Shown piece after piece: positions 1 through 64,000 of a stretch of DNA of 64,000 nucleotides. The notes below the pieces were generated by a model, which had not been told where the DNA came from, did not search any database, and saw only the letters and a program-made list of their open reading frames with translations. The first letter of the stretch is position 1, and each line of letters begins with the position of its first letter. Source of the stretch: an uncultured Acidimicrobiaceae bacterium (lineage in GTDB: Bacteria > Actinomycetota > Acidimicrobiia > Acidimicrobiales > Ilumatobacteraceae); contig CAIXIJ010000005.1 of assembly GCA_903919455.1 (NCBI GenBank), forward strand, positions 1 through 64,000, read 5' to 3'. The translations under genes were made by a program, and so were the position numbers.

Positions 1-16
1 CCTTGCCCCAACTTCC

Positions 17-910
17 CTAGTTGCTCCAGATGTGGATTTTGCCGTCCTGCACAACACGCGGCGGCATCTCGGTGGCGAAGCGGCGGGTGACGCCGACCTT
101 CTCCTCGATGGGCCGAGTGCGCAGCGTGGTGCCCACCCAGTGGGCGCGCTTGGCCAGGAGCAGTCCCACGTTCACCGGGGTGCGGCCACCGCCCATCAGT
201 CCGACCTGCACGATGGTGCCGCGCAGTGCCACGGCCTGGAGATTGCGGTCGATCTCCTCGCCACCGATGACGTCGAGCACCACGTCGAAACCGCCGGGCA
301 CCGCAGCCGTGGCATCGGCCAGCCAATCGTGCGGTGAGCGTTCGAGCACCAGATCGGCACCGAGGTCGCGGCACACTTGGGCCTTGCCGGATGAGCACGT
401 GACTGCGATACGCGCCCCAATGGCCTTCGCGATCTGAATCGCTGCGGTACCAACGCCGCTGGCCCCAGCGTGCACCAGTGCCCACCGACCACTCGAGAGC
501 CCGCCCTGCAACACCAGGGCATCCCACGCGGTGAGGAAGACCTCCGGCACCGCAGCGGCCTCGTGCAACGACAGTCCGGCGGGCACCGCCAGCAACTGAC
601 GCTCGTGGGTGGCAATGCGCTCGGCGTAGGCGCCACCGGCCTCGATGCCCATCACGCGATCACCCACCCGCCACATCGATGCCCGCTCGCCCACCGCCGC
701 CACCGTGCCGGCGAACTCGAGCCCGGGGATCTCGGGGGTGCGACCCCGCGGGTCGGGGTACAGCCCCATGCGCTGCAGGAGGTCGGCCCGGTTCAGCGCT
801 GTGGCTGCGATGTCGACGAGCACTTCGTCGGGTCCGGGCACCGGGTCGGCCACCTCGGCAATGGTCAGTACCTCTGGGCCACCATGTGAATTCAGGACTA
901 CAGCACGCAT
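17..910 (-). CDS. Zinc-type NAD(P)H:quinone oxidoreductase (MDR superfamily), apparently short at the C-terminus
   Basis: N-terminal MRAVVLNSHGGPEVLTIAEV, EFAGTVAAVG and VHAGASGVGTAAIQIAKA motifs; 297 aa, shorter than typical ~325 aa homologues. Confidence 0.88.
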   Translation of the reverse strand: MRAVVLNSHGGPEVLTIAEVADPVPGPDEVLVDIAATALNRADLLQRMGLYPDPRGRTPEIPGLEFAGTVAAVGERASMWRVGDRVMGIEAGGAYAERIATHERQLLAVPAGLSLHEAAAVPEVFLTAWDALVLQGGLSSGRWALVHAGASGVGTAAIQIAKAIGARIAVTCSSGKAQVCRDLGADLVLERSPHDWLADATAAVPGGFDVVLDVIGGEEIDRNLQAVALRGTIVQVGLMGGGRTPVNVGLLLAKRAHWVGTTLRTRPIEEKVGVTRRFATEMPPRVVQDGKIHIWSN

Positions 911-970
911 GGCTGCAGTCTCACACGCAGCGTTCGCACACGCATCACGTAGGCGACGCGCTGCACGATC

Positions 971-1486
971 TCAGGCTGGCCAGGCTGGCCAGGCAGCGCG
1001 CAGTTTCTCTGCGGAGAACGACAACGGCTCGGGCAGCGTGCGCGCTTCTGCCACCGACGTCATGAAGTTGCCGTCACCGTTCCAGCGCGGCACCACATGC
1101 ACGTGAAGGTGCTCGCTGATACTGCCGCCGGCGGCACGACCCATGTTGATGCCCACGTTCACGCCACCAGGCCGATACGCGGCCTTCACCGCCCGGACCG
1201 CAACGGTGACGGCCGACCACAGTTCGGTCGCTTCCTCCGACGTAAGGGCCTCGAGGTCGCCGACCTCGCGGTATGGCAACACCATCAGATGCCCTGAGGT
1301 GTAGGGGAAGGCGTTCAAGATCGCAAACGTGCACCGACCGCGCCACAGGATGTGCGCCGTTTCATCGGACATTCCCGAGGCCAGTATCTGCGTGAAGACA
1401 CTGCCCTCTTCGCCAGTCGTTCGGTCGCCCGATTCATTCACGTAGCGCGCACGCCACCCGTTCCAGATGTGGTCCAACCCAGTCAC
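971..1486 (-). CDS. HIT family hydrolase / AP4A phosphorylase-like
   Basis: Histidine triad HLHVHVVPRW; upstream FPYTSGHLMVLPYREVGDL. Confidence 0.9.
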   Translation of the reverse strand: MTGLDHIWNGWRARYVNESGDRTTGEEGSVFTQILASGMSDETAHILWRGRCTFAILNAFPYTSGHLMVLPYREVGDLEALTSEEATELWSAVTVAVRAVKAAYRPGGVNVGINMGRAAGGSISEHLHVHVVPRWNGDGNFMTSVAEARTLPEPLSFSAEKLRAAWPAWPA

Positions 1487-1503
1487 GAGGCGAACCTACC
1501 CGT

Positions 1504-3351
1504 TTAGGTTCCGGCGGGCAGCGACAACACCAGCCGCACCCTGGCCGGGTCGGTGGTGTCGTCGCGAACCTCTACCACCATGTCGAGGGCTCGAGCCATA
1601 CTCCGTGCCACCGCGAGACCGAGCCCCGCGCCGGGAATGGTGTGGGTCTTCACGAACGGCAGCCAGACCGACTGCACCATCGGCGACGCCGCATCGACAA
1701 CGAACTCCACCCCGGCTCGGGTGCCACGAGCGAACGGCCGAACCTCCAATGGGTCGAGCGCGGCATCCAGGGAGGCACCCGCCAGCAGGGTGGCGGTGAG
1801 CCGGAATCGTGATGGGTCGGTGCGCAATGTGGTGGGAACCGACTCGCTGTCGGCCAGGTACATCACCACACCTTCACGCCACCACGCCTGCGTCGCGGCA
1901 ACCGCCACCACCGCTTCGGCAAGCTCGCGGGTGGTGACCTCTTGGTGCTCGAGGCGAAGCAACCCTTGGTCCAACTGGCTCAGCAGCATCAAGTCGTCGA
2001 CGATCTGGACCATTCGGCTCACACCGCTTTCGAGGTGACCCAGATACATCACTGCCGGCTCAGACAGATGCAGACCGCTGAGCAATTGGCTGTAACCGTG
2101 GATGACGTTCAGCGGCGATCGCATCTCGTGACTCACCCTGGAGAGGAAGGAGCGCTGCGCGTCGGCTGTTGCCGACACGGTCGCAAGTTCGGTGCGGGCC
2201 GCCAACTCGTCGGTGCGCTCGACGAACTCGAGCACAAATCGGTCGCCCGCCACCACGAGCGTGAACTCGATACTGCGCTCCCGACCATCCGGAGCGAACA
2301 CCGGCACCCATCCCGAGCGAATCTGTTCTCCTGTGTCGACCATCGCCTGCGCCATGTCGACAAGGTCGACGGACGACAAGGCGGCAGTGACATCGAGCGA
2401 CGATCGACCAGCCGCGCTATGACTGTGACCCGCTGATGACCACAGCAGCACCATCCGCACCAGATGCCGCCCCATGAACTGCGGTTCGTACACGGCGATC
2501 GAGCCGAAGGCCCCGTCGGCCACGGCCCGCAGCACCCGATCACTGCGCTCGAGTTCCAGCAGTGCCACTTCGCGCGATGTGAGTTCGCGTACCGACACCA
2601 TCATCTGCCCGGCGCCAACGTCGGTGAAGGTGGCCTCCAGAGAGACTCGCCGAGCCAGCACGTCGCGCTGCAGCAATCGACGAACCGGTGCGCCAGCTCG
2701 CAGGGCTTCTGCCACCTCGATCAACGATTGATCCATTACCTCGGCCACGCGCTTGCCGAGACGGAACGACGGCTCGGCCAAAAGAGCACGGGGATTCGCG
2801 TAGGACAGTACGAAGTGAAGGTCGTCGGGCTCGGACTCCACCAAAATCAGGCCATCGCCACTGCTCTCCGCCATCAATCGGAACCGTGCGTCGGCCGAGG
2901 CGAGCTGCTCCCCCGTCGTTCGGTCGGCCGACACCTGCACCACATAGCTGCCAGCCCGCATGGTGGCCACTTCGTAGCGCACGTGAGTAGGCACACCGTC
3001 GGTGAACCCTCGACGCTCGATGCGATACGGCTCGGGACGACCGCCCGACCAAGCGAGATTGGCCGCGTCGAGGGCATCGTGGAGATCAACGAACACGGTG
3101 GAGACGAGCACACCTTCGAGGATGTGCTCCGCCAATGGCACCCGTCGGGCCGCCTCATTCACGTACACGATCTCGAGATCGTTGATGGATCCAGCGGAGT
3201 CGAAGACCGGCGTATAGAGATACACCGCCTGCTGCAGCGCATCGCTGTCGATGAGCAACCGAACGCCTGCGTCGCCAAGCACTGCGATCGCCGAAGCCGG
3301 GCTGGCCTCTGCCCCCTCGGAAGGGGAGCCTGTGGAAGAGGTGGGAGTCAT
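1504..3351 (-). CDS. PAS-domain sensor histidine kinase
   Basis: H-box FLSRVSHEMRSPLNVIHGYSQLL and C-terminal GLGLAVARSMARAL; ORF open to 3363 but ATG at 3351 preferred (TATGCT -10-like upstream). Confidence 0.85.
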   Translation of the reverse strand: MTPTSSTGSPSEGAEASPASAIAVLGDAGVRLLIDSDALQQAVYLYTPVFDSAGSINDLEIVYVNEAARRVPLAEHILEGVLVSTVFVDLHDALDAANLAWSGGRPEPYRIERRGFTDGVPTHVRYEVATMRAGSYVVQVSADRTTGEQLASADARFRLMAESSGDGLILVESEPDDLHFVLSYANPRALLAEPSFRLGKRVAEVMDQSLIEVAEALRAGAPVRRLLQRDVLARRVSLEATFTDVGAGQMMVSVRELTSREVALLELERSDRVLRAVADGAFGSIAVYEPQFMGRHLVRMVLLWSSAGHSHSAAGRSSLDVTAALSSVDLVDMAQAMVDTGEQIRSGWVPVFAPDGRERSIEFTLVVAGDRFVLEFVERTDELAARTELATVSATADAQRSFLSRVSHEMRSPLNVIHGYSQLLSGLHLSEPAVMYLGHLESGVSRMVQIVDDLMLLSQLDQGLLRLEHQEVTTRELAEAVVAVAATQAWWREGVVMYLADSESVPTTLRTDPSRFRLTATLLAGASLDAALDPLEVRPFARGTRAGVEFVVDAASPMVQSVWLPFVKTHTIPGAGLGLAVARSMARALDMVVEVRDDTTDPARVRLVLSLPAGT

Positions 3352-3413
3352 TCGCCGACGCAAGCATAGACCGTGGCGTTAGTACCACCGACCGCGGCAT
3401 TAGACTGGAGGGA

Positions 3414-4892
3414 ATGACACCCGGCGGCTTCATTCCCGAGTTCGTCGATGCGATGCACGTTGGCATGTGGTCGATCGACCAAGACGGTGTCACCACCTAC
3501 GTCAACCGACGCATTGTCGAGATGCTGACGGTACCTGCCGATGAAATCGTCGGGCGTCCGGTACTCGATTTCTTTCCAGAGCACGAGCGTGCCGACATTT
3601 TGATGCGCCTTCGCCAGCGCCGCGATCAGGTGAGCGACCATTACGACGTACATCTCCAGCGGCCCGACGGATCGCTGGTCCCCGTGCGCGTCAGCGGGAG
3701 CCCGTTGATGGTGAATGGCGAATTCAAGGGCTCTATTGCTGCCGTCACCGATCTCTCCGATCTCGAATCTGCCGCCAACGCGATGGAACGCGCATTGCGC
3801 TCGGCAGAGGCCACCAGCCTCTCCGCGACGCGTCTGCTCTCTTGGGTCAGCCACGAGCTCCGCACCCCGCTGAACGCCATCTCCGGATTTGCGCAGTTGC
3901 TTGAACAGTCCGTCTCTGAACCATCGCAGCGAGCGATGGCCTCGAGCATCCTGGCAGCCGGCGCACACGTAAACGGCTTGGCACAGGACTTGCTGGATTA
4001 CTCAAAAGCGGAAGCCGGCATGCTCGAGCCCGACCTCACCACCGTCGCCATGCGCGACGTCCTCGACCGGGCGCTGTCATTGTCGGTCACCCTTGCGCGG
4101 GAAAACGACGTCACCATCGAGATGCACGTGGCCGACGAATGCGTCGTCGCCGATCAGCGGCGTCTCGTGCAGTCCATCCTGAATCTGCTCTCCAACGCGA
4201 TCAAGTACGGCGGACGAGGCTCACGGGTCGTCGTGCAGACAACCACCGAGAACGACCGCGTGCGCTGTTCCATCACCGATGAAGGTCCGGGGATCCCGCC
4301 TGCAGTGCAGCAGCGCGCGTTCGCTGCGTTCGAGCGGCTCGACAATGCATCGAACATCGACGGTGTCGGCCTCGGATTGTCGATCGCCGACTCCTACGTG
4401 CGATCGATGCACGGCTCGCTCACCGTGAGCAGCCCCGCCGGTGCGGGGGCCACGTTCACCATCGAACTGCCAGTCGCTGGCGGACCGACCGACCAGCCGA
4501 CCGCACCGGGCGAAGCGAGGCCCGCCAACAGTGGTCTGGTGTTGTACGTCGAGGACGAACCGCTGAATGCGTCGCTCGTCGAAAGCATCATCGGGCTGCT
4601 CCCGGGCCGCAGCCTGCACGTGGAGCCAACAGTGGCAGGTGGCATCGAGGCAGCCGACCGGCTACGGCCTGCACTCGTGCTGCTCGACCTCAACCTGCCG
4701 GACGGCTCCGGCTTCGACGTGCTTGCCGCAATCCGAGCGAATCCAGCACTCACCGGTCTTCCGGTGTTCATTCTCAGCGCCGACGCCACCGAGCAAACCA
4801 CCGGCAGGGCGCTGCAGTTGGGCGCCGACCGGTTCATCAGCAAGCCGTTCAATCTCAAGGAATTCGTCGATTTGGTCGAATCGGCCACGTAA
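3414..4892 (+). CDS. PAS-HisKA-HATPase-REC hybrid histidine kinase
   Basis: H-box LSWVSHELRTPLNAISGFAQLL, DEGPGIPPAVQQRAF, GVGLGLSIADSYV, C-terminal receiver LVLLDLNLPDGSG. Confidence 0.92.
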   Translation: MTPGGFIPEFVDAMHVGMWSIDQDGVTTYVNRRIVEMLTVPADEIVGRPVLDFFPEHERADILMRLRQRRDQVSDHYDVHLQRPDGSLVPVRVSGSPLMVNGEFKGSIAAVTDLSDLESAANAMERALRSAEATSLSATRLLSWVSHELRTPLNAISGFAQLLEQSVSEPSQRAMASSILAAGAHVNGLAQDLLDYSKAEAGMLEPDLTTVAMRDVLDRALSLSVTLARENDVTIEMHVADECVVADQRRLVQSILNLLSNAIKYGGRGSRVVVQTTTENDRVRCSITDEGPGIPPAVQQRAFAAFERLDNASNIDGVGLGLSIADSYVRSMHGSLTVSSPAGAGATFTIELPVAGGPTDQPTAPGEARPANSGLVLYVEDEPLNASLVESIIGLLPGRSLHVEPTVAGGIEAADRLRPALVLLDLNLPDGSGFDVLAAIRANPALTGLPVFILSADATEQTTGRALQLGADRFISKPFNLKEFVDLVESAT

Positions 4893-4937
4893 ACGTCCTC
4901 GCCCGACAGGCGCGCTGCCTCAACTGGGTGTAGCGTT

Positions 4938-5168
4938 TTGTCCGACGGGTGGAGCGGGTCCGACCGTCAGGCGGGAATGATGGCGATGTTGTCACCAGCG
5001 TTGAACGACGCACGGACGAGAGTGGGTCCTGGTGTGCTGCGTGCCTCGGCGACCGCGTTGAGTGACGAGGTTGCGCTTGCCGCGACATGGGCTGCGATTC
5101 GAGGTCAAGATCGTCCGGTATTGATGAATATCCCTAGTGTCCTCGAATCTGTGTTGGTACAACGATGA
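4938..5168 (+). CDS. Possible small upstream ORF coupled to the secreted-protein gene
   Basis: 76 aa from TTG (63 aa from ATG at 4980); stop overlaps the next ATG as ATGA. Weak codon bias, no recognisable domain. Confidence 0.2.
   Translation: MSDGWSGSDRQAGMMAMLSPALNDARTRVGPGVLRASATALSDEVALAATWAAIRGQDRPVLMNIPSVLESVLVQR
5096..5149. promoter_or_regulatory. Inverted repeat upstream of secreted-protein operon
   Basis: GATTCGAGG (5096-5104) and CCTCGAATC (5141-5149), perfect 9-bp arms, 16 bp before ATG 5165. Confidence 0.45.
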
Positions 5169-5614
5169 CCATGCAGATGCGGATGCGGGTAGCCATCGGA
5201 GTGGTCAGTGCCGGTGCACTGATGTCGGCTGCCGTGCCCACCGCGTCAGCCGTGCAGTCGGTCACGGCGGGCACGAACAAATGCACGGTCACAGCGGTCG
5301 CTCCGACACTCGTGAAGACCACGCTCACGAGCAACTTCAAGGTCGTCTGCACCGTCAGTGGCGTCGTCACCCTGGAAATCGGCGTCGTCGAGATGGATGG
5401 CACGCTGGAGGACAAAGTCATTCCGATTGCCAGCAAGTCGGTATCGGTGGCGACCACGGCGAACAAGACGGTGACCGCCGTTGGGCCAAGTGGTACCTGT
5501 GTGAGCACAGAGACTGGAAATGAGGAGTACGCGACCAAGGTTCGCGTGAACATCTCTGGCAGGGTGTCCGCCTTCGACCGATCCGTGCCGATCAACGACC
5601 AGTACGCGTGCTGA
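5165..5614 (+). CDS. Secreted four-cysteine protein, paralogue 1
   Basis: Signal peptide MRMRVAIGVVSAGALMSAAVPTASA; motifs KCTVTA, VEMDGT, TGNEEYATKVRV, C-terminal Cys shared with the next ORF. Confidence 0.75.
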   Translation: MTMQMRMRVAIGVVSAGALMSAAVPTASAVQSVTAGTNKCTVTAVAPTLVKTTLTSNFKVVCTVSGVVTLEIGVVEMDGTLEDKVIPIASKSVSVATTANKTVTAVGPSGTCVSTETGNEEYATKVRVNISGRVSAFDRSVPINDQYAC

Positions 5615-6072
5615 ACCAGATGCGCACGCCGCACCGATTGCTCGCGCGGTTCGTCATGACTGTCGCCTGCGCCGCCGCAGTGGTCGCACCCGCCCAGGCC
5701 TTCGCCGCCGCCAGCACGGCATCTGGTACCGCAAAATGCACTGTCACAGCGCGCCACCCACGACTCGACACGCTCACCAACACCCTTCGGGGCTATGCCA
5801 GTGTTACCTGCAACGTGTCCACCGTGATTGGCCTGGAAACCAGTGTCGTCGAAATGGACGGCACGGCGGAAAGTGCCCTCGCCGTGGCCCGAGAGGTTCG
5901 TTGGGTCGCGGTGAATGGCGGTGTGGCCACGATGGTGATGACCGCTCGCGGTGTGTGCCTGAACACCGAACCGGGTAACGAAGAGTTCACCACCAAGGCG
6001 AGAGTGCTGCTCATGGGTAGTGTTTCGACGTGGGATCGAACGGTACCCGACCCGGATTCTTACCCCTGCTGA
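5608..6072 (+). CDS. Secreted four-cysteine protein, paralogue 2
   Basis: Signal peptide LLARFVMTVACAAAVVAPAQAFA; aligns with paralogue 1 across KCTVTA, VEMDGT, PGNEEFTTKARV, DRTVP, C-terminal Cys. GTG 5608 or ATG 5620 start. Confidence 0.75.
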   Translation: MLNQMRTPHRLLARFVMTVACAAAVVAPAQAFAAASTASGTAKCTVTARHPRLDTLTNTLRGYASVTCNVSTVIGLETSVVEMDGTAESALAVAREVRWVAVNGGVATMVMTARGVCLNTEPGNEEFTTKARVLLMGSVSTWDRTVPDPDSYPC

Positions 6073-8954
6073 TGGACGAAGTCGCCGCGCCTCGCAGTTC
6101 AGGCTCCGGGCGGAAATGGCCGGCGAGGTTGATGCTCGTCGCCCTTGCACCCTTGGCGGCCGCTGTTGCATGGTTCCCCACCGGCTTTCGGCTCGACGTG
6201 GCTGTCCTGGCCGTTGCTGCATCGTTCGGGGTCCTTCCGGGCGTCATTGCCGTCGTCGCCGGGGGCATCGCCGTTGCTATTCGCTCCCACGAAGTTTGGA
6301 GAGAAGCCGCACCGTTTCTTGCGGCCGTCATCGCTGCTCCGGGGCTCGCCATTCTCGGTCGGCGGCCCGCACGCAGCAACGCGCTACCCAGCCGAACTGC
6401 CGCGCGTTTGCTGATCGTCCTCGCCGGAGCCATCGTCCTGGGCTGGTTGGAGCATGTCGTCGAGTTTGGCGGGCTCCATTCACACGAGGGTCATGTGGCC
6501 TGGACTGCACTGCGTCTGCTGTGCGGCGCTCTCCTCGGGCTCGCCGTCATGTGGCGACCTCGCCGAAATCGCGACGCAAGCACCATGTTCCTGACCACCA
6601 TCGCCTCCCTCATCACGGTTGCGCTCGTGCTCATCACGCTGGGCTTCTGGTCTCGGCAGGACGAGCAGCTGCTGCACGTCACCGTCGACGCGACACAACA
6701 GGGTTTCTTGTTCTCCCTCGCCGACCAGATGAACGTGATCACCAACAAGGCAGAGACATCGCCGCAGGAACCCTTCACGGCTGAACGCTTCCCGCTGCTG
6801 ATGCAGCCGGTCGTGTTCGGCCACGTGGCGATTCCGGCGGCACAGTTGGTGTCGCTCGAAGCTGACGGCGCGAAGGTCCTGTCGACGGTGTCGTCGCTCG
6901 GCGGCGACTTCGAGTCGCGCTTCGATGCATGGACCACCCAGGCAGGCCCCGAACTCACTACCGCCGCCGACAGTGGGGTCGTCACCTATCTCGGCCTGGC
7001 ATCGCTGCCGCAACCAACGGGGGGCAACGACCCCTATCTCATCTACGGCACTGCGCTCCAACCGTATCCCGGACAACCGGAAGCGCCGCTGCACATGCTG
7101 GTCACTGCGGTCTCCATCCCTGTCATGGTTCAATCTGCCTCTGCATCGACTCTGGTGAACTCGGGCGACGCCGTACTCAGCGTGTATTCCGTGATCGACG
7201 GCAACCCCGTGATCCTGTGGAGCACCGAAAGTGACGCCGGCACTGCCGACAGCGCACTTGGAGGGTCGTTCACCCCAGCCGAAGCGCCGGTCGACCGCAC
7301 CGATGTCATGGCGTTGGCCACGTTCGGCGTGAACGACACCGTCTTCACGTTCGCTGCGGAGCCGGGAACCAACTTCGGCACGCCCCTGGGTTTCCGCCGA
7401 CTCGTGATTGCCCTGGAGGTGGTGGGCGGTCTGGTCGTGGTCGGCTTGATGCTGATGAATGGCGACAACCGCATGCGCCGCGAACGCGAGCGCATGCGTC
7501 GCGAAGGCCTGCTCGCAGCCGCGCTCGAAGGCTCCCCCGGTTGGACCTCGATCATCGATCTCTCCGATCGCGTCGTCATGGCGAACACCAGCGAATTGGG
7601 AATCGGAACCGGTGGCCATCTGAGCGATGTGCCGCTGTGGAGTTCCGACCATGAGACGGTGGTGTCCATCCTGAAGCTCGTGCACAGCGCACGCGACGGT
7701 GTGCCGAGCGACATGCAGTACATCTGGAGCCATCCGGATGATCCGAGCCACGCCATGCGCATCTTCGACATCGAGGCGCGCCCACTCCCCGACCCGACGC
7801 TGGTCTACCTCCAATGCGTCGACGTCACCGAGCATCGCGATCGGGCAATGCGTACCGCCCAATCCGAGCGAATGGAAGCCATCGGCGTACTCGCCGGCGG
7901 GCTGGCCCACGACTTCAACAACCTGCTGTTCATCACGCTCGGTTACCTGCAGATGCTGGAACGGCAGCAACTCATCACCGACGACCGCCAGTCGCATCTC
8001 TACGTCACCAGAGCCATCGAGGCCGTCGAGCGGGGGGCCGTGGTGGCCAAGAGCTTGCTGTCGTTCGCTCGTAGCCAACCGCTCACTGCCGTCACGGTGA
8101 ATCTCGGCGAGTTCATGGTCGATCTGCAACCGCTCATCGAGCAAGCGCTGGGATCCGCTCACCAGTTGGTGCTCGACACGGTGGGCGAAAAACTTGAGGT
8201 CGTGGTGGACCCTGGCCGCCTCTCGAGCAGCCTCCTCAATGCGGTCTTCAACTCCCGCGATGCGATGGAGGGACGCGGCGTGGTGGAGATTCGAGCCGAA
8301 CGCTGTGTGGCAGCGCCCATCGGCGGCGAAGCGCAAGCAGTGATCGGCCTCTCGATCCGCGACACGGGCAAAGGAATGTCGCCCGAAGTGCTCGCCCGCG
8401 TGTTCGAACCGTTCTTCACCACGAAACAGGTAGGCAGCGGCACCGGACTCGGATTGTCCACCCTGTACTCGTTCGCCCAACAGAGTGGCGGGTGGGCTGC
8501 CATCGACAGTATCGAGGGCGTCGGCACCACCGTGACGCTCTTCCTCCCGCCGGCAACGACCACAACGGCTGATCAGCCCGTGCGCATCACTCGCCGCGCC
8601 ACCCGCGCGCTGGTGGTGGATGATGAGGTGGCACTGGCCGACCTGGTGGCGGGTTGGCTCGACGACCTCGGGATGGAAACGCGTGTGGCCACCACCCCGG
8701 AAGCTGCCATCGCAACTGCAGAAGAGTTCGAGCCCGAGCTGCTCATATCCGACGCCAACCTGGGCGCAAGTATCGACGGACTCGAGTTAGCACGTATCCT
8801 CGTAGAGCGCGATCCCGCGCTCTTGGTGGTGTTCATGACCGGCTTCTCCGAAAGAATTCGCGCTCTGCAGGCCGCTGGCGTGGCCACACTGGCCAAGCCG
8901 TTCTCGCGTAACGACCTTGTGGCAAGCTTGGGATCGATGGAGCTGGGTACGTGA
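6072..8954 (+). CDS. Membrane hybrid histidine kinase (multi-TM N-terminus, extracytoplasmic domain, PAS-like, HisKA/HATPase, REC)
   Basis: Several hydrophobic N-terminal segments; H-box GGLAHDFNNLLFITLGYLQML; GSGTGLGLSTLYSFAQQSGG; receiver ALVVDDEVALAD...LLISDANLG. TGATG overlap with previous stop supports ATG 6072 over 6030. Confidence 0.9.
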   Translation: MDEVAAPRSSGSGRKWPARLMLVALAPLAAAVAWFPTGFRLDVAVLAVAASFGVLPGVIAVVAGGIAVAIRSHEVWREAAPFLAAVIAAPGLAILGRRPARSNALPSRTAARLLIVLAGAIVLGWLEHVVEFGGLHSHEGHVAWTALRLLCGALLGLAVMWRPRRNRDASTMFLTTIASLITVALVLITLGFWSRQDEQLLHVTVDATQQGFLFSLADQMNVITNKAETSPQEPFTAERFPLLMQPVVFGHVAIPAAQLVSLEADGAKVLSTVSSLGGDFESRFDAWTTQAGPELTTAADSGVVTYLGLASLPQPTGGNDPYLIYGTALQPYPGQPEAPLHMLVTAVSIPVMVQSASASTLVNSGDAVLSVYSVIDGNPVILWSTESDAGTADSALGGSFTPAEAPVDRTDVMALATFGVNDTVFTFAAEPGTNFGTPLGFRRLVIALEVVGGLVVVGLMLMNGDNRMRRERERMRREGLLAAALEGSPGWTSIIDLSDRVVMANTSELGIGTGGHLSDVPLWSSDHETVVSILKLVHSARDGVPSDMQYIWSHPDDPSHAMRIFDIEARPLPDPTLVYLQCVDVTEHRDRAMRTAQSERMEAIGVLAGGLAHDFNNLLFITLGYLQMLERQQLITDDRQSHLYVTRAIEAVERGAVVAKSLLSFARSQPLTAVTVNLGEFMVDLQPLIEQALGSAHQLVLDTVGEKLEVVVDPGRLSSSLLNAVFNSRDAMEGRGVVEIRAERCVAAPIGGEAQAVIGLSIRDTGKGMSPEVLARVFEPFFTTKQVGSGTGLGLSTLYSFAQQSGGWAAIDSIEGVGTTVTLFLPPATTTTADQPVRITRRATRALVVDDEVALADLVAGWLDDLGMETRVATTPEAAIATAEEFEPELLISDANLGASIDGLELARILVERDPALLVVFMTGFSERIRALQAAGVATLAKPFSRNDLVASLGSMELGT

Positions 8955-10192
8955 CCAACGATCTCCCCCGCCCCAGGCTGCTGGTCATCGACGACGACCC
9001 GGCGATCTGCCAGCTCATTGCCGACATCGCCGTGGCCTTCGATTACGAGACCGACATCGCCTCCACCCCTTCGGAGATCGAGTCACTCCTCGGCGGCGGC
9101 CACGATCTCGTGATGCTCGACCTCTCCCTCGGAGAGACCGACGGCATGCGGGTGATGCGCGAACTCGGCGAGCGCCAACCGGGCGCCAACCTCGTGCTGC
9201 TCACCGGCGCCGACACATCAGTCCTGCAAGGTGCTGCTCGCGTGGCTGAACTCAGTGGCTTCAACCTCGTCGGTGCGTGCGGAAAGCCCGCCAATATCTC
9301 TGAGATCGAGCAGGTACTCGCGCCCCAACGGCGCGTGGTCGCAGCGGCTGACGACGCCGACGATCTCTATTCCGTCGTGATGCGCGCGCTCGACGAGGGC
9401 GCGTTCTACATGGTGTACCAACCCATCATCGACCTGCGCAGCGGTCAGGTGCGCGGCGTGGAGGCATTGGTTCGGCTCGCTGCCCCGGGCCACGAGAAGG
9501 TCTCCCCCGACAGGTGGGTACCCATCATCGAGCAGGCCGGCCGCAGCATCGATCTGCTCGAAGTGGTGCTGCGCCACTGCGCTCACGACCGCGTCACGGT
9601 GCCCGCACTTGCTGCGCTGGAGAACGTGTCGCTGAACCTGTCGGTGCTCGACCTCGCCCACCTCGACCTGCCAGAACGGGCCGAAACCATCCTGCGCGCG
9701 GGCGCGGCACCCGAGAAGTGGACCCTCGAGGTCACCGAGACGGCGGAGGTCGGCAAGCTCGCCGATGCGCTCGACGTGCTCATCCGCCTGCGCTTGAAGG
9801 GCTTCTGGCTCTCCATGGACGACTTCGGTTCGGGCAGCTCCACACTGCACCGTCTCCGCGAACTTCCCTTCACTGGCGTGAAGGCCGACCGCCGGTTCAT
9901 CACCACCGACTTCGGCGACAACGGCCAGCACGCGGAAAACATGCTGCGCGCCGCAGTGGATCTCGGTGCAGCACTCGGCCTCAAGGTGGTGGCTGAAGGC
10001 GTGGAGACACTCGAGGAGATCGAACTGGCCCGCTCCGTGGGCTGCGACTACGCCCAGGGTTACTTCATCGGGCGCCCGGTACGCGCCGAAGCGCTCGGCG
10101 TGCTCGTTGCCGCCTGGCACCACGACTGGGTGGGCAAGGTCCTCGGCCGGGCAATGTCGCAGGAACGAACTGACTCAGCTTCGAAGGTCTGA
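8951..10192 (+). CDS. REC-EAL response regulator, predicted c-di-GMP phosphodiesterase
   Basis: REC LVMLDLSLGETDG; EAL motifs VEALVRL, SLNLSVLD, LEVTET, DDFGSGSS, VKADRRFI, AEGVET, AQGYFIGRPV; GTGA overlap with previous gene. Confidence 0.93.
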   Translation: MTNDLPRPRLLVIDDDPAICQLIADIAVAFDYETDIASTPSEIESLLGGGHDLVMLDLSLGETDGMRVMRELGERQPGANLVLLTGADTSVLQGAARVAELSGFNLVGACGKPANISEIEQVLAPQRRVVAAADDADDLYSVVMRALDEGAFYMVYQPIIDLRSGQVRGVEALVRLAAPGHEKVSPDRWVPIIEQAGRSIDLLEVVLRHCAHDRVTVPALAALENVSLNLSVLDLAHLDLPERAETILRAGAAPEKWTLEVTETAEVGKLADALDVLIRLRLKGFWLSMDDFGSGSSTLHRLRELPFTGVKADRRFITTDFGDNGQHAENMLRAAVDLGAALGLKVVAEGVETLEEIELARSVGCDYAQGYFIGRPVRAEALGVLVAAWHHDWVGKVLGRAMSQERTDSASKV

Positions 10193-12145
10193 GGCCACTT
10201 CGGCCTGCACCCGCTGAATGAACTCCGACAGGGCGACACCCCGCTCGACGTCGCCGCCACGAGGGTTGACGCCGAGTGTGCCGTTCGCAACGTCGTCGTC
10301 GCCGACAACCAACACGTAGGGCAGCTTCTCCAGCTTCGCGGTACGAATACGCTTGCCCAACTGGTCGTTCGCGTCCACGAGATCCGCGCGCAAGCCGACC
10401 GTCCGGAGTTGCTCGACGACCTGCTCGGCGTAGCCCTGATGCGCCTCGGCGACCGGCAGCACCCGCGCCTGCACTGGCGCCATCCAGGTGGGGAATGCAC
10501 CGGCGTAGTGCTCGACGAGCACCCCGAAGAACCGCTCCACCGACCCGAAGAGGGCACGATGCAGCATGATCGGCCGGTGCCGAGCGTTATCGGCTCCCAC
10601 GTACTCGAGTTCGAAACGCTCCGGCAGGTTGAAGTCGCACTGAATGGTGCTCAGTTGCCAGGTACGACCGATGGCATCCTTCACATCGATGTCGATCTTC
10701 GGACCGTAGAAGGCCGCATCGCCTTCTTTCACCTTGTACTCGAGGCCGTACTTCTCCAATGCCATGCGCAGCGCTTCGGTTGCCCGGTCCCAGTTCTCGT
10801 CGGAGCCGGTGTACTTCTGGGGATCCTTGGTGGAAAGGTTGGCCGTGAAGTCGTGGAAGCCGAAGGCGCGCAACACGCTCATCACGAAGTCGAGCAGCGA
10901 GGCAATCTCGTCCTGCAGTTGATCTTCGGTGCAGTAGATGTGGCTGTCGTCCTGCGTGAAGCCACGAATGCGCATGAGGCCGTGCAGCGTGCCAGCGCGC
11001 TCGTAGCGGTACACCGTGCCCAGTTCGAACAACCGCAGCGGCAACTCGCGATAGCTGCGCTGACGGCTGCCGAAGATGAGGCAGTGCATGGGGCAGTTCA
11101 TCGGCTTCGGGTAGTACGTACCGTTGTCCATCTCCATGGCCGGGTACATACCGTCCTTGTACCAACCGAGGTGGCCCGAGGTCTCGAACAGGTTCGCGTT
11201 GGCCAGATGGGGCGTGTACACGAACTGGTAGCCGCCCTTCTCGTGGCGCTCGCGGCTGTAGTCCTCCATGAGCTTGCGCACGATGCCACCTTTGGGGTGC
11301 CATACAGCAAGGCCGCCACCGAGTTCCTGCGGGAAACTCAACAGGTCCAGTTCCGTAGCGAGCTTGCGGTGGTCGCGCTTCTCTGCCTCCTCGAGGCGGA
11401 GCAGATGCTCGTCGAGTTCGGCCTTGCTGGCCCATGCGGTGCCGTAGATGCGCTGCAGCATCGGGCCCTTCTCGTTGCCGCGCCAGTATGCGCCGGCCAC
11501 CTTCATCAACTTGAAGTGGCCCAGGCGGCCCGTACTCGGCACGTGGGGCCCGCGGCACAGGTCGACGAACTCGGGCGTGTTGCGGTACACGCTGATCGTC
11601 TCTCCCCCACCGATCTCGCCGGCGTCGTCGGAGTCGGCTGCGCCGCTGCTGACTCGCTCGATGATCTCGCACTTGTACGGCTGGTCGGCGAACACCTTCA
11701 ACGCGTCGGCGGCCGGGAGTTCGTCGCGCACGAACGGCTGGTCGGCCTTCATGATCTCTCGCATACGGACATCGATGGCATCGAGATCTGCCTCGGCGAA
11801 TGTGCGCCCGCCGGGTAGCTCGAAGTCGTAGTAGAAGCCGTCGTTGATGGCCGGACCGATGGAGAACTTGGCCCCGGGGAACAATTGGGTAACGGCCTGC
11901 GCCAACACGTGGGCCGTGCTGTGCCGCAGCACGTGGCGGCCCTCGTCGGAACCCGCCGTGATGATGGCCACCTGAGCTCCGTCAGGTAGCGGCTCGCCGA
12001 GATCGCGCTCGTCGCCGTTCACGACGGCTGCAACAGCCGCCTTGGCCAGCCGCGCCCCGATGGACTCCGCCAATGTGGTTGAAGTGGCACCGTCAGGAAG
12101 GGATCGCTGCGAACCGTCGGGGAGAGAAATCGTGATCTCGGCCAT
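10175..12145 (-). CDS. thrS: Threonyl-tRNA synthetase
   Basis: N-terminal TGS domain, GRTFAEADLDAI, HRPIMLHRALFGSVERFFGVLVEHYAGAFPTWMAPVQ. Confidence 0.97.
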   Translation of the reverse strand: MAEITISLPDGSQRSLPDGATSTTLAESIGARLAKAAVAAVVNGDERDLGEPLPDGAQVAIITAGSDEGRHVLRHSTAHVLAQAVTQLFPGAKFSIGPAINDGFYYDFELPGGRTFAEADLDAIDVRMREIMKADQPFVRDELPAADALKVFADQPYKCEIIERVSSGAADSDDAGEIGGGETISVYRNTPEFVDLCRGPHVPSTGRLGHFKLMKVAGAYWRGNEKGPMLQRIYGTAWASKAELDEHLLRLEEAEKRDHRKLATELDLLSFPQELGGGLAVWHPKGGIVRKLMEDYSRERHEKGGYQFVYTPHLANANLFETSGHLGWYKDGMYPAMEMDNGTYYPKPMNCPMHCLIFGSRQRSYRELPLRLFELGTVYRYERAGTLHGLMRIRGFTQDDSHIYCTEDQLQDEIASLLDFVMSVLRAFGFHDFTANLSTKDPQKYTGSDENWDRATEALRMALEKYGLEYKVKEGDAAFYGPKIDIDVKDAIGRTWQLSTIQCDFNLPERFELEYVGADNARHRPIMLHRALFGSVERFFGVLVEHYAGAFPTWMAPVQARVLPVAEAHQGYAEQVVEQLRTVGLRADLVDANDQLGKRIRTAKLEKLPYVLVVGDDDVANGTLGVNPRGGDVERGVALSEFIQRVQAEVASDLRS

Positions 12146-12162
12146 AGGCGGTCATTCTATGG

Positions 12163-12927
12163 CTACGAACCCGATGCAGCCCCGACGGTTTCTTCCAGTT
12201 CCGACCGCTGTACTTCAACGACTCGGCCGACCTTCGCCACCACCGTCGGCTCGGTTTCGGCGGTCTTGCCGGCATACACGTTGCGATACTCCTGGCCCGT
12301 GAGCTCTCTGATCTCGAACATCAGCTCGTCCGTGATCTGCCGCAGCACCAGATGATCCTCGGCCTTGTTGCGGTACCGCTCCACGTTGATGGGCCGACCG
12401 ATGGTGATGGTGGCCTCGCGCCGAATCTTGGGCAGCTTCGCGTCGGGCGGCTGGATTTCGCGAGTACCGACCACGCCCACCGGGAAGATCGGGCAACCCA
12501 CTTGCAACGCCAGACGGGCCGCTCCGGTGCGCCCCTTGTAGAGCACACCGTCGCGACTACGCGTACCCTCGGGGAAGATGCCGAAAAGCTCTCCTCTGCG
12601 CAGCACGCGCTCAGCAGTGTCGAGCGCAGCCTGACTCTTGTCGCCGCCCGCGCGGTCGATGGGGATCATGCCCATCATCGGAAAGAAGTACTTGGTCTTC
12701 CATGAGTCCATGTACTCGGCCTTTCCCACGAAACTGATGTTGCGTTGCACCATCAGCATCAGGAACGCGGAATCGAGAAAGCTCACGTGATTCGGCGCCA
12801 GGATGGCAGGGCCCGAAGTGGGCAGCCAATCGAACCCTTCCAGGTGAAAGGTCCAGAGTTGGTTCGCGACCGGGCGAGCGATGCGTCGGAAACGTGCTTG
12901 CGCCTTGCCCGCTCCCTGTGCTTTCAC
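12163..12927 (-). CDS. 1-acyl-sn-glycerol-3-phosphate acyltransferase (PlsC family)
   Basis: APNHVSFLDS and FPEGTRSRDG motifs. Confidence 0.92.
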   Translation of the reverse strand: MKAQGAGKAQARFRRIARPVANQLWTFHLEGFDWLPTSGPAILAPNHVSFLDSAFLMLMVQRNISFVGKAEYMDSWKTKYFFPMMGMIPIDRAGGDKSQAALDTAERVLRRGELFGIFPEGTRSRDGVLYKGRTGAARLALQVGCPIFPVGVVGTREIQPPDAKLPKIRREATITIGRPINVERYRNKAEDHLVLRQITDELMFEIRELTGQEYRNVYAGKTAETEPTVVAKVGRVVEVQRSELEETVGAASGS

Positions 12928-12963
12928 CTGGCCGGCGCCTCGTGCGACATGCGCGGAGCTTAG

Positions 12964-14085
12964 TCAGAGAATGACACCCAAGAGTGCCGCTGCGTCGTGC
13001 ACGCCCCTACCGCTCGCGGCAGCCTCATCGATCAGCGCCAAGGCCGCCGGAGTGTTCAGATCGTCGTCGAGTGCAGCACGAACGTCGTCGACCACACCGC
13101 TCTCGCCATGACCACCGCGGGTCCAGTGTTCGAGCCGGGCGGCATTGCGCGGCATCAGCGTGTCGTCCCACTCCCACTCGAGGCGGTAGTGGTGCTCGAT
13201 GATGGCAAGGCGGATGGCACGAGGGTCCCATTCGCGACGCAGTGCGTCGACGAACACGAGGTTGCCCAGGCTCTTGGACATCTTGTGGCCATCCATGTAC
13301 ACCATCGCCACGTGCATCCAATGCTTCACGAAGGGTGCGCCGGTGGCAGCCTCGGATTGCGCCCGCTCGCACTCGTGGTGCGGGAAGATGAGGTCGCTGC
13401 CGCCGCCATGAAGATCGATGGTGGTGCCGAGTTCGCGTAGCGCCAGCGCGCTGCATTCGATGTGCCAGCCCGGTCGGCCCGGGCCCCACATGGTGTCCCA
13501 GCTCGGCTCGTCGGATTCACTGGGATGCCAGAGCACGAAGTCGAGCGGGTGGCGCTTGTTCGGGTCGTCCACCTTGCCGCCGCGCTCGCGGGCCATGGCG
13601 ATCATCTCGGCCTCGGTGTAATGGCTGACCGAACCGAACGACGGGAACTTGCTGACGTCGAAGTAGACGCTGCCGCCGGACTCGTACGCGAACCCGCGAT
13701 CGAGCACCATGCCGATGAAGCCGCGAATGTCGGGAATGGCGGACGACGCACGCGGCGTGCTGTGCACCGGCAGGGCGTTGAGCGCTTCCATGTCGCGTTC
13801 GAAGCGAGCTTCCTCGCCTGCGGCGAGATCGAGGTAGTGCACGCCGAGCTCGCGAGCCTTGGCGAACAGTGGATCGTCCACGTCGGTGACGTTGCGAACG
13901 CACTTCACCGAGTGACCACGATCGATGAGCCGCCGCTGCAACACGTCGTACGCAATGAACGTGGCGGCGTGGCCAAGGTGCGTCGCGTCGTAGGGAGTGA
14001 TGCCGCAGGTGTACATGAGCACCTGCTCGCCTGGCTCGAAGGGCACGACTTCCTGGCGTGCAGTGTCGTAGAGGCGCATCGTCAC
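12964..14085 (-). CDS. mshC: Cysteine:1D-myo-inositol 2-amino-2-deoxy-alpha-D-glucopyranoside ligase (mycothiol biosynthesis)
   Basis: CysS-like fold with MshC-type motifs YTCGITPYDATHLGHAATFIAYD, RNVTDVDDPLFAKA, HKMSKSLGN; 373 aa, shorter than CysS. Confidence 0.85.
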   Translation of the reverse strand: MTMRLYDTARQEVVPFEPGEQVLMYTCGITPYDATHLGHAATFIAYDVLQRRLIDRGHSVKCVRNVTDVDDPLFAKARELGVHYLDLAAGEEARFERDMEALNALPVHSTPRASSAIPDIRGFIGMVLDRGFAYESGGSVYFDVSKFPSFGSVSHYTEAEMIAMARERGGKVDDPNKRHPLDFVLWHPSESDEPSWDTMWGPGRPGWHIECSALALRELGTTIDLHGGGSDLIFPHHECERAQSEAATGAPFVKHWMHVAMVYMDGHKMSKSLGNLVFVDALRREWDPRAIRLAIIEHHYRLEWEWDDTLMPRNAARLEHWTRGGHGESGVVDDVRAALDDDLNTPAALALIDEAAASGRGVHDAAALLGVIL

Positions 14086-14771
14086 GACTGCGACGTTACC
14101 TGCGCGGCTCTGGGGTCGCGCTTGATGCCCGTCAGTTTCGGTGCCACACGGGTCTTGTAGCGCACATTGAGTTGCAGCAGGACGGCCGTGAAGGCCTCGA
14201 TGGCGGTGGCATTCGAGAGTTCACCGGAATCCAGAGGACGGCAGCCTGGAATCTTCATCACCATCTCGCTGATCACCCGAACAGCATCGGGGTCGTCACC
14301 GCAGATCAGCACATCACTGTCGATGGGTTCGCCGATGTGGCCCAGCTCGGTGGCCGGCAGATGATGGAACGCCGCCACCACACGGCAACGCGGTACGGCA
14401 GCCTGCACATGCGCAGCCACGCTGCCTCGCGGCGGCACGAGCGGTTGGAACTCGTGACCCACGCGCACGAGCGCATTGGCCATGCTGACCACCACCTTGC
14501 CCGCAAGCGCGTCCTCATTCTCCTGGGCCGTGGTGGCAGCACCATCCCAGGGCGTGGCAATCACCACGATCTCGCAGTCGGCAGCCGCCGCATTGTCGCC
14601 GAAACCGAGCCGAGGGGCGAGGTCGGGCCACTTCTCCACCTGGCTGTCGCGCGCCTCCATGGCTCGATACTTCGATCGCGACCCGATGACGACGTCGTAG
14701 CCAACCGACGCCAAGCGAGCCGCCAGCGCCGAACCCGCCGGGCCAGTACCTCCGAGAATACCGATACGCAT
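14082..14771 (-). CDS. npdG: NADPH-dependent F420 reductase
   Basis: MRIGILGGTGPAGSALAARLASVGYDVVIGSRS; FHHLPATELG; start trimmed from the longer ORF. Confidence 0.82.
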   Translation of the reverse strand: MRIGILGGTGPAGSALAARLASVGYDVVIGSRSKYRAMEARDSQVEKWPDLAPRLGFGDNAAAADCEIVVIATPWDGAATTAQENEDALAGKVVVSMANALVRVGHEFQPLVPPRGSVAAHVQAAVPRCRVVAAFHHLPATELGHIGEPIDSDVLICGDDPDAVRVISEMVMKIPGCRPLDSGELSNATAIEAFTAVLLQLNVRYKTRVAPKLTGIKRDPRAAQVTSQS

Positions 14772-14781
14772 GCGATCAGCC

Positions 14782-14809
14782 TTGCACATGGGTACTGCAT
14801 GACTACGAT
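14782..14809 (+). promoter_or_regulatory. Putative leaderless promoter for fabI
   Basis: TTGCAC (14782-14787), 16 nt, TACGAT (14804-14809), then 7 nt to ATG 14817. Confidence 0.45.
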
Positions 14810-14816
14810 CGATCTC

Positions 14817-15584
14817 ATGGGTCTCCTCGACGGCAAGAACATCGTGATCACCGGCGTCCTCACGGATGCGTCGCTCGCCTACGGGGTGGCCGCCCTTGCC
14901 CAGCAGGAAGGCGCGAACATCATCCTCACCGGCGCAGGCCGTGCGCTCAGCCTCACTCAGCGCACGGGCCGCAAGTTGCCCACACCAGTCGACGTGTTCG
15001 AACTCGACGTCACCCAGCCCGACCACCTCGTCGCCGTGCGCGCCGCATTGGAAGAGAAGTGGGGTCGGGTGGACGGTGTGCTGCACAGCATCGGCTATGC
15101 GCCCGAAGCGTGTTTGGGCGACGACTTTATGGCCCCGCAGTGGGACGACGTGGCAGTGGCACTGCACGTCAGCGCCTATTCGCTAAAGGCATTGGCCGAG
15201 GCGTTCGTACCGCTGATGTCGAACGGTGGCAGCATCGTCGGGCTCGACTTCGACAACACGGTTGCCTGGCCCGCCTACAACTGGATGGGGGTTGCCAAGA
15301 GCGCCCTGGAAAGTGTCAGCCGCTACCTGGCAAAGGAACTCGGACCGAAGGGAATCCGCTGCAATCTGGTCGCAGCAGGGCCGGTGAAGACCATCGCAGC
15401 CAAGAGCATCCCCGGGTTCAAGAAGTTCGAGGACGTGTGGGACGACCGCTCGCCGCTCGGATGGGATGTCACCGACTCGTCGGCTGTTGCCAAGGCGTGC
15501 GTGGCGTTACTGAGCGATTGGTTCCCCGCCACCACAGGTGAGATGGTCCATGTTGACGGTGGGTACCACGCCATCGGGGCGTAA
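14817..15584 (+). CDS. fabI: Enoyl-[acyl-carrier-protein] reductase (InhA/FabI type)
   Basis: MGLLDGKNIVITGVLTDASLAYGVA; YNWMGVAKSALESVSRYLAKELGPKGIRCNLVAAGPVKT. Confidence 0.95.
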   Translation: MGLLDGKNIVITGVLTDASLAYGVAALAQQEGANIILTGAGRALSLTQRTGRKLPTPVDVFELDVTQPDHLVAVRAALEEKWGRVDGVLHSIGYAPEACLGDDFMAPQWDDVAVALHVSAYSLKALAEAFVPLMSNGGSIVGLDFDNTVAWPAYNWMGVAKSALESVSRYLAKELGPKGIRCNLVAAGPVKTIAAKSIPGFKKFEDVWDDRSPLGWDVTDSSAVAKACVALLSDWFPATTGEMVHVDGGYHAIGA

Positions 15585-15593
15585 CTTCGCAGT

Positions 15594-17573
15594 GTGAATC
15601 ACCTCGCCGACGAAACCTCCCCCTACCTGCGTCAGCACGCCCACAACCCTGTCGATTGGTATGCGTGGGGGCCTGAAGCATTCGCCGCGGCAACCGAACG
15701 TAACGTGCCGGTGCTGTTGAGCGTCGGTTACTCGGCGTGCCACTGGTGCCATGTGATGGCGCACGAATGCTTCGAGGACCCCGATGTCGCAGCCGTGATG
15801 AACTCGACGTTCGTGAACGTGAAGGTGGACCGCGAGGAACGCCCCGACATCGATGCGCTGTACATGGACGCAGTGCAGGCCATCACCGGTCGCGGCGGTT
15901 GGCCGATGACAGTCTTCCTCACTCCCACTGGGGCGCCGTTCTTCGGCGGCACCTACTTCCCCAAGGACCAGTTCCTGTCGCTGCTGACCGCCATCGACGA
16001 CGTCTGGAGGAATCGGCCGGCGGATGTGGAACAGAACGTCGGCGGGCTTCGCGAAGCGTTGCAACGTTCTGCCCAACTCACCCCAACCGATGATCTCCCT
16101 GGCATCGACGCCGTGAACGCCGGACTCGCCGACATCGCGCGCAGTTTCGATCCGGAGTGGGGCGGCTTCGGCGACGCACCGAAGTTTCCCTCCACGATGA
16201 GCCTCGATCTCATCGCCCGAGCCCTGTATCGCGGCGCCGGCGACGACGCCCGCGAGATGCTGGTGACCACGCTGGATGCCATGGCAAGCGGTGGCATCTA
16301 CGACCACATCGGCGGCGGTTTCGCTCGTTACTCCGTCGACCGCGAATGGCTGGTGCCGCACTTCGAGAAGATGCTGTACGACCAGGCCCAGTTCGTCCGG
16401 CTGTACGCCCGAGTGGCAGCGCTGCTCGACGACGAGGTGTATCGACAGGTGACCGAGGAGACCATCGAGTACGTACTGCGCGACCTGCGTCATCCCGATG
16501 GAGGGTTCTTCAGTGCCGAGGACGCCGACTCCCCCGACGAGCACGGTCACGGCCACGAGGGCCTCTTCCACACATGGAGCATTGCCGAGGTGATCGAGGT
16601 GCTGGGCGAGGACGCCCCGGCCGCGCTCGATTGGTACGAGTTCAGCCTTGAAGGCAACTTCGAGGGACGCACCATCCCCGCGCGGCTGGTGCATCGACGA
16701 GAACTCGTTCGCCCGGCTGAGATCGAGGATGCCCGCCGGCGCCTCTTCGAAGCCCGCGAGCGCCGCCCCAGACCTGCGTTGGACGACAAGGTACTCACCG
16801 AGTGGAACGCCATGATGCTCGCTGCTCTCGCCGAGGCCGCGGCGCTGTTCGGTCGCGACGATTGGCGTGCGGCAGCAATCGCCAACGGAGAGTTCCTGCT
16901 GCGCGAACTCCGCACACCCGACGGTCGCTGGCGCCGTTCCTGGCAGGCCGACGGACAGCCCAAAGCCCGCCACCATGCGCTGGCCGCCGACCACGCATGG
17001 CTCATCGACGCGTTCACCCGTCTCGGCGAACTCACCGGTCAGCAACGCTGGATCACCGAGGCTCGTTCCGTGGCCGATGTGTTGCTCGAGCACTTCTGGG
17101 ACCTGGACCAGGGGGGACTGTTCACCGTGGCCGACGATGGCGAGCCCCTCGTGGTGCGCCAGAAGGAGCTTCTCGACAACGCCACGCCGTCGGCGAACTC
17201 AGTTGCGGCACTGGCCCTGTACCGACTCGGAGCACTCACGGGTGAGGCCCGCTACGTGCATCAGGCCGACCAGATCCTTCGCCTGCTCGCGCGAGCCATG
17301 CCGCAGGCTCCCAGCGCATTCGCGCACGCACTCGCGGCGGTAGTGCTGCGCACGGAAGGCACGGCCGAGTTGGTCATTGCCGGCGATCGGCCCGACATGG
17401 TGACCGCGGTGCAGAGTTTCTGGGTTCCCGACCTCGTTCTGGCCTGGGGCGAGCGATACGACAGCCCGCTGTGGCACGACCGGGAGGATGGCAATGCATA
17501 TGTGTGTCGCGGACACATCTGCCAGTTACCCACCGACGACCTCGACGCAATGTTTGCTGCACTGCGACGCTGA
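15594..17573 (+). CDS. Thioredoxin-domain protein, YyaL/SSP411 family (DUF255)
   Basis: [52 protein letters not shown]. Confidence 0.95.
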
Positions 17574-17613
17574 TTCATGAGAGGATGGCGACACATACCG
17601 AGAGGAAGTCGCC

Positions 17614-18138
17614 ATGCCGATTTGCCCTACTCACTCCCGTCCGCTGCTGGCACTCGCCACTGCAACCGCGCTTCTGGTTGGCCTTACCGCCTGCGGTAAC
17701 TCCGACACCATCAGCCGAGCCGGCGACACGACCGTCACGGCAGCGCCCGACACCGCCGACACTGCCAGCCCGGGCGATTCCAGCGGGCCTCTCGGCACGC
17801 TTGGCTCCATTCCCGGCGTGTCTGCCGACTGTCTGCGTCTGTACAACGAGTTCACCCAGGCGATGAGCAGCATGATGACCGGCCAGAGCACCGATGCGGC
17901 AGCGATGTTCGATGCGCTGCAGAAGGTGCTGCCGGAGGAACTGCACGCTGCTGCGGCCACGATGTCGGAGGCATACAGCAAGTTCGCCGCAGTCCTGGCC
18001 AAGTACGAAAATGACCCCACCAAAGCCGCGAGCGACCCCGACTTCCTCGCCGCTATCCAAGCGATGGGCTCGGAGAAGATCACCAACGCCACACAGGCGA
18101 TCAGCGACTACTTCGATCGCACCTGCCCCACCAAGTGA
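17614..18138 (+). CDS. Putative lipoprotein of unknown function
   Basis: Signal peptide with lipobox LTAC; 174 aa; no recognised domain. Confidence 0.7.
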   Translation: MPICPTHSRPLLALATATALLVGLTACGNSDTISRAGDTTVTAAPDTADTASPGDSSGPLGTLGSIPGVSADCLRLYNEFTQAMSSMMTGQSTDAAAMFDALQKVLPEELHAAAATMSEAYSKFAAVLAKYENDPTKAASDPDFLAAIQAMGSEKITNATQAISDYFDRTCPTK

Positions 18139-18148
18139 GGCGGCGAAC

Positions 18149-19354
18149 CTAGAGTCCGGACTTCTCCAGAATGTGCACGCCGCAGGCCGAACCAAGGCCG
18201 ATGACATGCGCAAGGCCCACCTTGGCACCCTCGATCTGACGGGGACCGGCCTCGCCGCGGAGGTGATGGCAGACCTCCCAAATGTTGGCGATCCCGGTGG
18301 CCGCAATGGGGTGGCCCTTGCTCTCCAGACCACCCGACACGTTCACGGGTGTGGTGCCGTCGCGCCAGGTGGCACCCGACATGAAGAAGTCGGCGGCGCC
18401 GCCTTCTTCGCACAGACCCAGGTTGTCGTAGTGCACGAGTTCGGCCGTGGCGAAGCAGTCGTGCAACTCCACCAGGTCGAGGTCCTGCGGGCCCACGCCT
18501 GCCTGCTCGTACGCGATGCGGGCGGCATTCTTCGTGAGCGTGTTCACGTTGGGCAGCACCTGGCAGCCCTCTTCGTACGGGTCGGAGGTGAGCACGGATG
18601 CCTTCACCTTGATGGCTCGGCGCTGCTGCTCGAGCGAGAGCGTCTTCAGCTTCGCACCGCTGACCACCACTGCTGCAGCTGCGCCATCGCAGTTCGCCGA
18701 GCACATGCTGCGCGTGTTCGGGTAGGCGATCATCACGTCGTTCATGATCTCTTCGAGGGTCATGCGCTTGGTGTAGGCAGCCAGCGGGTTCAAGGTGCTG
18801 TGCGCATGGTTCTTCTCGGCAATTCGGGCGAACAGTTCGAAGCTGGTGCCGCCGTACTTGTGGCCATACTCCATACCCACCTGGGCGAAGACGGCCGGCA
18901 TGGCAGCAGCACCGATGCGACCGTCAGTGCTGGCGACGGCGCCGTATCGACCCGACGGCGACCACTCCTTCTTGTCGCTCTTGGGCTGGCCCCCGCCACC
19001 GAGCAGGCCAGCACCGGCGAGCTTCTCCACGCCGACGGCGAGACCCATGTCGATCTCCCCCGACTTCACGGCCATGATGGCGGTGCGGAGTGCCGTGGCA
19101 CCGGTGGCGCAGGCATTGGCCACGTTGTAAACGGGGATGCCGGTCTGGCCGATCTGCTTCTGCAGCTGCTGGCCGATGCCGGCGTTCGACTGCATGAGGC
19201 AACCAGCGGCCAACAGACCCATGTCCTTCATGGTGACCCCGCCGTCGCGAAGCGCACCCATGGCAGCCTCCGCCGCAAGGTCGATGGTGTCCTTGTCGGG
19301 ATGCTTCCCGAACTTGGTCATCGTGATGCCGAGGATCCAGATGTCGTCACTCAT
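18149..19354 (-). CDS. Thiolase-family protein / acetyl-CoA acetyltransferase
   Basis: VYNVANACATGATALRTA, GLESKGHPIAATGIANIWE, VGLAHVIGLGSACGVHIL. Confidence 0.9.
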   Translation of the reverse strand: MSDDIWILGITMTKFGKHPDKDTIDLAAEAAMGALRDGGVTMKDMGLLAAGCLMQSNAGIGQQLQKQIGQTGIPVYNVANACATGATALRTAIMAVKSGEIDMGLAVGVEKLAGAGLLGGGGQPKSDKKEWSPSGRYGAVASTDGRIGAAAMPAVFAQVGMEYGHKYGGTSFELFARIAEKNHAHSTLNPLAAYTKRMTLEEIMNDVMIAYPNTRSMCSANCDGAAAAVVVSGAKLKTLSLEQQRRAIKVKASVLTSDPYEEGCQVLPNVNTLTKNAARIAYEQAGVGPQDLDLVELHDCFATAELVHYDNLGLCEEGGAADFFMSGATWRDGTTPVNVSGGLESKGHPIAATGIANIWEVCHHLRGEAGPRQIEGAKVGLAHVIGLGSACGVHILEKSGL

Positions 19355-19367
19355 GGTGTGCTCCTGT

Positions 19368-19763
19368 TCAGTTCGCGGGTTCGAAGCCGAAGCCGATGGC
19401 TTCCACTCCGTTGTCGTCGGTGCCGAGTACGTAGGTGGCGAGCCGCACTGGCATGCCCAGGGTGATGACCTCGGGCGAGGGTTCGCAGTTGATGATGTTG
19501 CCGCGGACGCTGGTGCCTCCGCAGTCGATGATGGCCGACACGAACGGCACCGGCACTCCGGGTGCAGCGAAGGTGACGATGGAGAACGCCTTCACGATGC
19601 CATCGTTCTGCACGACGACCGAGGCGAACTCGGTTCCCGAGCAACCAGCGCAGGCATTGCGGCGGTCGAAGTAGCGAGCACCGCACGAAGTGCACTCCAG
19701 CGCCGTCAGGTGGGGCTGGTCGCCCAGCGCCAGGTAATCGACAAGGGGAATCTGATTCGCCAT
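19368..19763 (-). CDS. Zn-ribbon/OB-fold protein (DUF35 family), thiolase partner
   Basis: ECTSCGARYFDRRNACAGCSG zinc ribbon; adjacent to thiolase; MANQIPLVDYL start. Confidence 0.88.
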   Translation of the reverse strand: MANQIPLVDYLALGDQPHLTALECTSCGARYFDRRNACAGCSGTEFASVVVQNDGIVKAFSIVTFAAPGVPVPFVSAIIDCGGTSVRGNIINCEPSPEVITLGMPVRLATYVLGTDDNGVEAIGFGFEPAN

Positions 19764-19820
19764 GTGCCAAACGCTACTCGCCTGCTTGCGATGCCATCGG
19801 ATCCGAGCGAGCATGCAACC

Positions 19821-20503
19821 ATGACGCACGAATTCTGGGGCGAAGACCTCACCGGCGCACTGTTCCGGGTGTGAACCTCACCGACGCCACCATCACCCAC
19901 GCCTGGCTGGTGAACGTACAGATCGATGCACTCGTGGACAGACTGGTCATCAACGGCGTCGACGTGACCGCGTTCGTGAACGAACGCGATCCGTGGTACC
20001 CGCTGCGGACCATGCTGCGCCCCACCTCACCGGCAGACATGCGCACCGCGTGGTCCGCGCTCGATGCCGAATGGCACACTGCGATCGACATGGTGCGAGC
20101 CCGCCCCGAAGCCGCGGCACACGCTCAGTTGAACGGCGAGTTCTCGTTCGTGCAGACCCTGCGGCATCTGGTCTTCGCCGACGACAAGTGGTTCACCGTT
20201 CCCGTGCTCGGCGAATCATTCCACCCGAGCGGACTCCCCAACACCGGCTCGCTCGACTTCCCATTCCCGGGGCTCGACCACACCGCCTCACCCACGTTCG
20301 CTGCTGCACTCGCCGTGTTCGACGACCGGCGCACCAAGGTGCGAGCCTTTCTCGACACCATCACCGAGGCCGACTTCGATCGGCCCGTCGACGTGCTGGA
20401 GAACGGTGAACATCCGCTGCAGGAATGCATCTACACGCTCCTCGAGGAAGGCTTCTGGCACCTGCGGTACGCGCTGCGCGACCTTCAGTCGGCCGAGGCC
20501 TGA
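19821..20503 (+). pseudogene. DinB-like protein with pentapeptide-type N-terminus, apparently split by a 1-nt frameshift near 19868-19871
   Basis: Frame 1 (19821-19874) MTHEFWGEDLTGALFRV*; frame 2 from GTG 19871 VNLTDATITHAWLVNVQIDAL...LVINGVDV...FSFVQTLRHLVFADDKWF. Together they restore a pentapeptide-like pattern. Confidence 0.6.
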
Positions 20504-20534
20504 TGTCACTGTCGGCACTGGATGACGCCGGGCG

Positions 20535-20559
20535 GGTTCACCAACTGTTGTGGTGAACC
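20535..20559. terminator. Hairpin between convergent genes, possible bidirectional terminator
   Basis: GGTTCACCA (20535-20543), 7-nt loop, TGGTGAACC (20551-20559); overlaps the stop codon of the minus-strand gene. Confidence 0.5.
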
Positions 20560-21179
20560 ACTTCGATGCGGTCGCGACGGCTCCGGGTTCGTGCTGAACC
20601 ACTCACCTGGTCGTCGGGAGCCCGGTGGCCCAGCGCCACGGCACCCACCTGCAGCACGTTGCCGGGTACGCCAAGTTCGTCGAGCGCCACACGAGCATTG
20701 CGAAAGATGCCGAAGTAGAGCGCACCGAGGCCGCGCTCCTGCGCCAGCAGCAGCAGATTCTCCGTGGCCATGGCGGCATCGGTGAGCCAGAAGGGCACTT
20801 CCCAGTTCTCTGCCAACTCCAGACCGTGACCAGCCTTGTCGCCCTCGGCATAGCGTGAGGTGTACGCAGCCGGGTGGGCCAACGGCAACACCACTACCGG
20901 CGCTGCGAGCACACCGCTCTGCACGTCGGCGAACCACTCATCGGCGCCGGTGGTGCGCCAGAACCGCTGCAGGGTGTCGCCGGTGAGGGCGAGGAAGTGC
21001 ACACCCTGGCTGTACCCGGCAGAGGGGGCACGACGGGCGAGATCCAGCAATTCAACGAGATCGTCGTGCGGAATGGGTGTGGGAAGAAAGTTGCGGGTCA
21101 TCCGCCGCTGGCGAATGACCTGTTCGAGCGGAGCGCTCAGCGCGCACCCAGCTTCACGAGATCTTCGGCCATCACCCAA
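20538..21179 (-). CDS. Nitroreductase family protein
   Basis: VIRQRRMTRNFLPTPIPHDDLVELLDLARRAPSAG; start uncertain, overlaps upstream gene. Confidence 0.85.
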   Translation of the reverse strand: MGDGRRSREAGCALSAPLEQVIRQRRMTRNFLPTPIPHDDLVELLDLARRAPSAGYSQGVHFLALTGDTLQRFWRTTGADEWFADVQSGVLAAPVVVLPLAHPAAYTSRYAEGDKAGHGLELAENWEVPFWLTDAAMATENLLLLAQERGLGALYFGIFRNARVALDELGVPGNVLQVGAVALGHRAPDDQVSGSARTRSRRDRIEVVHHNSW

Positions 21180-21793
21180 CCGTGCGCGATGAGCGAGCCA
21201 GCCTTCTTCTGGTCCACACCGACAAAGAGCGCAGCCACCTCGGGCTTCACTTTCTCCGGCTTGAGCGTCTCATGATCGAGAAAGCCACTCTGGCCATTGC
21301 TCTTCGCCACGAAACTCTGTTCGTCGTAGGTGCTGTCCACTGCGAAGCGCTTGGCGAGACGACGGCCCCATGCACGCTCTTCGCCGACGGCGCGGTGCGC
21401 AGGACGAGGAATCAGTTCATCGAGCTGCTTGAACGCCTCGAGGGCGCCCGCCGTGACGAAACGCGAACCCAGTACCACGTCTTCGTCGGGGAATGCCATG
21501 AGTGCCCGGTGGAACGCTTCGGCCATCAGGCCCTTCAACACCTGGTCGCGCTTGGACGTGCGCTTCACGCTCATGAGTCCGAGCAGCACGCACGGCGTGC
21601 CGCCGATGCGTTCCAGCGTGGAGAACGTGAACCCGTGCAGCTTGTCCTCGACCCGACATGTGGTGCTGAGCACCCAGTCTTCTTTGGCCTTGGACAGCGC
21701 ACCGATGTCGAAGGCTCCCCCCATCGACGCCATCTCATCGAGATCGCCGTCGGTGAGCGCTGCGCAGTCCCTGGTTTCCACCTGGAGTGCCAT
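21137..21793 (-). CDS. Protein of unknown function
   Basis: 218 aa intact ORF on the operon strand between nitroreductase and dnaE; no confident domain. Confidence 0.65.
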   Translation of the reverse strand: MALQVETRDCAALTDGDLDEMASMGGAFDIGALSKAKEDWVLSTTCRVEDKLHGFTFSTLERIGGTPCVLLGLMSVKRTSKRDQVLKGLMAEAFHRALMAFPDEDVVLGSRFVTAGALEAFKQLDELIPRPAHRAVGEERAWGRRLAKRFAVDSTYDEQSFVAKSNGQSGFLDHETLKPEKVKPEVAALFVGVDQKKAGSLIAHGWVMAEDLVKLGAR

Positions 21794-21862
21794 TGCCCTT
21801 GAGCTCCTGTCGTAGTGCGGACGTGAGCTATCTATTCTGCCACCAAATCGGTGAAAACTGAC

Positions 21863-24800
21863 TTAGAGGATGACGGCGTCGTGCCCAAGGGCCATTCGCA
21901 ACTCGCCAACCACCCGGTCCAGGTCGACACAGAACTCGTCGGCAAGCCGCAGGACCTTGCCCTGGCCGATGTGCAGGTACACCGGCGACTCTCCCTGATG
22001 TTCGCGGAGGATCTTGCGGATCTGGTGGATTTTCAGTTCTGTGAGCGAGGTTGCCGGCACCCGCAGCCGCAGCGGCGCTGCTGACGCACTGTCGAGGCCC
22101 TCGATGATCTGCACGTCCTGCACCATGAAACCAACGCGTGTGTCGTCCTTACGGTCGATGCGGCCCTTCACGGTGACGATGGCGTCATCGAGCAGTTTGT
22201 GACCCTGCTCAGTGAGCGTGCGCGGGAAGACGGTGCACTCGATGGTGAAGTCGAGGTCCTCCAGCACGAAGACGGCCATCTGGTCGCCCTTCTTGGTGAA
22301 CTTGCGAGCGAGGTTGGTGATGAGGCCGCCCAGCACCAGGTTCGTGCCATCCTCACGATCCGCTGCCTCGGCGATGCTGCACTCGACCTTGCGACGCAGC
22401 GCGGCTTCCACACCCAGCAGTGGGTGATCGCTGACGTAGAGACCGAGCATCTCCTTCTCGAACTTCAACCGATCGCTCTTGTCGAACTCCAGCGCTGGCA
22501 CAGCGATGCGTTCGTTGAACCCTCCCCCGTCGTCGCCACTGAGGTCGCCGAAGAGGCTCATCACTCCCTGATCGCGTTCGCGACGTCGGACCACCGTGGT
22601 GTCGATGATCTGTTCGAAGACCATCAGCAGGCCCTTGCGCGGATGACCGAGCGAGTCGAACGCACCGGCCTTGATGAGTGACTCCACGGTGCGCTTGTTC
22701 AGCACCGGCTCGGGCACTCGTTCGGCGAAATCATGGAACGAGTCGAAGGGGCCGTGCTCGTCGCGATCCTTGAGCAACAGATCCACCAACCCTTCCCCCA
22801 CGTTGCGAATGGCCGACAGACCGAACGTGATGGCCCCGGGTGAGTTGCGCGGCAGTTCCACATCGACGGGCACCTCAGCCGGGCTCAGCGCGGCAAAGTC
22901 GGTGACCGATCGATTGAGATCAGGGGTGAGGACCTTCACACCATTGGCACGCGCGTCGGAGAGGTAGACCGCAGCCTTGTCGAGGTTGCTCTTCACCGAT
23001 GTGAGGAGGCACGCCATGTACTCGACCGGGTAGTGCGCCTTCAGGTAGGCGGTCTGATACGTCACGAGGCCGTAGCCGTAGCTGTGGCTCTTGTTGAACG
23101 CGTAGTCGGCGAACTTGGCGATGACGTCGAACAACTGCTCGCCCAGCGCCCGCCCGTAGTTGTTGGTCTCGCAGCCGGCCTCGAAGTTGCTGCGCTCCTT
23201 GGCCATCACCTCGCGGGACTTTTTACCCATGGCCTTGCGCAGGCTGTCGGCTTCGGCGAGCGAGTAGCCGGCGAACTTCTGCGCCACACGCATGACGCTC
23301 TCCTGATAGATCATCAGGCCATAGGTGTCGGCGAGCAGTTGCTCGGCGTCGGGATGGAAGTAGCTCACCGGTTGGCGGGCGTTCTTGCGGTCTGCGTAGT
23401 CGTAGTGCATGTTGGCACTCATCGGCCCAGGCCGGTAGAGCGCAATCAGTGCGCCGACGTCGTCGAAGGTGGTGGGCGCCATGCTGCGCAGCAGGGCACG
23501 CATCGGTGGCGACTCGAGCTGGAACACGCCCATCGTGTCGCCACGACCCAAGAGCGCGAACACCGCAGGGTCGTCGAGGACCACGTGATCGATGTCGAAC
23601 TCCGGGTCTTTTGTTGCACGAACCATGTTCACCGTGTCGGTGATGACATCGAGGTTGCGCAGGCCGAGGAAGTCCATCTTCAACAGGCCGAGTTCTTCCA
23701 CACCGTGCATTTCGAACTGCGTCACCATCGGCGCATCTTCGGGGTTCTGACCGGCCTCGGGCTTACGTTGGATGGGCAGATACGAGGTGAGCGGATCCTT
23801 GGTGATCACCACGGCGGCGGCGTGGATGCCGTCGCTGCGCTTCAGACCCTCGAGACCCTTCGCCACGTCGACCACGCGCTTCACATCCGGGTCTGCCTCG
23901 TACATGGCCCGCAGCTCCGACGCCGCCTTGTAGCCGTCGGCGTACTTCGGGTTCTCCTCGAAGCAGTACTTCAGCGGAGTGTCGCGGCCCATCACCAACG
24001 GTGGCATTGCCTTGGCGAGCTTGTCGCCCATGCCATACGGGAAGCCCAGCACACGCGCTGCATCGCGCACCGCATTGCGGGCCTTGATGGTGCCGAACGT
24101 GATGATCTGCGCCACGTGGTCGCGGCCGTATGTCTCGGCCGCATACCGGATCATCTCGTCGCGATATCGGGAGTCGAAGTCCATGTCGATGTCGGGCATG
24201 GAAATGCGGCTGGGGTTCAAGAACCGTTCGAACAGCAGGTCGTACTTGATGGGGTCGAGTTCGGTGATTCTGAGGCAGTAGGCCACTGCGCAACCTGCTG
24301 CAGAACCACGGCCGGGGCCGACACGGATGCCGGCATCCTTGGCATGTTCGATGAGGTCGCCCACGATGAGGAAGTAACTGGCGAACCCCATGTTCTTGAT
24401 GACCTGCAATTCGTAGGCCACTCGCTCGAGCACGGCGTTGGGCAGCACATCGCCCCAACGCATGTGCGCGCCCTTCCACGTGAGGTGGTCGAGATAGGCC
24501 GCGTCATCCTCAAACTCTTCGGGCCGCTTGGGAAAGTTCGGCAGCAGCGGCTTACCGAACTCGATGTTCACATCGGCGCGCTCGGCGATCCAGAGTGTGT
24601 TGTCGCAGGCCTCGGGAAGGTCGCGGAAGAGGTAGCGCATCTCGGCGGACGACTTGAGATAGTGCTCCTGTCCCTCGAACTTGAAGCGCTTGGGGTCGGA
24701 CTGCAGGGCGCCGGTCTGCACGCACAACAGCGCGTCGTGCGCCTCGTGATCGTCGCGGTGCACGTAGTGCGAGTCGTTGGTAGCGATGATCGGCGCGCCG

Positions 24801-25432
24801 ATCTTGCGTGCCAGCTCGATGAGCTGAGGATTGGTGTCGCGCTGGGCCTGCAAGCCGTGGTCCTGTAACTCCACGAACAGGTTGTCGCGTCCGAAGATCT
24901 CCTGCAGGCGTCCGGCCTTCTCCATTGCCCCCTTCTGGTCGCCCTGCAGCAACGACTGCAGCACGTGGCCACCGAGGCAGCCGGTGGTGGCAATGAGACC
25001 GTGGTGATACTTCTCCAGCAACTCCCAGTCCATACGGGGCTTGTAGTAGTAGCCCTCCAGGAACGCCAGACTCGCCAACTGAATGAGGTTCCGATAACCC
25101 TGATCGGTCTCCGCCAGCAGCGTGAGGTGGTAGTAGAGCTTCTTTCCGCCTTCGGTCTCGCCACCCGAGTCGTCGACACGGCCGCGTCGGGCCGGACGCT
25201 CGCGCCGCGAGTCGTACGCCATGTAGGCCTCGGTACCGATGACGGGTTTCACGCCCTGGTTGCGACACTCCTTGAAGAAATCGAGGACGCCGTACATGTT
25301 GCCGTGATCGGTAATGCCCAGTGCTGGCTGACCGTCCTGCACCGCCTTCGCGACTAACTCGTCGAGACGCGCGGCTCCGTCCAACATCGAGAACTCGGTG
25401 TGGACGTGCAGGTGGGTGAACGAGTCGCCCAC
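21863..25432 (-). CDS. dnaE: DNA polymerase III subunit alpha
   Basis: PHP N-terminus FTHLHVHTEFSMLDGAARL; PDIDMDFDSRYRDEMI; AFNKSHSYGYGLVTYQTAYLKAHYPVEYMACLL. Confidence 0.97.
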   Translation of the reverse strand: MGDSFTHLHVHTEFSMLDGAARLDELVAKAVQDGQPALGITDHGNMYGVLDFFKECRNQGVKPVIGTEAYMAYDSRRERPARRGRVDDSGGETEGGKKLYYHLTLLAETDQGYRNLIQLASLAFLEGYYYKPRMDWELLEKYHHGLIATTGCLGGHVLQSLLQGDQKGAMEKAGRLQEIFGRDNLFVELQDHGLQAQRDTNPQLIELARKIGAPIIATNDSHYVHRDDHEAHDALLCVQTGALQSDPKRFKFEGQEHYLKSSAEMRYLFRDLPEACDNTLWIAERADVNIEFGKPLLPNFPKRPEEFEDDAAYLDHLTWKGAHMRWGDVLPNAVLERVAYELQVIKNMGFASYFLIVGDLIEHAKDAGIRVGPGRGSAAGCAVAYCLRITELDPIKYDLLFERFLNPSRISMPDIDMDFDSRYRDEMIRYAAETYGRDHVAQIITFGTIKARNAVRDAARVLGFPYGMGDKLAKAMPPLVMGRDTPLKYCFEENPKYADGYKAASELRAMYEADPDVKRVVDVAKGLEGLKRSDGIHAAAVVITKDPLTSYLPIQRKPEAGQNPEDAPMVTQFEMHGVEELGLLKMDFLGLRNLDVITDTVNMVRATKDPEFDIDHVVLDDPAVFALLGRGDTMGVFQLESPPMRALLRSMAPTTFDDVGALIALYRPGPMSANMHYDYADRKNARQPVSYFHPDAEQLLADTYGLMIYQESVMRVAQKFAGYSLAEADSLRKAMGKKSREVMAKERSNFEAGCETNNYGRALGEQLFDVIAKFADYAFNKSHSYGYGLVTYQTAYLKAHYPVEYMACLLTSVKSNLDKAAVYLSDARANGVKVLTPDLNRSVTDFAALSPAEVPVDVELPRNSPGAITFGLSAIRNVGEGLVDLLLKDRDEHGPFDSFHDFAERVPEPVLNKRTVESLIKAGAFDSLGHPRKGLLMVFEQIIDTTVVRRRERDQGVMSLFGDLSGDDGGGFNERIAVPALEFDKSDRLKFEKEMLGLYVSDHPLLGVEAALRRKVECSIAEAADREDGTNLVLGGLITNLARKFTKKGDQMAVFVLEDLDFTIECTVFPRTLTEQGHKLLDDAIVTVKGRIDRKDDTRVGFMVQDVQIIEGLDSASAAPLRLRVPATSLTELKIHQIRKILREHQGESPVYLHIGQGKVLRLADEFCVDLDRVVGELRMALGHDAVIL

Positions 25433-25456
25433 GGCCTTCTCCTTCTCCGATCGCAG

Positions 25457-25476
25457 GAATCACACGGTTGTGATTC
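25457..25476. promoter_or_regulatory. Perfect hairpin/palindrome upstream of dnaE
   Basis: GAATCACA-cggt-TGTGATTC, 8-bp stem; outer CGCAGG (25452-25457) / CCTGCG (25481-25486); TAGGGT -10-like element upstream on minus strand. Confidence 0.5.
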
Positions 25477-25508
25477 GACCCCTGCGACCCTAGCCCGCGC
25501 GCGGGACC

Positions 25509-25979
25509 TTACAAATACGTGCCGGGGCGCTCGTTCGTATCGATCGGGCCTGGCCCCGGACCCATCGCCCCCGGGGGCAGTTGACGCATCTGTTCGAGTT
25601 GCTGGCGAGCTGCCAACTGCTGCGCAAACAGGGTTGCCTGAATCCCGTGGAACAGGCCTTCCAGCCATCCCACCAACTGCGCCTTGGCCACACGCAACTC
25701 CGGTTCGGAGGGCACCTCGCCCTCCTTGAAGGGCAGCGCCAGCATGGCGAGCTCGTGTTGCAGATCGGGCGACAGCGCCTGGCTGACCTCCACGATCGAC
25801 CGCTCGTAGATCTCTGCCAGCCGCTCGCGGCTGGCCACATCGAGTGATCCGCCGCGCACCTCTTCGAGCAACTGCTTCACCATGGAGCCGATGCGCATCA
25901 CCTTGGCAGGTTCGGTGACGGTCTCCTGCGGAATCTCCTGTGCGAGTTCCTGCGGAATCGTTTCGGGCACGTCGGTCAT
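25509..25979 (-). CDS. bpa: Bacterial proteasome activator (DUF2587)
   Basis: MVKQLLEEVR, AQLVGWLEGLFHGIQATLFAQQLAARQQLEQMRQ and C-terminal GTYL, matching the mycobacterial Bpa pattern ending GQYL. Confidence 0.93.
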   Translation of the reverse strand: MTDVPETIPQELAQEIPQETVTEPAKVMRIGSMVKQLLEEVRGGSLDVASRERLAEIYERSIVEVSQALSPDLQHELAMLALPFKEGEVPSEPELRVAKAQLVGWLEGLFHGIQATLFAQQLAARQQLEQMRQLPPGAMGPGPGPIDTNERPGTYL

Positions 25980-25995
25980 GACAATCAGATGTCCT

Positions 25996-27099
25996 TCAGC
26001 GGGTTGCGGCCAACAGGGGCACCAGCATCTCAGCAGACGTGAGTGATCCGTGTCGACAGATCAGCTGAAATGGGCCGCTATCGGCAGGGTCGTGGAACGT
26101 GATGGGAGCGTGCGGCACGAGCGCCACATCGCCGTATCGAGCCGCCACCGGTGGGCTGACCACCGCACCGAACCAGCCGGCCTCGATCAACTCGGCTCTG
26201 CTGTGCACCCACGCCACGTCGCCGTGGCGTTCGCGGGCGGCCGCCAACAAATCGTTCGCGGCCCCAGGCCGGGCGTGCAGCCAGCGGAAGCGACCTTCGC
26301 CGGTCTGGTGACGCACGTGGGCCATCACATCGGCATGAGGCGGCACCACGCGATCACCCGTCTCCACCTGGCCGTGATCGGCCGTGACCAACAGTGCTGC
26401 GCCGGGCGGCAACACCTCCAGCACCTGCGCCACGAGCGCATCGGCGGCGCGAAGTTCGGCGTCGTAATAGGACCCGAAGCCACGTTCGTGGGCGATCTTG
26501 TCGATGCCGTCGTAATAGGCGTAGACGAAGTGCTCGCCTGCCGCCAACAACTCTCCCACCGTGACCGCAAGGCTGGAGGGCGCGCGCCACCCGCACGGGC
26601 GCGAGCCGCGCAGGTGCGCTTCGGTGAATGCGGAGCCTTCGAGTTCAGCCTTGCTGACCACCGGCACGGATTCGCCAAGAAACGGCGTGAAGGGCTGAGT
26701 GGTGCGCGGTTCGATCTGCCGACGCGAATCGCCGGCGCCGGTGCTCCAGCGCAGCACGTTCAGTACCTCGCCGGCGATGTCCATTCGGTAGCCCACCACC
26801 CCGTGCTCGCCTGGGGTGAGACCGGTGGCGATGGACGTGAGGGCCGTCGCCGTGGTGGACGGTGCCACCGTGGTGATGGCGCGGCCCTTCATCGACGCCA
26901 GCGTGGGCGCCAGTGCTTCGCGATCGCGTAACTGCTCCCAGCCCAGACCGTCGAGCACGAGGAGCACCACTTGCCTGGCGCCGTTCACCTCGGCGGGCAT
27001 CCACGACGGTGCGCTCACACCGCGTGGCGCCAGCAGGGCGGGCACGATGCCGCGCACATTGGCGCCGGCATAGTCGGGAAGCACGGGCGAGGGAGACAC
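25996..27099 (-). CDS. Alkaline phosphatase family / nucleotide pyrophosphatase-like protein
   Basis: VLLVLDGLGWEQL, TTVAPSTTATALTSIATGLTPGEHGVVGY, TADHGQVE. Confidence 0.9.
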   Translation of the reverse strand: MSPSPVLPDYAGANVRGIVPALLAPRGVSAPSWMPAEVNGARQVVLLVLDGLGWEQLRDREALAPTLASMKGRAITTVAPSTTATALTSIATGLTPGEHGVVGYRMDIAGEVLNVLRWSTGAGDSRRQIEPRTTQPFTPFLGESVPVVSKAELEGSAFTEAHLRGSRPCGWRAPSSLAVTVGELLAAGEHFVYAYYDGIDKIAHERGFGSYYDAELRAADALVAQVLEVLPPGAALLVTADHGQVETGDRVVPPHADVMAHVRHQTGEGRFRWLHARPGAANDLLAAARERHGDVAWVHSRAELIEAGWFGAVVSPPVAARYGDVALVPHAPITFHDPADSGPFQLICRHGSLTSAEMLVPLLAATR

Positions 27100-27171
27100 G
27101 ATGCATGCAGTCCACCACCTTCAGGCCACTCGGGTCCATTCACGAGCCACGCGGTGACGGATGCCGCACAC

Positions 27172-27186
27172 TAGGATCCTCGTTTG
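27172..27186 (+). promoter_or_regulatory. Putative -10 element of a leaderless Rrf2 transcript
   Basis: TAGGAT at 27172-27177, 8 nt before GTG 27186. Confidence 0.4.
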
Positions 27187-27653
27187 TGAGGGTCTCGAGC
27201 AAGGGCGACTATGCGTGCAGGGCACTGCTGTCGCTCACGTTGCATCAGACCACGCCGGGGCCCACCTCGGTGCGAGACATCGCCGAGCGAACCGGCATTC
27301 CGCAGCCCTACCTCGAGCAGATCCTGCTGGCACTGAAGGGTGCTGGCCTGGTGCGCTCGAAGCGAGGAGTCGGCGGCGGTTACGTGCTCGCCCGTCCTGC
27401 CGTCGAGATTCGCATTAGCGAGATTCTCAGCGCGGTCGACGGGCCGATCAGCCTGGGCGACTTCGGCGAACCGCATCAGGACGGCTCGTGCGACCACGAG
27501 GGTCAGTGTGTGCTGCTGGCGATCTGGAAGTCCGCTGGAGCGCAGATGCGTCTGCTCCTCGACGCGTTCACGTTGCAGGCGGTGGCCGACGCGGCGCAGG
27601 GCACGGCCACGTGGCCCGAGGCTCGGCTCGCGGTCTCCGCCGAAACGCCCTAG
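27186..27653 (+). CDS. Rrf2 family transcriptional regulator
   Basis: RVSSKGDYACRALLSL, IAERTGIPQPYLEQILLALKGAGLVRSKRGVGGGYVLAR; C-x5-C (SCDHEGQC) as in Fe-S Rrf2 proteins. Confidence 0.92.
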   Translation: MRVSSKGDYACRALLSLTLHQTTPGPTSVRDIAERTGIPQPYLEQILLALKGAGLVRSKRGVGGGYVLARPAVEIRISEILSAVDGPISLGDFGEPHQDGSCDHEGQCVLLAIWKSAGAQMRLLLDAFTLQAVADAAQGTATWPEARLAVSAETP

Positions 27654-27654
27654 G

Positions 27655-27701
27655 TTGTCGAGGTCATCGACGTCATCGCCGTCATCGACGTCGTCGACGT
27701 C
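27655..27701. repeat. Low-complexity GTCATCGAC/GTCGAC repeat between convergent genes
   Basis: gttgtcgaggtcatcgacgtcatcgccgtcatcgacgtcgtcgacgtc. Confidence 0.5.
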
Positions 27702-27723
27702 AACCCGTTCGTCCCGAATGTGG

Positions 27724-28641
27724 TCAATCGGTGAGCGAGGCGAGGATGTCGGCCAGATCGGCCGGCAGTTCCGAGTCGAAGGCCAGCGGTTCGCGCGTTA
27801 CCGGGTGCATCAGTTCCAGACGGGCGGCGTGAAGGAACGGCCTCGGCGGCTCGATGCCGCTGCGTACGCCGCCATAGGTGGGGTCGCCCACCACTGGGTG
27901 ACCTATGGCGCTCAGGTGCACGCGGATCTGGTGAGTGCGACCGGATTCAAGGCGACACTCCAGTGACGAGGCCTCGGCCGGACTGCGGAACTCGCCCAGC
28001 ACTTCATACCGGGTACGCGACGGCTTGCCGTCGACCACCACCGCCATACGTTGCGGGTCGCGGTGATCGCGACCGATCGGGGCATCGATCACCCCGTGCG
28101 GGTTCGCCAGGTGGCCCCACACGACAGCCGTATAGACGCGTCCGACAGCGCGAGTCGACAGCGCATCGACGAGCTCGTGATACGCCCGCTGTGTGCGCGC
28201 AACGGCCAGCAAGCCTGAGGTGCCTATATCCAGTCGGTGCACGATGCCCGGGCGATGTGACTCGCCCACATCGGCGATCTCCGGAAACTGGGCCAGCAGC
28301 CCGTTCACCAGCGTGCCGTCATGGTTGCCCGCACCGGGATGCACCACCAGACCCGCCGGCTTGTCGATGATGATCAGGTTGTCGTCGGCGTACACCACCG
28401 TAAAGACCACCGAGGGGTCCGCTTCCGGCAAGGTTGGCTGCGGGAGCAATGTGGGATCCACGCGGACCGTCTGGTCTTCCTTCAGCCGAAGTTTGCCGAT
28501 GAGATGGGGTTCGCCATCCACCCACACGCCACCAGCCACCAGCAACACCTGTGCGTCGCTTCGGCTGCACTCGGCGATCAACGCCACGATGCGGTCGAGT
28601 CGTTCGCCTGCCAGCGCAGCAGGAATCTGTTCTTCGATCAT
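27724..28641 (-). CDS. rluD: RluD/RluA family pseudouridine synthase
   Basis: S4 domain ERLDRIVALIAECSRSDAQVLLVAGGVWVDG; RPGIVHRLDIGTSGLLAVART. Confidence 0.94.
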   Translation of the reverse strand: MIEEQIPAALAGERLDRIVALIAECSRSDAQVLLVAGGVWVDGEPHLIGKLRLKEDQTVRVDPTLLPQPTLPEADPSVVFTVVYADDNLIIIDKPAGLVVHPGAGNHDGTLVNGLLAQFPEIADVGESHRPGIVHRLDIGTSGLLAVARTQRAYHELVDALSTRAVGRVYTAVVWGHLANPHGVIDAPIGRDHRDPQRMAVVVDGKPSRTRYEVLGEFRSPAEASSLECRLESGRTHQIRVHLSAIGHPVVGDPTYGGVRSGIEPPRPFLHAARLELMHPVTREPLAFDSELPADLADILASLTD

Positions 28642-29156
28642 GAGGGACTCCCCTGTTTCCGGCCCGCCAGGAGCGACCAGATGATGAACATGGCGCCACC
28701 GACATTCACGCAGATGTCGGCGACATTGAAAATGGGGAACCACTGGAAGTCGATGAAGTCGATCACCGAACCGTGCAACCAGCCATCGCCGCGGAACACC
28801 CGATCGCAGAGGTTGCCCACCGCGCCGCCGAGCACCAAACCCGCAGCAACCGCCACGATCCTGCTCCGGTTCGAGCGAACCGACAGCACGATGAAGATCA
28901 CCACCATCATGGCGACGATGCCAATGATTGGGCCCAACCCGCGGCCGCTGGAAAATGCCATGCCACTGTTAAACGACAGGTTCCACTGCAGCGTCCAGAA
29001 CACGTGGCGCGCGGGAATGCCGGCAAGCGCGTTCACCGCCCAGTGCTTCGTGAGTTGGTCCACCAGCACCACCACCGCCGCTATGGCGAGGGTGAGCGGC
29101 AGCAGGCTGCCGCGGCGAGATGCTGCAGCGACCTCGGCGAGGTCGCTGTCGGTCAT
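28638..29156 (-). CDS. lspA: Lipoprotein signal peptidase
   Basis: VLVDQLTKHWAV, LVLGGAVGNLCDRVFRG, VIDFIDFQWFPIFNVADICVNVG. Confidence 0.96.
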   Translation of the reverse strand: MTDSDLAEVAAASRRGSLLPLTLAIAAVVVLVDQLTKHWAVNALAGIPARHVFWTLQWNLSFNSGMAFSSGRGLGPIIGIVAMMVVIFIVLSVRSNRSRIVAVAAGLVLGGAVGNLCDRVFRGDGWLHGSVIDFIDFQWFPIFNVADICVNVGGAMFIIWSLLAGRKQGSPS

Positions 29157-30037
29157 CGGCGACCGATCCCGCCGACCTTCTCCTCCACGAGCACAGTGGC
29201 CCACGGAATGGCCTCGAGTCGTTCGCGAGGGATCGGACGGCCGGACTCGATGGAGTAGCCGTAGGTACCCAAGGTGAGCCGGATCATGGCGGCGTCGATG
29301 TCGGCAACGATCTGACGCGCCTGGGCACTGAGTGCCAGATCGCGTTCGCGTTCGACGACCATGGTGTCGCCCTCGCCACCTTCGTCGTCGAACTGCACAT
29401 CGCCCATCTCCTGCTCTTCGATGAGCTGGTGTGCTTCGTGCTCGAGCAGATCTGCCTGCCCGGTGAGGTCGATGCGCTCGCTCGCGAGCAGTGTCTTCAT
29501 CGCGGTGAGGAACTTCGCATCGAAGTCCTTCGTGTAGGCGATGCCGTCCTTCGTGACACCCTTTACCACGGGCTTCTCGGGACCGGTCTTCACAGCGACT
29601 GCCTTCTTGGCCGGAGCCTTTTTGGTTTCAGGTGCCGGCGCCGGAGCGGCTACGGGCTTGGGGGTTGCAGTCGACTTCTTCACGGGTGCCGGAGCAGCCG
29701 TCTTGGTGGGCGCAGCCGTCTTGGTGGGCGCAGCCTTCTTGGCGGGCGCCGGAGCAGCCTTCTTGGCGGGCGCAGCCGTCTTCGCAGGCGCCGGAGCAGC
29801 CTTCTTCGCCGGCGCAACCTTCTTGGCAGGCGCCGGTGCGGCCTTCTTCGCAGGCGCAGCCTTCTTGGCGGGAGCCGGAGCAGCCTTCTTCGCAGGCGCA
29901 GCCTTCTTCACAGGTGCCGGAGCAGCCTTCTTGGCGGGAGTGGCGGCTTTCGCCGGCGCGGCAGCCTTCTTGGCAGGAGCGGCCTTCTTCGCGGGAGCGG
30001 CGGCCTTCTTCGCGGGTGCCTTCTTGGCCGTGGCCAT
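29153..30037 (-). CDS. TraR/DksA-like protein with long AAPAKK (histone H1-like) N-terminal tail and no zinc-finger cysteines
   Basis: MATAKKAPAKKAAAPAKK... then DksA-like ALSAQARQIVADIDAAMIRLTLGTYGYSIESGRPIPRERLEAIPWATVLVEEK. Confidence 0.85.
   Translation of the reverse strand: MATAKKAPAKKAAAPAKKAAPAKKAAAPAKAATPAKKAAPAPVKKAAPAKKAAPAPAKKAAPAKKAAPAPAKKVAPAKKAAPAPAKTAAPAKKAAPAPAKKAAPTKTAAPTKTAAPAPVKKSTATPKPVAAPAPAPETKKAPAKKAVAVKTGPEKPVVKGVTKDGIAYTKDFDAKFLTAMKTLLASERIDLTGQADLLEHEAHQLIEEQEMGDVQFDDEGGEGDTMVVERERDLALSAQARQIVADIDAAMIRLTLGTYGYSIESGRPIPRERLEAIPWATVLVEEKVGGIGRR
29640..30030. repeat. Imperfect tandem repeats coding for Ala-Pro-Lys-Lys units
   Basis: Repeated cttcttsgcrggcgcmggagcagc-type units on + strand; coding on minus strand. 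Confidence 0.8.
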
Positions 30038-30074
30038 CAGCTGAACCTCCGAGTTGCGATGTGTCGCCGGAAGG

Positions 30075-30248
30075 CTACCGCTCGGGCACCCCAGAAATGC
30101 CGATCCACGTGGCAAGACGCGTCATCTCGGTATCCGAAGGCAACGCGACGGCCAATTGTTTCGATCGAGCAGCGAGCCAGTAGACCACCCACGCGGTGCA
30201 TGCCGCTGCCACATCAGCGGGGCTGCAGCACATCGGTCCAGCCGTCAC
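30075..30248 (-). CDS. Candidate 57-aa small protein directly downstream of ileS
   Basis: GTG start 6 nt after ileS stop; VTAGPMCCSPADVAAACTAWVVYWLAARSKQLAVALPSDTEMTRLATWIGISGVPER*; GC-biased third positions. Confidence 0.4.
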   Translation of the reverse strand: MTAGPMCCSPADVAAACTAWVVYWLAARSKQLAVALPSDTEMTRLATWIGISGVPER

Positions 30249-30254
30249 CGGGCC

Positions 30255-33200
30255 TCAACCGGCGAGTACCACCCCGATGTGGATGGGCTCGTCGTCGAGT
30301 TCGGCATTCGGTTCGCCTGCACCCCACGCCACATCAGTGGACAATGTGGCATCGGTGAGCAGGTGCTGGAACGCCGTGATCTGACGGCGAGCGCTTTCGG
30401 GCACACCGAGCGTGAGCCGGATGCGATCGCTGACCTGCAGGCCTGCGTCGCGCCGGGCCTGCTGAACGAGGCGAATGAGATCGCGGGTGACGCCCTCGGC
30501 CTCGAGTTCGGGGGTGACTTCGGTGTCGAGCACCACCACGCCGTTCACGCTCGACAGCGGAGCACTGGCACCATCGCCTTGCACCACCAACTTCAGCGAG
30601 TACTCGCCCTCGAACAGCGGCACTCCCCCGGCCACAACGCCATCATCGGTGCGCTGCCAGTCGCCGGACTTCACGGCCTTGATGACCTGTTGCGTCTGCC
30701 CACCGAGCCGCGGGCCGACCGCGGCAGGCACGACCTGCAGATCGAAGCTCGCCACCGATGCCACATCGTCGGTGAGCGACACCGACTTCACGTTCACTTC
30801 GTCGGCCAACAGGTCGAGGAACGGCGCCAGACGGTCGGCTCCGGCCACAGCAACCTGCACCGATGCGAGCGGAAGGCGGACGCGTCGCTGATGGGCCTTA
30901 CGCAGCCGCAGCGTCGCATTGCACACATCACGAGCGAGGTCCATCGTCTCCACAAGATCGCGGTCGGCGGGAATGGAGTCGGCTGACGGCCAGTCGGTGA
31001 GGTGCACGCTGCGCTCGCCCGTGAGGCCGGTGTGGACCTCCTCGGTGATCAGTGGCAGCAACGGGGCGAGGACACGCGTCAGCAGCACCAGCACGGTGTG
31101 CAGCGTGTCGATGGCATCTTGCTCACCGGCCCAGAAGCGGTCGCGGCTGCGACGCACGTACCAGTTGGTCAGCGCATCGAGGAACGAGCGCACCGAACCG
31201 CACGCTGCGAACAAGTCGTACTCATCCATCGACGCGGTGAGTTCCGCCACGAGATCATGCGTCTTTGCCAGGATGTACCGGTCGAGGACATCGGTGCTGT
31301 CGGTGCGGAAATGGCCATCCTTGCCGGCGGCATTCGCATACATGGTGAGGAATGAATACGAGTTCCAGACCGGCAAGATCACTTGGCGGACGGTGTCGCG
31401 GATGCCGTCCTCGGTGACCACCAGGTCGGTGCCACGCAGGATCGGTGAGCCGAGCAGGTACCAGCGCATTGCGTCGCTGCCGTACTTGTCGAACACCATC
31501 ATCGGGTCGGGATAGTTCTTCAGTTGCTTGGACATCTTCTGCCCGTCGTCGCCGAGCACAATGCCATGGCTCACACACGTGCTGAAGCTCGGCCGATCGA
31601 ACAGCGCTGTTGCCAACACGTGGAGTGTGTAGAACCAACCGCGTGTCTGCCCGATGTACTCCACGATGAAGTCGCCGGGATAATGCCCTTCGAACCACTC
31701 ACGGTTCTCGAACGGGTAGTGCACCTGGGCGAACGGCATCGAGCCGCTTTCGAACCAGCAGTCGAGTACCTCGGGCACGCGCCGCATCATCGACTTCCCT
31801 GTCGGGTCGTCCGGGTTCGGCCGCACGAGTTCATCCACAAACGGTCGGTGCAGGTCGCTGATGCTTACCCCGAAGTCGCGCTCGAGGTCGGCGATGCTGC
31901 CGTAGACATCGATGCGCGGGTAGTCGGGATCGTCGCTCCTCCACGCCGGGATGGGCGAGCCCCAGAATCGGTTACGGCTGATGCTCCAGTCGCGGGCGTT
32001 CGCCAACCACTTGCCGAACGAGCCTTCCTTGATGTGCTCGGGCACCCAGCGGATCTGCTGATTCAGTTCCACCATCCGGTCGCGGAACTTGGTGACCTCC
32101 ACGAACCATGAACTGATGGCGCGGTACACCAGAGGCTCGCTGCAGCGCCAGCAGTGCGGGTAGGAGTGGTTGTAGCTGTCGTGTCGCACCACGACACCAC
32201 GGCTCTTGAGTTCCTTGATCACCTCAGGGTTCGCATCGAAGACGTGCATGCCCTTCCACGGAGCGATCTCGGCCGTGTAACGACCGTGCTCGTCCATAGG
32301 ACAGATGGTGGGGATGCCGACGGCGTTGCAGGCGTTCTGGTCGTCCTCACCGAATCCGGGTGCCATGTGCACCACGCCGGTGCCGTCTTCGGTGCTCACG
32401 AAGTCGGCGGCCAGCACGTGGAACGCGTTCGGGGTGTCGGCAAGGAACGGAAACAGCGGTTTGTACTTGCGGCCCACGAGATCGGCACCGGTGATGGTGC
32501 CCACTCGCTCGGCGCCAGCCAACTCCTTCTCGTACGAGCCCAGGCGACTCTCGGCGAGGATGTAGCGCTTGCCGGACGCCTCCATCACCGCATACTCGAT
32601 CTGCGGTCCGACTGCGAGCGCCAGGTTCGAGGGCAGGGTCCAGGGTGTGGTGGTCCAGGCGAGGATGCGCTCACCGGTCTCGAGTTCGAACTCCACCGTA
32701 AGAGCCGGATCCTGTCGGTCGCGGTACACGTCGTCCATACGGGTCTCGGTGTTGCTGAGCGGCGTCTCGCAGCGCCAGCAGTAGGCCAGCACGCGGAAAC
32801 CCTCGTAGATCAGACCCTTGTCCCACAGCGTCTTGAACGCCCACATGACGCTCTCCATGTACGAAGTGTCGAGCGTCTTGTAGTCGTTCTCGAAGTCCAC
32901 CCAACGGGCCTGTCGAGTGACGTAGCGATGCCAATCGTCGGTGAAGCGCAGCACGCTGGTGCGACAGGCATCGTTGAATTTGTCGATACCAAAACGGGTG
33001 ATCTCCGGGTGTCCGCTGATGCCAAGTTCCTTCTCAGCCACCACCTCCGCCGGAAGACCGTGACAATCCCACCCAAACCGGCGATGCACCTGCTGGCCGC
33101 GCATCGTGCGATAGCGAGGCACAGCGTCCTTCACGAAGCCGGTGAGGAGATGGCCGTAGTGCGGCAAGCCGTTGGCGAACGGCGGGCCGTCGTAGAACAC

Positions 33201-33326
33201 GTACTCATCGGCGCCCTCTCGCTGGTCGATGGACGCCTGAAACGTGCCGTCGGCATCCCACCGCTGCAGGATGTCGCGTTCGATGGTGGGGAACGAAGGT
33301 TGGGTGTGAACGAGGGGGTACGCCAT
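30255..33326 (-). CDS. ileS: Isoleucyl-tRNA synthetase ([12 protein letters not shown] type, IleRS2-like)
   Basis: [53 protein letters not shown]. Confidence 0.97.
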
Positions 33327-33524
33327 GGTTGCTCCTGGAAGGTTGTTCCAGGGACGAGCCGAAGCCCGCGGTACCACCCTGCTTGCACCGGCCCTCGGAC
33401 CGATACCACTCGTCTTCGCCAGCGATATCGGGCTGGACCCGTTCGGTTCTACTGGGCACCCGCCAAGGCGGAAACTGTTCTTCCGAAGGCTCAGAGGTGA
33501 TGGCCTCGTCGTCGCCGTGTGGAG
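33327..33524 (-). promoter_or_regulatory. ileS T-box riboswitch, translational type with short stem I
   Basis: Minus strand GAGGCCATCACCTC specifier hairpin (33494-33507, ATC codon) and T-box GCAGGGTGGTACCGCGGGCTTCGGCTCGTCCCTG; CCTGGAA/TTCCAGG hairpin (33334-33352) overlaps the Shine-Dalgarno before ATG 33326. Confidence 0.93.
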
Positions 33525-33527
33525 AGT

Positions 33528-34448
33528 TTACTGGAGTTCTTCGTCGTCGATGTGAAACGGGTTCGGCAGCGGCGGCATATCGGGGCGGGACATCTCGCCC
33601 GTGATGTCTGATGTCGGGGCACCCTGGCCGCGACCATTGGCCACCTCGGCATCGAGCATGCGCCACACCTGATCGCTGGTGTCGACGTCGCCCGACGACA
33701 TCGTGGGCACTGCGTCGTCGCCGGAGGGGTTCGGAGCAGCGGTCTCAGCCGTGTCGTCGAGATCCTCGAGATCGGGCACTGCACTGGACACCGGGCTGAT
33801 CGATGCCGGCAGTTCCTCCGCCGACGCCGACAGCAACGGTCGGCGCATGTCGCCGAGACCGCCGGGCACGCGCTCGACCAGTTCCTGCAATTGCACTGCC
33901 GCATCGCGGAGACGCTCACGCTGCGCCTGCAGGTGCTGCTCGAGATGATCCACATCAGCGAGCAGGAAATCGCGACGAGCGAGCAGCGACTGCACTTCGT
34001 TGTCGGCGCTCACCTTCTCGTCCTCAGCAGCGCGGCGGGCCTCGAACCGAGCATCATCGACCGTCTTGGCCGCCATCGTGCGGGCGGTGTCCATCACACG
34101 GCCAGCTTCGTCGCGAGCCTTCGCCACGATGGAGTCCGCCTCGGAGCGAGCCTCTGACACCGTCTGGTCGGCAGTGCGCTGTGCAAGCAGCAGCGTGCGA
34201 CTGATCATCTCGGTATCGCCGGTGGGCGACGACGGCGCGGCGGGCGCAGCCGACTGCACCTGCTGAGAGACCTCCTGCAGCTTCGCCACTGCGGCGCGCG
34301 CCCGAGCTTCCATCGCCGTGGCCTGGTTCTGTGCGAACTCGACCGCACCGGCCACTTGCTCTCTGAAGGCGTCGACCTCTTCAGGGTCGTAGCCCCTCTT
34401 CACCAGCTTGAAACCGGTGCTGCGAACTGCCTGCGGGGTCATCTCCAT
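33528..34448 (-). CDS. divIVA: DivIVA-domain (Wag31-like) protein
   Basis: MTPQAVRSTGFKLVKRGYDPEEVDAFREQVAGAVE, followed by coiled coil; located between sepF and ileS. Confidence 0.85.
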   Translation of the reverse strand: MEMTPQAVRSTGFKLVKRGYDPEEVDAFREQVAGAVEFAQNQATAMEARARAAVAKLQEVSQQVQSAAPAAPSSPTGDTEMISRTLLLAQRTADQTVSEARSEADSIVAKARDEAGRVMDTARTMAAKTVDDARFEARRAAEDEKVSADNEVQSLLARRDFLLADVDHLEQHLQAQRERLRDAAVQLQELVERVPGGLGDMRRPLLSASAEELPASISPVSSAVPDLEDLDDTAETAAPNPSGDDAVPTMSSGDVDTSDQVWRMLDAEVANGRGQGAPTSDITGEMSRPDMPPLPNPFHIDDEELQ

Positions 34449-34468
34449 AGGACTGATGTTACGCGCGA

Positions 34469-35035
34469 TCAGGCGCCGAAACCGGCGTTGTCGAAACCGG
34501 AGGAACGAGGTGCCGGTTTCAACAGGTAGACACCCGATGCCACCTTCTCCATCGAGCCATCGAGCGCGTAACAAAGACCACTGGCGAAATCGATGAGACG
34601 GCGCGAAACCTCACGGTCTGCAGCCTCAAGATTCATGATGACCGGCAGGCCTTCTTTGAACTTGTCGGCGACTTCCTGTGCCGAGTCGAATCGACGAGGA
34701 CGCACGGTGTACGGCTCGCCCGCAGCAGCACCGTTGATCGGCCGAGTGGCCGAGACAGAGCGAGGGTTGATCGGCCGAGGCTGCACACCACTGTCGTCGG
34801 TGGCCGGCAAAGGGCGGCGACCGGTGATGTCGGATCCCGATGGAAAGGTCTGTCGCGTCGGCACGGGCCGGACCGTCTCGGTCTCGTACTCACCACCGGG
34901 CGCACGACCGGGACGAACTTGCTCCTCGCGCGGCGGCCGCGCCTGGCGCGGCTGCTCCTGCGGAACTTCATAGTCGTCGTAGGCATCATCTGGCCCGAGG
35001 CCCAGATAATCCATTGCCTTCTTCCACATCGACAT
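34469..35035 (-). CDS. sepF: Cell division protein SepF
   Basis: MWKKAMDYLGLGPDDAYDDYE; VADKFKEGLPVIMNLEAADREVSRRLIDFASGLCYALDGSMEKVASGVYLLKP. Confidence 0.95.
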   Translation of the reverse strand: MSMWKKAMDYLGLGPDDAYDDYEVPQEQPRQARPPREEQVRPGRAPGGEYETETVRPVPTRQTFPSGSDITGRRPLPATDDSGVQPRPINPRSVSATRPINGAAAGEPYTVRPRRFDSAQEVADKFKEGLPVIMNLEAADREVSRRLIDFASGLCYALDGSMEKVASGVYLLKPAPRSSGFDNAGFGA

Positions 35036-35060
35036 TGCTGCCCCTCCTACGGGCCCGAGG

Positions 35061-35726
35061 CTATCGCACCAGCGTGCTCAGACGGGGACGCTCGCCGAAG
35101 AGCGCGCTACCGACCCGCACCTGCGTGCTGCCTTCCTGAACAGCCACCTCGAGGTCGTCGGTCATACCCATCGACAGCATCGACAGACCAAGACGGTCGA
35201 GCAACGAGCGCGCGGCTCGAAAGCCGGGCCGTGCCGCTTCCGGACCGCCCAGTGTGGGCCCCACCGTCATCAGCCCGCGCACCTCGAGCGCAGCGGCCTG
35301 CGCGGCCTCCACCAATGCGGGCACCTCGACGATCGGGCAGCCACCCTTGCCCTCTTGCGATTCGGGAGCCACCTGGATCAGTACTGCTGCTCCCGGCACC
35401 CTCTTGGCCAGTTCAGTCACCAACGAGAGACGGTCGACTGTCTCATAGACCGTGACAACGGGAGCGAGCGCGCGCACCTTGTTCGTCTGCAGTTGTCCGA
35501 TGAAATGCACGCCGAATGGCAGCAGTTGCCCACCCAACTTCGTCACGAGTTCCTGCGAATAGTTCTCGCCGACCGCTCCGCAACCGGCTCGGTGCGCCGC
35601 CCAACATGCTTCAATCCCGAACGTCTTGGTAACCGGCAAGATCGAAACCCCAAGACCACCGGCACGGGCGATGCGGTCGCGCACATGGGCGAGACGTTCT
35701 GCAACCTGTAGATCGAGTTCGGTCAT
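35061..35726 (-). CDS. yggS: YggS family pyridoxal phosphate homeostasis protein
   Basis: LPVTKTF, AVGENYSQEL, HFIGQLQTNKVRAL, LSMGMTDDLEVAVQEGSTQVRVGSALFG. Confidence 0.94.
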   Translation of the reverse strand: MTELDLQVAERLAHVRDRIARAGGLGVSILPVTKTFGIEACWAAHRAGCGAVGENYSQELVTKLGGQLLPFGVHFIGQLQTNKVRALAPVVTVYETVDRLSLVTELAKRVPGAAVLIQVAPESQEGKGGCPIVEVPALVEAAQAAALEVRGLMTVGPTLGGPEAARPGFRAARSLLDRLGLSMLSMGMTDDLEVAVQEGSTQVRVGSALFGERPRLSTLVR

Positions 35727-35745
35727 GCCATCCACTCTCGCATTC

Positions 35746-36420
35746 TCAATGCTCCGCCATCATCGTGATCGTGCACACGTGACGCTGCGACTGGCCGCGC
35801 CGATGCGAAAACCAGCGGTCGGGGTGGCAACGCGTGCACGCGCCGATGTCGATCATCGGCACTCCCACCTCGGCGAGCGCAGCGGCCACCACCGCAGGAA
35901 GGTGCAGACTCGGCGTGCCCCATGTGGTGGTGGCAACGACGGCAGGGCCGAATCGGGCTTCGAAATCGGCCAGCAGATCGGGCCCGAATTCGTTACAGCA
36001 CCCGTGGATGCACGGCCCGAGCACGGCCTCGAGGCGTTCTGCTGACGCAGCGGCCACCGCCCCCTGCAGCACACCATCGAGCGCGCCACGCCATCCGGCA
36101 TGTGCTGCGCCGATGACGCCATTGCCGTGCGCGTCGACCCCGGCCAAGAGCACGGGGGCACAGTCCCCCACCCACACGGACAGCACCGCACCATGGCAGC
36201 GGGTGATGGCGGCATCGCCGACGGCACCATCGTGTTCGCCGGGTTCGGCGACCACCCTCACCACGGTGCCATGTACCTCATCGAGTTGGGTCCACGCACC
36301 AGGCGCGAACGCGTGCCGACGATGTCGCAGCGCGACGGCGTTGCTCTCGATGTGGAAATCGCCGTCGGAGATGGTGCTGTAGCGAAGGTGAGCGACGGCA
36401 TCGCCGCAGCGCACCTTCAC
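35746..36420 (-). CDS. pgeF: Peptidoglycan editing factor PgeF (multicopper polyphenol oxidase family)
   Basis: DCAPVLLAGVDAHGNGVIGAAHAGWRGALDGVL; LGPCIHGCCNEFG; CTRCHPDRWFSHRR. Confidence 0.94.
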   Translation of the reverse strand: MKVRCGDAVAHLRYSTISDGDFHIESNAVALRHRRHAFAPGAWTQLDEVHGTVVRVVAEPGEHDGAVGDAAITRCHGAVLSVWVGDCAPVLLAGVDAHGNGVIGAAHAGWRGALDGVLQGAVAAASAERLEAVLGPCIHGCCNEFGPDLLADFEARFGPAVVATTTWGTPSLHLPAVVAAALAEVGVPMIDIGACTRCHPDRWFSHRRGQSQRHVCTITMMAEH

Positions 36421-36430
36421 CCCGGCTGCA

Positions 36431-37544
36431 TCACTTCAAGAAGGAGGGCACGTCGAAATCGTCGTCGCCGTCGTCGAGCGAGTCGGAGGTGTCGTCGGCG
36501 AAGAGATCCTTCAAGGACCCACCGGACGGAGCCGGCTTCGCATCGGGCACTGCCTTCACGATCGGGCGAGTGTTGCCCTGGTTCGCCTGGGTGTCCCAGC
36601 GATCGAACCCGGCAGCGATGACCGTGACCTTCACCTCGTCGCCCATCTCGTCGTCGATGACCGTACCGAAAATGATGTTGGCGTCTTGATGCGCCACGCC
36701 GTGGATGATCTCGGCGGCGGCGTTCATCTCGAACAGCCCCATGCTCGACGGACCGGTGATGTTCAGCAGAATGCCCCGGGCCCCATCGATGGCTGCTTCG
36801 AGCAGCGGGCTGCTGATGGCTGCCTTGGCCGCCGTCACGGCACGGTTCTCGCCGCTGGCCTGACCGATACCCATCAGCGCCGAGCCGGCGCTGGAAAGGA
36901 TCATCTTCACGTCGGCGAAGTCGGTGTTGATGAGGCCGGGCGTAGTGATGAGATTGGTGATGCCCGACACGCCCTGGAGCAGCACTTCGTCGGCCATCTT
37001 GAATGCGTTGAGGACGCTGGTCTTCTCGTTCGCGACGGTGAGCAACCGGTCGTTCGGGATAACGATGAGCGTGTCGACCTTCTCCTTCAGGCGCTGCACA
37101 CCGGTGTCGGCCTGCACCGCCCGACGGCGTCCTTCGAAGCTGAACGGTCGGGTGACCACACCGATGGTGAGCGCGCCCATGGTGCGGGCCACCTCGGCGA
37201 TGACCGGCGCGGCACCCGTGCCGGTGCCACCACCTTCGCCGGCGGTGATGAACACCATGTCGGCGCCCTTGATCATCTCTTCGATCTCGTCGCGATGCGT
37301 CTCGGCGGCGTTGCGACCCACATCGGGATCGCTACCGGCGCCAAGGCCACGCGTGAGGTCTCGACCGATGTCGAGCTTCACGTCGGCGTCGCTCATCAGC
37401 AGTGCCTGGGCATCGGTGTTCACTGCGATGAACTCGACACCCTTCAAGCCTGCGTCGATCATGCGGTTGACGGCGTTGACTCCGCCACCACCCACACCAA
37501 TGACCTTGATGACGGCGAGATAGTTCTGGGGAGCGGCGGCCATC
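36431..37544 (-). CDS. ftsZ: Cell division protein FtsZ
   Basis: [42 protein letters not shown]-terminal [11 protein letters not shown]. Confidence 0.98.
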
Positions 37545-37655
37545 AGCGGCACCTCCGGGTTTCGATGTGGGAAAAACTATGTTCGTGCACGGCCCTACCT
37601 GCTGGTTGTGAAGGAGCGTAGCCGCAGGCCAACCCTCTTGGCGGGATAGGCCTGC

Positions 37656-38942
37656 TCAACACCCGGGAACCACGCCGACCTCCGAGGTCGACACGTCGAT
37701 ACTGCACACGCCGTCGAGGCCGGTACGCACCTGCTGGAGCAGCCGGGCGAGCTTGTCGTCGAGTGCCTTGTCGTCGCCGAGTCGCACCTGAATCGGGTCC
37801 GTGTTGCTGTCGGCCGGGCTCGCCAGCACCATGGAGAGCGTGCCGGTGGAGGAATCAACACCGATCGACTTCGTCACCCGGCGAATCTCGGGAGGCAACG
37901 ACACCACCAGCACACCGGCGCTGCCATAGGGCCCTCCAGCGAACTGGCCGCGTTCGGTGTCGGGGTTGTTCCCTGTGATCAACGGGTAGCCGATCGGCTG
38001 CCCCTTCAGCACGTCGAGCACCCGACCCTGCTGGTCGATCACTCTGAACTGCTGGTCACCACCCTGGAACGTGGCCACCGGCTTCCGCTCGCGGAGGTCG
38101 ATGACGACGGTGTGCGGAAAGTCGGTGGTCACCCGAGCCCGCTCGACCCACGGCACACCTTCCAGCGTGCGCTGAGCAGCCTGGGTGTCCACCAGCAGCA
38201 CCGGCTCGCCCTTCAGCGAGTCCACTACCTGCTGCAGCACGTCGGCGTCGGTGTACACCGCACCCTGCACCTGGACATCGGTGACATCGAAGATCGGTGA
38301 CGCCACGACGGCAATAGCGGCAACCGCCAACAACAGCACTCCGCTGGCGATGCTCACCCAGATCAGTCTGCGTCGGCCCTCGGCGCGGCGATTCGCAATT
38401 CGGCGAGCCCGAATGCGCGGGTCGATGCCGCCGTTGCTGGCACTGCCCGTGCCTGGAGCGGGCTGCGTGCCGGGCCCATCGTCGAGGTCGCCAATGACCA
38501 CCGTGGAGCGCTGCCCGGTGACATCGAGTTCGTCGTCGAGATAGACCGTGTCGGGCTGCTCGTCGTGCTCGATGACGATGGTCTTGCGGGAAGATTCCGC
38601 TGCACCGATAGGAACAGGGACAACCAGTTCATCGTCCTTTATTGCGGCGACCTCTATTGCGGCGACCTCTACTGCGGCGTTCTCGGGTTCGGTGTCCTTC
38701 AGTGCCTCGTCCTCGAACGCCTCGTCCTCGAACGCCTCATCCTCAAACGCCTCGTCGTCGAATGCCTCGTCCGCAACGCCGTCGATCCCGCCGGCTGGTG
38801 ACAGTCCCAAGATCCGATCGATCGACGGATCGTCGAAGTCGTAGCCCTTTTCGGGCGGCGGGGCCTCCTTCGAGAACGCCACCATCAGTTCGTCGAGCAC
38901 GCGGTCGGGCACGTGTTCGGGCTCATGATCCGGTTCGGTCAC
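37656..38942 (-). CDS. ftsQ: FtsQ/DivIB cell division protein with acidic repeat-containing N-terminal tail
   Basis: TM segment then POTRA-like IFDVTDVQVQGAVYTDADVLQQVVDSLKGEPVLLVDTQAAQRTLEGVPWVERARVTTDFPHTVVIDLRERKPVA; dcw position. Confidence 0.9.
   Translation of the reverse strand: MTEPDHEPEHVPDRVLDELMVAFSKEAPPPEKGYDFDDPSIDRILGLSPAGGIDGVADEAFDDEAFEDEAFEDEAFEDEALKDTEPENAAVEVAAIEVAAIKDDELVVPVPIGAAESSRKTIVIEHDEQPDTVYLDDELDVTGQRSTVVIGDLDDGPGTQPAPGTGSASNGGIDPRIRARRIANRRAEGRRRLIWVSIASGVLLLAVAAIAVVASPIFDVTDVQVQGAVYTDADVLQQVVDSLKGEPVLLVDTQAAQRTLEGVPWVERARVTTDFPHTVVIDLRERKPVATFQGGDQQFRVIDQQGRVLDVLKGQPIGYPLITGNNPDTERGQFAGGPYGSAGVLVVSLPPEIRRVTKSIGVDSSTGTLSMVLASPADSNTDPIQVRLGDDKALDDKLARLLQQVRTGLDGVCSIDVSTSEVGVVPGC
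38641..38685. repeat. 15-bp minisatellite in ftsQ, about 3 copies
   Basis: attgcggcgacctct x2 then actgcggcgttctcg. Confidence 0.85.
38704..38773. repeat. 15-bp minisatellite in ftsQ, about 4.7 copies
   Basis: gcctcgtcctcgaac x2, gcctcatcctcaaac, gcctcgtcgtcgaat, gcctcgtccgc; encodes EAFED repeats. Confidence 0.9.
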
Positions 38943-39890
38943 AGTGCCACCCCCTCCCGCTGTTCGGATTCCACGTCGGCAAACCCCACCAGTCGTACCT
39001 CACTGCGCAGCAGAAATCCGGTCATCTCGACAACTCGGGAACGCACGTACTCCATCACCGCACGCACATCAGCGGCGGTTGCACCATGCTCGGCCTGCAC
39101 GAAGTTGGCGTGTTTGTCGCTCACGAATGCGCCGCCGATCCGAAAGCCGCGCAGTGCGAGCCCATCGATCAGCTGAGCTGCAGCGAGCTCGCCGGGCACC
39201 GGGTTCACGAACACCGAGCCAGCATTCTGGCCGCCGGGTTGGTGCTCGCGCCGCCACCGAACAATCTCACTGAGCGATGCTTCGGCGACCGCCGCATCGC
39301 CCTGGACCAATTGCAGCGTCGCATCGAGCACCACCTGATGATCGGCGAGGTCGGAACCACGGAATCGCAGACCCAGACGCTGAGCCTCCACGAATCCCCG
39401 CCGGCCAGTGTGCAGATCCAGCAGTTGCACTCCCACCAACGACGCGGCCATGTCGCTGCCGTGTCCTCCGGCGTTCATGCGCACCGCGCCACCTATCGAG
39501 CCCGGAACACCAACCGCCCACTCGAACCCGGTGAGGCCCAACGATGCGGTCCGTCGGGCCAGTACGGGCAACGCCGTGGCCGCTCCCGCAACCACCACGG
39601 TGCCGGTGATCTCCACGGTGTCGGCGAACTCGGCCAGCGACACCGCAATGCCGGCAAACCCGCTGTCGGCCACCAGCAGGTTGGATCCGCGGCCGATGAT
39701 CAGCACCGGAAGCCCCGTGTCGTGGATGACTTCCGCTACTGCCGCCAGATCGCTGGCCGTGCGCGGAGTCGCGAAGACCGCTGCTGGGCCACCAAGCTTG
39801 TAGGTGGTGTGCGGGGCCAATGGCTCGTCGAGCACCGCAAAGCCATCGAGGCGCGCCAAGGCCTGCGTCTGCAGATCGCGCAGGGTCATG
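38939..39890 (-). CDS. murB: UDP-N-acetylenolpyruvoylglucosamine reductase
   Basis: PHTTYKLGGPAAVFATP, GRGSNLLVADSGFAG, VGVPGSIGGAVRMNAGGHG, NAGSVFVNP. Confidence 0.96.
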
Positions 39891-41298
39891 TCGGCCGCTG
39901 CTCGACGCGCAATTCCACTCGACGCGCCTGCACTTCGTCGGGCAGCGATGCGATGTCGCCACAGCCCATGGAGATGCACACGTCGCCATCAACCAGTCGG
40001 CGTGCCAGATAGTCGACCAGATCGGCGCGACCCGGCATCCACACCAGCGCGGTCTCGGGGTGAGCGTCGAGCACGGCGTTCACCACGAGCTTTCCGGTGA
40101 CACCCGGGATCGGAGTGGTGCCGGAGGCGAAGATCTCGGTGAGTACCACGAGGTCTGCGGCCTCGAACGCGTCGCGATACTCCTGCCACATCACGGCCAT
40201 CCGGTTGAAGCGGTTGGGTTGGAACACAGCAACGACACGTCGCCAGCCGTCACCGCTCGATTTCGCAGCGGTGAGTACTGCTGCGATCTCGTTGGGAAGA
40301 TGTGCGTAGTCGTCGACGAGGGTGACGCCGTCATCGACCACCCTGATGTCGAATCGACGCGCGACCCCGCCGAACTTGGACAGCGCAGCCGATGCAACGT
40401 CGAACGGCACACCGATGGACACTGCCATAGCCAGCGCACCGGTGGCGTTGCGCACGTTGTGGATGCCTCGCAACGGCAATGCGACGGAGCCCAGCGACTG
40501 CCCACCATGCACCACATCGAAGGTGAATGCACCACCGATCGGCTCGATGTTCGTGGCAACGAAATCGGCGGTCGGATCCGTTCCATAGGTGATGGCGCCG
40601 TGACGCACCGCAAGTTCGGCGCACCGTTCGTCGTCCTCGCACAGCACCTTCGGCCCGGGTATCTGCGAGAGATAGCGATCGAAGCCCTCAATGATGGCTT
40701 CGTAGGTGCCGTAGTGGTCGAGGTGATCGACCTCCACGTTCGTGAGAATCGTGCCGTGGAGCGGCAACTCCAGATGCGTTCCGTCGCTCTCGTCGGCCTC
40801 CACAACCAACCACTCTCCGCCCGTCCACTGCGCGCCCGTGCCCATGTCGGTCACGTCGCCGCCGATCACGAAATTCGGCCGCAGACCTGCCTGCGAAAGT
40901 ATGAGCATCAGCATCGAAGTGGTCGACGTCTTGCCATGCGTGCCGGCCACCGCCAGCGACTTCGCTTGCGCACAGATCGAGGCGAGCATGCCCGAGCGAT
41001 GCATCGAGACGACTCCCACCTTCGCCGCCTCATCGAGCTCGATGTTTCGGGCAGGAATCGCAGTGGAGTAGGTGATCGCGTCGCGGTCGTGCACTGCAGC
41101 ACGATCGTGGCCGACCGCCACGCGCACGCCCGCGGCGCGCACGCGATCCAGCACACTGCGCTCACGGATGTCGCTACCGGTGACATCGTGACCCATCTCG
41201 GCCAGCACGATCGCGATGGCGCTCATTCCCGGCCCGCCGACGCCGACAACGTGATACTTACCGGGAACCGAGAGGTCTAACGGCGCTTGCGGGATCAT
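39886..41298 (-). CDS. murC: UDP-N-acetylmuramate:L-alanine ligase
   Basis: YHVVGVGGPGMSAIAIVLAEMGHDVTGSD, AGTHGKTSTTSML, VVEADESDGT, DDYAHLPNEI. Confidence 0.96.
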   Translation of the reverse strand: MIPQAPLDLSVPGKYHVVGVGGPGMSAIAIVLAEMGHDVTGSDIRERSVLDRVRAAGVRVAVGHDRAAVHDRDAITYSTAIPARNIELDEAAKVGVVSMHRSGMLASICAQAKSLAVAGTHGKTSTTSMLMLILSQAGLRPNFVIGGDVTDMGTGAQWTGGEWLVVEADESDGTHLELPLHGTILTNVEVDHLDHYGTYEAIIEGFDRYLSQIPGPKVLCEDDERCAELAVRHGAITYGTDPTADFVATNIEPIGGAFTFDVVHGGQSLGSVALPLRGIHNVRNATGALAMAVSIGVPFDVASAALSKFGGVARRFDIRVVDDGVTLVDDYAHLPNEIAAVLTAAKSSGDGWRRVVAVFQPNRFNRMAVMWQEYRDAFEAADLVVLTEIFASGTTPIPGVTGKLVVNAVLDAHPETALVWMPGRADLVDYLARRLVDGDVCISMGCGDIASLPDEVQARRVELRVEQRPT

Positions 41299-42419
41299 CG
41301 AGCACCTCCGTTCGCGGCGACGCGCTGCACCAACCGAACCAAGGCACCACTTCGATGCATGGTGCCGGCCTCGCGGGCACGGTGTGCCATCACAGCCAGC
41401 CGACCGCGGTCGTTCATGAATCCGTCGAGTTCGGCGACGAGTCGATCCACGCCGAAGTCTGCCTGCTCCACCAGCATCGCGGCCCCTTGCTCGGACAGCA
41501 CCTTGGCATTGTCGACCTGATGATTTTCCGCTGCGTCAGGCCAGGGCACGATGATGGCGGGGGCCCCCACCGTCGCCAGCTCGGCAATGGTGCCGGCCCC
41601 ACCACGGGTGACCAACAGATCTGCGGCGGCGTACAGCAATGGCATGCGGTCCTCATAGCCAATCACGCGATACAGGATGCCGTTCGCACCGTCCCGAGTG
41701 GGCGCGGCCGCGTCGAGATTCCGGTCGCCCACCACGTGGTACACCGCCAGGTCGTTTCGTTCCCCAAGGCGCTCGACTGCTTGCTCCACCACTCGGTTCA
41801 CTGCGGCGGCTCCCTGTGATCCGCACATCACCGCCACCACGAAGCGGTCTTGCGGTAGCCCGAGGGCATCACGCGCAGCGACGCGAGTGGCGTCGCGATC
41901 CAGCGCAATGATCTCCTGCCGCACCGGCGCCCCGGTGAGTTCCGCACGCGGCAACACGCTGCCGTCGAACGCCACGGCCACCGCAGCGGCCTTCTTCGCC
42001 ATGAGCTTGGAGACCAAGCCGGGGCGACGGTCGTAGGAGACCACGACGTAGGGCACCTTCAGCCGGCGGGCTGCCCAGGTGGCTGGAAAGCTGCCGTAGC
42101 CGCCCACGTTCACGACCACGGCGGGCCGGAGTTGCTGCAGCAACCGTTCGGCCTGCTTCGTGGCGCGACGCAGCTTTGGAACGAAGGCGAAGTTGCGGCT
42201 ACTGAAACTGCGCTGCAACCCGACCACATCGAGGAGGGTGTGCGGGTAACCGCTCGCCGGAGCCAACCGAGTCTCCACGCCGCGTTGCGTGCCAACGTAA
42301 TGAACGGCCTGTGGGTCGACGCCGGCAGCCACCAACGCATCGGCGATCGCCAGGGCGGGCAGCACGTGGCCGGAGGTGCCACCGCCGGTGACGACCGCGT
42401 GGGTGCGGGGTGCGTTCAT
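41295..42419 (-). CDS. murG: MurG N-acetylglucosaminyltransferase (lipid II)
   Basis: VVTGGGTSGHVLPALAIADAL, NVGGYGSFPATWAARR, VMCGSQGAAAVN, LLVTRGGAGTIAE. Confidence 0.96.
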   Translation of the reverse strand: MNAPRTHAVVTGGGTSGHVLPALAIADALVAAGVDPQAVHYVGTQRGVETRLAPASGYPHTLLDVVGLQRSFSSRNFAFVPKLRRATKQAERLLQQLRPAVVVNVGGYGSFPATWAARRLKVPYVVVSYDRRPGLVSKLMAKKAAAVAVAFDGSVLPRAELTGAPVRQEIIALDRDATRVAARDALGLPQDRFVVAVMCGSQGAAAVNRVVEQAVERLGERNDLAVYHVVGDRNLDAAAPTRDGANGILYRVIGYEDRMPLLYAAADLLVTRGGAGTIAELATVGAPAIIVPWPDAAENHQVDNAKVLSEQGAAMLVEQADFGVDRLVAELDGFMNDRGRLAVMAHRAREAGTMHRSGALVRLVQRVAANGGAR

Positions 42420-43618
42420 CGCACGTTGCGGGCCACGTTCAACAGCAGCCCCGTGGCCACGAGCGTGACGAAGAGCGAACTGCCACCGGCGGAGAAGAAC
42501 GGCAGGGTGAGGCCGGTGACCGGCATCATTCCGGTGACACCACCGATGTTGATGATGGCCTGCACGACGAACCACCCCACGATGCCGCCAGCAAGCAGGC
42601 TGTGGAATCGGTCCGGGGTGGCGAGTGCCACCTGCACACCTGCATAGGCGAGCACGAGGAATCCACCGAGCACGGCCACCACACCGATCATGCCCAACTC
42701 CTCCGCCACCACGGCAAAGATGAAGTCGCTGTGCGCAAGCGGGAGAAACTCGCCGAGCTTGTTCTCGCCGCGTCCCACACCGGAACCGGTGACGCCACCT
42801 TGGGCCATGGCGATCATCGCCTGCCATGTCTGGTAGCTGAGGTGATCCTTGTGGGCAGCGATGTCCATGAAGGCGGTGAAGCGGGCTTCACGTCGAGGAC
42901 TCGAGACCACGAAGGCGGCGCCAACCAGGCCGCCAGCCAACCCGAAACCAGCCATCGGCACCAGCGGCGCGCCAGCGATGAACGCCACGAAGAACACGAT
43001 GGCCGCCAGCACGATCGCCGAACCAAGGTCGCCCTGCGCGAGACACAGCACGCACGCAGCTCCGCCAAAGCCAAGTACCGGCAGAAGGGTGCGGCCGATG
43101 TCGTGCATTTCGTTGCGGCGGTTCGCCAATAGGTGTGCGCACATCACCAGCAGCGCCAACTTGAGGAACTCACTGGGCTGGAAGTTGAGGGGGCCTACCG
43201 CCACCCACGACCTCGCATCGTTCACCTTGTCGCCGATGCCGGGCAGGAACGGCAGCACCATCAGGCCGCAGGCGAATACGAAACCCGGCACCACGAACGG
43301 CCGCCACCGACGCGTGGGAATACGCATCACCGCAACCAACCCCATGGTGCCCAGCGCCGCCCACATGAACTGCTTGTTGAACAGGCGCCACGGCGAGTTG
43401 CCCTTGTGGAACTGAGCGATCGAGGTAGCGGACAGCACCATGACCAGACCGAGCATCGTGAGCACTGCTGCCACCACGGCGATGATGTAGAAGGCGGTGG
43501 GCGGTGGCGTGGTTGCTGCACGCTGCTGGGGGTTGCGGGTGGGGTGGCGACGCATCGCCTGCGCCCGTTCCAACGATGCCCGATGGCGATCGCCGATGAC
43601 CGTCGATGAACTGGTCAT
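42416..43618 (-). CDS. ftsW: SEDS glycosyltransferase FtsW
   Basis: PLNFQPSEFLKLALLVMCAHLL, LAQGDLGSAIVLAAIVFFVAFIAG, FAVVAEELGMIGV, TGLTLPFFSAGGSSL. Confidence 0.95.
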   Translation of the reverse strand: MTSSSTVIGDRHRASLERAQAMRRHPTRNPQQRAATTPPPTAFYIIAVVAAVLTMLGLVMVLSATSIAQFHKGNSPWRLFNKQFMWAALGTMGLVAVMRIPTRRWRPFVVPGFVFACGLMVLPFLPGIGDKVNDARSWVAVGPLNFQPSEFLKLALLVMCAHLLANRRNEMHDIGRTLLPVLGFGGAACVLCLAQGDLGSAIVLAAIVFFVAFIAGAPLVPMAGFGLAGGLVGAAFVVSSPRREARFTAFMDIAAHKDHLSYQTWQAMIAMAQGGVTGSGVGRGENKLGEFLPLAHSDFIFAVVAEELGMIGVVAVLGGFLVLAYAGVQVALATPDRFHSLLAGGIVGWFVVQAIINIGGVTGMMPVTGLTLPFFSAGGSSLFVTLVATGLLLNVARNVR

Positions 43619-44961
43619 GCGTGCTCCTTGTCCAGTTGGGCCACGAGGCGCTTGAAGTCGTCACCGCGGGCCGGATAACCGCCACCCGGGTACCAGTCGA
43701 AGCTTGCGCAGGCCGGCGACAGCAGCACCACATCGCCCGCCGCAGCAAAGTCGGCCGCCAGTTCCACAGCGTCAGCCATCGTCGAGGCCAGCGCAGTCGG
43801 ACAGTACGCGGCGAAGGCTGCGACCACGTCGGGGCCAGCTTCGCCGAGGCCCACCACAGCCTTCACCCGAGCGTGCTCGGACGCCAGGCTGGCCAGATCG
43901 AGTCCCTTGTTGCGGCCGCCGGCGAGCAGCACCACGCGCTCGAAGCCACGAATGGCAGTGAGCGCCGCGTGCGGACTGGTGGCCTTCGAGTCGTTGAACC
44001 ATTCGGCACCGCGAACGCTGCCGAGCGGCTCGATGCGGTGCGGTGGGTGGCGGAAGGTGGCAAGCGCCGCACGTACATGCGACGCCTCGGCGAGGCCACT
44101 CTCCAGCACGAGGGCCGCAGCGGCCAAAGCATTGGTGATGTCGTGCGGCAGGCGACGAGTCATCTCCGAGACCGGAGCGATGGGGCCCGCTGGACCCACC
44201 AGCCAGCCATCTTCGACGCGATAGTCCGCGTTGGCCGCAGCGAAGGTGCGCGCCGCTCCGCCCGCGTGTGCCAGGTTCCGCATCACGATCGGATCGTCGG
44301 CAAAGCCGATCGCCACGTCGGTGGGGCGACGGTGGGCCCACATCCGGGCCTTCGCCGCTTCGTAGGACTGCATCGACCGATGCCAGTTCTGATGGTCGGG
44401 CGCAAGGTTCAACCACACCGAGGCCTCGGCCCGGAACGACGACAGCCAGTTCAGGCGGAAGCTGCTGCATTCCACGGCGAAGGCGTGCACGTCGTCGTCG
44501 AGCGCTGCCGCCAACGGCACCTCGGTGTTACCCACTGCAGCAGCCCGTAGGCCGGCCGCTTCCAGCATGTGCTGGGTGAGCAAGGTGGTGGTGGTCTTGC
44601 CGTCGGTGCCGGTGATAGCCAGCATCGGACGCGGTCCGGATGGGCGCTCCTGCTCCCACTCGTACGCGAGATCGATCTCGGTGCGCAAGGCGACACCGCG
44701 CTCGATGGCGGCCACGATGAGGGGGTGCGTCTCGGGCACCCCCGGTGCCGGGCAGACCATGTCGACGTCGTCGAGCAAGGTAGTAATGGCCGCAGCGTCG
44801 GGCTGCTCCACGAGCACAGTGCCGAGCGCCGCCGCCATGGCCCGCTTGGCGTCGGTAGGAGCGTCATCGGAGACGATCAACGACCAACCTCGCCGCACCA
44901 ACTGCGTCGCCAATGCATCGCCGCTGAGGGCGATGCCGTGGACGAGAGCGGTACGGGTCAT
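43615..44961 (-). CDS. murD: UDP-N-acetylmuramoylalanine:D-glutamate ligase
   Basis: AITGTDGKTTTTLLTQHML, ECSSFRLNW, HRIEPLGSVRGAEWFNDSKATSPHAAL, LLAGGRNKGLD. Confidence 0.95.
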   Translation of the reverse strand: MTRTALVHGIALSGDALATQLVRRGWSLIVSDDAPTDAKRAMAAALGTVLVEQPDAAAITTLLDDVDMVCPAPGVPETHPLIVAAIERGVALRTEIDLAYEWEQERPSGPRPMLAITGTDGKTTTTLLTQHMLEAAGLRAAAVGNTEVPLAAALDDDVHAFAVECSSFRLNWLSSFRAEASVWLNLAPDHQNWHRSMQSYEAAKARMWAHRRPTDVAIGFADDPIVMRNLAHAGGAARTFAAANADYRVEDGWLVGPAGPIAPVSEMTRRLPHDITNALAAAALVLESGLAEASHVRAALATFRHPPHRIEPLGSVRGAEWFNDSKATSPHAALTAIRGFERVVLLAGGRNKGLDLASLASEHARVKAVVGLGEAGPDVVAAFAAYCPTALASTMADAVELAADFAAAGDVVLLSPACASFDWYPGGGYPARGDDFKRLVAQLDKEHA

Positions 44962-44969
44962 GGCCAGCC

Positions 44970-46022
44970 TCAGAGGTTGTCCGTGATGTGGGTGAAATCG
45001 CCGATGAAGATCGCCAGTGCGCTCGCGACGAAGATGCCGCAGATCAGCCAAAAGCGAATGATCACGGTGGTCTCGGGCCAGCCGATGAGCTCGAAGTGAT
45101 GGTGAATCGGCGACATCCGAAACAACCGCTTCTTCCGGCCGGACGCCTTGAACACGGTCATCTGCACGGCGACCGACCCGGCCTCCATCACGTTGATGCC
45201 GCAGATGAGAATCAAGAGCAGCTGGGTGTTCGAGGTGACGGCGAGCAACGCAAGCGCCGTGCCGATGGCCAGCGCGCCGACATCGCCCATGAAAATGCGC
45301 GCAGGCGCTGCGTTGTACCAGAGGAACCCTCCGCATGCGCCTGCAAAGGCGGCAGCGAACACGGCGAGGTCGAGCGGGTTGACCACGTCGCCATACACCG
45401 TCGGATTACGGAACGCCCAGTAGGCGATGATCGTGAAGGCGAGAAAGCCGAGCATGGCCGAGCCACCTGCCAGGCCGTCGAGGCCGTCGGTGACGTTCAC
45501 GGCGTTGCTGGTGCTCCAGATGATGATGCCGACGAATATCACGAACAGCGGCCAGGGCACATGCCAACCCGGGAAATTCGAACGGGTGAACGAGATGGTC
45601 TCGCTCACACCAGTGGCAGCCACCAGCCACCAGGCGATGAGCATCGAGATGCCGAGCGTGATGTAGCTCTTCTTCTTCCAGAAGATCCCACGATTGTGAC
45701 GCTTGCGTACCTTGATGAAGTCGTCGATGAACCCCATGCCGCCGAGTGCCAGCACGGCCACCCACATGATCATCGCCTGATCGGAGAACGCGATGCCGCC
45801 GCGGAGGTGGCTGACGAGCCAGCCAGCGAGGGCCGCCAGAATGATGGCGAGGCCACCCATCGTGGGCGTTCCCTGCTTGGCCATGTGGTGCTCTGGCCCG
45901 AGGTCCTCCTTGCCCAGAATCGGCTGACCTGTTCCGGCCTTGCGAAAGAACTTGATGAGGAATCGAGTACCGAAGAGGGACACCAGCATCGCAGTGGCTC
46001 CGGCAATCATGACGGCGATCAC
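44970..46022 (-). CDS. mraY: Phospho-N-acetylmuramoyl-pentapeptide transferase
   Basis: KQGTPTMGGLAI, GFIDDFIKVRKRHN, NAVNVTDGLDGLAGG, RMSPIHHHFELIGWPE. Confidence 0.97.
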   Translation of the reverse strand: MIAVMIAGATAMLVSLFGTRFLIKFFRKAGTGQPILGKEDLGPEHHMAKQGTPTMGGLAIILAALAGWLVSHLRGGIAFSDQAMIMWVAVLALGGMGFIDDFIKVRKRHNRGIFWKKKSYITLGISMLIAWWLVAATGVSETISFTRSNFPGWHVPWPLFVIFVGIIIWSTSNAVNVTDGLDGLAGGSAMLGFLAFTIIAYWAFRNPTVYGDVVNPLDLAVFAAAFAGACGGFLWYNAAPARIFMGDVGALAIGTALALLAVTSNTQLLLILICGINVMEAGSVAVQMTVFKASGRKKRLFRMSPIHHHFELIGWPETTVIIRFWLICGIFVASALAIFIGDFTHITDNL

Positions 46023-47434
46023 TGCGCTACCTCCAGCAGTTCGCGCGCCACGGCGCGATCGTCGAACGGAATGGCGTCGCCGCCGATGGTCTGTGTGGTC
46101 TCATGACCCTTGCCGGCGATCACGACAACGTCGCCCGCTGTCGCACCCTGGAACGCCAGGGCGAAGGCTTGGCGTCGGTCGGGTTCGCTCACAACATGAG
46201 AACGGTAGTCGGCGGGTACCCCCGCGATGATGGCATTGATGATGCTGATGGGATCCTCCGAACGCGGATTGTCGGACGTCACCACCACCCGATCGGCCAG
46301 TTCGGCCGCCACGTGTCCCATCTCCGGCCGCTTCTCGGTGTCGCGATCCCCACCGCAGCCGAAGACGACGGTCACGTGTCCACTGCCGGCCGCCGAGCGC
46401 GCAGCCTTGAGCGCCTCGCGAAGCCCGTCCGGCGTGTGGGCGAAGTCGATGATGACATCGAACGGTTGCCCAGCGCGGACCGGTTCGAATCGGCCTGGCA
46501 CCGTTCCGGCAGCGCTGAGTCCTTCGGCTACCACGGCAGGATGCAGACCCAGCGCTGCGCAGGCGGTGGCGGCAGCGAGGCTGTTCATCGCATTGAAGGC
46601 ACCACCGATACCCACCTGCACGCGCTGGCCGCGCCACAGATACGAGTGCGATGTCGGACCCACCTGGAGATCGCTCATGTCGTGGCGGCTGAAGCTGATC
46701 ATCGGGATCGGATCCGCATCCACCAGCAGACGGCCGTGAGGGTCGTCGACGTTCGCCACGCCTACCTCGGATCGCCCGGCTTCGAACAGCATCGCCTTCG
46801 CGGCGAAGTAGCGCTCCATGGTGCCGTGGAGATCGAGGTGGTCGCGGCCGAGGTTCGTGAACACAGCAACGTCGAAATGGCATCCGTCCGCACGGTGCAG
46901 TTCGAGTCCGTGCGAAGAGACCTCCATCACCACCGCTCGCTTGCCATCGGCCACGAACCCCGCAAGGGTCTCCTGCAGGTCCGGCGACTCCGGCGTGGTG
47001 TGCTTCCCTGTGAGCGTGCCGACCATTCCTGTCGGCACTCCCGCGTGCTCGAGCACCGACGCGATCAAGTTGACCGTGGTGGTCTTACCGTTGGTGCCGG
47101 TGACACCCACCACGGTGAGCGAGCGCGACGGGTGCGCCCAGAACGCCGACGCCAGCAACCCCATCGCAGCTCGCGCATTCGGCACCACGAGCTGGACAAT
47201 CTCGAGATCGAGCTCCCGTTCCACCAACAGTGCTGACGCGCCGGCGGCAACAGCGGCTGCGGCGAAATCGTGCCCATCGGCATTGACCCCGGGCAAGCAG
47301 CAGAAGAGAAACCCCTCGGCGACCTTGCGTGAGTCGTGGGTGATACCTGCAATCGGGATTGCGGCATCGCCGCGCAGCACCACCGCGGGCAGCGCTGCGT
47401 CGGAGACAAGCGCACCGAGCAGACGGTCGACCAT
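46019..47434 (-). CDS. murE: UDP-N-acetylmuramoyl-tripeptide synthetase, predicted meso-DAP-adding
   Basis: GVTGTNGKTTTVNLIASVLEHAG, FGCGGDRDTEKRPEMG, SDNPRSEDP (DNPR motif of DAP-adding enzymes). Confidence 0.95.
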   Translation of the reverse strand: MVDRLLGALVSDAALPAVVLRGDAAIPIAGITHDSRKVAEGFLFCCLPGVNADGHDFAAAAVAAGASALLVERELDLEIVQLVVPNARAAMGLLASAFWAHPSRSLTVVGVTGTNGKTTTVNLIASVLEHAGVPTGMVGTLTGKHTTPESPDLQETLAGFVADGKRAVVMEVSSHGLELHRADGCHFDVAVFTNLGRDHLDLHGTMERYFAAKAMLFEAGRSEVGVANVDDPHGRLLVDADPIPMISFSRHDMSDLQVGPTSHSYLWRGQRVQVGIGGAFNAMNSLAAATACAALGLHPAVVAEGLSAAGTVPGRFEPVRAGQPFDVIIDFAHTPDGLREALKAARSAAGSGHVTVVFGCGGDRDTEKRPEMGHVAAELADRVVVTSDNPRSEDPISIINAIIAGVPADYRSHVVSEPDRRQAFALAFQGATAGDVVVIAGKGHETTQTIGGDAIPFDDRAVARELLEVAQ

Positions 47435-47436
47435 GA

Positions 47437-49350
47437 TCAGCCGCCTGCAGCGCAGCCGGCGCCGCCCGCAGTGGGCATGATCGCCAACTCGTGGATGGCC
47501 GCCGTAGCGATCTTTGCGAACAGCGGCGCCGCAGCCTTACCACCGAAGCGATCCGCCGAGGTGGGGTCGGGTTCGTCAATGGTGACCAGGATCGTCACCT
47601 TGGGAGCCTGGGCGGGGAAGAAGCCCGCGAACGACGCCCGGTAGAGACGGTTGTTCTTGTCGCCGTAGGTGCCCTTCTGGACCTTGTAGGCGGTGCCGGT
47701 CTTTCCTGCAACCGCGATGCCATCGATCCGAGCGTCCTGGCCGGTGCCATCACACACCACACCCTGCATCATCGAGGTCATCGTTGCCGCCGAGGCCTTC
47801 GAGATCACCGTGTGGCTCTTCGACTTGGCGGTCTTCTGTACCGAACCATCGGCACCGATGGTGGCCTTCAGCAGTTTCGGCTCCACGAACACGCCCTTGT
47901 TGGCCACCGCGTTGATTGCAGCGGTGAACTGCAGCGCGGATGCCTGATAGTGGTAGCCGTACGTGACCGTCACGGCCTCCGTGCCCTGCCACTTGTCGGG
48001 CGAATCGATGATGCCGTTCGTCTCGCCCGGGAAGTTCAGCGATGTCTTATGGCCGAAGCCGAACAGATCCAGGTACTTCGCCAAGGTGGTGGTACCGACC
48101 TGATTGGCCAGTTTGTAGGTGCCCAGGTTCGAGGAGTGCACGAGGATGTCGCGCATCGACATCGGAACGGTGCCATGAGGTTCGGCGTCATTGATCGTCT
48201 TCTCCCACTGCGTTCCCGGGTTGAAAACCATCTTGCCGGGCACATCGATCACGGTCTCGGGGGTCGCCGTGCCGGTGTCGACCACCGCAGACAGGCTGAA
48301 CACCTTGGCCACCGACCCGGGCTCGAACGCCTCCACGGCGGCGAGGTTGGCGGAGGTCACCTTCACCTGGTCGTCCTTGGTATCGCGCTCCACGTTTGCC
48401 ATGGCGTAGATCTCGCCGGTGGCGGTGTCCATCACGACCACCGTGCCGCCCTTGGCCTTCACCTCGTCCACACGTTGGAGCAACCCTTGCTCCACCTGGA
48501 ACTGCAGCGACCGGTCGAGAGTGAGCACCAGGTCCTGACCGGGAATGGGCTGAATGGTGGTGGCATCGGAACCGGCAATGGAACGGCCCTTGCTGTCGTG
48601 CTCGCGTACCCGCTCGCCGTCGGTGCCGGTGAGCAGATTGTCGAACTGCATCTCGAGCCCGGCTGTGCCATTCCCATCGATGTCGGTGCGGCCTAGCACG
48701 CTGCGGCCAACCTCTCCGCTCGGCATCGTGCGCTTGTCTTCGCGCACCCGATCCACACCTGCGAGGTTCAGCGCCATCACTGCATCGGCGGTCGTGTCGT
48801 CGATCTGACGGGCCACATAGACAAAGCTCTTGTCCTTCGCCGTCATCGCTGCGAGCAACTTCGCCTGCTTGGTGGCGTCGAGACCAAGCACCGACGACAA
48901 CACGCCGAGCGTGGCCTGTGGATCGGTGATGAGCTGCGGGTTCACGAAGATGGTGCTCGAGGGAACGCTGATAGCAAGCTCTCCTCCGTCGCGAGCGAAG
49001 ATCGTGCCGCGTTGCGCGTGCAGCACGCTCTCGCTGACACGTTGGGCGCGTCCGGCCGCGACGAGCGTGTCGCTGCCCACGGTCTGCAGGAACACGACCC
49101 GACCGATCACCGCAAGGAACACCAGGGCGGTGAGACCGAGCACGAAGAGCATGCGAGCGCGAGGGTTGCCGGCACGAAACGTCAGCCGAATCGTGGCCGG
49201 CTTCTTCGCCCGCCTTTGCTGCGGTTGGCGCTGTTTCTGAACACGCGGTGCTGCAACACGCGGTGCTGCAACACGCGGTGGAGCGCTGCGCTTCACCGGA
49301 GCCGTGCGGGTGACGGGTCCGTGCGTACGGGTGCGGGTGCTATTGCTCAC
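47437..49350 (-). CDS. ftsI: FtsI-type class B penicillin-binding protein
   Basis: RGTIFARDGGELAISV, FEPGSVAKVFSLSAV (SxxK), HSSNLGTYKLA (SxN), VAGKTGTAYKV (KTG); dcw position. Confidence 0.95.
   Translation of the reverse strand: MSNSTRTRTHGPVTRTAPVKRSAPPRVAAPRVAAPRVQKQRQPQQRRAKKPATIRLTFRAGNPRARMLFVLGLTALVFLAVIGRVVFLQTVGSDTLVAAGRAQRVSESVLHAQRGTIFARDGGELAISVPSSTIFVNPQLITDPQATLGVLSSVLGLDATKQAKLLAAMTAKDKSFVYVARQIDDTTADAVMALNLAGVDRVREDKRTMPSGEVGRSVLGRTDIDGNGTAGLEMQFDNLLTGTDGERVREHDSKGRSIAGSDATTIQPIPGQDLVLTLDRSLQFQVEQGLLQRVDEVKAKGGTVVVMDTATGEIYAMANVERDTKDDQVKVTSANLAAVEAFEPGSVAKVFSLSAVVDTGTATPETVIDVPGKMVFNPGTQWEKTINDAEPHGTVPMSMRDILVHSSNLGTYKLANQVGTTTLAKYLDLFGFGHKTSLNFPGETNGIIDSPDKWQGTEAVTVTYGYHYQASALQFTAAINAVANKGVFVEPKLLKATIGADGSVQKTAKSKSHTVISKASAATMTSMMQGVVCDGTGQDARIDGIAVAGKTGTAYKVQKGTYGDKNNRLYRASFAGFFPAQAPKVTILVTIDEPDPTSADRFGGKAAAPLFAKIATAAIHELAIMPTAGGAGCAAGG
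49241..49280. repeat. 15-bp tandem repeat in ftsI N-terminal region
   Basis: acacgcggtgctgca repeated 2.7 times; encodes PRVAAPRVAAPRV. Confidence 0.8.
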
Positions 49351-49841
49351 GGCGCTCCACCCGACTGCGCCTTGACCGCGGCGTATGAAGCGAACTCTTC
49401 TTCGATCGTCACCTTCGCCACGTGGTCCCTCGGCGCGCCACTGCGCTGGACTGCCGCCACCACGCTGGCGTCGAGCGTTCGGAACTGCGTCTGGGTGGCG
49501 GGTACCATGCCGAGTGCCGCAGCCTGGGTGGCGAGCCGGCCGGGCGAACGAAGCTCGGCTCGTTCACGGCGCAACACGTCGTACTGCTGGTGTGCTGCGC
49601 GAATACGCCGGTCCAAGGTGTCGAGCGCAAGTTGACGGCGGGCGATTTGCGTCTGGAAGGCAGCGGCTCCCAGCATCAGACCAAACACCACGACACAGCC
49701 GGCGACGATCCAGCGCGCCGTGCGACGCTGCGGAGCGACGACGACGAGGCTGGGCTTCTGGACTACAGGGCGCTCGTACGCGCTGCCGTGAACACGGCTG
49801 CGGACAGAGGTCGCTCGTTCGGAGTGCGCGGGCAATGCCAT
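49347..49841 (-). CDS. ftsL: FtsL-like septum-formation protein
   Basis: Short bitopic protein: single TM WIVAGCVVVFGLMLGAAAF then coiled coil; between rsmH and ftsI. Confidence 0.7.
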   Translation of the reverse strand: MALPAHSERATSVRSRVHGSAYERPVVQKPSLVVVAPQRRTARWIVAGCVVVFGLMLGAAAFQTQIARRQLALDTLDRRIRAAHQQYDVLRRERAELRSPGRLATQAAALGMVPATQTQFRTLDASVVAAVQRSGAPRDHVAKVTIEEEFASYAAVKAQSGGAP

Positions 49842-49851
49842 GGCAGATCCC

Positions 49852-50817
49852 TCAGCGACGACCGCGGGTAGGGCTGTCGGCGATGCGCTCGACCACGCGG
49901 AGTCGGGCACTCGCAGCGCGGCGGTTGCCGGCCTGTTCAGCGGGCGAAGGGGTGCGAGGCACGCCGCGCACGAGACGGACGGTCTGCACCGCGTCGCACA
50001 CACACGGCAGCTCCGGCGGGCATTCGCAGCCGCCAGTGTCGGCCTCCCGGAAGGTCTCCTTCACGATGCGGTCCTCGCCCGAGTGGTACGAGAGCACTGC
50101 GATACGCGCCCCGGGGGTGGTGCGATCGATGGCGGCATCGAGCGCCGCGGGGAGGGCGTCGAGTTCGCCGTTGACCTCGATACGGATGGCCTGGAAGGTG
50201 CGCTTGGCCGGGTGGCCACCGGTGCGGCGCGCTGCGGCTGGGATGGCGCTCACGACGATCTCGGCGAGTTGCGCGGTGCGCTCGATCGGACGCGCCGCGA
50301 CGATGGCGTTGGCAATCCGCTTGGCAAAGCGCTCGTCGCCGTACTGCTGCAGCACACGGGCGAGCTGGTCGGCCGGGTACCCGTTCACCACGTCGCTGGC
50401 AGACCACGCTTGGCTCTGGTCCATGCGCATGTCGAGCGGGGCGTCATTGCGGTAGCTGAAGCCCCGATCGGCCACGTCGAGCTGGGGAGAGCTCACCCCG
50501 AGGTCGAACAGTGCACCGGAGAGCTGATCGATGTGCATGGCGTCCATGGCGTCGTGAAGGCCGTCGAATCGCGTGTGATACACCCGCACCCTGTCGCCGA
50601 ATCGGGCGAGCCGCTGCTGCGCTGCCGCTAGGGCCCGCTCGTCGCGGTCGATCCCGAGGATCGAGAGGTGCTCCCACCGGTCGAGCAGATGTTCTGCGTG
50701 CCCGCCGCCACCAAGGGTGGCATCCAGCACGAAACCTGCTGGGACGGGTCCGAAGAGGGCGCCGATCTCGTGCACCATCACCGGGAGGTGGTGGAACTCG
50801 TGGTCGGTCGCCGTCAC
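49852..50817 (-). CDS. rsmH: 16S rRNA (cytosine1402-N4)-methyltransferase
   Basis: HLPVMVHEIGALFGPVPAGFVLDATLGGGGHAEHLL, LFDLGVSSPQLDVADRGFSYRNDAPLDMRMD, VLSYHSGEDRIVKE. Confidence 0.97.
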   Translation of the reverse strand: MTATDHEFHHLPVMVHEIGALFGPVPAGFVLDATLGGGGHAEHLLDRWEHLSILGIDRDERALAAAQQRLARFGDRVRVYHTRFDGLHDAMDAMHIDQLSGALFDLGVSSPQLDVADRGFSYRNDAPLDMRMDQSQAWSASDVVNGYPADQLARVLQQYGDERFAKRIANAIVAARPIERTAQLAEIVVSAIPAAARRTGGHPAKRTFQAIRIEVNGELDALPAALDAAIDRTTPGARIAVLSYHSGEDRIVKETFREADTGGCECPPELPCVCDAVQTVRLVRGVPRTPSPAEQAGNRRAASARLRVVERIADSPTRGRR

Positions 50818-51077
50818 CGAAGACCGCTTCCGATCAACCGGCCGACTGCAGCTCCCCGGCTCACGAGTGCCGCCGGGATGTCTCCCCGGACAAGCGAAAC
50901 GGAAGCGGGCGGAGTGAGGGCTGTCCATCGTGTGAGCCGGGAGGCTGCAGACGGCCGGGCGAGGCACTCGACGAAGTACTCGAGCTGTTCGGAAGCCTGG
51001 TGGGGTGTGGTGGCGAGTCGTCCTGGTGCCTCGCTCCTCCTTTGGGTGTCCAGAAACTGGTACTGAATGGTCATCAT
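50814..51077 (-). CDS. Possible 87-aa ORF filling the mraZ-rsmH interval
   Basis: MMTIQYQFLDTQRRSEAPGRL...; begins just after mraZ stop and ends with a GTGA overlap with rsmH GTG; no domain. Confidence 0.25.
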   Translation of the reverse strand: MMTIQYQFLDTQRRSEAPGRLATTPHQASEQLEYFVECLARPSAASRLTRWTALTPPASVSLVRGDIPAALVSRGAAVGRLIGSGLR

Positions 51078-51079
51078 GG

Positions 51080-51496
51080 TCAGGCGCCGCCGGCCATCGA
51101 CTCGGTGCCGGCCTCGTTGACCAGCTCGTAGCGGGCGGGGGTCCAGATCTCGAGGCGGTCGAAGCTGCCGGCAACCATGACGGCACCGGACAGCGGCAGT
51201 TCGGCGTACTGACGCAGCGAATCGCCGACCTTGACGCGGCCCTGCTTGTCGAGCGCGACCAGTTCGGCGGATGCAGCGAGCGCACGCAGCACGTCGCGGC
51301 TGATCTCACCGTTGCGGACGCGAGCGGCCATCACCGCAGCCTCTTCCTCGAATGTGGCGGCGGGCACCACGCTCACGGACTTGTCGAGGCCTTTGGCCAG
51401 GTAGCAGTGCTCACCGAGGCGGTCGCGAAAGGCGGCTGGCAATGCCAGCCGGCCCTTGTCGTCGAGTTGGCGTTCGAACGCCCCGACGAACAGCAC
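51080..51496 (-). CDS. mraZ: Transcriptional regulator MraZ
   Basis: LFVGAFERQLDDKGRLALPAAFRDRLGEHCYLAKGLDKSVSVVP; second AbrB repeat LDKQGRVKVGDSLRQYAEL; GTG preceded by GTGGAGG. Confidence 0.95.
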   Translation of the reverse strand: MLFVGAFERQLDDKGRLALPAAFRDRLGEHCYLAKGLDKSVSVVPAATFEEEAAVMAARVRNGEISRDVLRALAASAELVALDKQGRVKVGDSLRQYAELPLSGAVMVAGSFDRLEIWTPARYELVNEAGTESMAGGA

Positions 51497-51545
51497 GTCG
51501 CCTCCACTTCCCTTCTCGCCTGTCTGCCTCAGGGGACGGTTGGCG

Positions 51546-51570
51546 CACCCGCACTCCCCACTGCTCCCCA
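51546..51570 (-). promoter_or_regulatory. Second MraZ-box-like array near predicted dcw transcription start
   Basis: Minus strand TGGGG-AGCAG-TGGGG-AGTGC-GGGTG; 5-nt spacers. Confidence 0.5.
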
Positions 51571-51599
51571 TCTTGCCCCCCTACTCCCCCCAAAGTCAA
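51570..51599 (-). promoter_or_regulatory. Predicted dcw (mraZ) promoter
   Basis: Minus strand TTGACT (51594-51599), 18-bp spacer, CAAGAT (51570-51575). Confidence 0.45.
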
Positions 51600-51622
51600 C
51601 CACTTCTCCCCATTTTTCCCCA
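51598..51622 (-). promoter_or_regulatory. MraZ-box array upstream of mraZ
   Basis: Minus strand TGGGG-AAAAA-TGGGG-AGAAG-TGGTT; matches three TGGGN boxes with 5-nt spacers. Confidence 0.65.
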
Positions 51623-51662
51623 CGGAGCGCTTCCGCGTCCCCACCCCGCGCGCTCCCCCCTT

Positions 51663-51782
51663 GGGCGCGAAACCCGCCAAATGCGGCTCACTTCGCGCCC
51701 ACGGGCGCGAAAGGTGCCAGAAATGGCAGGAATCTCACCCGTGGGCGCGATTCCTGCCAACTTGCGTGGGGGTCGCGGCGAG
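51663..51782. repeat. 40-bp-period structured intergenic repeat
   Basis: GGGCGCGA at 51663, 51703, 51743; inverted repeats GGGCGCGAA/TTCGCGCCC (51663-51671, 51692-51700) and TGGCAGGAAT/ATTCCTGCCA (51724-51733, 51750-51759). Confidence 0.75.
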
Positions 51783-51808
51783 CCACGCGGGCCGGGGGTG
51801 AGCCGGGC

Positions 51809-51827
51809 GGGGCGGGGCGGGGCGGGG
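51809..51827 (+). other. G-quadruplex-prone tract
   Basis: GGGGCGGGGCGGGGCGGGG, four G4 runs with single-C loops; more G-runs to 51860. Confidence 0.7.
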
Positions 51828-51865
51828 CCGGCGAGGGGCCGGGCGGGGCCGGGGGCCGGGTCGAC

Positions 51866-51889
51866 GGTTGGCGTGGTTGGCGTGGTTGG
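51866..51889 (+). repeat. 9-bp repeat, two-quartet G4-like
   Basis: GGTTGG-CGT-GGTTGG-CGT-GGTTGG. Confidence 0.65.
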
Positions 51890-51896
51890 CGGCGGG

Positions 51897-52556
51897 TCAG
51901 GCGGGGAGGTGGGCCACGAGCGCGGCCATCACCTGGTCGGCCGGTGCAGCCACGCACGCTGCCGAGGCAGCCAACTCGGCTGCTACAGGCCGCGGTGTTG
52001 CCACCAGCGCAGCCACCAGTTCCGGCCGCCACCGCAGGTGACACATGGTCTGGAATCTCGCCAGGTCACGACTCCGGCGTTGGGAGATACCGACCAGTTT
52101 GCCCGTCCCGCTTATCACCTCGCCGGTTCCGATACCGGCCCAGCACACCTGCTTCGACCAGGAATTCGACTCCATCGACCCCTCGTGTACTCGGCCCTCT
52201 ACGCCAAGCTCGGCCAGCGCAGTCGCCCAGGCCCGGCCCAGCCACAGCATGGAGCGAGCTACATCATCCAGCCACAGATCGTCGCCGGCCGGGACCACCA
52301 CGTCGGCCCACACGAACTCGCCCGGCAGCAGCAACACGGCTCCCCCGCCGCTGCGACGTCGAACGACATCCGCCCCCAGCGCTGCGGCCACACGCGACGC
52401 TGCTTCCACCGGACTCTGAGCAGACCCAAGCACCAGCGTGGGCCGCTCCACGGTATGGAACGTGATCGACCGCTCCGCGACCGGCGTCGAGGCGTGGAAT
52501 GCCGCAGCGTCGCCGTGAGAGTGTCGAATGGTCCAGCCGTGGGGCATGAGGCCCAT
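51897..52556 (-). CDS. Lipoate/biotin-protein ligase A family protein
   Basis: ERPTLVLGSAQS, VVRRRSGGGAVLLLPGEFVWADVVVP, SGTGKLVGISQRRSRD. Confidence 0.88.
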   Translation of the reverse strand: MGLMPHGWTIRHSHGDAAAFHASTPVAERSITFHTVERPTLVLGSAQSPVEAASRVAAALGADVVRRRSGGGAVLLLPGEFVWADVVVPAGDDLWLDDVARSMLWLGRAWATALAELGVEGRVHEGSMESNSWSKQVCWAGIGTGEVISGTGKLVGISQRRSRDLARFQTMCHLRWRPELVAALVATPRPVAAELAASAACVAAPADQVMAALVAHLPA

Positions 52557-52569
52557 GCTAGGGACGGTG

Positions 52570-53067
52570 TCAGCTGGCGAAGGCCAGGTATGGCTTCCAT
52601 TCGTCGGGCACCATGGCCACCGCGGCACTCACCCAGGCGTGTTCCTTCGGGGCCCGCGGCGGCCGGGCCAGCACCATGTTGGCCTCCGCCGGAGTGCGAT
52701 CCCGCTTGCGAAGGTTGCACGGACGGCACGCCGCAGCGACGTTCTCCCACTCGTGCTGCCCACCTCGACTACGAGGCACGATGTGGTCGATGGAGTCGGC
52801 GAAACCACCGCAGTACTGACAGCGGAACTCATCGCGGGCGAACAGTGCCCGCCGCGAGAGCGTGGTGCGCCGATGAAATGGTGCCCTCACCATGTACCGC
52901 AGTCGAACCACCGACGGGCTGGGCAGCACCAAGTTGGGCGAGTGGAGTTCTGTGCCGTCGTCGGCCACGAGGTCGGCGCGATCGGCGATGATCAGACACG
53001 CTGCCCGACGGGCAGGCACCACGGAGAGCGGCTCATAGGTGACATTCAACACCAGCGCGCTCCGCAT
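52570..53067 (-). CDS. HNH endonuclease
   Basis: ARDEFRCQYCGGFADSIDHIVPRSRGGQHEWENVAAACRPCNLRKRDRTP. Confidence 0.93.
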   Translation of the reverse strand: MRSALVLNVTYEPLSVVPARRAACLIIADRADLVADDGTELHSPNLVLPSPSVVRLRYMVRAPFHRRTTLSRRALFARDEFRCQYCGGFADSIDHIVPRSRGGQHEWENVAAACRPCNLRKRDRTPAEANMVLARPPRAPKEHAWVSAAVAMVPDEWKPYLAFAS

Positions 53068-53109
53068 GGCTCCGCTACCCGCGCGCCCTCGTACCGGAGG
53101 TCCGCCGCC

Positions 53110-53349
53110 TCATGCGACCTGGTCCTGCTGTTTGCACCACGCGAGGTAGTTCACCACATCCGCAGGCTCGATGTGAGCATTCGCAGCGCCGTACTGCGTG
53201 ACGAGCCGAAATCGCCAGTAGTCGGCGCTGGGCACGGGCAGGAACGGACGGTGCCGCCACCAATCGCGCGGCGTCGTGCGCCACCACTGCCGCAGCGCGG
53301 TGAGCCACAGCGACGGACGGGCTGCGACAGCGACGGCGACCTTGATCAC
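53110..53349 (-). CDS. Small uncharacterised protein
   Basis: 79 aa, WWRHRPFLPVPSADYWRFRLVTQYG...PADVVNYLAWCK; ATGA overlap with upstream acyl-CoA dehydrogenase gene. Confidence 0.75.
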   Translation of the reverse strand: MIKVAVAVAARPSLWLTALRQWWRTTPRDWWRHRPFLPVPSADYWRFRLVTQYGAANAHIEPADVVNYLAWCKQQDQVA

Positions 53350-54563
53350 ACGCGCGGTTCCTTGGGCAGTCCGAGGACCATTTCACCCATGATGTTGCGC
53401 TGCACCTGCGACGAACCGGCGTAAATGGTGCCGGCGCGGGCGTTCAGGAACGTGCCGACCCAGCTCCAGGAACTGTTCGGTGCTCCCGCATCGTCGGTAC
53501 TGAACGACGACGACGGGCCGCGCCCGGAGGGCACCATGGCGTCGGCACCAAGGATGTCGACGGCCAATTCGGTGACGACCTTGTGGTACTCGCTCCAGTA
53601 GAGCTTGCCGATGGCTGCATCGGGACCCGGGTGGTGACCCGAAAGGAACTGGGTGAGCACGCGCATGCCGTTGTAGCGCATGATCTGCACCTTGGTGTAC
53701 GAGTCGGCAAGCCGCTGGCGAATGCGCGGATCGTCGGACACGCCTCGCTCCTTGGCGAGCAGCAGCAGACGGTCTACCTCAGCCTGGAAGCGGATGGGGC
53801 CGGTGGCGGCTGCCTCGCCGCGCTCGTAGCCGAGCAGGGTCATGGCGACCGCCCAGCCATTGTTCAGGCCACCGACCACTTCGGTCTTCGGCGCCGTGGC
53901 GTCGGTGTAGAAGACCTCGTTGAACTCGCTCTCACCGGAGATCATCTTGATCGGGCGCACCTCGATGCCGGGCTGACGCATGTCGACCAGGATGAACGAG
54001 ATGCCCTTGTGGCGCGGCGCGTCGGGGTCGGTGCGTGCCAGGGTGAAGATGTGGTCGGCGAGGTGGCCCGCCGAGGTCCAGATCTTCTGGCCATTGAGAA
54101 TCCACTGGTCGCCGTCGAGTTCCGCCTTGAGACCGAGGTTCGACAAGTCGCTGCCGGCGTTGGGTTCGGAGTAGCCCTGGCACCACGTGTCTTCACCGCT
54201 GAGGATGCGGGGCAGGTAGTGCGCCTTCTGCTCGTCGGTACCCCAGTTCAGCAGCGTGTTGCCGAGCATCTGGATGCCGAACACGTCGTTCGGACCACCG
54301 GTGGGCACGCCCGCCTTGGCGAACTCTTCGGCGATGATGACCTGCTCCAGTGCCGACAGGCCGCCGCCGCCGTACTCCACCGGCCAGCCGGGGGCCAGAT
54401 AACCGGCAGAGAACAACGTTGCACGCCACTCGGTGACGAACGTCGTGAGTTCGTCGCCCTCGAGTTGGCCCATCCCACCCCAATTCGTGGGGAGCTTCTC
54501 TGCAAGGAAGGCCTGCACCTTCTCGCGATATGCCTCGGCTTCAGCGGTGTACTTGGGATGCAT
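53346..54563 (-). CDS. Acyl-CoA dehydrogenase
   Basis: PGWPVEYGGGGLSALEQVIIAEEF, CQGYSEPNAGSDLSNL, NGQKIWTSAGHLADHIFTLART. Confidence 0.95.
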   Translation of the reverse strand: MHPKYTAEAEAYREKVQAFLAEKLPTNWGGMGQLEGDELTTFVTEWRATLFSAGYLAPGWPVEYGGGGLSALEQVIIAEEFAKAGVPTGGPNDVFGIQMLGNTLLNWGTDEQKAHYLPRILSGEDTWCQGYSEPNAGSDLSNLGLKAELDGDQWILNGQKIWTSAGHLADHIFTLARTDPDAPRHKGISFILVDMRQPGIEVRPIKMISGESEFNEVFYTDATAPKTEVVGGLNNGWAVAMTLLGYERGEAAATGPIRFQAEVDRLLLLAKERGVSDDPRIRQRLADSYTKVQIMRYNGMRVLTQFLSGHHPGPDAAIGKLYWSEYHKVVTELAVDILGADAMVPSGRGPSSSFSTDDAGAPNSSWSWVGTFLNARAGTIYAGSSQVQRNIMGEMVLGLPKEPRV

Positions 54564-54573
54564 ACACCAGATG

Positions 54574-55428
54574 TTACCCACGGGTATGGCGTCGAGCCAG
54601 AGCTGCAGCACCGACCAGCGACGCCACCTGCCCCAGACCGGCGGGCACCACGGTGAATCCGCTCGTGAAGGAGAGCCGGGCCCGCTGGTCGAGTTCCGCC
54701 TGCGCAGCGCCGAAGAACGGCTCGCCAAACCCCAGTGCCACGGACCCGCCGATGACAGCGAGGCGCAGATCGCAGATGGCTCCCAGCGACGCAAGCGCTC
54801 GACCGGTGAGCAGTCCGGTGCGTTCCACGATGGCTTGCGGCGCGCGTTGTGGCGGGCGACCTGTTTCTTCCTCGATCGCCTGGCCGCTGCAGTACGCCTC
54901 GAGACAACCGAGGCCACCACAGCGACACCGCCGTCCGTCGGGTTCCACGACGATGTGTCCGACATGGCCCGCGTTACCCATCCGCCCTTCCAGCAGGCGA
55001 CCGCCGCTGACGATGCCGCCCCCGACGCCCGCTCCCAGAACCACTGCGACGAAGTCGCGAACACCCACGGCGGCTCCGCACCACGCTTCTCCCATGGCCA
55101 CGGCTTTGGCGTTGTTGTCGAGCACCGCGGGCAACCCGGTGAGCGATTCCACTTCGTCGGCGAGCGCAAAGTCCTTCCACGAAGGAATATGCAGCGGCGA
55201 CACCGTGCGGGTGACCGGGTTCATCGGCCCACCGCAACCGATGCCGGCAGCAACGGGTTGATCCGGCGCCGCGGCCAACACGCGCAGCACGATGCGCGAC
55301 AGCGCAGGCCAGACATCGCGTGCCGGCGTGGCCACGCGATCTCGCACCAGCACCTCACCTGTGTCGGAGACGACGCCCACGGCCAGCTTGGTGCCGCCGA
55401 CGTCGATGGCCAGATAACAGGTGCTCAC
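54574..55428 (-). CDS. ROK family sugar kinase (glucokinase-like)
   Basis: YLAIDVGGTKLAVGVV, LDNNAKAVAMGEAWCGAA, VVLGAGVGGGIVSGGRLLEG, GHIVVEPDGRRCRCGGLGCLEAYCSG. Confidence 0.92.
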   Translation of the reverse strand: MSTCYLAIDVGGTKLAVGVVSDTGEVLVRDRVATPARDVWPALSRIVLRVLAAAPDQPVAAGIGCGGPMNPVTRTVSPLHIPSWKDFALADEVESLTGLPAVLDNNAKAVAMGEAWCGAAVGVRDFVAVVLGAGVGGGIVSGGRLLEGRMGNAGHVGHIVVEPDGRRCRCGGLGCLEAYCSGQAIEEETGRPPQRAPQAIVERTGLLTGRALASLGAICDLRLAVIGGSVALGFGEPFFGAAQAELDQRARLSFTSGFTVVPAGLGQVASLVGAAALARRHTRG

Positions 55429-55498
55429 CTCGACGACGGTAGCCACCGATTCGGTACCCGACGCAGCACCCCTGCGAGATACGTCTACCCTGTCGCTC

Positions 55499-56464
55499 GT
55501 GACGGCCGCCCCTATTCCGCCCTCCCCCACGTTTTCGCAACTCTTCGATGCGATCACCCAGAACATCTCATCCGTGGTGCACGGCAAGCGCGAGGCCATC
55601 GATCTGGCCGTGATGTGCCTGCTTGCGGAAGGCCATCTCCTCATCGAAGACGTACCGGGCGTGGGCAAGACGAGCCTCGCCAAGGCCATGGCGGCGTCCA
55701 TCGACTGCACCTGGAAACGCGTGCAGTTCACCCCCGACCTCCTGCCCGCCGACCTCGTTGGTGTCAGCGTGTTCCAACGGGCCACCGAGTCGTTCGTGTT
55801 CCAACCCGGTCCGATGTTCGCCAACATCGTGCTAGCCGACGAGATCAACCGCGCATCGCCGAAGACCCAGTCGGCACTGCTCGAGGCGATGGAGGAGCGC
55901 CAGGTCAGCGCAGATGGTGTCAGCCATCCGCTGCCCCACCCGTTCATGGTGGCGGCCACCCAGAACCCGGTGGAGCAGGAGGGCACCTATCGCCTTCCCG
56001 AGAGCCAACTCGACCGATTCCTCATGCGCCTGTCGCTCGGTTACCCAGGTCGCGATGCCGAACTCGCCATCCTCGACAGCAACGGTGCCGCCGACGCGTT
56101 GCACCTGCTGCGACCGGTCATCAGCGCCAGCGAAGTGGTGCGTATGTGTCAGGCCGTGCGCACCGTGCACATCGCCGACCCGCTGAAGGGCTACATGGTG
56201 GATCTCGCCGAGGCCAGCCGCAACCATCCCGGTCTGCTGCTCGGGTTGTCGCCGCGAGCCACCCTGCAACTCGCACGTGCCACCCGCGCTCACGCGGCGG
56301 CGCACGGACGCGACTACGCCATCCCCGACGATGTGAAGGTGGTCGCCGTGCCAGTGCTGGCCCACCGCGTGGTGCTGCGACCCGACGCCGGAGCGCGTGG
56401 CCTCAATGCCGAGTTGGTCATCCAAGATCTCTTCAACGCAGTGCCGGTTCCGGCAGGTCGCTGA
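55499..56464 (+). CDS. MoxR family AAA ATPase
   Basis: LLIEDVPGVGKTSLAKAMA, FVFQPGPMFANIVLADEINRASPKTQSALLEAMEERQVS, ATQNPVEQEGTYRLPESQLDRF. Confidence 0.95.
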   Translation: MTAAPIPPSPTFSQLFDAITQNISSVVHGKREAIDLAVMCLLAEGHLLIEDVPGVGKTSLAKAMAASIDCTWKRVQFTPDLLPADLVGVSVFQRATESFVFQPGPMFANIVLADEINRASPKTQSALLEAMEERQVSADGVSHPLPHPFMVAATQNPVEQEGTYRLPESQLDRFLMRLSLGYPGRDAELAILDSNGAADALHLLRPVISASEVVRMCQAVRTVHIADPLKGYMVDLAEASRNHPGLLLGLSPRATLQLARATRAHAAAHGRDYAIPDDVKVVAVPVLAHRVVLRPDAGARGLNAELVIQDLFNAVPVPAGR

Positions 56465-57606
56465 TGCCCACCCGGCAGGGCTGGTCCACTCTTGTTGCGG
56501 CCATCGTCGCATTCGTGACAGGCCGCCTCTTCGGCCTTCTCGAGTTGTACGTGCTCGGCACCGCCATGGTGGCGGTCTTCGTTGCTTCGCTCGTGTTGGT
56601 GAACCGGCGACTACCGACGATGCAGGTACGCCGCATCGCTCGTCCCTCCATGGTCTCGGTGGGTGAACCGGCCCGCGTCGACATCCAGTTGGCCAACCTC
56701 GCCCAGCGATCCACGCCACGCCTACGCCTGTGGGAACCAGTGGGAACCCGAGGTGGCGCACCCATGCAACTGGCACCGCTGCCGCCTGGCGACGTGGCTA
56801 CCGCTGCGTATCGCGTGCCCTCGGCACAACGAGGCGTGCTGCGAATCGGGCCCTTACGAGCCGAACGAACCGACCCGCTGGGGCTGTGCATGCGTACCGA
56901 CATTCTCGCCGGTAGCGGCGAGGTGCTCGTAGTGCCCGAGCGCGTGCCACTGGCATTTCCGGGCCTCAGCAGCAACGGCCGATTGGGCGAGCACCTCCGC
57001 ATGAAGAGTTGGGGGCAGACCGGGAGCGAGTTCCACTCGCAGCGCGAGTACGTACCCGGCGACGACCTGCGCCGCATCAACTGGAAGTCCTCCGCGCGAG
57101 CCGGCGAACTCATCGTGCGCGAAACGGCGGTGGAAGGAATTCGCCGCTGCGTGGTGGTGCTCGACACGATGGCGTCGGAGTACGACCCGGATTCGTTCGA
57201 GCGTGCCGTGGTAGCCGCGGCCAGTGTGGTTGCTGGCGCGATGAGCATGGGCATCGACACTCGTTTGGTTGCACCCGGCATCGATCTGCGCGGGCCAGAG
57301 GTGGCGCACGACTCGCTTCGCTGGCTCGCCACGGTGGACGCAGGCCAAGAGTTGGTGGATCACACGGCTTCCGGTCGAACGCACAGCGACGGTCTCGGTC
57401 TGCTCGTACTGGTCACCGGGTCCACGCAATCACCGGCAGCTGTGGCCACTCGGGCCAACGTGGCGCCCGACGAGTCGATGGTCACCATCACCGCGACCGA
57501 GTTGCCCTCCACCGGGAGTCGGTTCGTTGTCGACGGCACCTCGCTCACCGCACTGCAGCACGGGTGGAACCAGTTGGTGCTCGGCACAGCGACGGTGACG
57601 GTGTGA
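56464..57606 (+). CDS. DUF58 domain protein
   Basis: REYVPGDDLRRINWKSSARAGELIVRE; TGATG coupling with moxR; start trimmed from ORF 54433-57606. Confidence 0.93.
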   Translation: MPTRQGWSTLVAAIVAFVTGRLFGLLELYVLGTAMVAVFVASLVLVNRRLPTMQVRRIARPSMVSVGEPARVDIQLANLAQRSTPRLRLWEPVGTRGGAPMQLAPLPPGDVATAAYRVPSAQRGVLRIGPLRAERTDPLGLCMRTDILAGSGEVLVVPERVPLAFPGLSSNGRLGEHLRMKSWGQTGSEFHSQREYVPGDDLRRINWKSSARAGELIVRETAVEGIRRCVVVLDTMASEYDPDSFERAVVAAASVVAGAMSMGIDTRLVAPGIDLRGPEVAHDSLRWLATVDAGQELVDHTASGRTHSDGLGLLVLVTGSTQSPAAVATRANVAPDESMVTITATELPSTGSRFVVDGTSLTALQHGWNQLVLGTATVTV

Positions 57607-59858
57607 ACCCACTGCCTGCAACCAACAGTCGCTTCGCAGAAGCTCGGCCGCTCGCTACCGTTGCGCTGACGCTCCTCACCGCCGCGACCGCGGTGGCGCT
57701 GTGCCGCCTCTTCCCCGATTGGGCCTACCTACGCCCGATGTTGGCCATGGTCATCGGCATGCACCTCATCGCATTCGTTCTGCGCCTTGCCCGGGCGCCG
57801 TTGTGGGCCGCCATGCCGGTGATGGTGCTGGCGATGCTGCTGCTCACGGCCATCATCTACTACCGCGACACGCTGACGATGTCGTTGCCCACCGGCGAGA
57901 CCATCGAACTGTTGCGGCTGGACATTCGCCTGGTGATCGATCAGTTCGCCACCGCAGTCGCACCGGTGCCCAGCACCGGCAGCTTCGCCACGCTCACTGC
58001 AGGGGTGTTGGGCCTGTGCGTGATCCTGGGCGACACCTTCGCCTTTCGGGCGATGGGGCGCGTCGAGGCCGTGGTGCCCACCGCCGTGCTCTTCGTGTTC
58101 ACCTCAGCGCTTGGCGCCGATCGTCACCGAGTTGCCGTCTCGGTCCTCTGGATCACTGCCGCACTGCTCACCATCGCTGCATTGCGATTCTCCGACGCCG
58201 CCGAAGAGGGCGGATGGATGGGGTCGCGGCGCGTCACCTGGCTGGCGGCGCTGCCCGCCGTCGCCGCAGTGATCGGCGTCGGCGCGGTTGCCGCCGCATC
58301 GTTGGCGCCGCGCCTGCCCGGCGCCGGCGAGAGGGCGCTCATCGACACCCGCAACCGACAGGGCAGCGTCACCGAAGTGCTCAGTCCACTGGTCGACATT
58401 CGTTCGCGGATGAAGAACCGCGGCAACGCCGAGCTCTTCACCGTCGGCGCCGGCGGCACCGGCCATTACTGGCGGGTAGTGAGCCTTCCTGAGTTCGATG
58501 GCAACTCATGGTCGCCCCCGGAGGAAGACCTCGCGAAGCTCGGTGACCGATCAGGTGACGTCGCCCTGCCAGGCACCACCGTCAACCAGGTGTACACGAT
58601 CAAGGCGCTCGGCGGCCCCTTGGTGCCCGCCGCCTACCATCCCGTCCGAGCCACACCGGGCAGCTTGCTGTGGGCCGGCGAGTCGCAGAGCCTGGTGCTG
58701 CGCAAAGGGATGCACCGCGGCGATGGGTTCACCATTACCTCGATCATCACTTCCCCCACACCGGAACAACTGCGCGCCGCCACCGTGCAGGCAGCCGACC
58801 AGATCTACTACACATTGCCGAGCGGCCTCTCCGAGACCGCCATCGCGGAGGCCCGACGCGTCACCGATGGCATCGGCACCCCGTACGACCGGGCGATGGC
58901 ATTGCAGAACTACTTCCGCGACAACTTCACGTACAACCTGAACGTGCAACTTGGCAACAGCAACGACGCCATCGAGGCGTTCCTACGTGGTCGCGAAGGT
59001 TTCTGTCAGCAGTTCGCCGGCACCTTCGCCGTGATGGCGCGCTCAATCGGGCTACCGGCCCGTGTGGCCGTTGGCTACACACCGGGAGACCTCGGCGCCG
59101 ACGGCCTGTTCCACGTGTACGGCCGCCATGCACATGCGTGGCCGGAGGTGTGGTTCGACGGCATCGGGTGGCTGGCGTTCGAGCCCACACCCAGCCGCGG
59201 TAACCCCGATACTTCGCAGTACACGGGCGTGTTGGCCCAGCAGGACGACTCCGGCGGCACGAACGGCTCGAATGGGAAGCCCAACCCCACGCCGTCCACC
59301 ACGCCGGTGAGCGTGATTCGCGATCCGAATTCGAGCACCACGGTGCCGGGCTCCGGTCGCCCGGGCGGTACCGCCACCACCACCACCGCAGCCACTGCCA
59401 CCGGCTCGGGGGGAACATCGGGATCCAGCCTCATTGCGCTGCTGCTGCTCGGCAGCATTGCGGCACTGGTGCTCTGGATCCTCATGGCACCGCGCATCAT
59501 CGCAGCGATGCATCGTCGCGGCCCGCGCACACCGCGCGACCGCGTGATCCAGTCGTGGCACCGGGCATGTGCCTCGATGGCGTTGGCAGGCGCCCCGCCC
59601 GTTGGCGGTGCTACGCCGCTGGAGTACGCCGTCACTGCCGAAGAAAGCGTGGGAGTGAGCCACCACACCGTTCGCGAATTGGCGGTACAGGTCACCCGGG
59701 CCGTCTACTCGTCGGCCACCTTCGGGGAGGCGCTTGCGGTGCGATGCGAAACACTGGTCGCCGAAATCGATGGACGATGCCGCACCATCACACCGTGGTC
59801 GCTGCGTCTGAAGGCGATGATCGATCCGCGGCTGATGCGTCAACGCATCAACGGCTGA
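57603..59858 (+). CDS. TgpA-like transmembrane transglutaminase-domain protein
   Basis: N-terminal TM bundle; GREGFCQQFAGTFAVMARSIGLPARVAVGYTPG, HAHAWPEVWFDGIGWLAFEPTP; GTGA overlap. Confidence 0.94.
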   Translation: MNPLPATNSRFAEARPLATVALTLLTAATAVALCRLFPDWAYLRPMLAMVIGMHLIAFVLRLARAPLWAAMPVMVLAMLLLTAIIYYRDTLTMSLPTGETIELLRLDIRLVIDQFATAVAPVPSTGSFATLTAGVLGLCVILGDTFAFRAMGRVEAVVPTAVLFVFTSALGADRHRVAVSVLWITAALLTIAALRFSDAAEEGGWMGSRRVTWLAALPAVAAVIGVGAVAAASLAPRLPGAGERALIDTRNRQGSVTEVLSPLVDIRSRMKNRGNAELFTVGAGGTGHYWRVVSLPEFDGNSWSPPEEDLAKLGDRSGDVALPGTTVNQVYTIKALGGPLVPAAYHPVRATPGSLLWAGESQSLVLRKGMHRGDGFTITSIITSPTPEQLRAATVQAADQIYYTLPSGLSETAIAEARRVTDGIGTPYDRAMALQNYFRDNFTYNLNVQLGNSNDAIEAFLRGREGFCQQFAGTFAVMARSIGLPARVAVGYTPGDLGADGLFHVYGRHAHAWPEVWFDGIGWLAFEPTPSRGNPDTSQYTGVLAQQDDSGGTNGSNGKPNPTPSTTPVSVIRDPNSSTTVPGSGRPGGTATTTTAATATGSGGTSGSSLIALLLLGSIAALVLWILMAPRIIAAMHRRGPRTPRDRVIQSWHRACASMALAGAPPVGGATPLEYAVTAEESVGVSHHTVRELAVQVTRAVYSSATFGEALAVRCETLVAEIDGRCRTITPWSLRLKAMIDPRLMRQRING

Positions 59859-59870
59859 CGGCTCGCGGTG

Positions 59871-60233
59871 TTAGTTGCCGCTGCGAGGAGGCGGCCCGAA
59901 ACGGCCACGCATGGTTTCGCTGAGATGCCCAAGGCCGGCTTCGCCGAGCGAACGAGCATTGCGTTCGCACACCAACGCCGCAACCACAGCACCGATGAAT
60001 GCCACGAACGACAGATACGGGCTGACAGAGAGCAGCCCGACGGTGAGGACCAGGCAGATCACTGCCGCTACACCCGACAACACCAGCACCCGCCGGTTCC
60101 CATCGCTGCGGTGATGCATGTCGCGTCCAAAACCTGGGTCGCGCTGAAGTTGCTCTTCAATCTGGCGGAGGATGCGTTGTTCGTCTTCCGAGAGCGGCAC
60201 GTCGAGCTCCTGAGCAATGGGTGTTCGCATCAT
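59871..60233 (-). CDS. DUF3040 domain membrane protein
   Basis: PLSEDEQRILRQIEEQLQRDPGF plus two TM segments. Confidence 0.85.
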   Translation of the reverse strand: MMRTPIAQELDVPLSEDEQRILRQIEEQLQRDPGFGRDMHHRSDGNRRVLVLSGVAAVICLVLTVGLLSVSPYLSFVAFIGAVVAALVCERNARSLGEAGLGHLSETMRGRFGPPPRSGN

Positions 60234-60267
60234 CGCAGAATTCGGGCGGCGAGACAACGCGGCCGCG

Positions 60268-61521
60268 TCAGTTGGGCTGCTGGTCGGGCCCCCACTGCTG
60301 CGCTCCCCGCCGCACCAGTCGGAGTTTGCTCCCCTGGACGGCGCTCGCCGGGCCGATGGCTGCGGACCCGAACCGCGCCCGGATGGCATCGACGGTCTGC
60401 TCGGCAGCCTCCCAATGCTCCTCGGCGAACAGATCGTCGAACGTCAGCTGCTCGGCTGGGGCGCCGAAGTTGCTGCTGCTGACGCCCAGCAACCGCACCC
60501 CTGGCGTCGGGTCGACCGCATCGAGCAGCGGCTCCACCGCCTGCACGATGGCATGAGCCGTCGCCACCGCCGATGGCAGCGTGACCGACCTGGTGATGGT
60601 GTGGAATCCGGCGAAACGAACCTTCAGTTGCAGTGTTCGAGCCCCGGTGCCATGGGCGCGGAGGCGACCAGCTACACCGTCGGCCAGCCGCACGAGTTCG
60701 CGCCGAAGTTCCTCGTGCGTGAACAGATCGGTGGCATACGTCTCTTCATGGCCGATGGACTTCGCCTCGCGGTCCACCTCCACCGGGCGATCGTCCTCGG
60801 CCCAGCTCAAGCGGTGGAGATGGTGCCCGTGTGCCGCACCGATGGCGCCAACGAGCACGGACTCGTCGAGATCGGCGAGATCCTTCACCGTGTGCACCCC
60901 GAGCCGTTCGAGTCGCTCCAGGGTGGCTGGGCCTACTCCCCACAACGCCTTGACGGGGAGCGGGTGGAGGAAGGCGAGCTCCTCCCCTGGCCGCACCTCG
61001 TGCACGCCGGACCCGGCGTGCACCCCATCGGGCCGAGGAATGGGCTTGGCTGCCTTCGAGGCCAGCTTCGCCAAGAACTTGTTGGGGGCAACCCCCACGC
61101 TGCATCGCAGCTGCAGGGCCGACCAGACTTCATCGCGGACCAGTCCGGCGATGGCGACGCCGTCGCCGAACAGCCGCACCGAACCCGTGACATCGAGGAA
61201 TGCCTCGTCGAGAGCGAGCGGCTCGATGTAGGGGGTGACGGATTGGAAGATCTGATGCACGTCGCGGCTCACCGAGGCATACAGCTCGTGATCGCCCGGG
61301 AGAAAGACCGCGTTCGGGCACAGCCGGCGCGCCGTGCTCGAGGGCATTGCCGAGAACACCCCGAATCGACGGGCCTCGTACGACGCAGCAGCGATGACCC
61401 CGCGGTTGCCGGTACCGCCGACGACCACCGGCTTGCCGACCAGGTCGGGCCGCCGCCGCAACTCCACACTCACATAGAAGGCATCCATGTCGACGTGCAG
61501 GATGGTGCGGAGAGGTGTCAT
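60268..61521 (-). CDS. dinB: DNA polymerase IV (Y family)
   Basis: ILHVDMDAFYVSVELRRRPDLVGKPVVVGG, LALDEAFLDVTGS, GVGPATLERLERLGVHTVKDLA. Confidence 0.95.
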   Translation of the reverse strand: MTPLRTILHVDMDAFYVSVELRRRPDLVGKPVVVGGTGNRGVIAAASYEARRFGVFSAMPSSTARRLCPNAVFLPGDHELYASVSRDVHQIFQSVTPYIEPLALDEAFLDVTGSVRLFGDGVAIAGLVRDEVWSALQLRCSVGVAPNKFLAKLASKAAKPIPRPDGVHAGSGVHEVRPGEELAFLHPLPVKALWGVGPATLERLERLGVHTVKDLADLDESVLVGAIGAAHGHHLHRLSWAEDDRPVEVDREAKSIGHEETYATDLFTHEELRRELVRLADGVAGRLRAHGTGARTLQLKVRFAGFHTITRSVTLPSAVATAHAIVQAVEPLLDAVDPTPGVRLLGVSSSNFGAPAEQLTFDDLFAEEHWEAAEQTVDAIRARFGSAAIGPASAVQGSKLRLVRRGAQQWGPDQQPN

Positions 61522-62000
61522 GTGAGCCGTTCCACGCGCCCCGAATTGCGTTGCGTGCCGCGCAGAACGAAGCCGTAGCTCCCGCCGCGCGCTCCAGCCA
61601 ACCACTCGCCCACCGGCGTATGGACCCACGGGGGGCTGGCCTGGAGGAGCACGGGTGCTTCTACAGCAGTGGCGTGGCGCACTTCCTCCACGATGCCGTC
61701 GGGGTCGGCGATCACGATCTCGCCGGTCACGCCCACTGCCTCCCACGCCTCGACTCGGAGTTGCCACCCCATATCGGGGGCGTCGACAGTGACGGTGTAG
61801 GACCGCTCTGTCCAGCCCGTCACCGACATGCCCGTTTCCTCGAACACTTCGCGTGCGAGGCCCTCCAGCAGGGTCTCACCGGGGTCGATCACGCCACCCG
61901 GTGGTGTCCATTCGATCGACTGATCGCGTCGGCGATTCCCCACGAGCACGAGACCATCCCCGTGGCGGATGAGGGCACCGCCGACGGTCCATTGACGCAT
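61518..62000 (-). CDS. NUDIX hydrolase
   Basis: GGVIDPGETLLEGLAREVFEETGMSV Nudix box. Confidence 0.95.
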   Translation of the reverse strand: MRQWTVGGALIRHGDGLVLVGNRRRDQSIEWTPPGGVIDPGETLLEGLAREVFEETGMSVTGWTERSYTVTVDAPDMGWQLRVEAWEAVGVTGEIVIADPDGIVEEVRHATAVEAPVLLQASPPWVHTPVGEWLAGARGGSYGFVLRGTQRNSGRVERLT

Positions 62001-62031
62001 GACACCAGTGTGCCACAGGAACAGATGTTCG

Positions 62032-62775
62032 TCAGAGGCCCGTTGCCCGACGGCGACGGCGACCTCGGAAGTCGCCGAGCCAGAGTCGGCCCACCAGCAC
62101 GAACGCCTCGCTGATGATGCTGCCCGACATCTTCGACTCGCCAGCCGTGCGGTCGCGGAACGAGATCGGAAACTCCACCACCTTGCCGAGATGACTCACG
62201 AGGCGATACGTCATCTCGACCTGAAAGCCGTACCCCTCCGCACGGACGGTTTCGAACTCCATCCCGATCAACGCCGCCGACCGATACGCCCGATACCCGG
62301 CCGTCGCATCGTTCACTGCCAGTCCGAGTACACCAGCCGCATAGCGGTTACCCCAACGTGAGAGCAACCGACGCTTCCGCGGCCAGTCCACAGTGCGTCC
62401 ACCCGGCACGTACCGACTGCCGATGGCGAGATCGGCTCCGTGCTCGACGTTGGAGATCAACGCGGGTAGGACCAGCGGATCATGGGACAGATCGGCGTCC
62501 ATCTGCACACAGATCTCTGCACCATCATCGATGGCGCGGCGAAGGCCCGCCCGGTAGGCATGGCCCAGACCGTTCTTCTCCTTGCGACGCAGTACATCGA
62601 TGTTGCCGAGCTCACGCCCCAATGCCTCCGCACGATCGGCGGTGCCGTCGGGACTGCCGTCGTCGACCACCAAGACCCTTGCGTCGGGCGCGACGGCGCG
62701 GACACTGCGCAGCAGCCGTTCGATGTTGCCGATCTCGTTGTAGGTGGGTACGACCACGGTTGCACGCACGGTCAC
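62032..62775 (-). CDS. GT2 polyprenol monophosphomannose synthase-like
   Basis: TVVVPTYNEIGNIERLL, VVDDGSPDGTAD, GLGHAYRAGLRRAIDDGAEICVQMDADLSHDP. Confidence 0.9.
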   Translation of the reverse strand: MTVRATVVVPTYNEIGNIERLLRSVRAVAPDARVLVVDDGSPDGTADRAEALGRELGNIDVLRRKEKNGLGHAYRAGLRRAIDDGAEICVQMDADLSHDPLVLPALISNVEHGADLAIGSRYVPGGRTVDWPRKRRLLSRWGNRYAAGVLGLAVNDATAGYRAYRSAALIGMEFETVRAEGYGFQVEMTYRLVSHLGKVVEFPISFRDRTAGESKMSGSIISEAFVLVGRLWLGDFRGRRRRRATGL

Positions 62776-62793
62776 GGAGCCTACGCTGAGAGG

Positions 62794-63069
62794 GTGACCG
62801 AAGAACGACCCCTCTCCGCGCTCCCCTCACCGGCGGCTCGCGTGGCGGCATTCATGGCCATCCTGCTCGGCGGCGTTGCCGGAGGAGTGATCGGCTACAC
62901 GTTGGTGAAACTGCAGTGCTCCGGGAGGTGCGACACCCCGAAGGGAATCGGCCTGCTGCTCGGCGCCACGCTGGCGGCGGGTGGGATGAGCATCGTCGCC
63001 GTCCTCGTGCTGCGAGCACTCGGCGAGTGGCGCCAGATCGAGCAGCGGGAACGGTCAAGCGCATCGTGA
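62794..63069 (+). CDS. Small two-TM membrane protein
   Basis: VTEERPLSALPSPAARVAAFMAILLGGVAGGVIGYTLV...; GTGA overlap with next gene. Confidence 0.65.
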   Translation: MTEERPLSALPSPAARVAAFMAILLGGVAGGVIGYTLVKLQCSGRCDTPKGIGLLLGATLAAGGMSIVAVLVLRALGEWRQIEQRERSSAS

Positions 63070-63869
63070 CCGAACTCGGCCAGGAACTGCTGCAACTTGC
63101 CACACGGCTGGCAGTGGAGGCCGGCCAGATGGTCCGCGACGGCCGATCCGCGCGCGGCATCAGTGTTCGCGACACCAAGTCGTCGGCCACCGACACGGTG
63201 ACCGAGTTCGACAGGGCGAGCGAACTCCTCATCGTCGGCGGCATCACGGCCGCCCGACCCGACGACGGCATCGTTGGCGAAGAAGGCACGTCAACCGACG
63301 GCACGTCGGGCATCAGCTGGTTGATCGACCCAATTGATGGCACCACGAACTTTCTCTACGGACTTCCCGGCTACGCCGTCAGCATCGCGGCGCAATCCGC
63401 AACCGATACCGAGGTGGGCGTGGTCTACGTGCCGGCCACCGACGAACTGTTCGCCGCACTACGCGGACACGGCGCAACCTTGAACGGGAACCCCATTCGA
63501 TGCAGCACCACCGCCGAGCGTTCGATGGCGCTGGTGGCCACCGGCTTCAGCTACCTACCGGAACGCCGAGCAGTGCAAGCGCGCCGCGCCGCCGCGCTCA
63601 TTCCGCAAGTACGCGATATCCGCCGCCTCGGTGCAGCGGCCGCAGATCTGTGTTACGTGGCCGCCGGTCGCCTCGACGTGTACTACGAGGAGTTCCTCGG
63701 GCCGTGGGACCTTGCCGCCGGTGAACTGATCGCCCGAGAGGCCGGATGCCGCTCGGGCAGCCTCGATGGTGGCCCCGTTCGCCCGTCCTCGGTGCTGGTC
63801 GCGAACCCGTGGTTGTTCGAGGACACACGCGCGTTGATCGCCCGCATCGACGCTGATCTGGCATCATGA
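63066..63869 (+). CDS. Inositol monophosphatase family protein
   Basis: ISWLIDPIDGTTNFLYGLPGYAVSIA; GPWDLAAGELIAREAG. Confidence 0.95.
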   Translation: MTELGQELLQLATRLAVEAGQMVRDGRSARGISVRDTKSSATDTVTEFDRASELLIVGGITAARPDDGIVGEEGTSTDGTSGISWLIDPIDGTTNFLYGLPGYAVSIAAQSATDTEVGVVYVPATDELFAALRGHGATLNGNPIRCSTTAERSMALVATGFSYLPERRAVQARRAAALIPQVRDIRRLGAAAADLCYVAAGRLDVYYEEFLGPWDLAAGELIAREAGCRSGSLDGGPVRPSSVLVANPWLFEDTRALIARIDADLAS

Positions 63870-64000
63870 AGGGTGTGGGTACCCGCATCCTTTCCGTGGA
63901 AGACGACGAACGCATCCGAACTGCGGTGAAGCTCGCGCTCGAGGATGAAGGCTGGACCGTCGACGAGGCGGGAAGCGGCGAGGAAGCCATCGAGCTGTTC
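63866..64000 (+). CDS. Response regulator, N-terminal part only (runs off window)
   Basis: ATGA overlap; MKGVGTRILSVEDDERIRTAVKLALEDEGWTVDEAGSGEEAIELF. Confidence 0.85.
   Translation, partial: MKGVGTRILSVEDDERIRTAVKLALEDEGWTVDEAGSGEEAIELF

Follow-up and report, generated by a model that had tools for sequence, protein, structure and literature searches.

What is a tight array of nested palindromes doing between a gene for a lipoyl ligase and the gene mraZ? The window analysed here (the whole stretch of 64,000 nucleotides, from one contig of an uncultured Acidimicrobiaceae bacterium whose genome is called G000 below) raises this question in a single intergenic gap, for which the original prediction had offered three answers: a dispersed genomic repeat, an array of operators in helical phase, or an RNA element in the 3' untranslated region of the ligase gene. 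Its starting observation holds by position: the 8-mer GGGCGCGA stands at 51663, 51703 and 51743, with an exact period of 40 bp. This is the only site within the 64-kb window at which an exact 8-mer recurs at +40 and +80, and the count of such triples in 30 first-order Markov windows was zero. The features of the locus are the following.

51080-51571, minus strand: mraZ, the downstream neighbour of the element (Pfam PF02381, E 2e-19).
51594-51599, minus strand: TTGACT, putative -35 of the mraZ promoter, outside the element (read from the sequence).
51659-51759, no strand: complete dispersed palindromic element, three GGGCGCG units at a 40-bp period, 2.5 palindromes (14-copy alignment; covariance-model match at G000:C5:51659-51759).
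51663-51670, plus strand: unit 1, GGGCGCGA (sequence).
51703-51710, plus strand: unit 2, GGGCGCGA (sequence).
51743-51750, plus strand: unit 3, GGGCGCGA (sequence).
51663-51700, no strand: hairpin H1, GGGCGCGAA (51663-51671) with TTCGCGCCC (51692-51700), inner GCC/GGC pair.
51715-51728, no strand: hairpin H2, alternative inner stem TGCCA-GAAA-TGGCA.
51724-51759, no strand: junction hairpin J2, 51724-51740 with 51743-51759 (folding, both-side pair changes).
51897-52628, minus strand: lplA-type lipoyl ligase gene, the upstream neighbour, with the element in its 3' flank (Pfam PF21948, E 5e-12).

The element is built of a unit, GGGCGCGAAAnnTGCCA, followed by a partner arm, TGGCAnnTTCGCGCCC; unit and arm alternate, so that each arm has either neighbouring partner available for pairing. 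Competing hairpins had been predicted and are indeed there, since the TGGCA arm is contested by J2 and H2. The 9-bp inverted repeat that had been described is the one found in H1; the 10-bp one, TGGCAGGAAT/ATTCCTGCCA (51724-51733 and 51750-51759), is present too, but as the outer part of a longer, 17-bp repeat (51724-51740 / 51743-51759, 88% paired) that forms J2. None of 200 shuffles folds as stably as the element, on either strand (z -3.9 and -4.6). Among genomic copies the outer arm of H1 is frequently imperfect (80% of cells paired) and the H2 stem switches from G-C to C-G in 5 of 14, while J2 has changes on both sides in 9 of its 16 pairs. Covariation for fold B (J1 plus J2) is 0.233 against 0.145 when shuffled, a value reached by none of 500 shuffles, and for fold A (H1 plus H2) 0.108 against 0.082; fold B with its junction hairpins is the better supported of the two, with J2 the best supported hairpin and fold A weakly supported. 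The named structures were counted in this way because the RNAalifold consensus was a different, long-range structure almost without a covariation term. The element of the window and its ortholog in G007 are 95% identical, and two of their five differences (51729 G/C and 51754 C/G) form a compensatory pair. Template-switch repair inside palindromes can also produce paired changes, so the covariation is evidence of pairing and no proof of an RNA function. A search of the window against Rfam returned no match at or above the gathering score, in agreement with the earlier statement that this is not a recognised riboswitch.

A search at the DNA level uncovered many further copies in the own genome, at 70-82% identity. 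Fourteen genomic copies align without gaps over 101 columns, and their conservation stops abruptly at window positions 51659 and 51759, by which the extent of the feature, originally drawn from 51663 to 51782, is revised to 51659-51759. A covariance model made from these 14 copies matches at least 24 distinct loci in G000 (counted by hand, each locus giving two rows, one per strand, because the element is palindromic), and it has matches in 13 of the 15 species of the genus, most of these genomes being draft metagenome assemblies in which absence is weak evidence. The sequence is therefore neither unique nor unconserved. By a rough gene call, the surroundings of 22 copies are convergent in 12 cases, tandem in four and divergent in four, and two copies lie inside open reading frames; convergent gaps thus hold 12 of the 20 classifiable copies, compared with 5 of the 17 wide gaps of the window. 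With its short palindromic unit, 20 of 22 copies intergenic, tens of loci, and pairing kept despite sequence change, as in repeats of the REP/REPIN type, the feature in the window is one member of a dispersed, REP-like family of palindromes, the first of the three answers. A CRISPR array was also considered and is ruled out: the whole 101 bp is conserved between copies without gaps, which leaves no free spacers. Three copies in G000 (L019, L020 and L021, at C119:26650, C54:8387 and C8:58132) have a longer conserved neighbourhood in common (AAGAGCGCCCATATCGGGCACTCGG ... GAGGCG), which suggests, as far as the sequences go, a larger composite repeat; at the C119 site about 317 bp including the element are missing in G007.

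The same gap in other species bears on whether the element belongs to its locus. An element of the GGGCGCG type lies between lplA and mraZ in G000 and G007, palindromes of a TCTGGG type in G003, G010, G014 and G005, and a GAGGTC...GACCTC palindrome in G009; no such element is evident in this gap in G002 and G011, nor upstream of mraZ in G001, G004 and G006, where the upstream neighbour is a different one. With other palindromes or none in the gap elsewhere, a riboswitch, or an RNA specific to this 3' untranslated region, is rejected: the element does lie 3' of the lplA-type gene, as the third answer had it, but it is no RNA element specific to the locus. What is kept in most species of the genus is a GTTGAC followed by a T-rich/GGGG motif, probably the mraZ promoter, whose putative -35 lies about 60 bp beyond the element. 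Around that -35 (51599-51594), six TGGGG motifs, several of them 10 bp apart, occupy the minus strand at 51556-51643; they resemble MraZ-box repeats and are kept across the genus. On the other side, between the element and lplA (51780-51895), there is a G/C-rich, imperfect GGGGC tandem stretch with TTGGCGTGG repeats, which is expanded differently in G007.

Could the copies be kept simply as bidirectional terminators or as hairpins that stabilise mRNA? The strong folding of both strands, the covariation of the junction hairpins, the excess at convergent gene ends and the position 3' of lplA would all suit such a use. We nevertheless consider it quite unlikely as the explanation of the family: the elements have no T-run, and the same gap holds an unrelated hairpin or none in other species. 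Moreover, a nuclease gene that is bracketed by these elements (below) would be merely one gene among them, which leaves unexplained both why this gene family is bracketed when control genes are not and why one gene matches one repeat across five unrelated genomes. As a secondary use of the elements, a role in termination or stabilisation can be true.

The family has turned over recently, as comparison of G000 with G007 reveals. The element at C18:46692 is missing from G007; at C116 three units stand against one, exactly two 40-bp units having been lost; and at C1:92260 there is one array in G000 and four in G007. At the empty counterpart of C18:46692, the one such site that was read, no clean target-site duplication was seen, and a 14-base overlap was rejected as a duplication because, with 9 of 14 bases identical between the flanks by eye, it is too weak. 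Locus L193 of G007 (C19, 595-1140) carries four consecutive arrays, where the G000 counterpart has one full and one partial copy; from the sequence, the run of four would be a tandem amplification of whole arrays. G007 also carries, at L192 (G007:C133), about 277 bp of additional inserted sequence upstream of its ortholog of the element at G000:C63:4784.

In several species two elements stand 1.0-1.1 kb apart in inverted orientation, and the single gene between such paired elements always encodes a protein of 307-325 aa (P0001, L012:2144-3121); this link between repeat and gene was not anticipated by the original prediction. In G000 the gene is C69:5643-6617 (325 aa), bracketed by two inverted copies of the window element, and inverted pairs around it are found in G000, G005, G007, G014, G004, G002, G001 and others. 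Pfam recognises AbiEi_4 in the protein above its cut-off, and MTES_1575 and DUF559 weakly, below theirs. In an AlphaFold2 model (pLDDT 85), the N-terminal part matches the AbiEi antitoxin 6y8q (E 2e-7) and Rv2827c, and the C-terminal part matches the domain of the homing endonuclease I-Bth0305I (E 8e-3, TM 0.77 on the target), with Vsr also listed; a PDB sequence search with the nuclease profile gave no match. The protein is accordingly modelled as an N-terminal AbiEi-type domain (a winged helix plus the AbiEi C-terminal fold) joined to a C-terminal nuclease domain of the Vsr/EDxHD type, the C-terminal match being modest. Ten diverse members all share residues E222, D254, E265, H272 and D281.

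Orthologs of this gene are 55-62% identical and single-copy, except in G004, whose two copies (G004:C13:40785-41720 and G004:C7:247531-248454) are the only duplication seen in the GGGCGCG clade. They occupy the same gap between nuoN and a glutamine amidotransferase gene in at least eight species, so the gene is inherited vertically at one site and is probably not a self-spreading transposon. An inverted pair around one gene does resemble a small insertion sequence, and solo ends resemble MITEs; the elements might then be MITEs, or what is left of the ends of an ordinary DDE or HUH insertion sequence, with the AbiEi-nuclease as a passenger. This is very unlikely: the paired elements, about 1.0-1.1 kb apart, leave no room for another coding gene, PF01797 (the Y1/HUH transposase) has no match in the own genome in a search for that family in which control genomes gave matches, and throughout the phylum unrelated palindromes are accompanied by this one enzyme family. 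Nor does the gene look like a defence nuclease, a restriction or abortive-infection factor for which the palindromes would be protected sites of its own genome or traces left by earlier attacks. The N-terminal half matches PADLOC AbiEi models, and Vsr-like domains are used in conflict systems (PMC3710099). In the loci read, however, no AbiEii toxin partner was seen beside the gene, the neighbours at the main site being nuoN and the glutamine amidotransferase-like gene, and the same palindrome on both sides together with dispersal is no known feature of such systems; we regard this explanation as highly improbable. The protein thus shares its N-terminal fold with AbiEi antitoxins (S. agalactiae AbiEi and M. 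tuberculosis Rv2827c), a family that binds inverted repeats, and differs from them in the fused nuclease, the lack of an adjacent AbiEii in what was read, and the dispersed repeats on both flanks; its C-terminal fold, with conserved acidic and histidine residues, is that of Vsr and EDxHD homing endonucleases (I-Bth0305I) and of DUF559/MTES_1575 nucleases, yet no intron is involved here, the gene being intergenic and palindrome-bracketed.

Most genomes of the genus hold five to nine homologs of the gene, down to 20-30% identity, and bracketing extends to these. Flanks were long enough in 58 homologs, and in 51 of these an inverted-repeat pair scoring at least 28 lies close to the gene on both sides, compared with 0 of 18 ordinary genes of the window and 1 of 30 other genes; mismatched pairs of flanks pass at 6.5%, some of them being true clade-mates. 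The score also misses true cases: the G009 paralog L157 fails although both its flanks bear the same diverged palindrome family. The palindromes differ by protein clade (GGGCGCG, TTCTGGG, CGAGT(C/G)GG, AAGTYGGCGTT, CGTTTGAAG, GAGGGTTTCC and others). Mapped on a maximum-likelihood tree of 62 homologs, the palindrome classes require 14 changes, compared with a shuffled mean of 38.8 and with none of 200 shuffles as low, and the TTCTGGG class forms a single, fully supported clade; the patterns that define the classes were chosen once the flanks had been viewed, so this map of clades to palindromes is descriptive. Each protein clade tends to have its own palindrome, gene and repeat having diversified together.

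The palindromes that flank other paralogs are dispersed as well. In G000 those beside the paralogs on C58, C122 and C70 occupy at least about 19, 14 and 8 loci (hand counts); among the matches listed, the C58 and C70 families have none in G003 or G009, and the L157 palindrome has matches only in G009. The mraZ gap can now be read anew: the palindrome in the G009 gap is the one that flanks L157, and the TCTGGG type also flanks nuclease paralogs in G003 and G014. In G009 and in G003/G014, then, the gap palindromes match a family flanking a nuclease paralog of the same genome; in G005 and G010 no TCTGGG-flanked gene was found.

A regulon offers another way to link gene and repeats. The AbiEi-nuclease would then be mainly a transcription factor acting at its own flanks and at many further sites, and the palindromes would be operators kept by selection and not spreading; AbiEi autoregulates through inverted repeats upstream of its own gene (PMC7319586), and the elements are intergenic and palindromic. 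Yet gaps between convergent genes, and not promoters, hold 12 of the 20 classifiable copies; elements also stand directly after the stop codon of the nuclease gene; occupancy of sites varies among close species; whole units are gained or lost and arrays expand in tandem; and the nuclease residues are conserved. Operators of a regulon are therefore unlikely, and the helically phased operator array of the original prediction falls on the same convergent positions and on the unit number that varies between close relatives. A period of 40 bp is also no whole number of helical turns.

The association of a palindrome family with an AbiEi plus Vsr/EDxHD gene is thus a matter of observation. We consider it probable that the two form a system like that of REPs and RAYTs, but with a nuclease of unrelated origin, whose activity would spread or maintain the repeats. 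The AbiEi half may bind the palindrome, as AbiEi proteins bind inverted repeats in experiments (PMC7319586); the nuclease half may cut it as a duplex, cruciform or hairpin; and repair could then copy the repeat to new or related sites. The repeats would thereby multiply and the gene remain in single copy, in the manner proposed for RAYTs and REPs, and the window copy, lying between lplA and the mraZ promoter, may through its hairpins affect the 3' end of the lplA transcript.

What is observed here resembles REP/BIME and REPIN-RAYT pairs (REPtrons) in its short intergenic palindromes, alternating array and tens of dispersed copies, and also in having one gene per repeat family, two inverted bracketing copies, vertical inheritance without amplification, and co-diversification of gene and repeat. 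Set against the published description of RAYTs (TnpA-REP; PMC2817692), the enzyme is an AbiEi plus Vsr/EDxHD-type nuclease and not a Y1/HUH transposase, the aligned copies show no obvious GTAG or CGTC head, the arrays are of three units and 101 bp, and the copy number is lower than the >100 copies usual for REPs (PMC2817692). It would work like a RAYT-REP pair and yet be no member of that group, because the defining HUH transposase is absent. TIRtrons, in which RAYT-like genes (TIRYTs) are flanked by terminal inverted repeats that are also dispersed repeat families (PMC3733652), have the same arrangement of a gene between inverted repeats found elsewhere, but their enzyme is an HUH transposase unrelated to the AbiEi-nuclease family. 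CGTC REPs, palindromic repeats reported without a dedicated transposase (PMC3733652), are alike in that respect and unlike in sequence tag and hosts. No published report of a pairing of AbiEi-nucleases with palindromes was found in the open-access literature, by which this type of enzyme has not previously been tied to such repeats.

The pairing reaches beyond the genus. For a prospective test, five genomes of other genera (G056, G071, G048, G115 and G122) contributed one palindrome each, picked solely for flanking such a gene, and all five proved to be dispersed in their own genome, at no fewer than about 15, 29, 16, 16 and 7 loci respectively (hand counts), in a choice that favoured homologs with good flanking repeats. 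Each matched its own genome only and none of the other four, among the matches listed. About half of 46 phylum-wide homologs with usable flanks pass the flank test, so the pairing is common and not universal at this sensitivity. Whether Actinomycetota harbour a large and so far unrecognised class of repeat-nuclease systems, in which single-copy AbiEi plus Vsr/EDxHD genes each recognise, spread and maintain their own palindromes, with an origin independent of RAYT/HUH enzymes and with several systems coexisting per cell, is to our minds an even bet.

These observations bear on where the short palindromic repeats of bacterial genomes come from and how they last. To our knowledge, the HUH RAYT family is the one dedicated enzyme class known so far for such repeats; if throughout a phylum each palindrome family has its own partner from a second, unrelated kind of nuclease, such a way of life has arisen on more than one occasion, DUF559/MTES_1575-type nucleases gain a likely role, and ready enzyme-substrate pairs are at hand. 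Three genomes of one genus (G078, G115 and G136, about 6 Mb) carry 7-11 homologs each, several of them palindrome-flanked.
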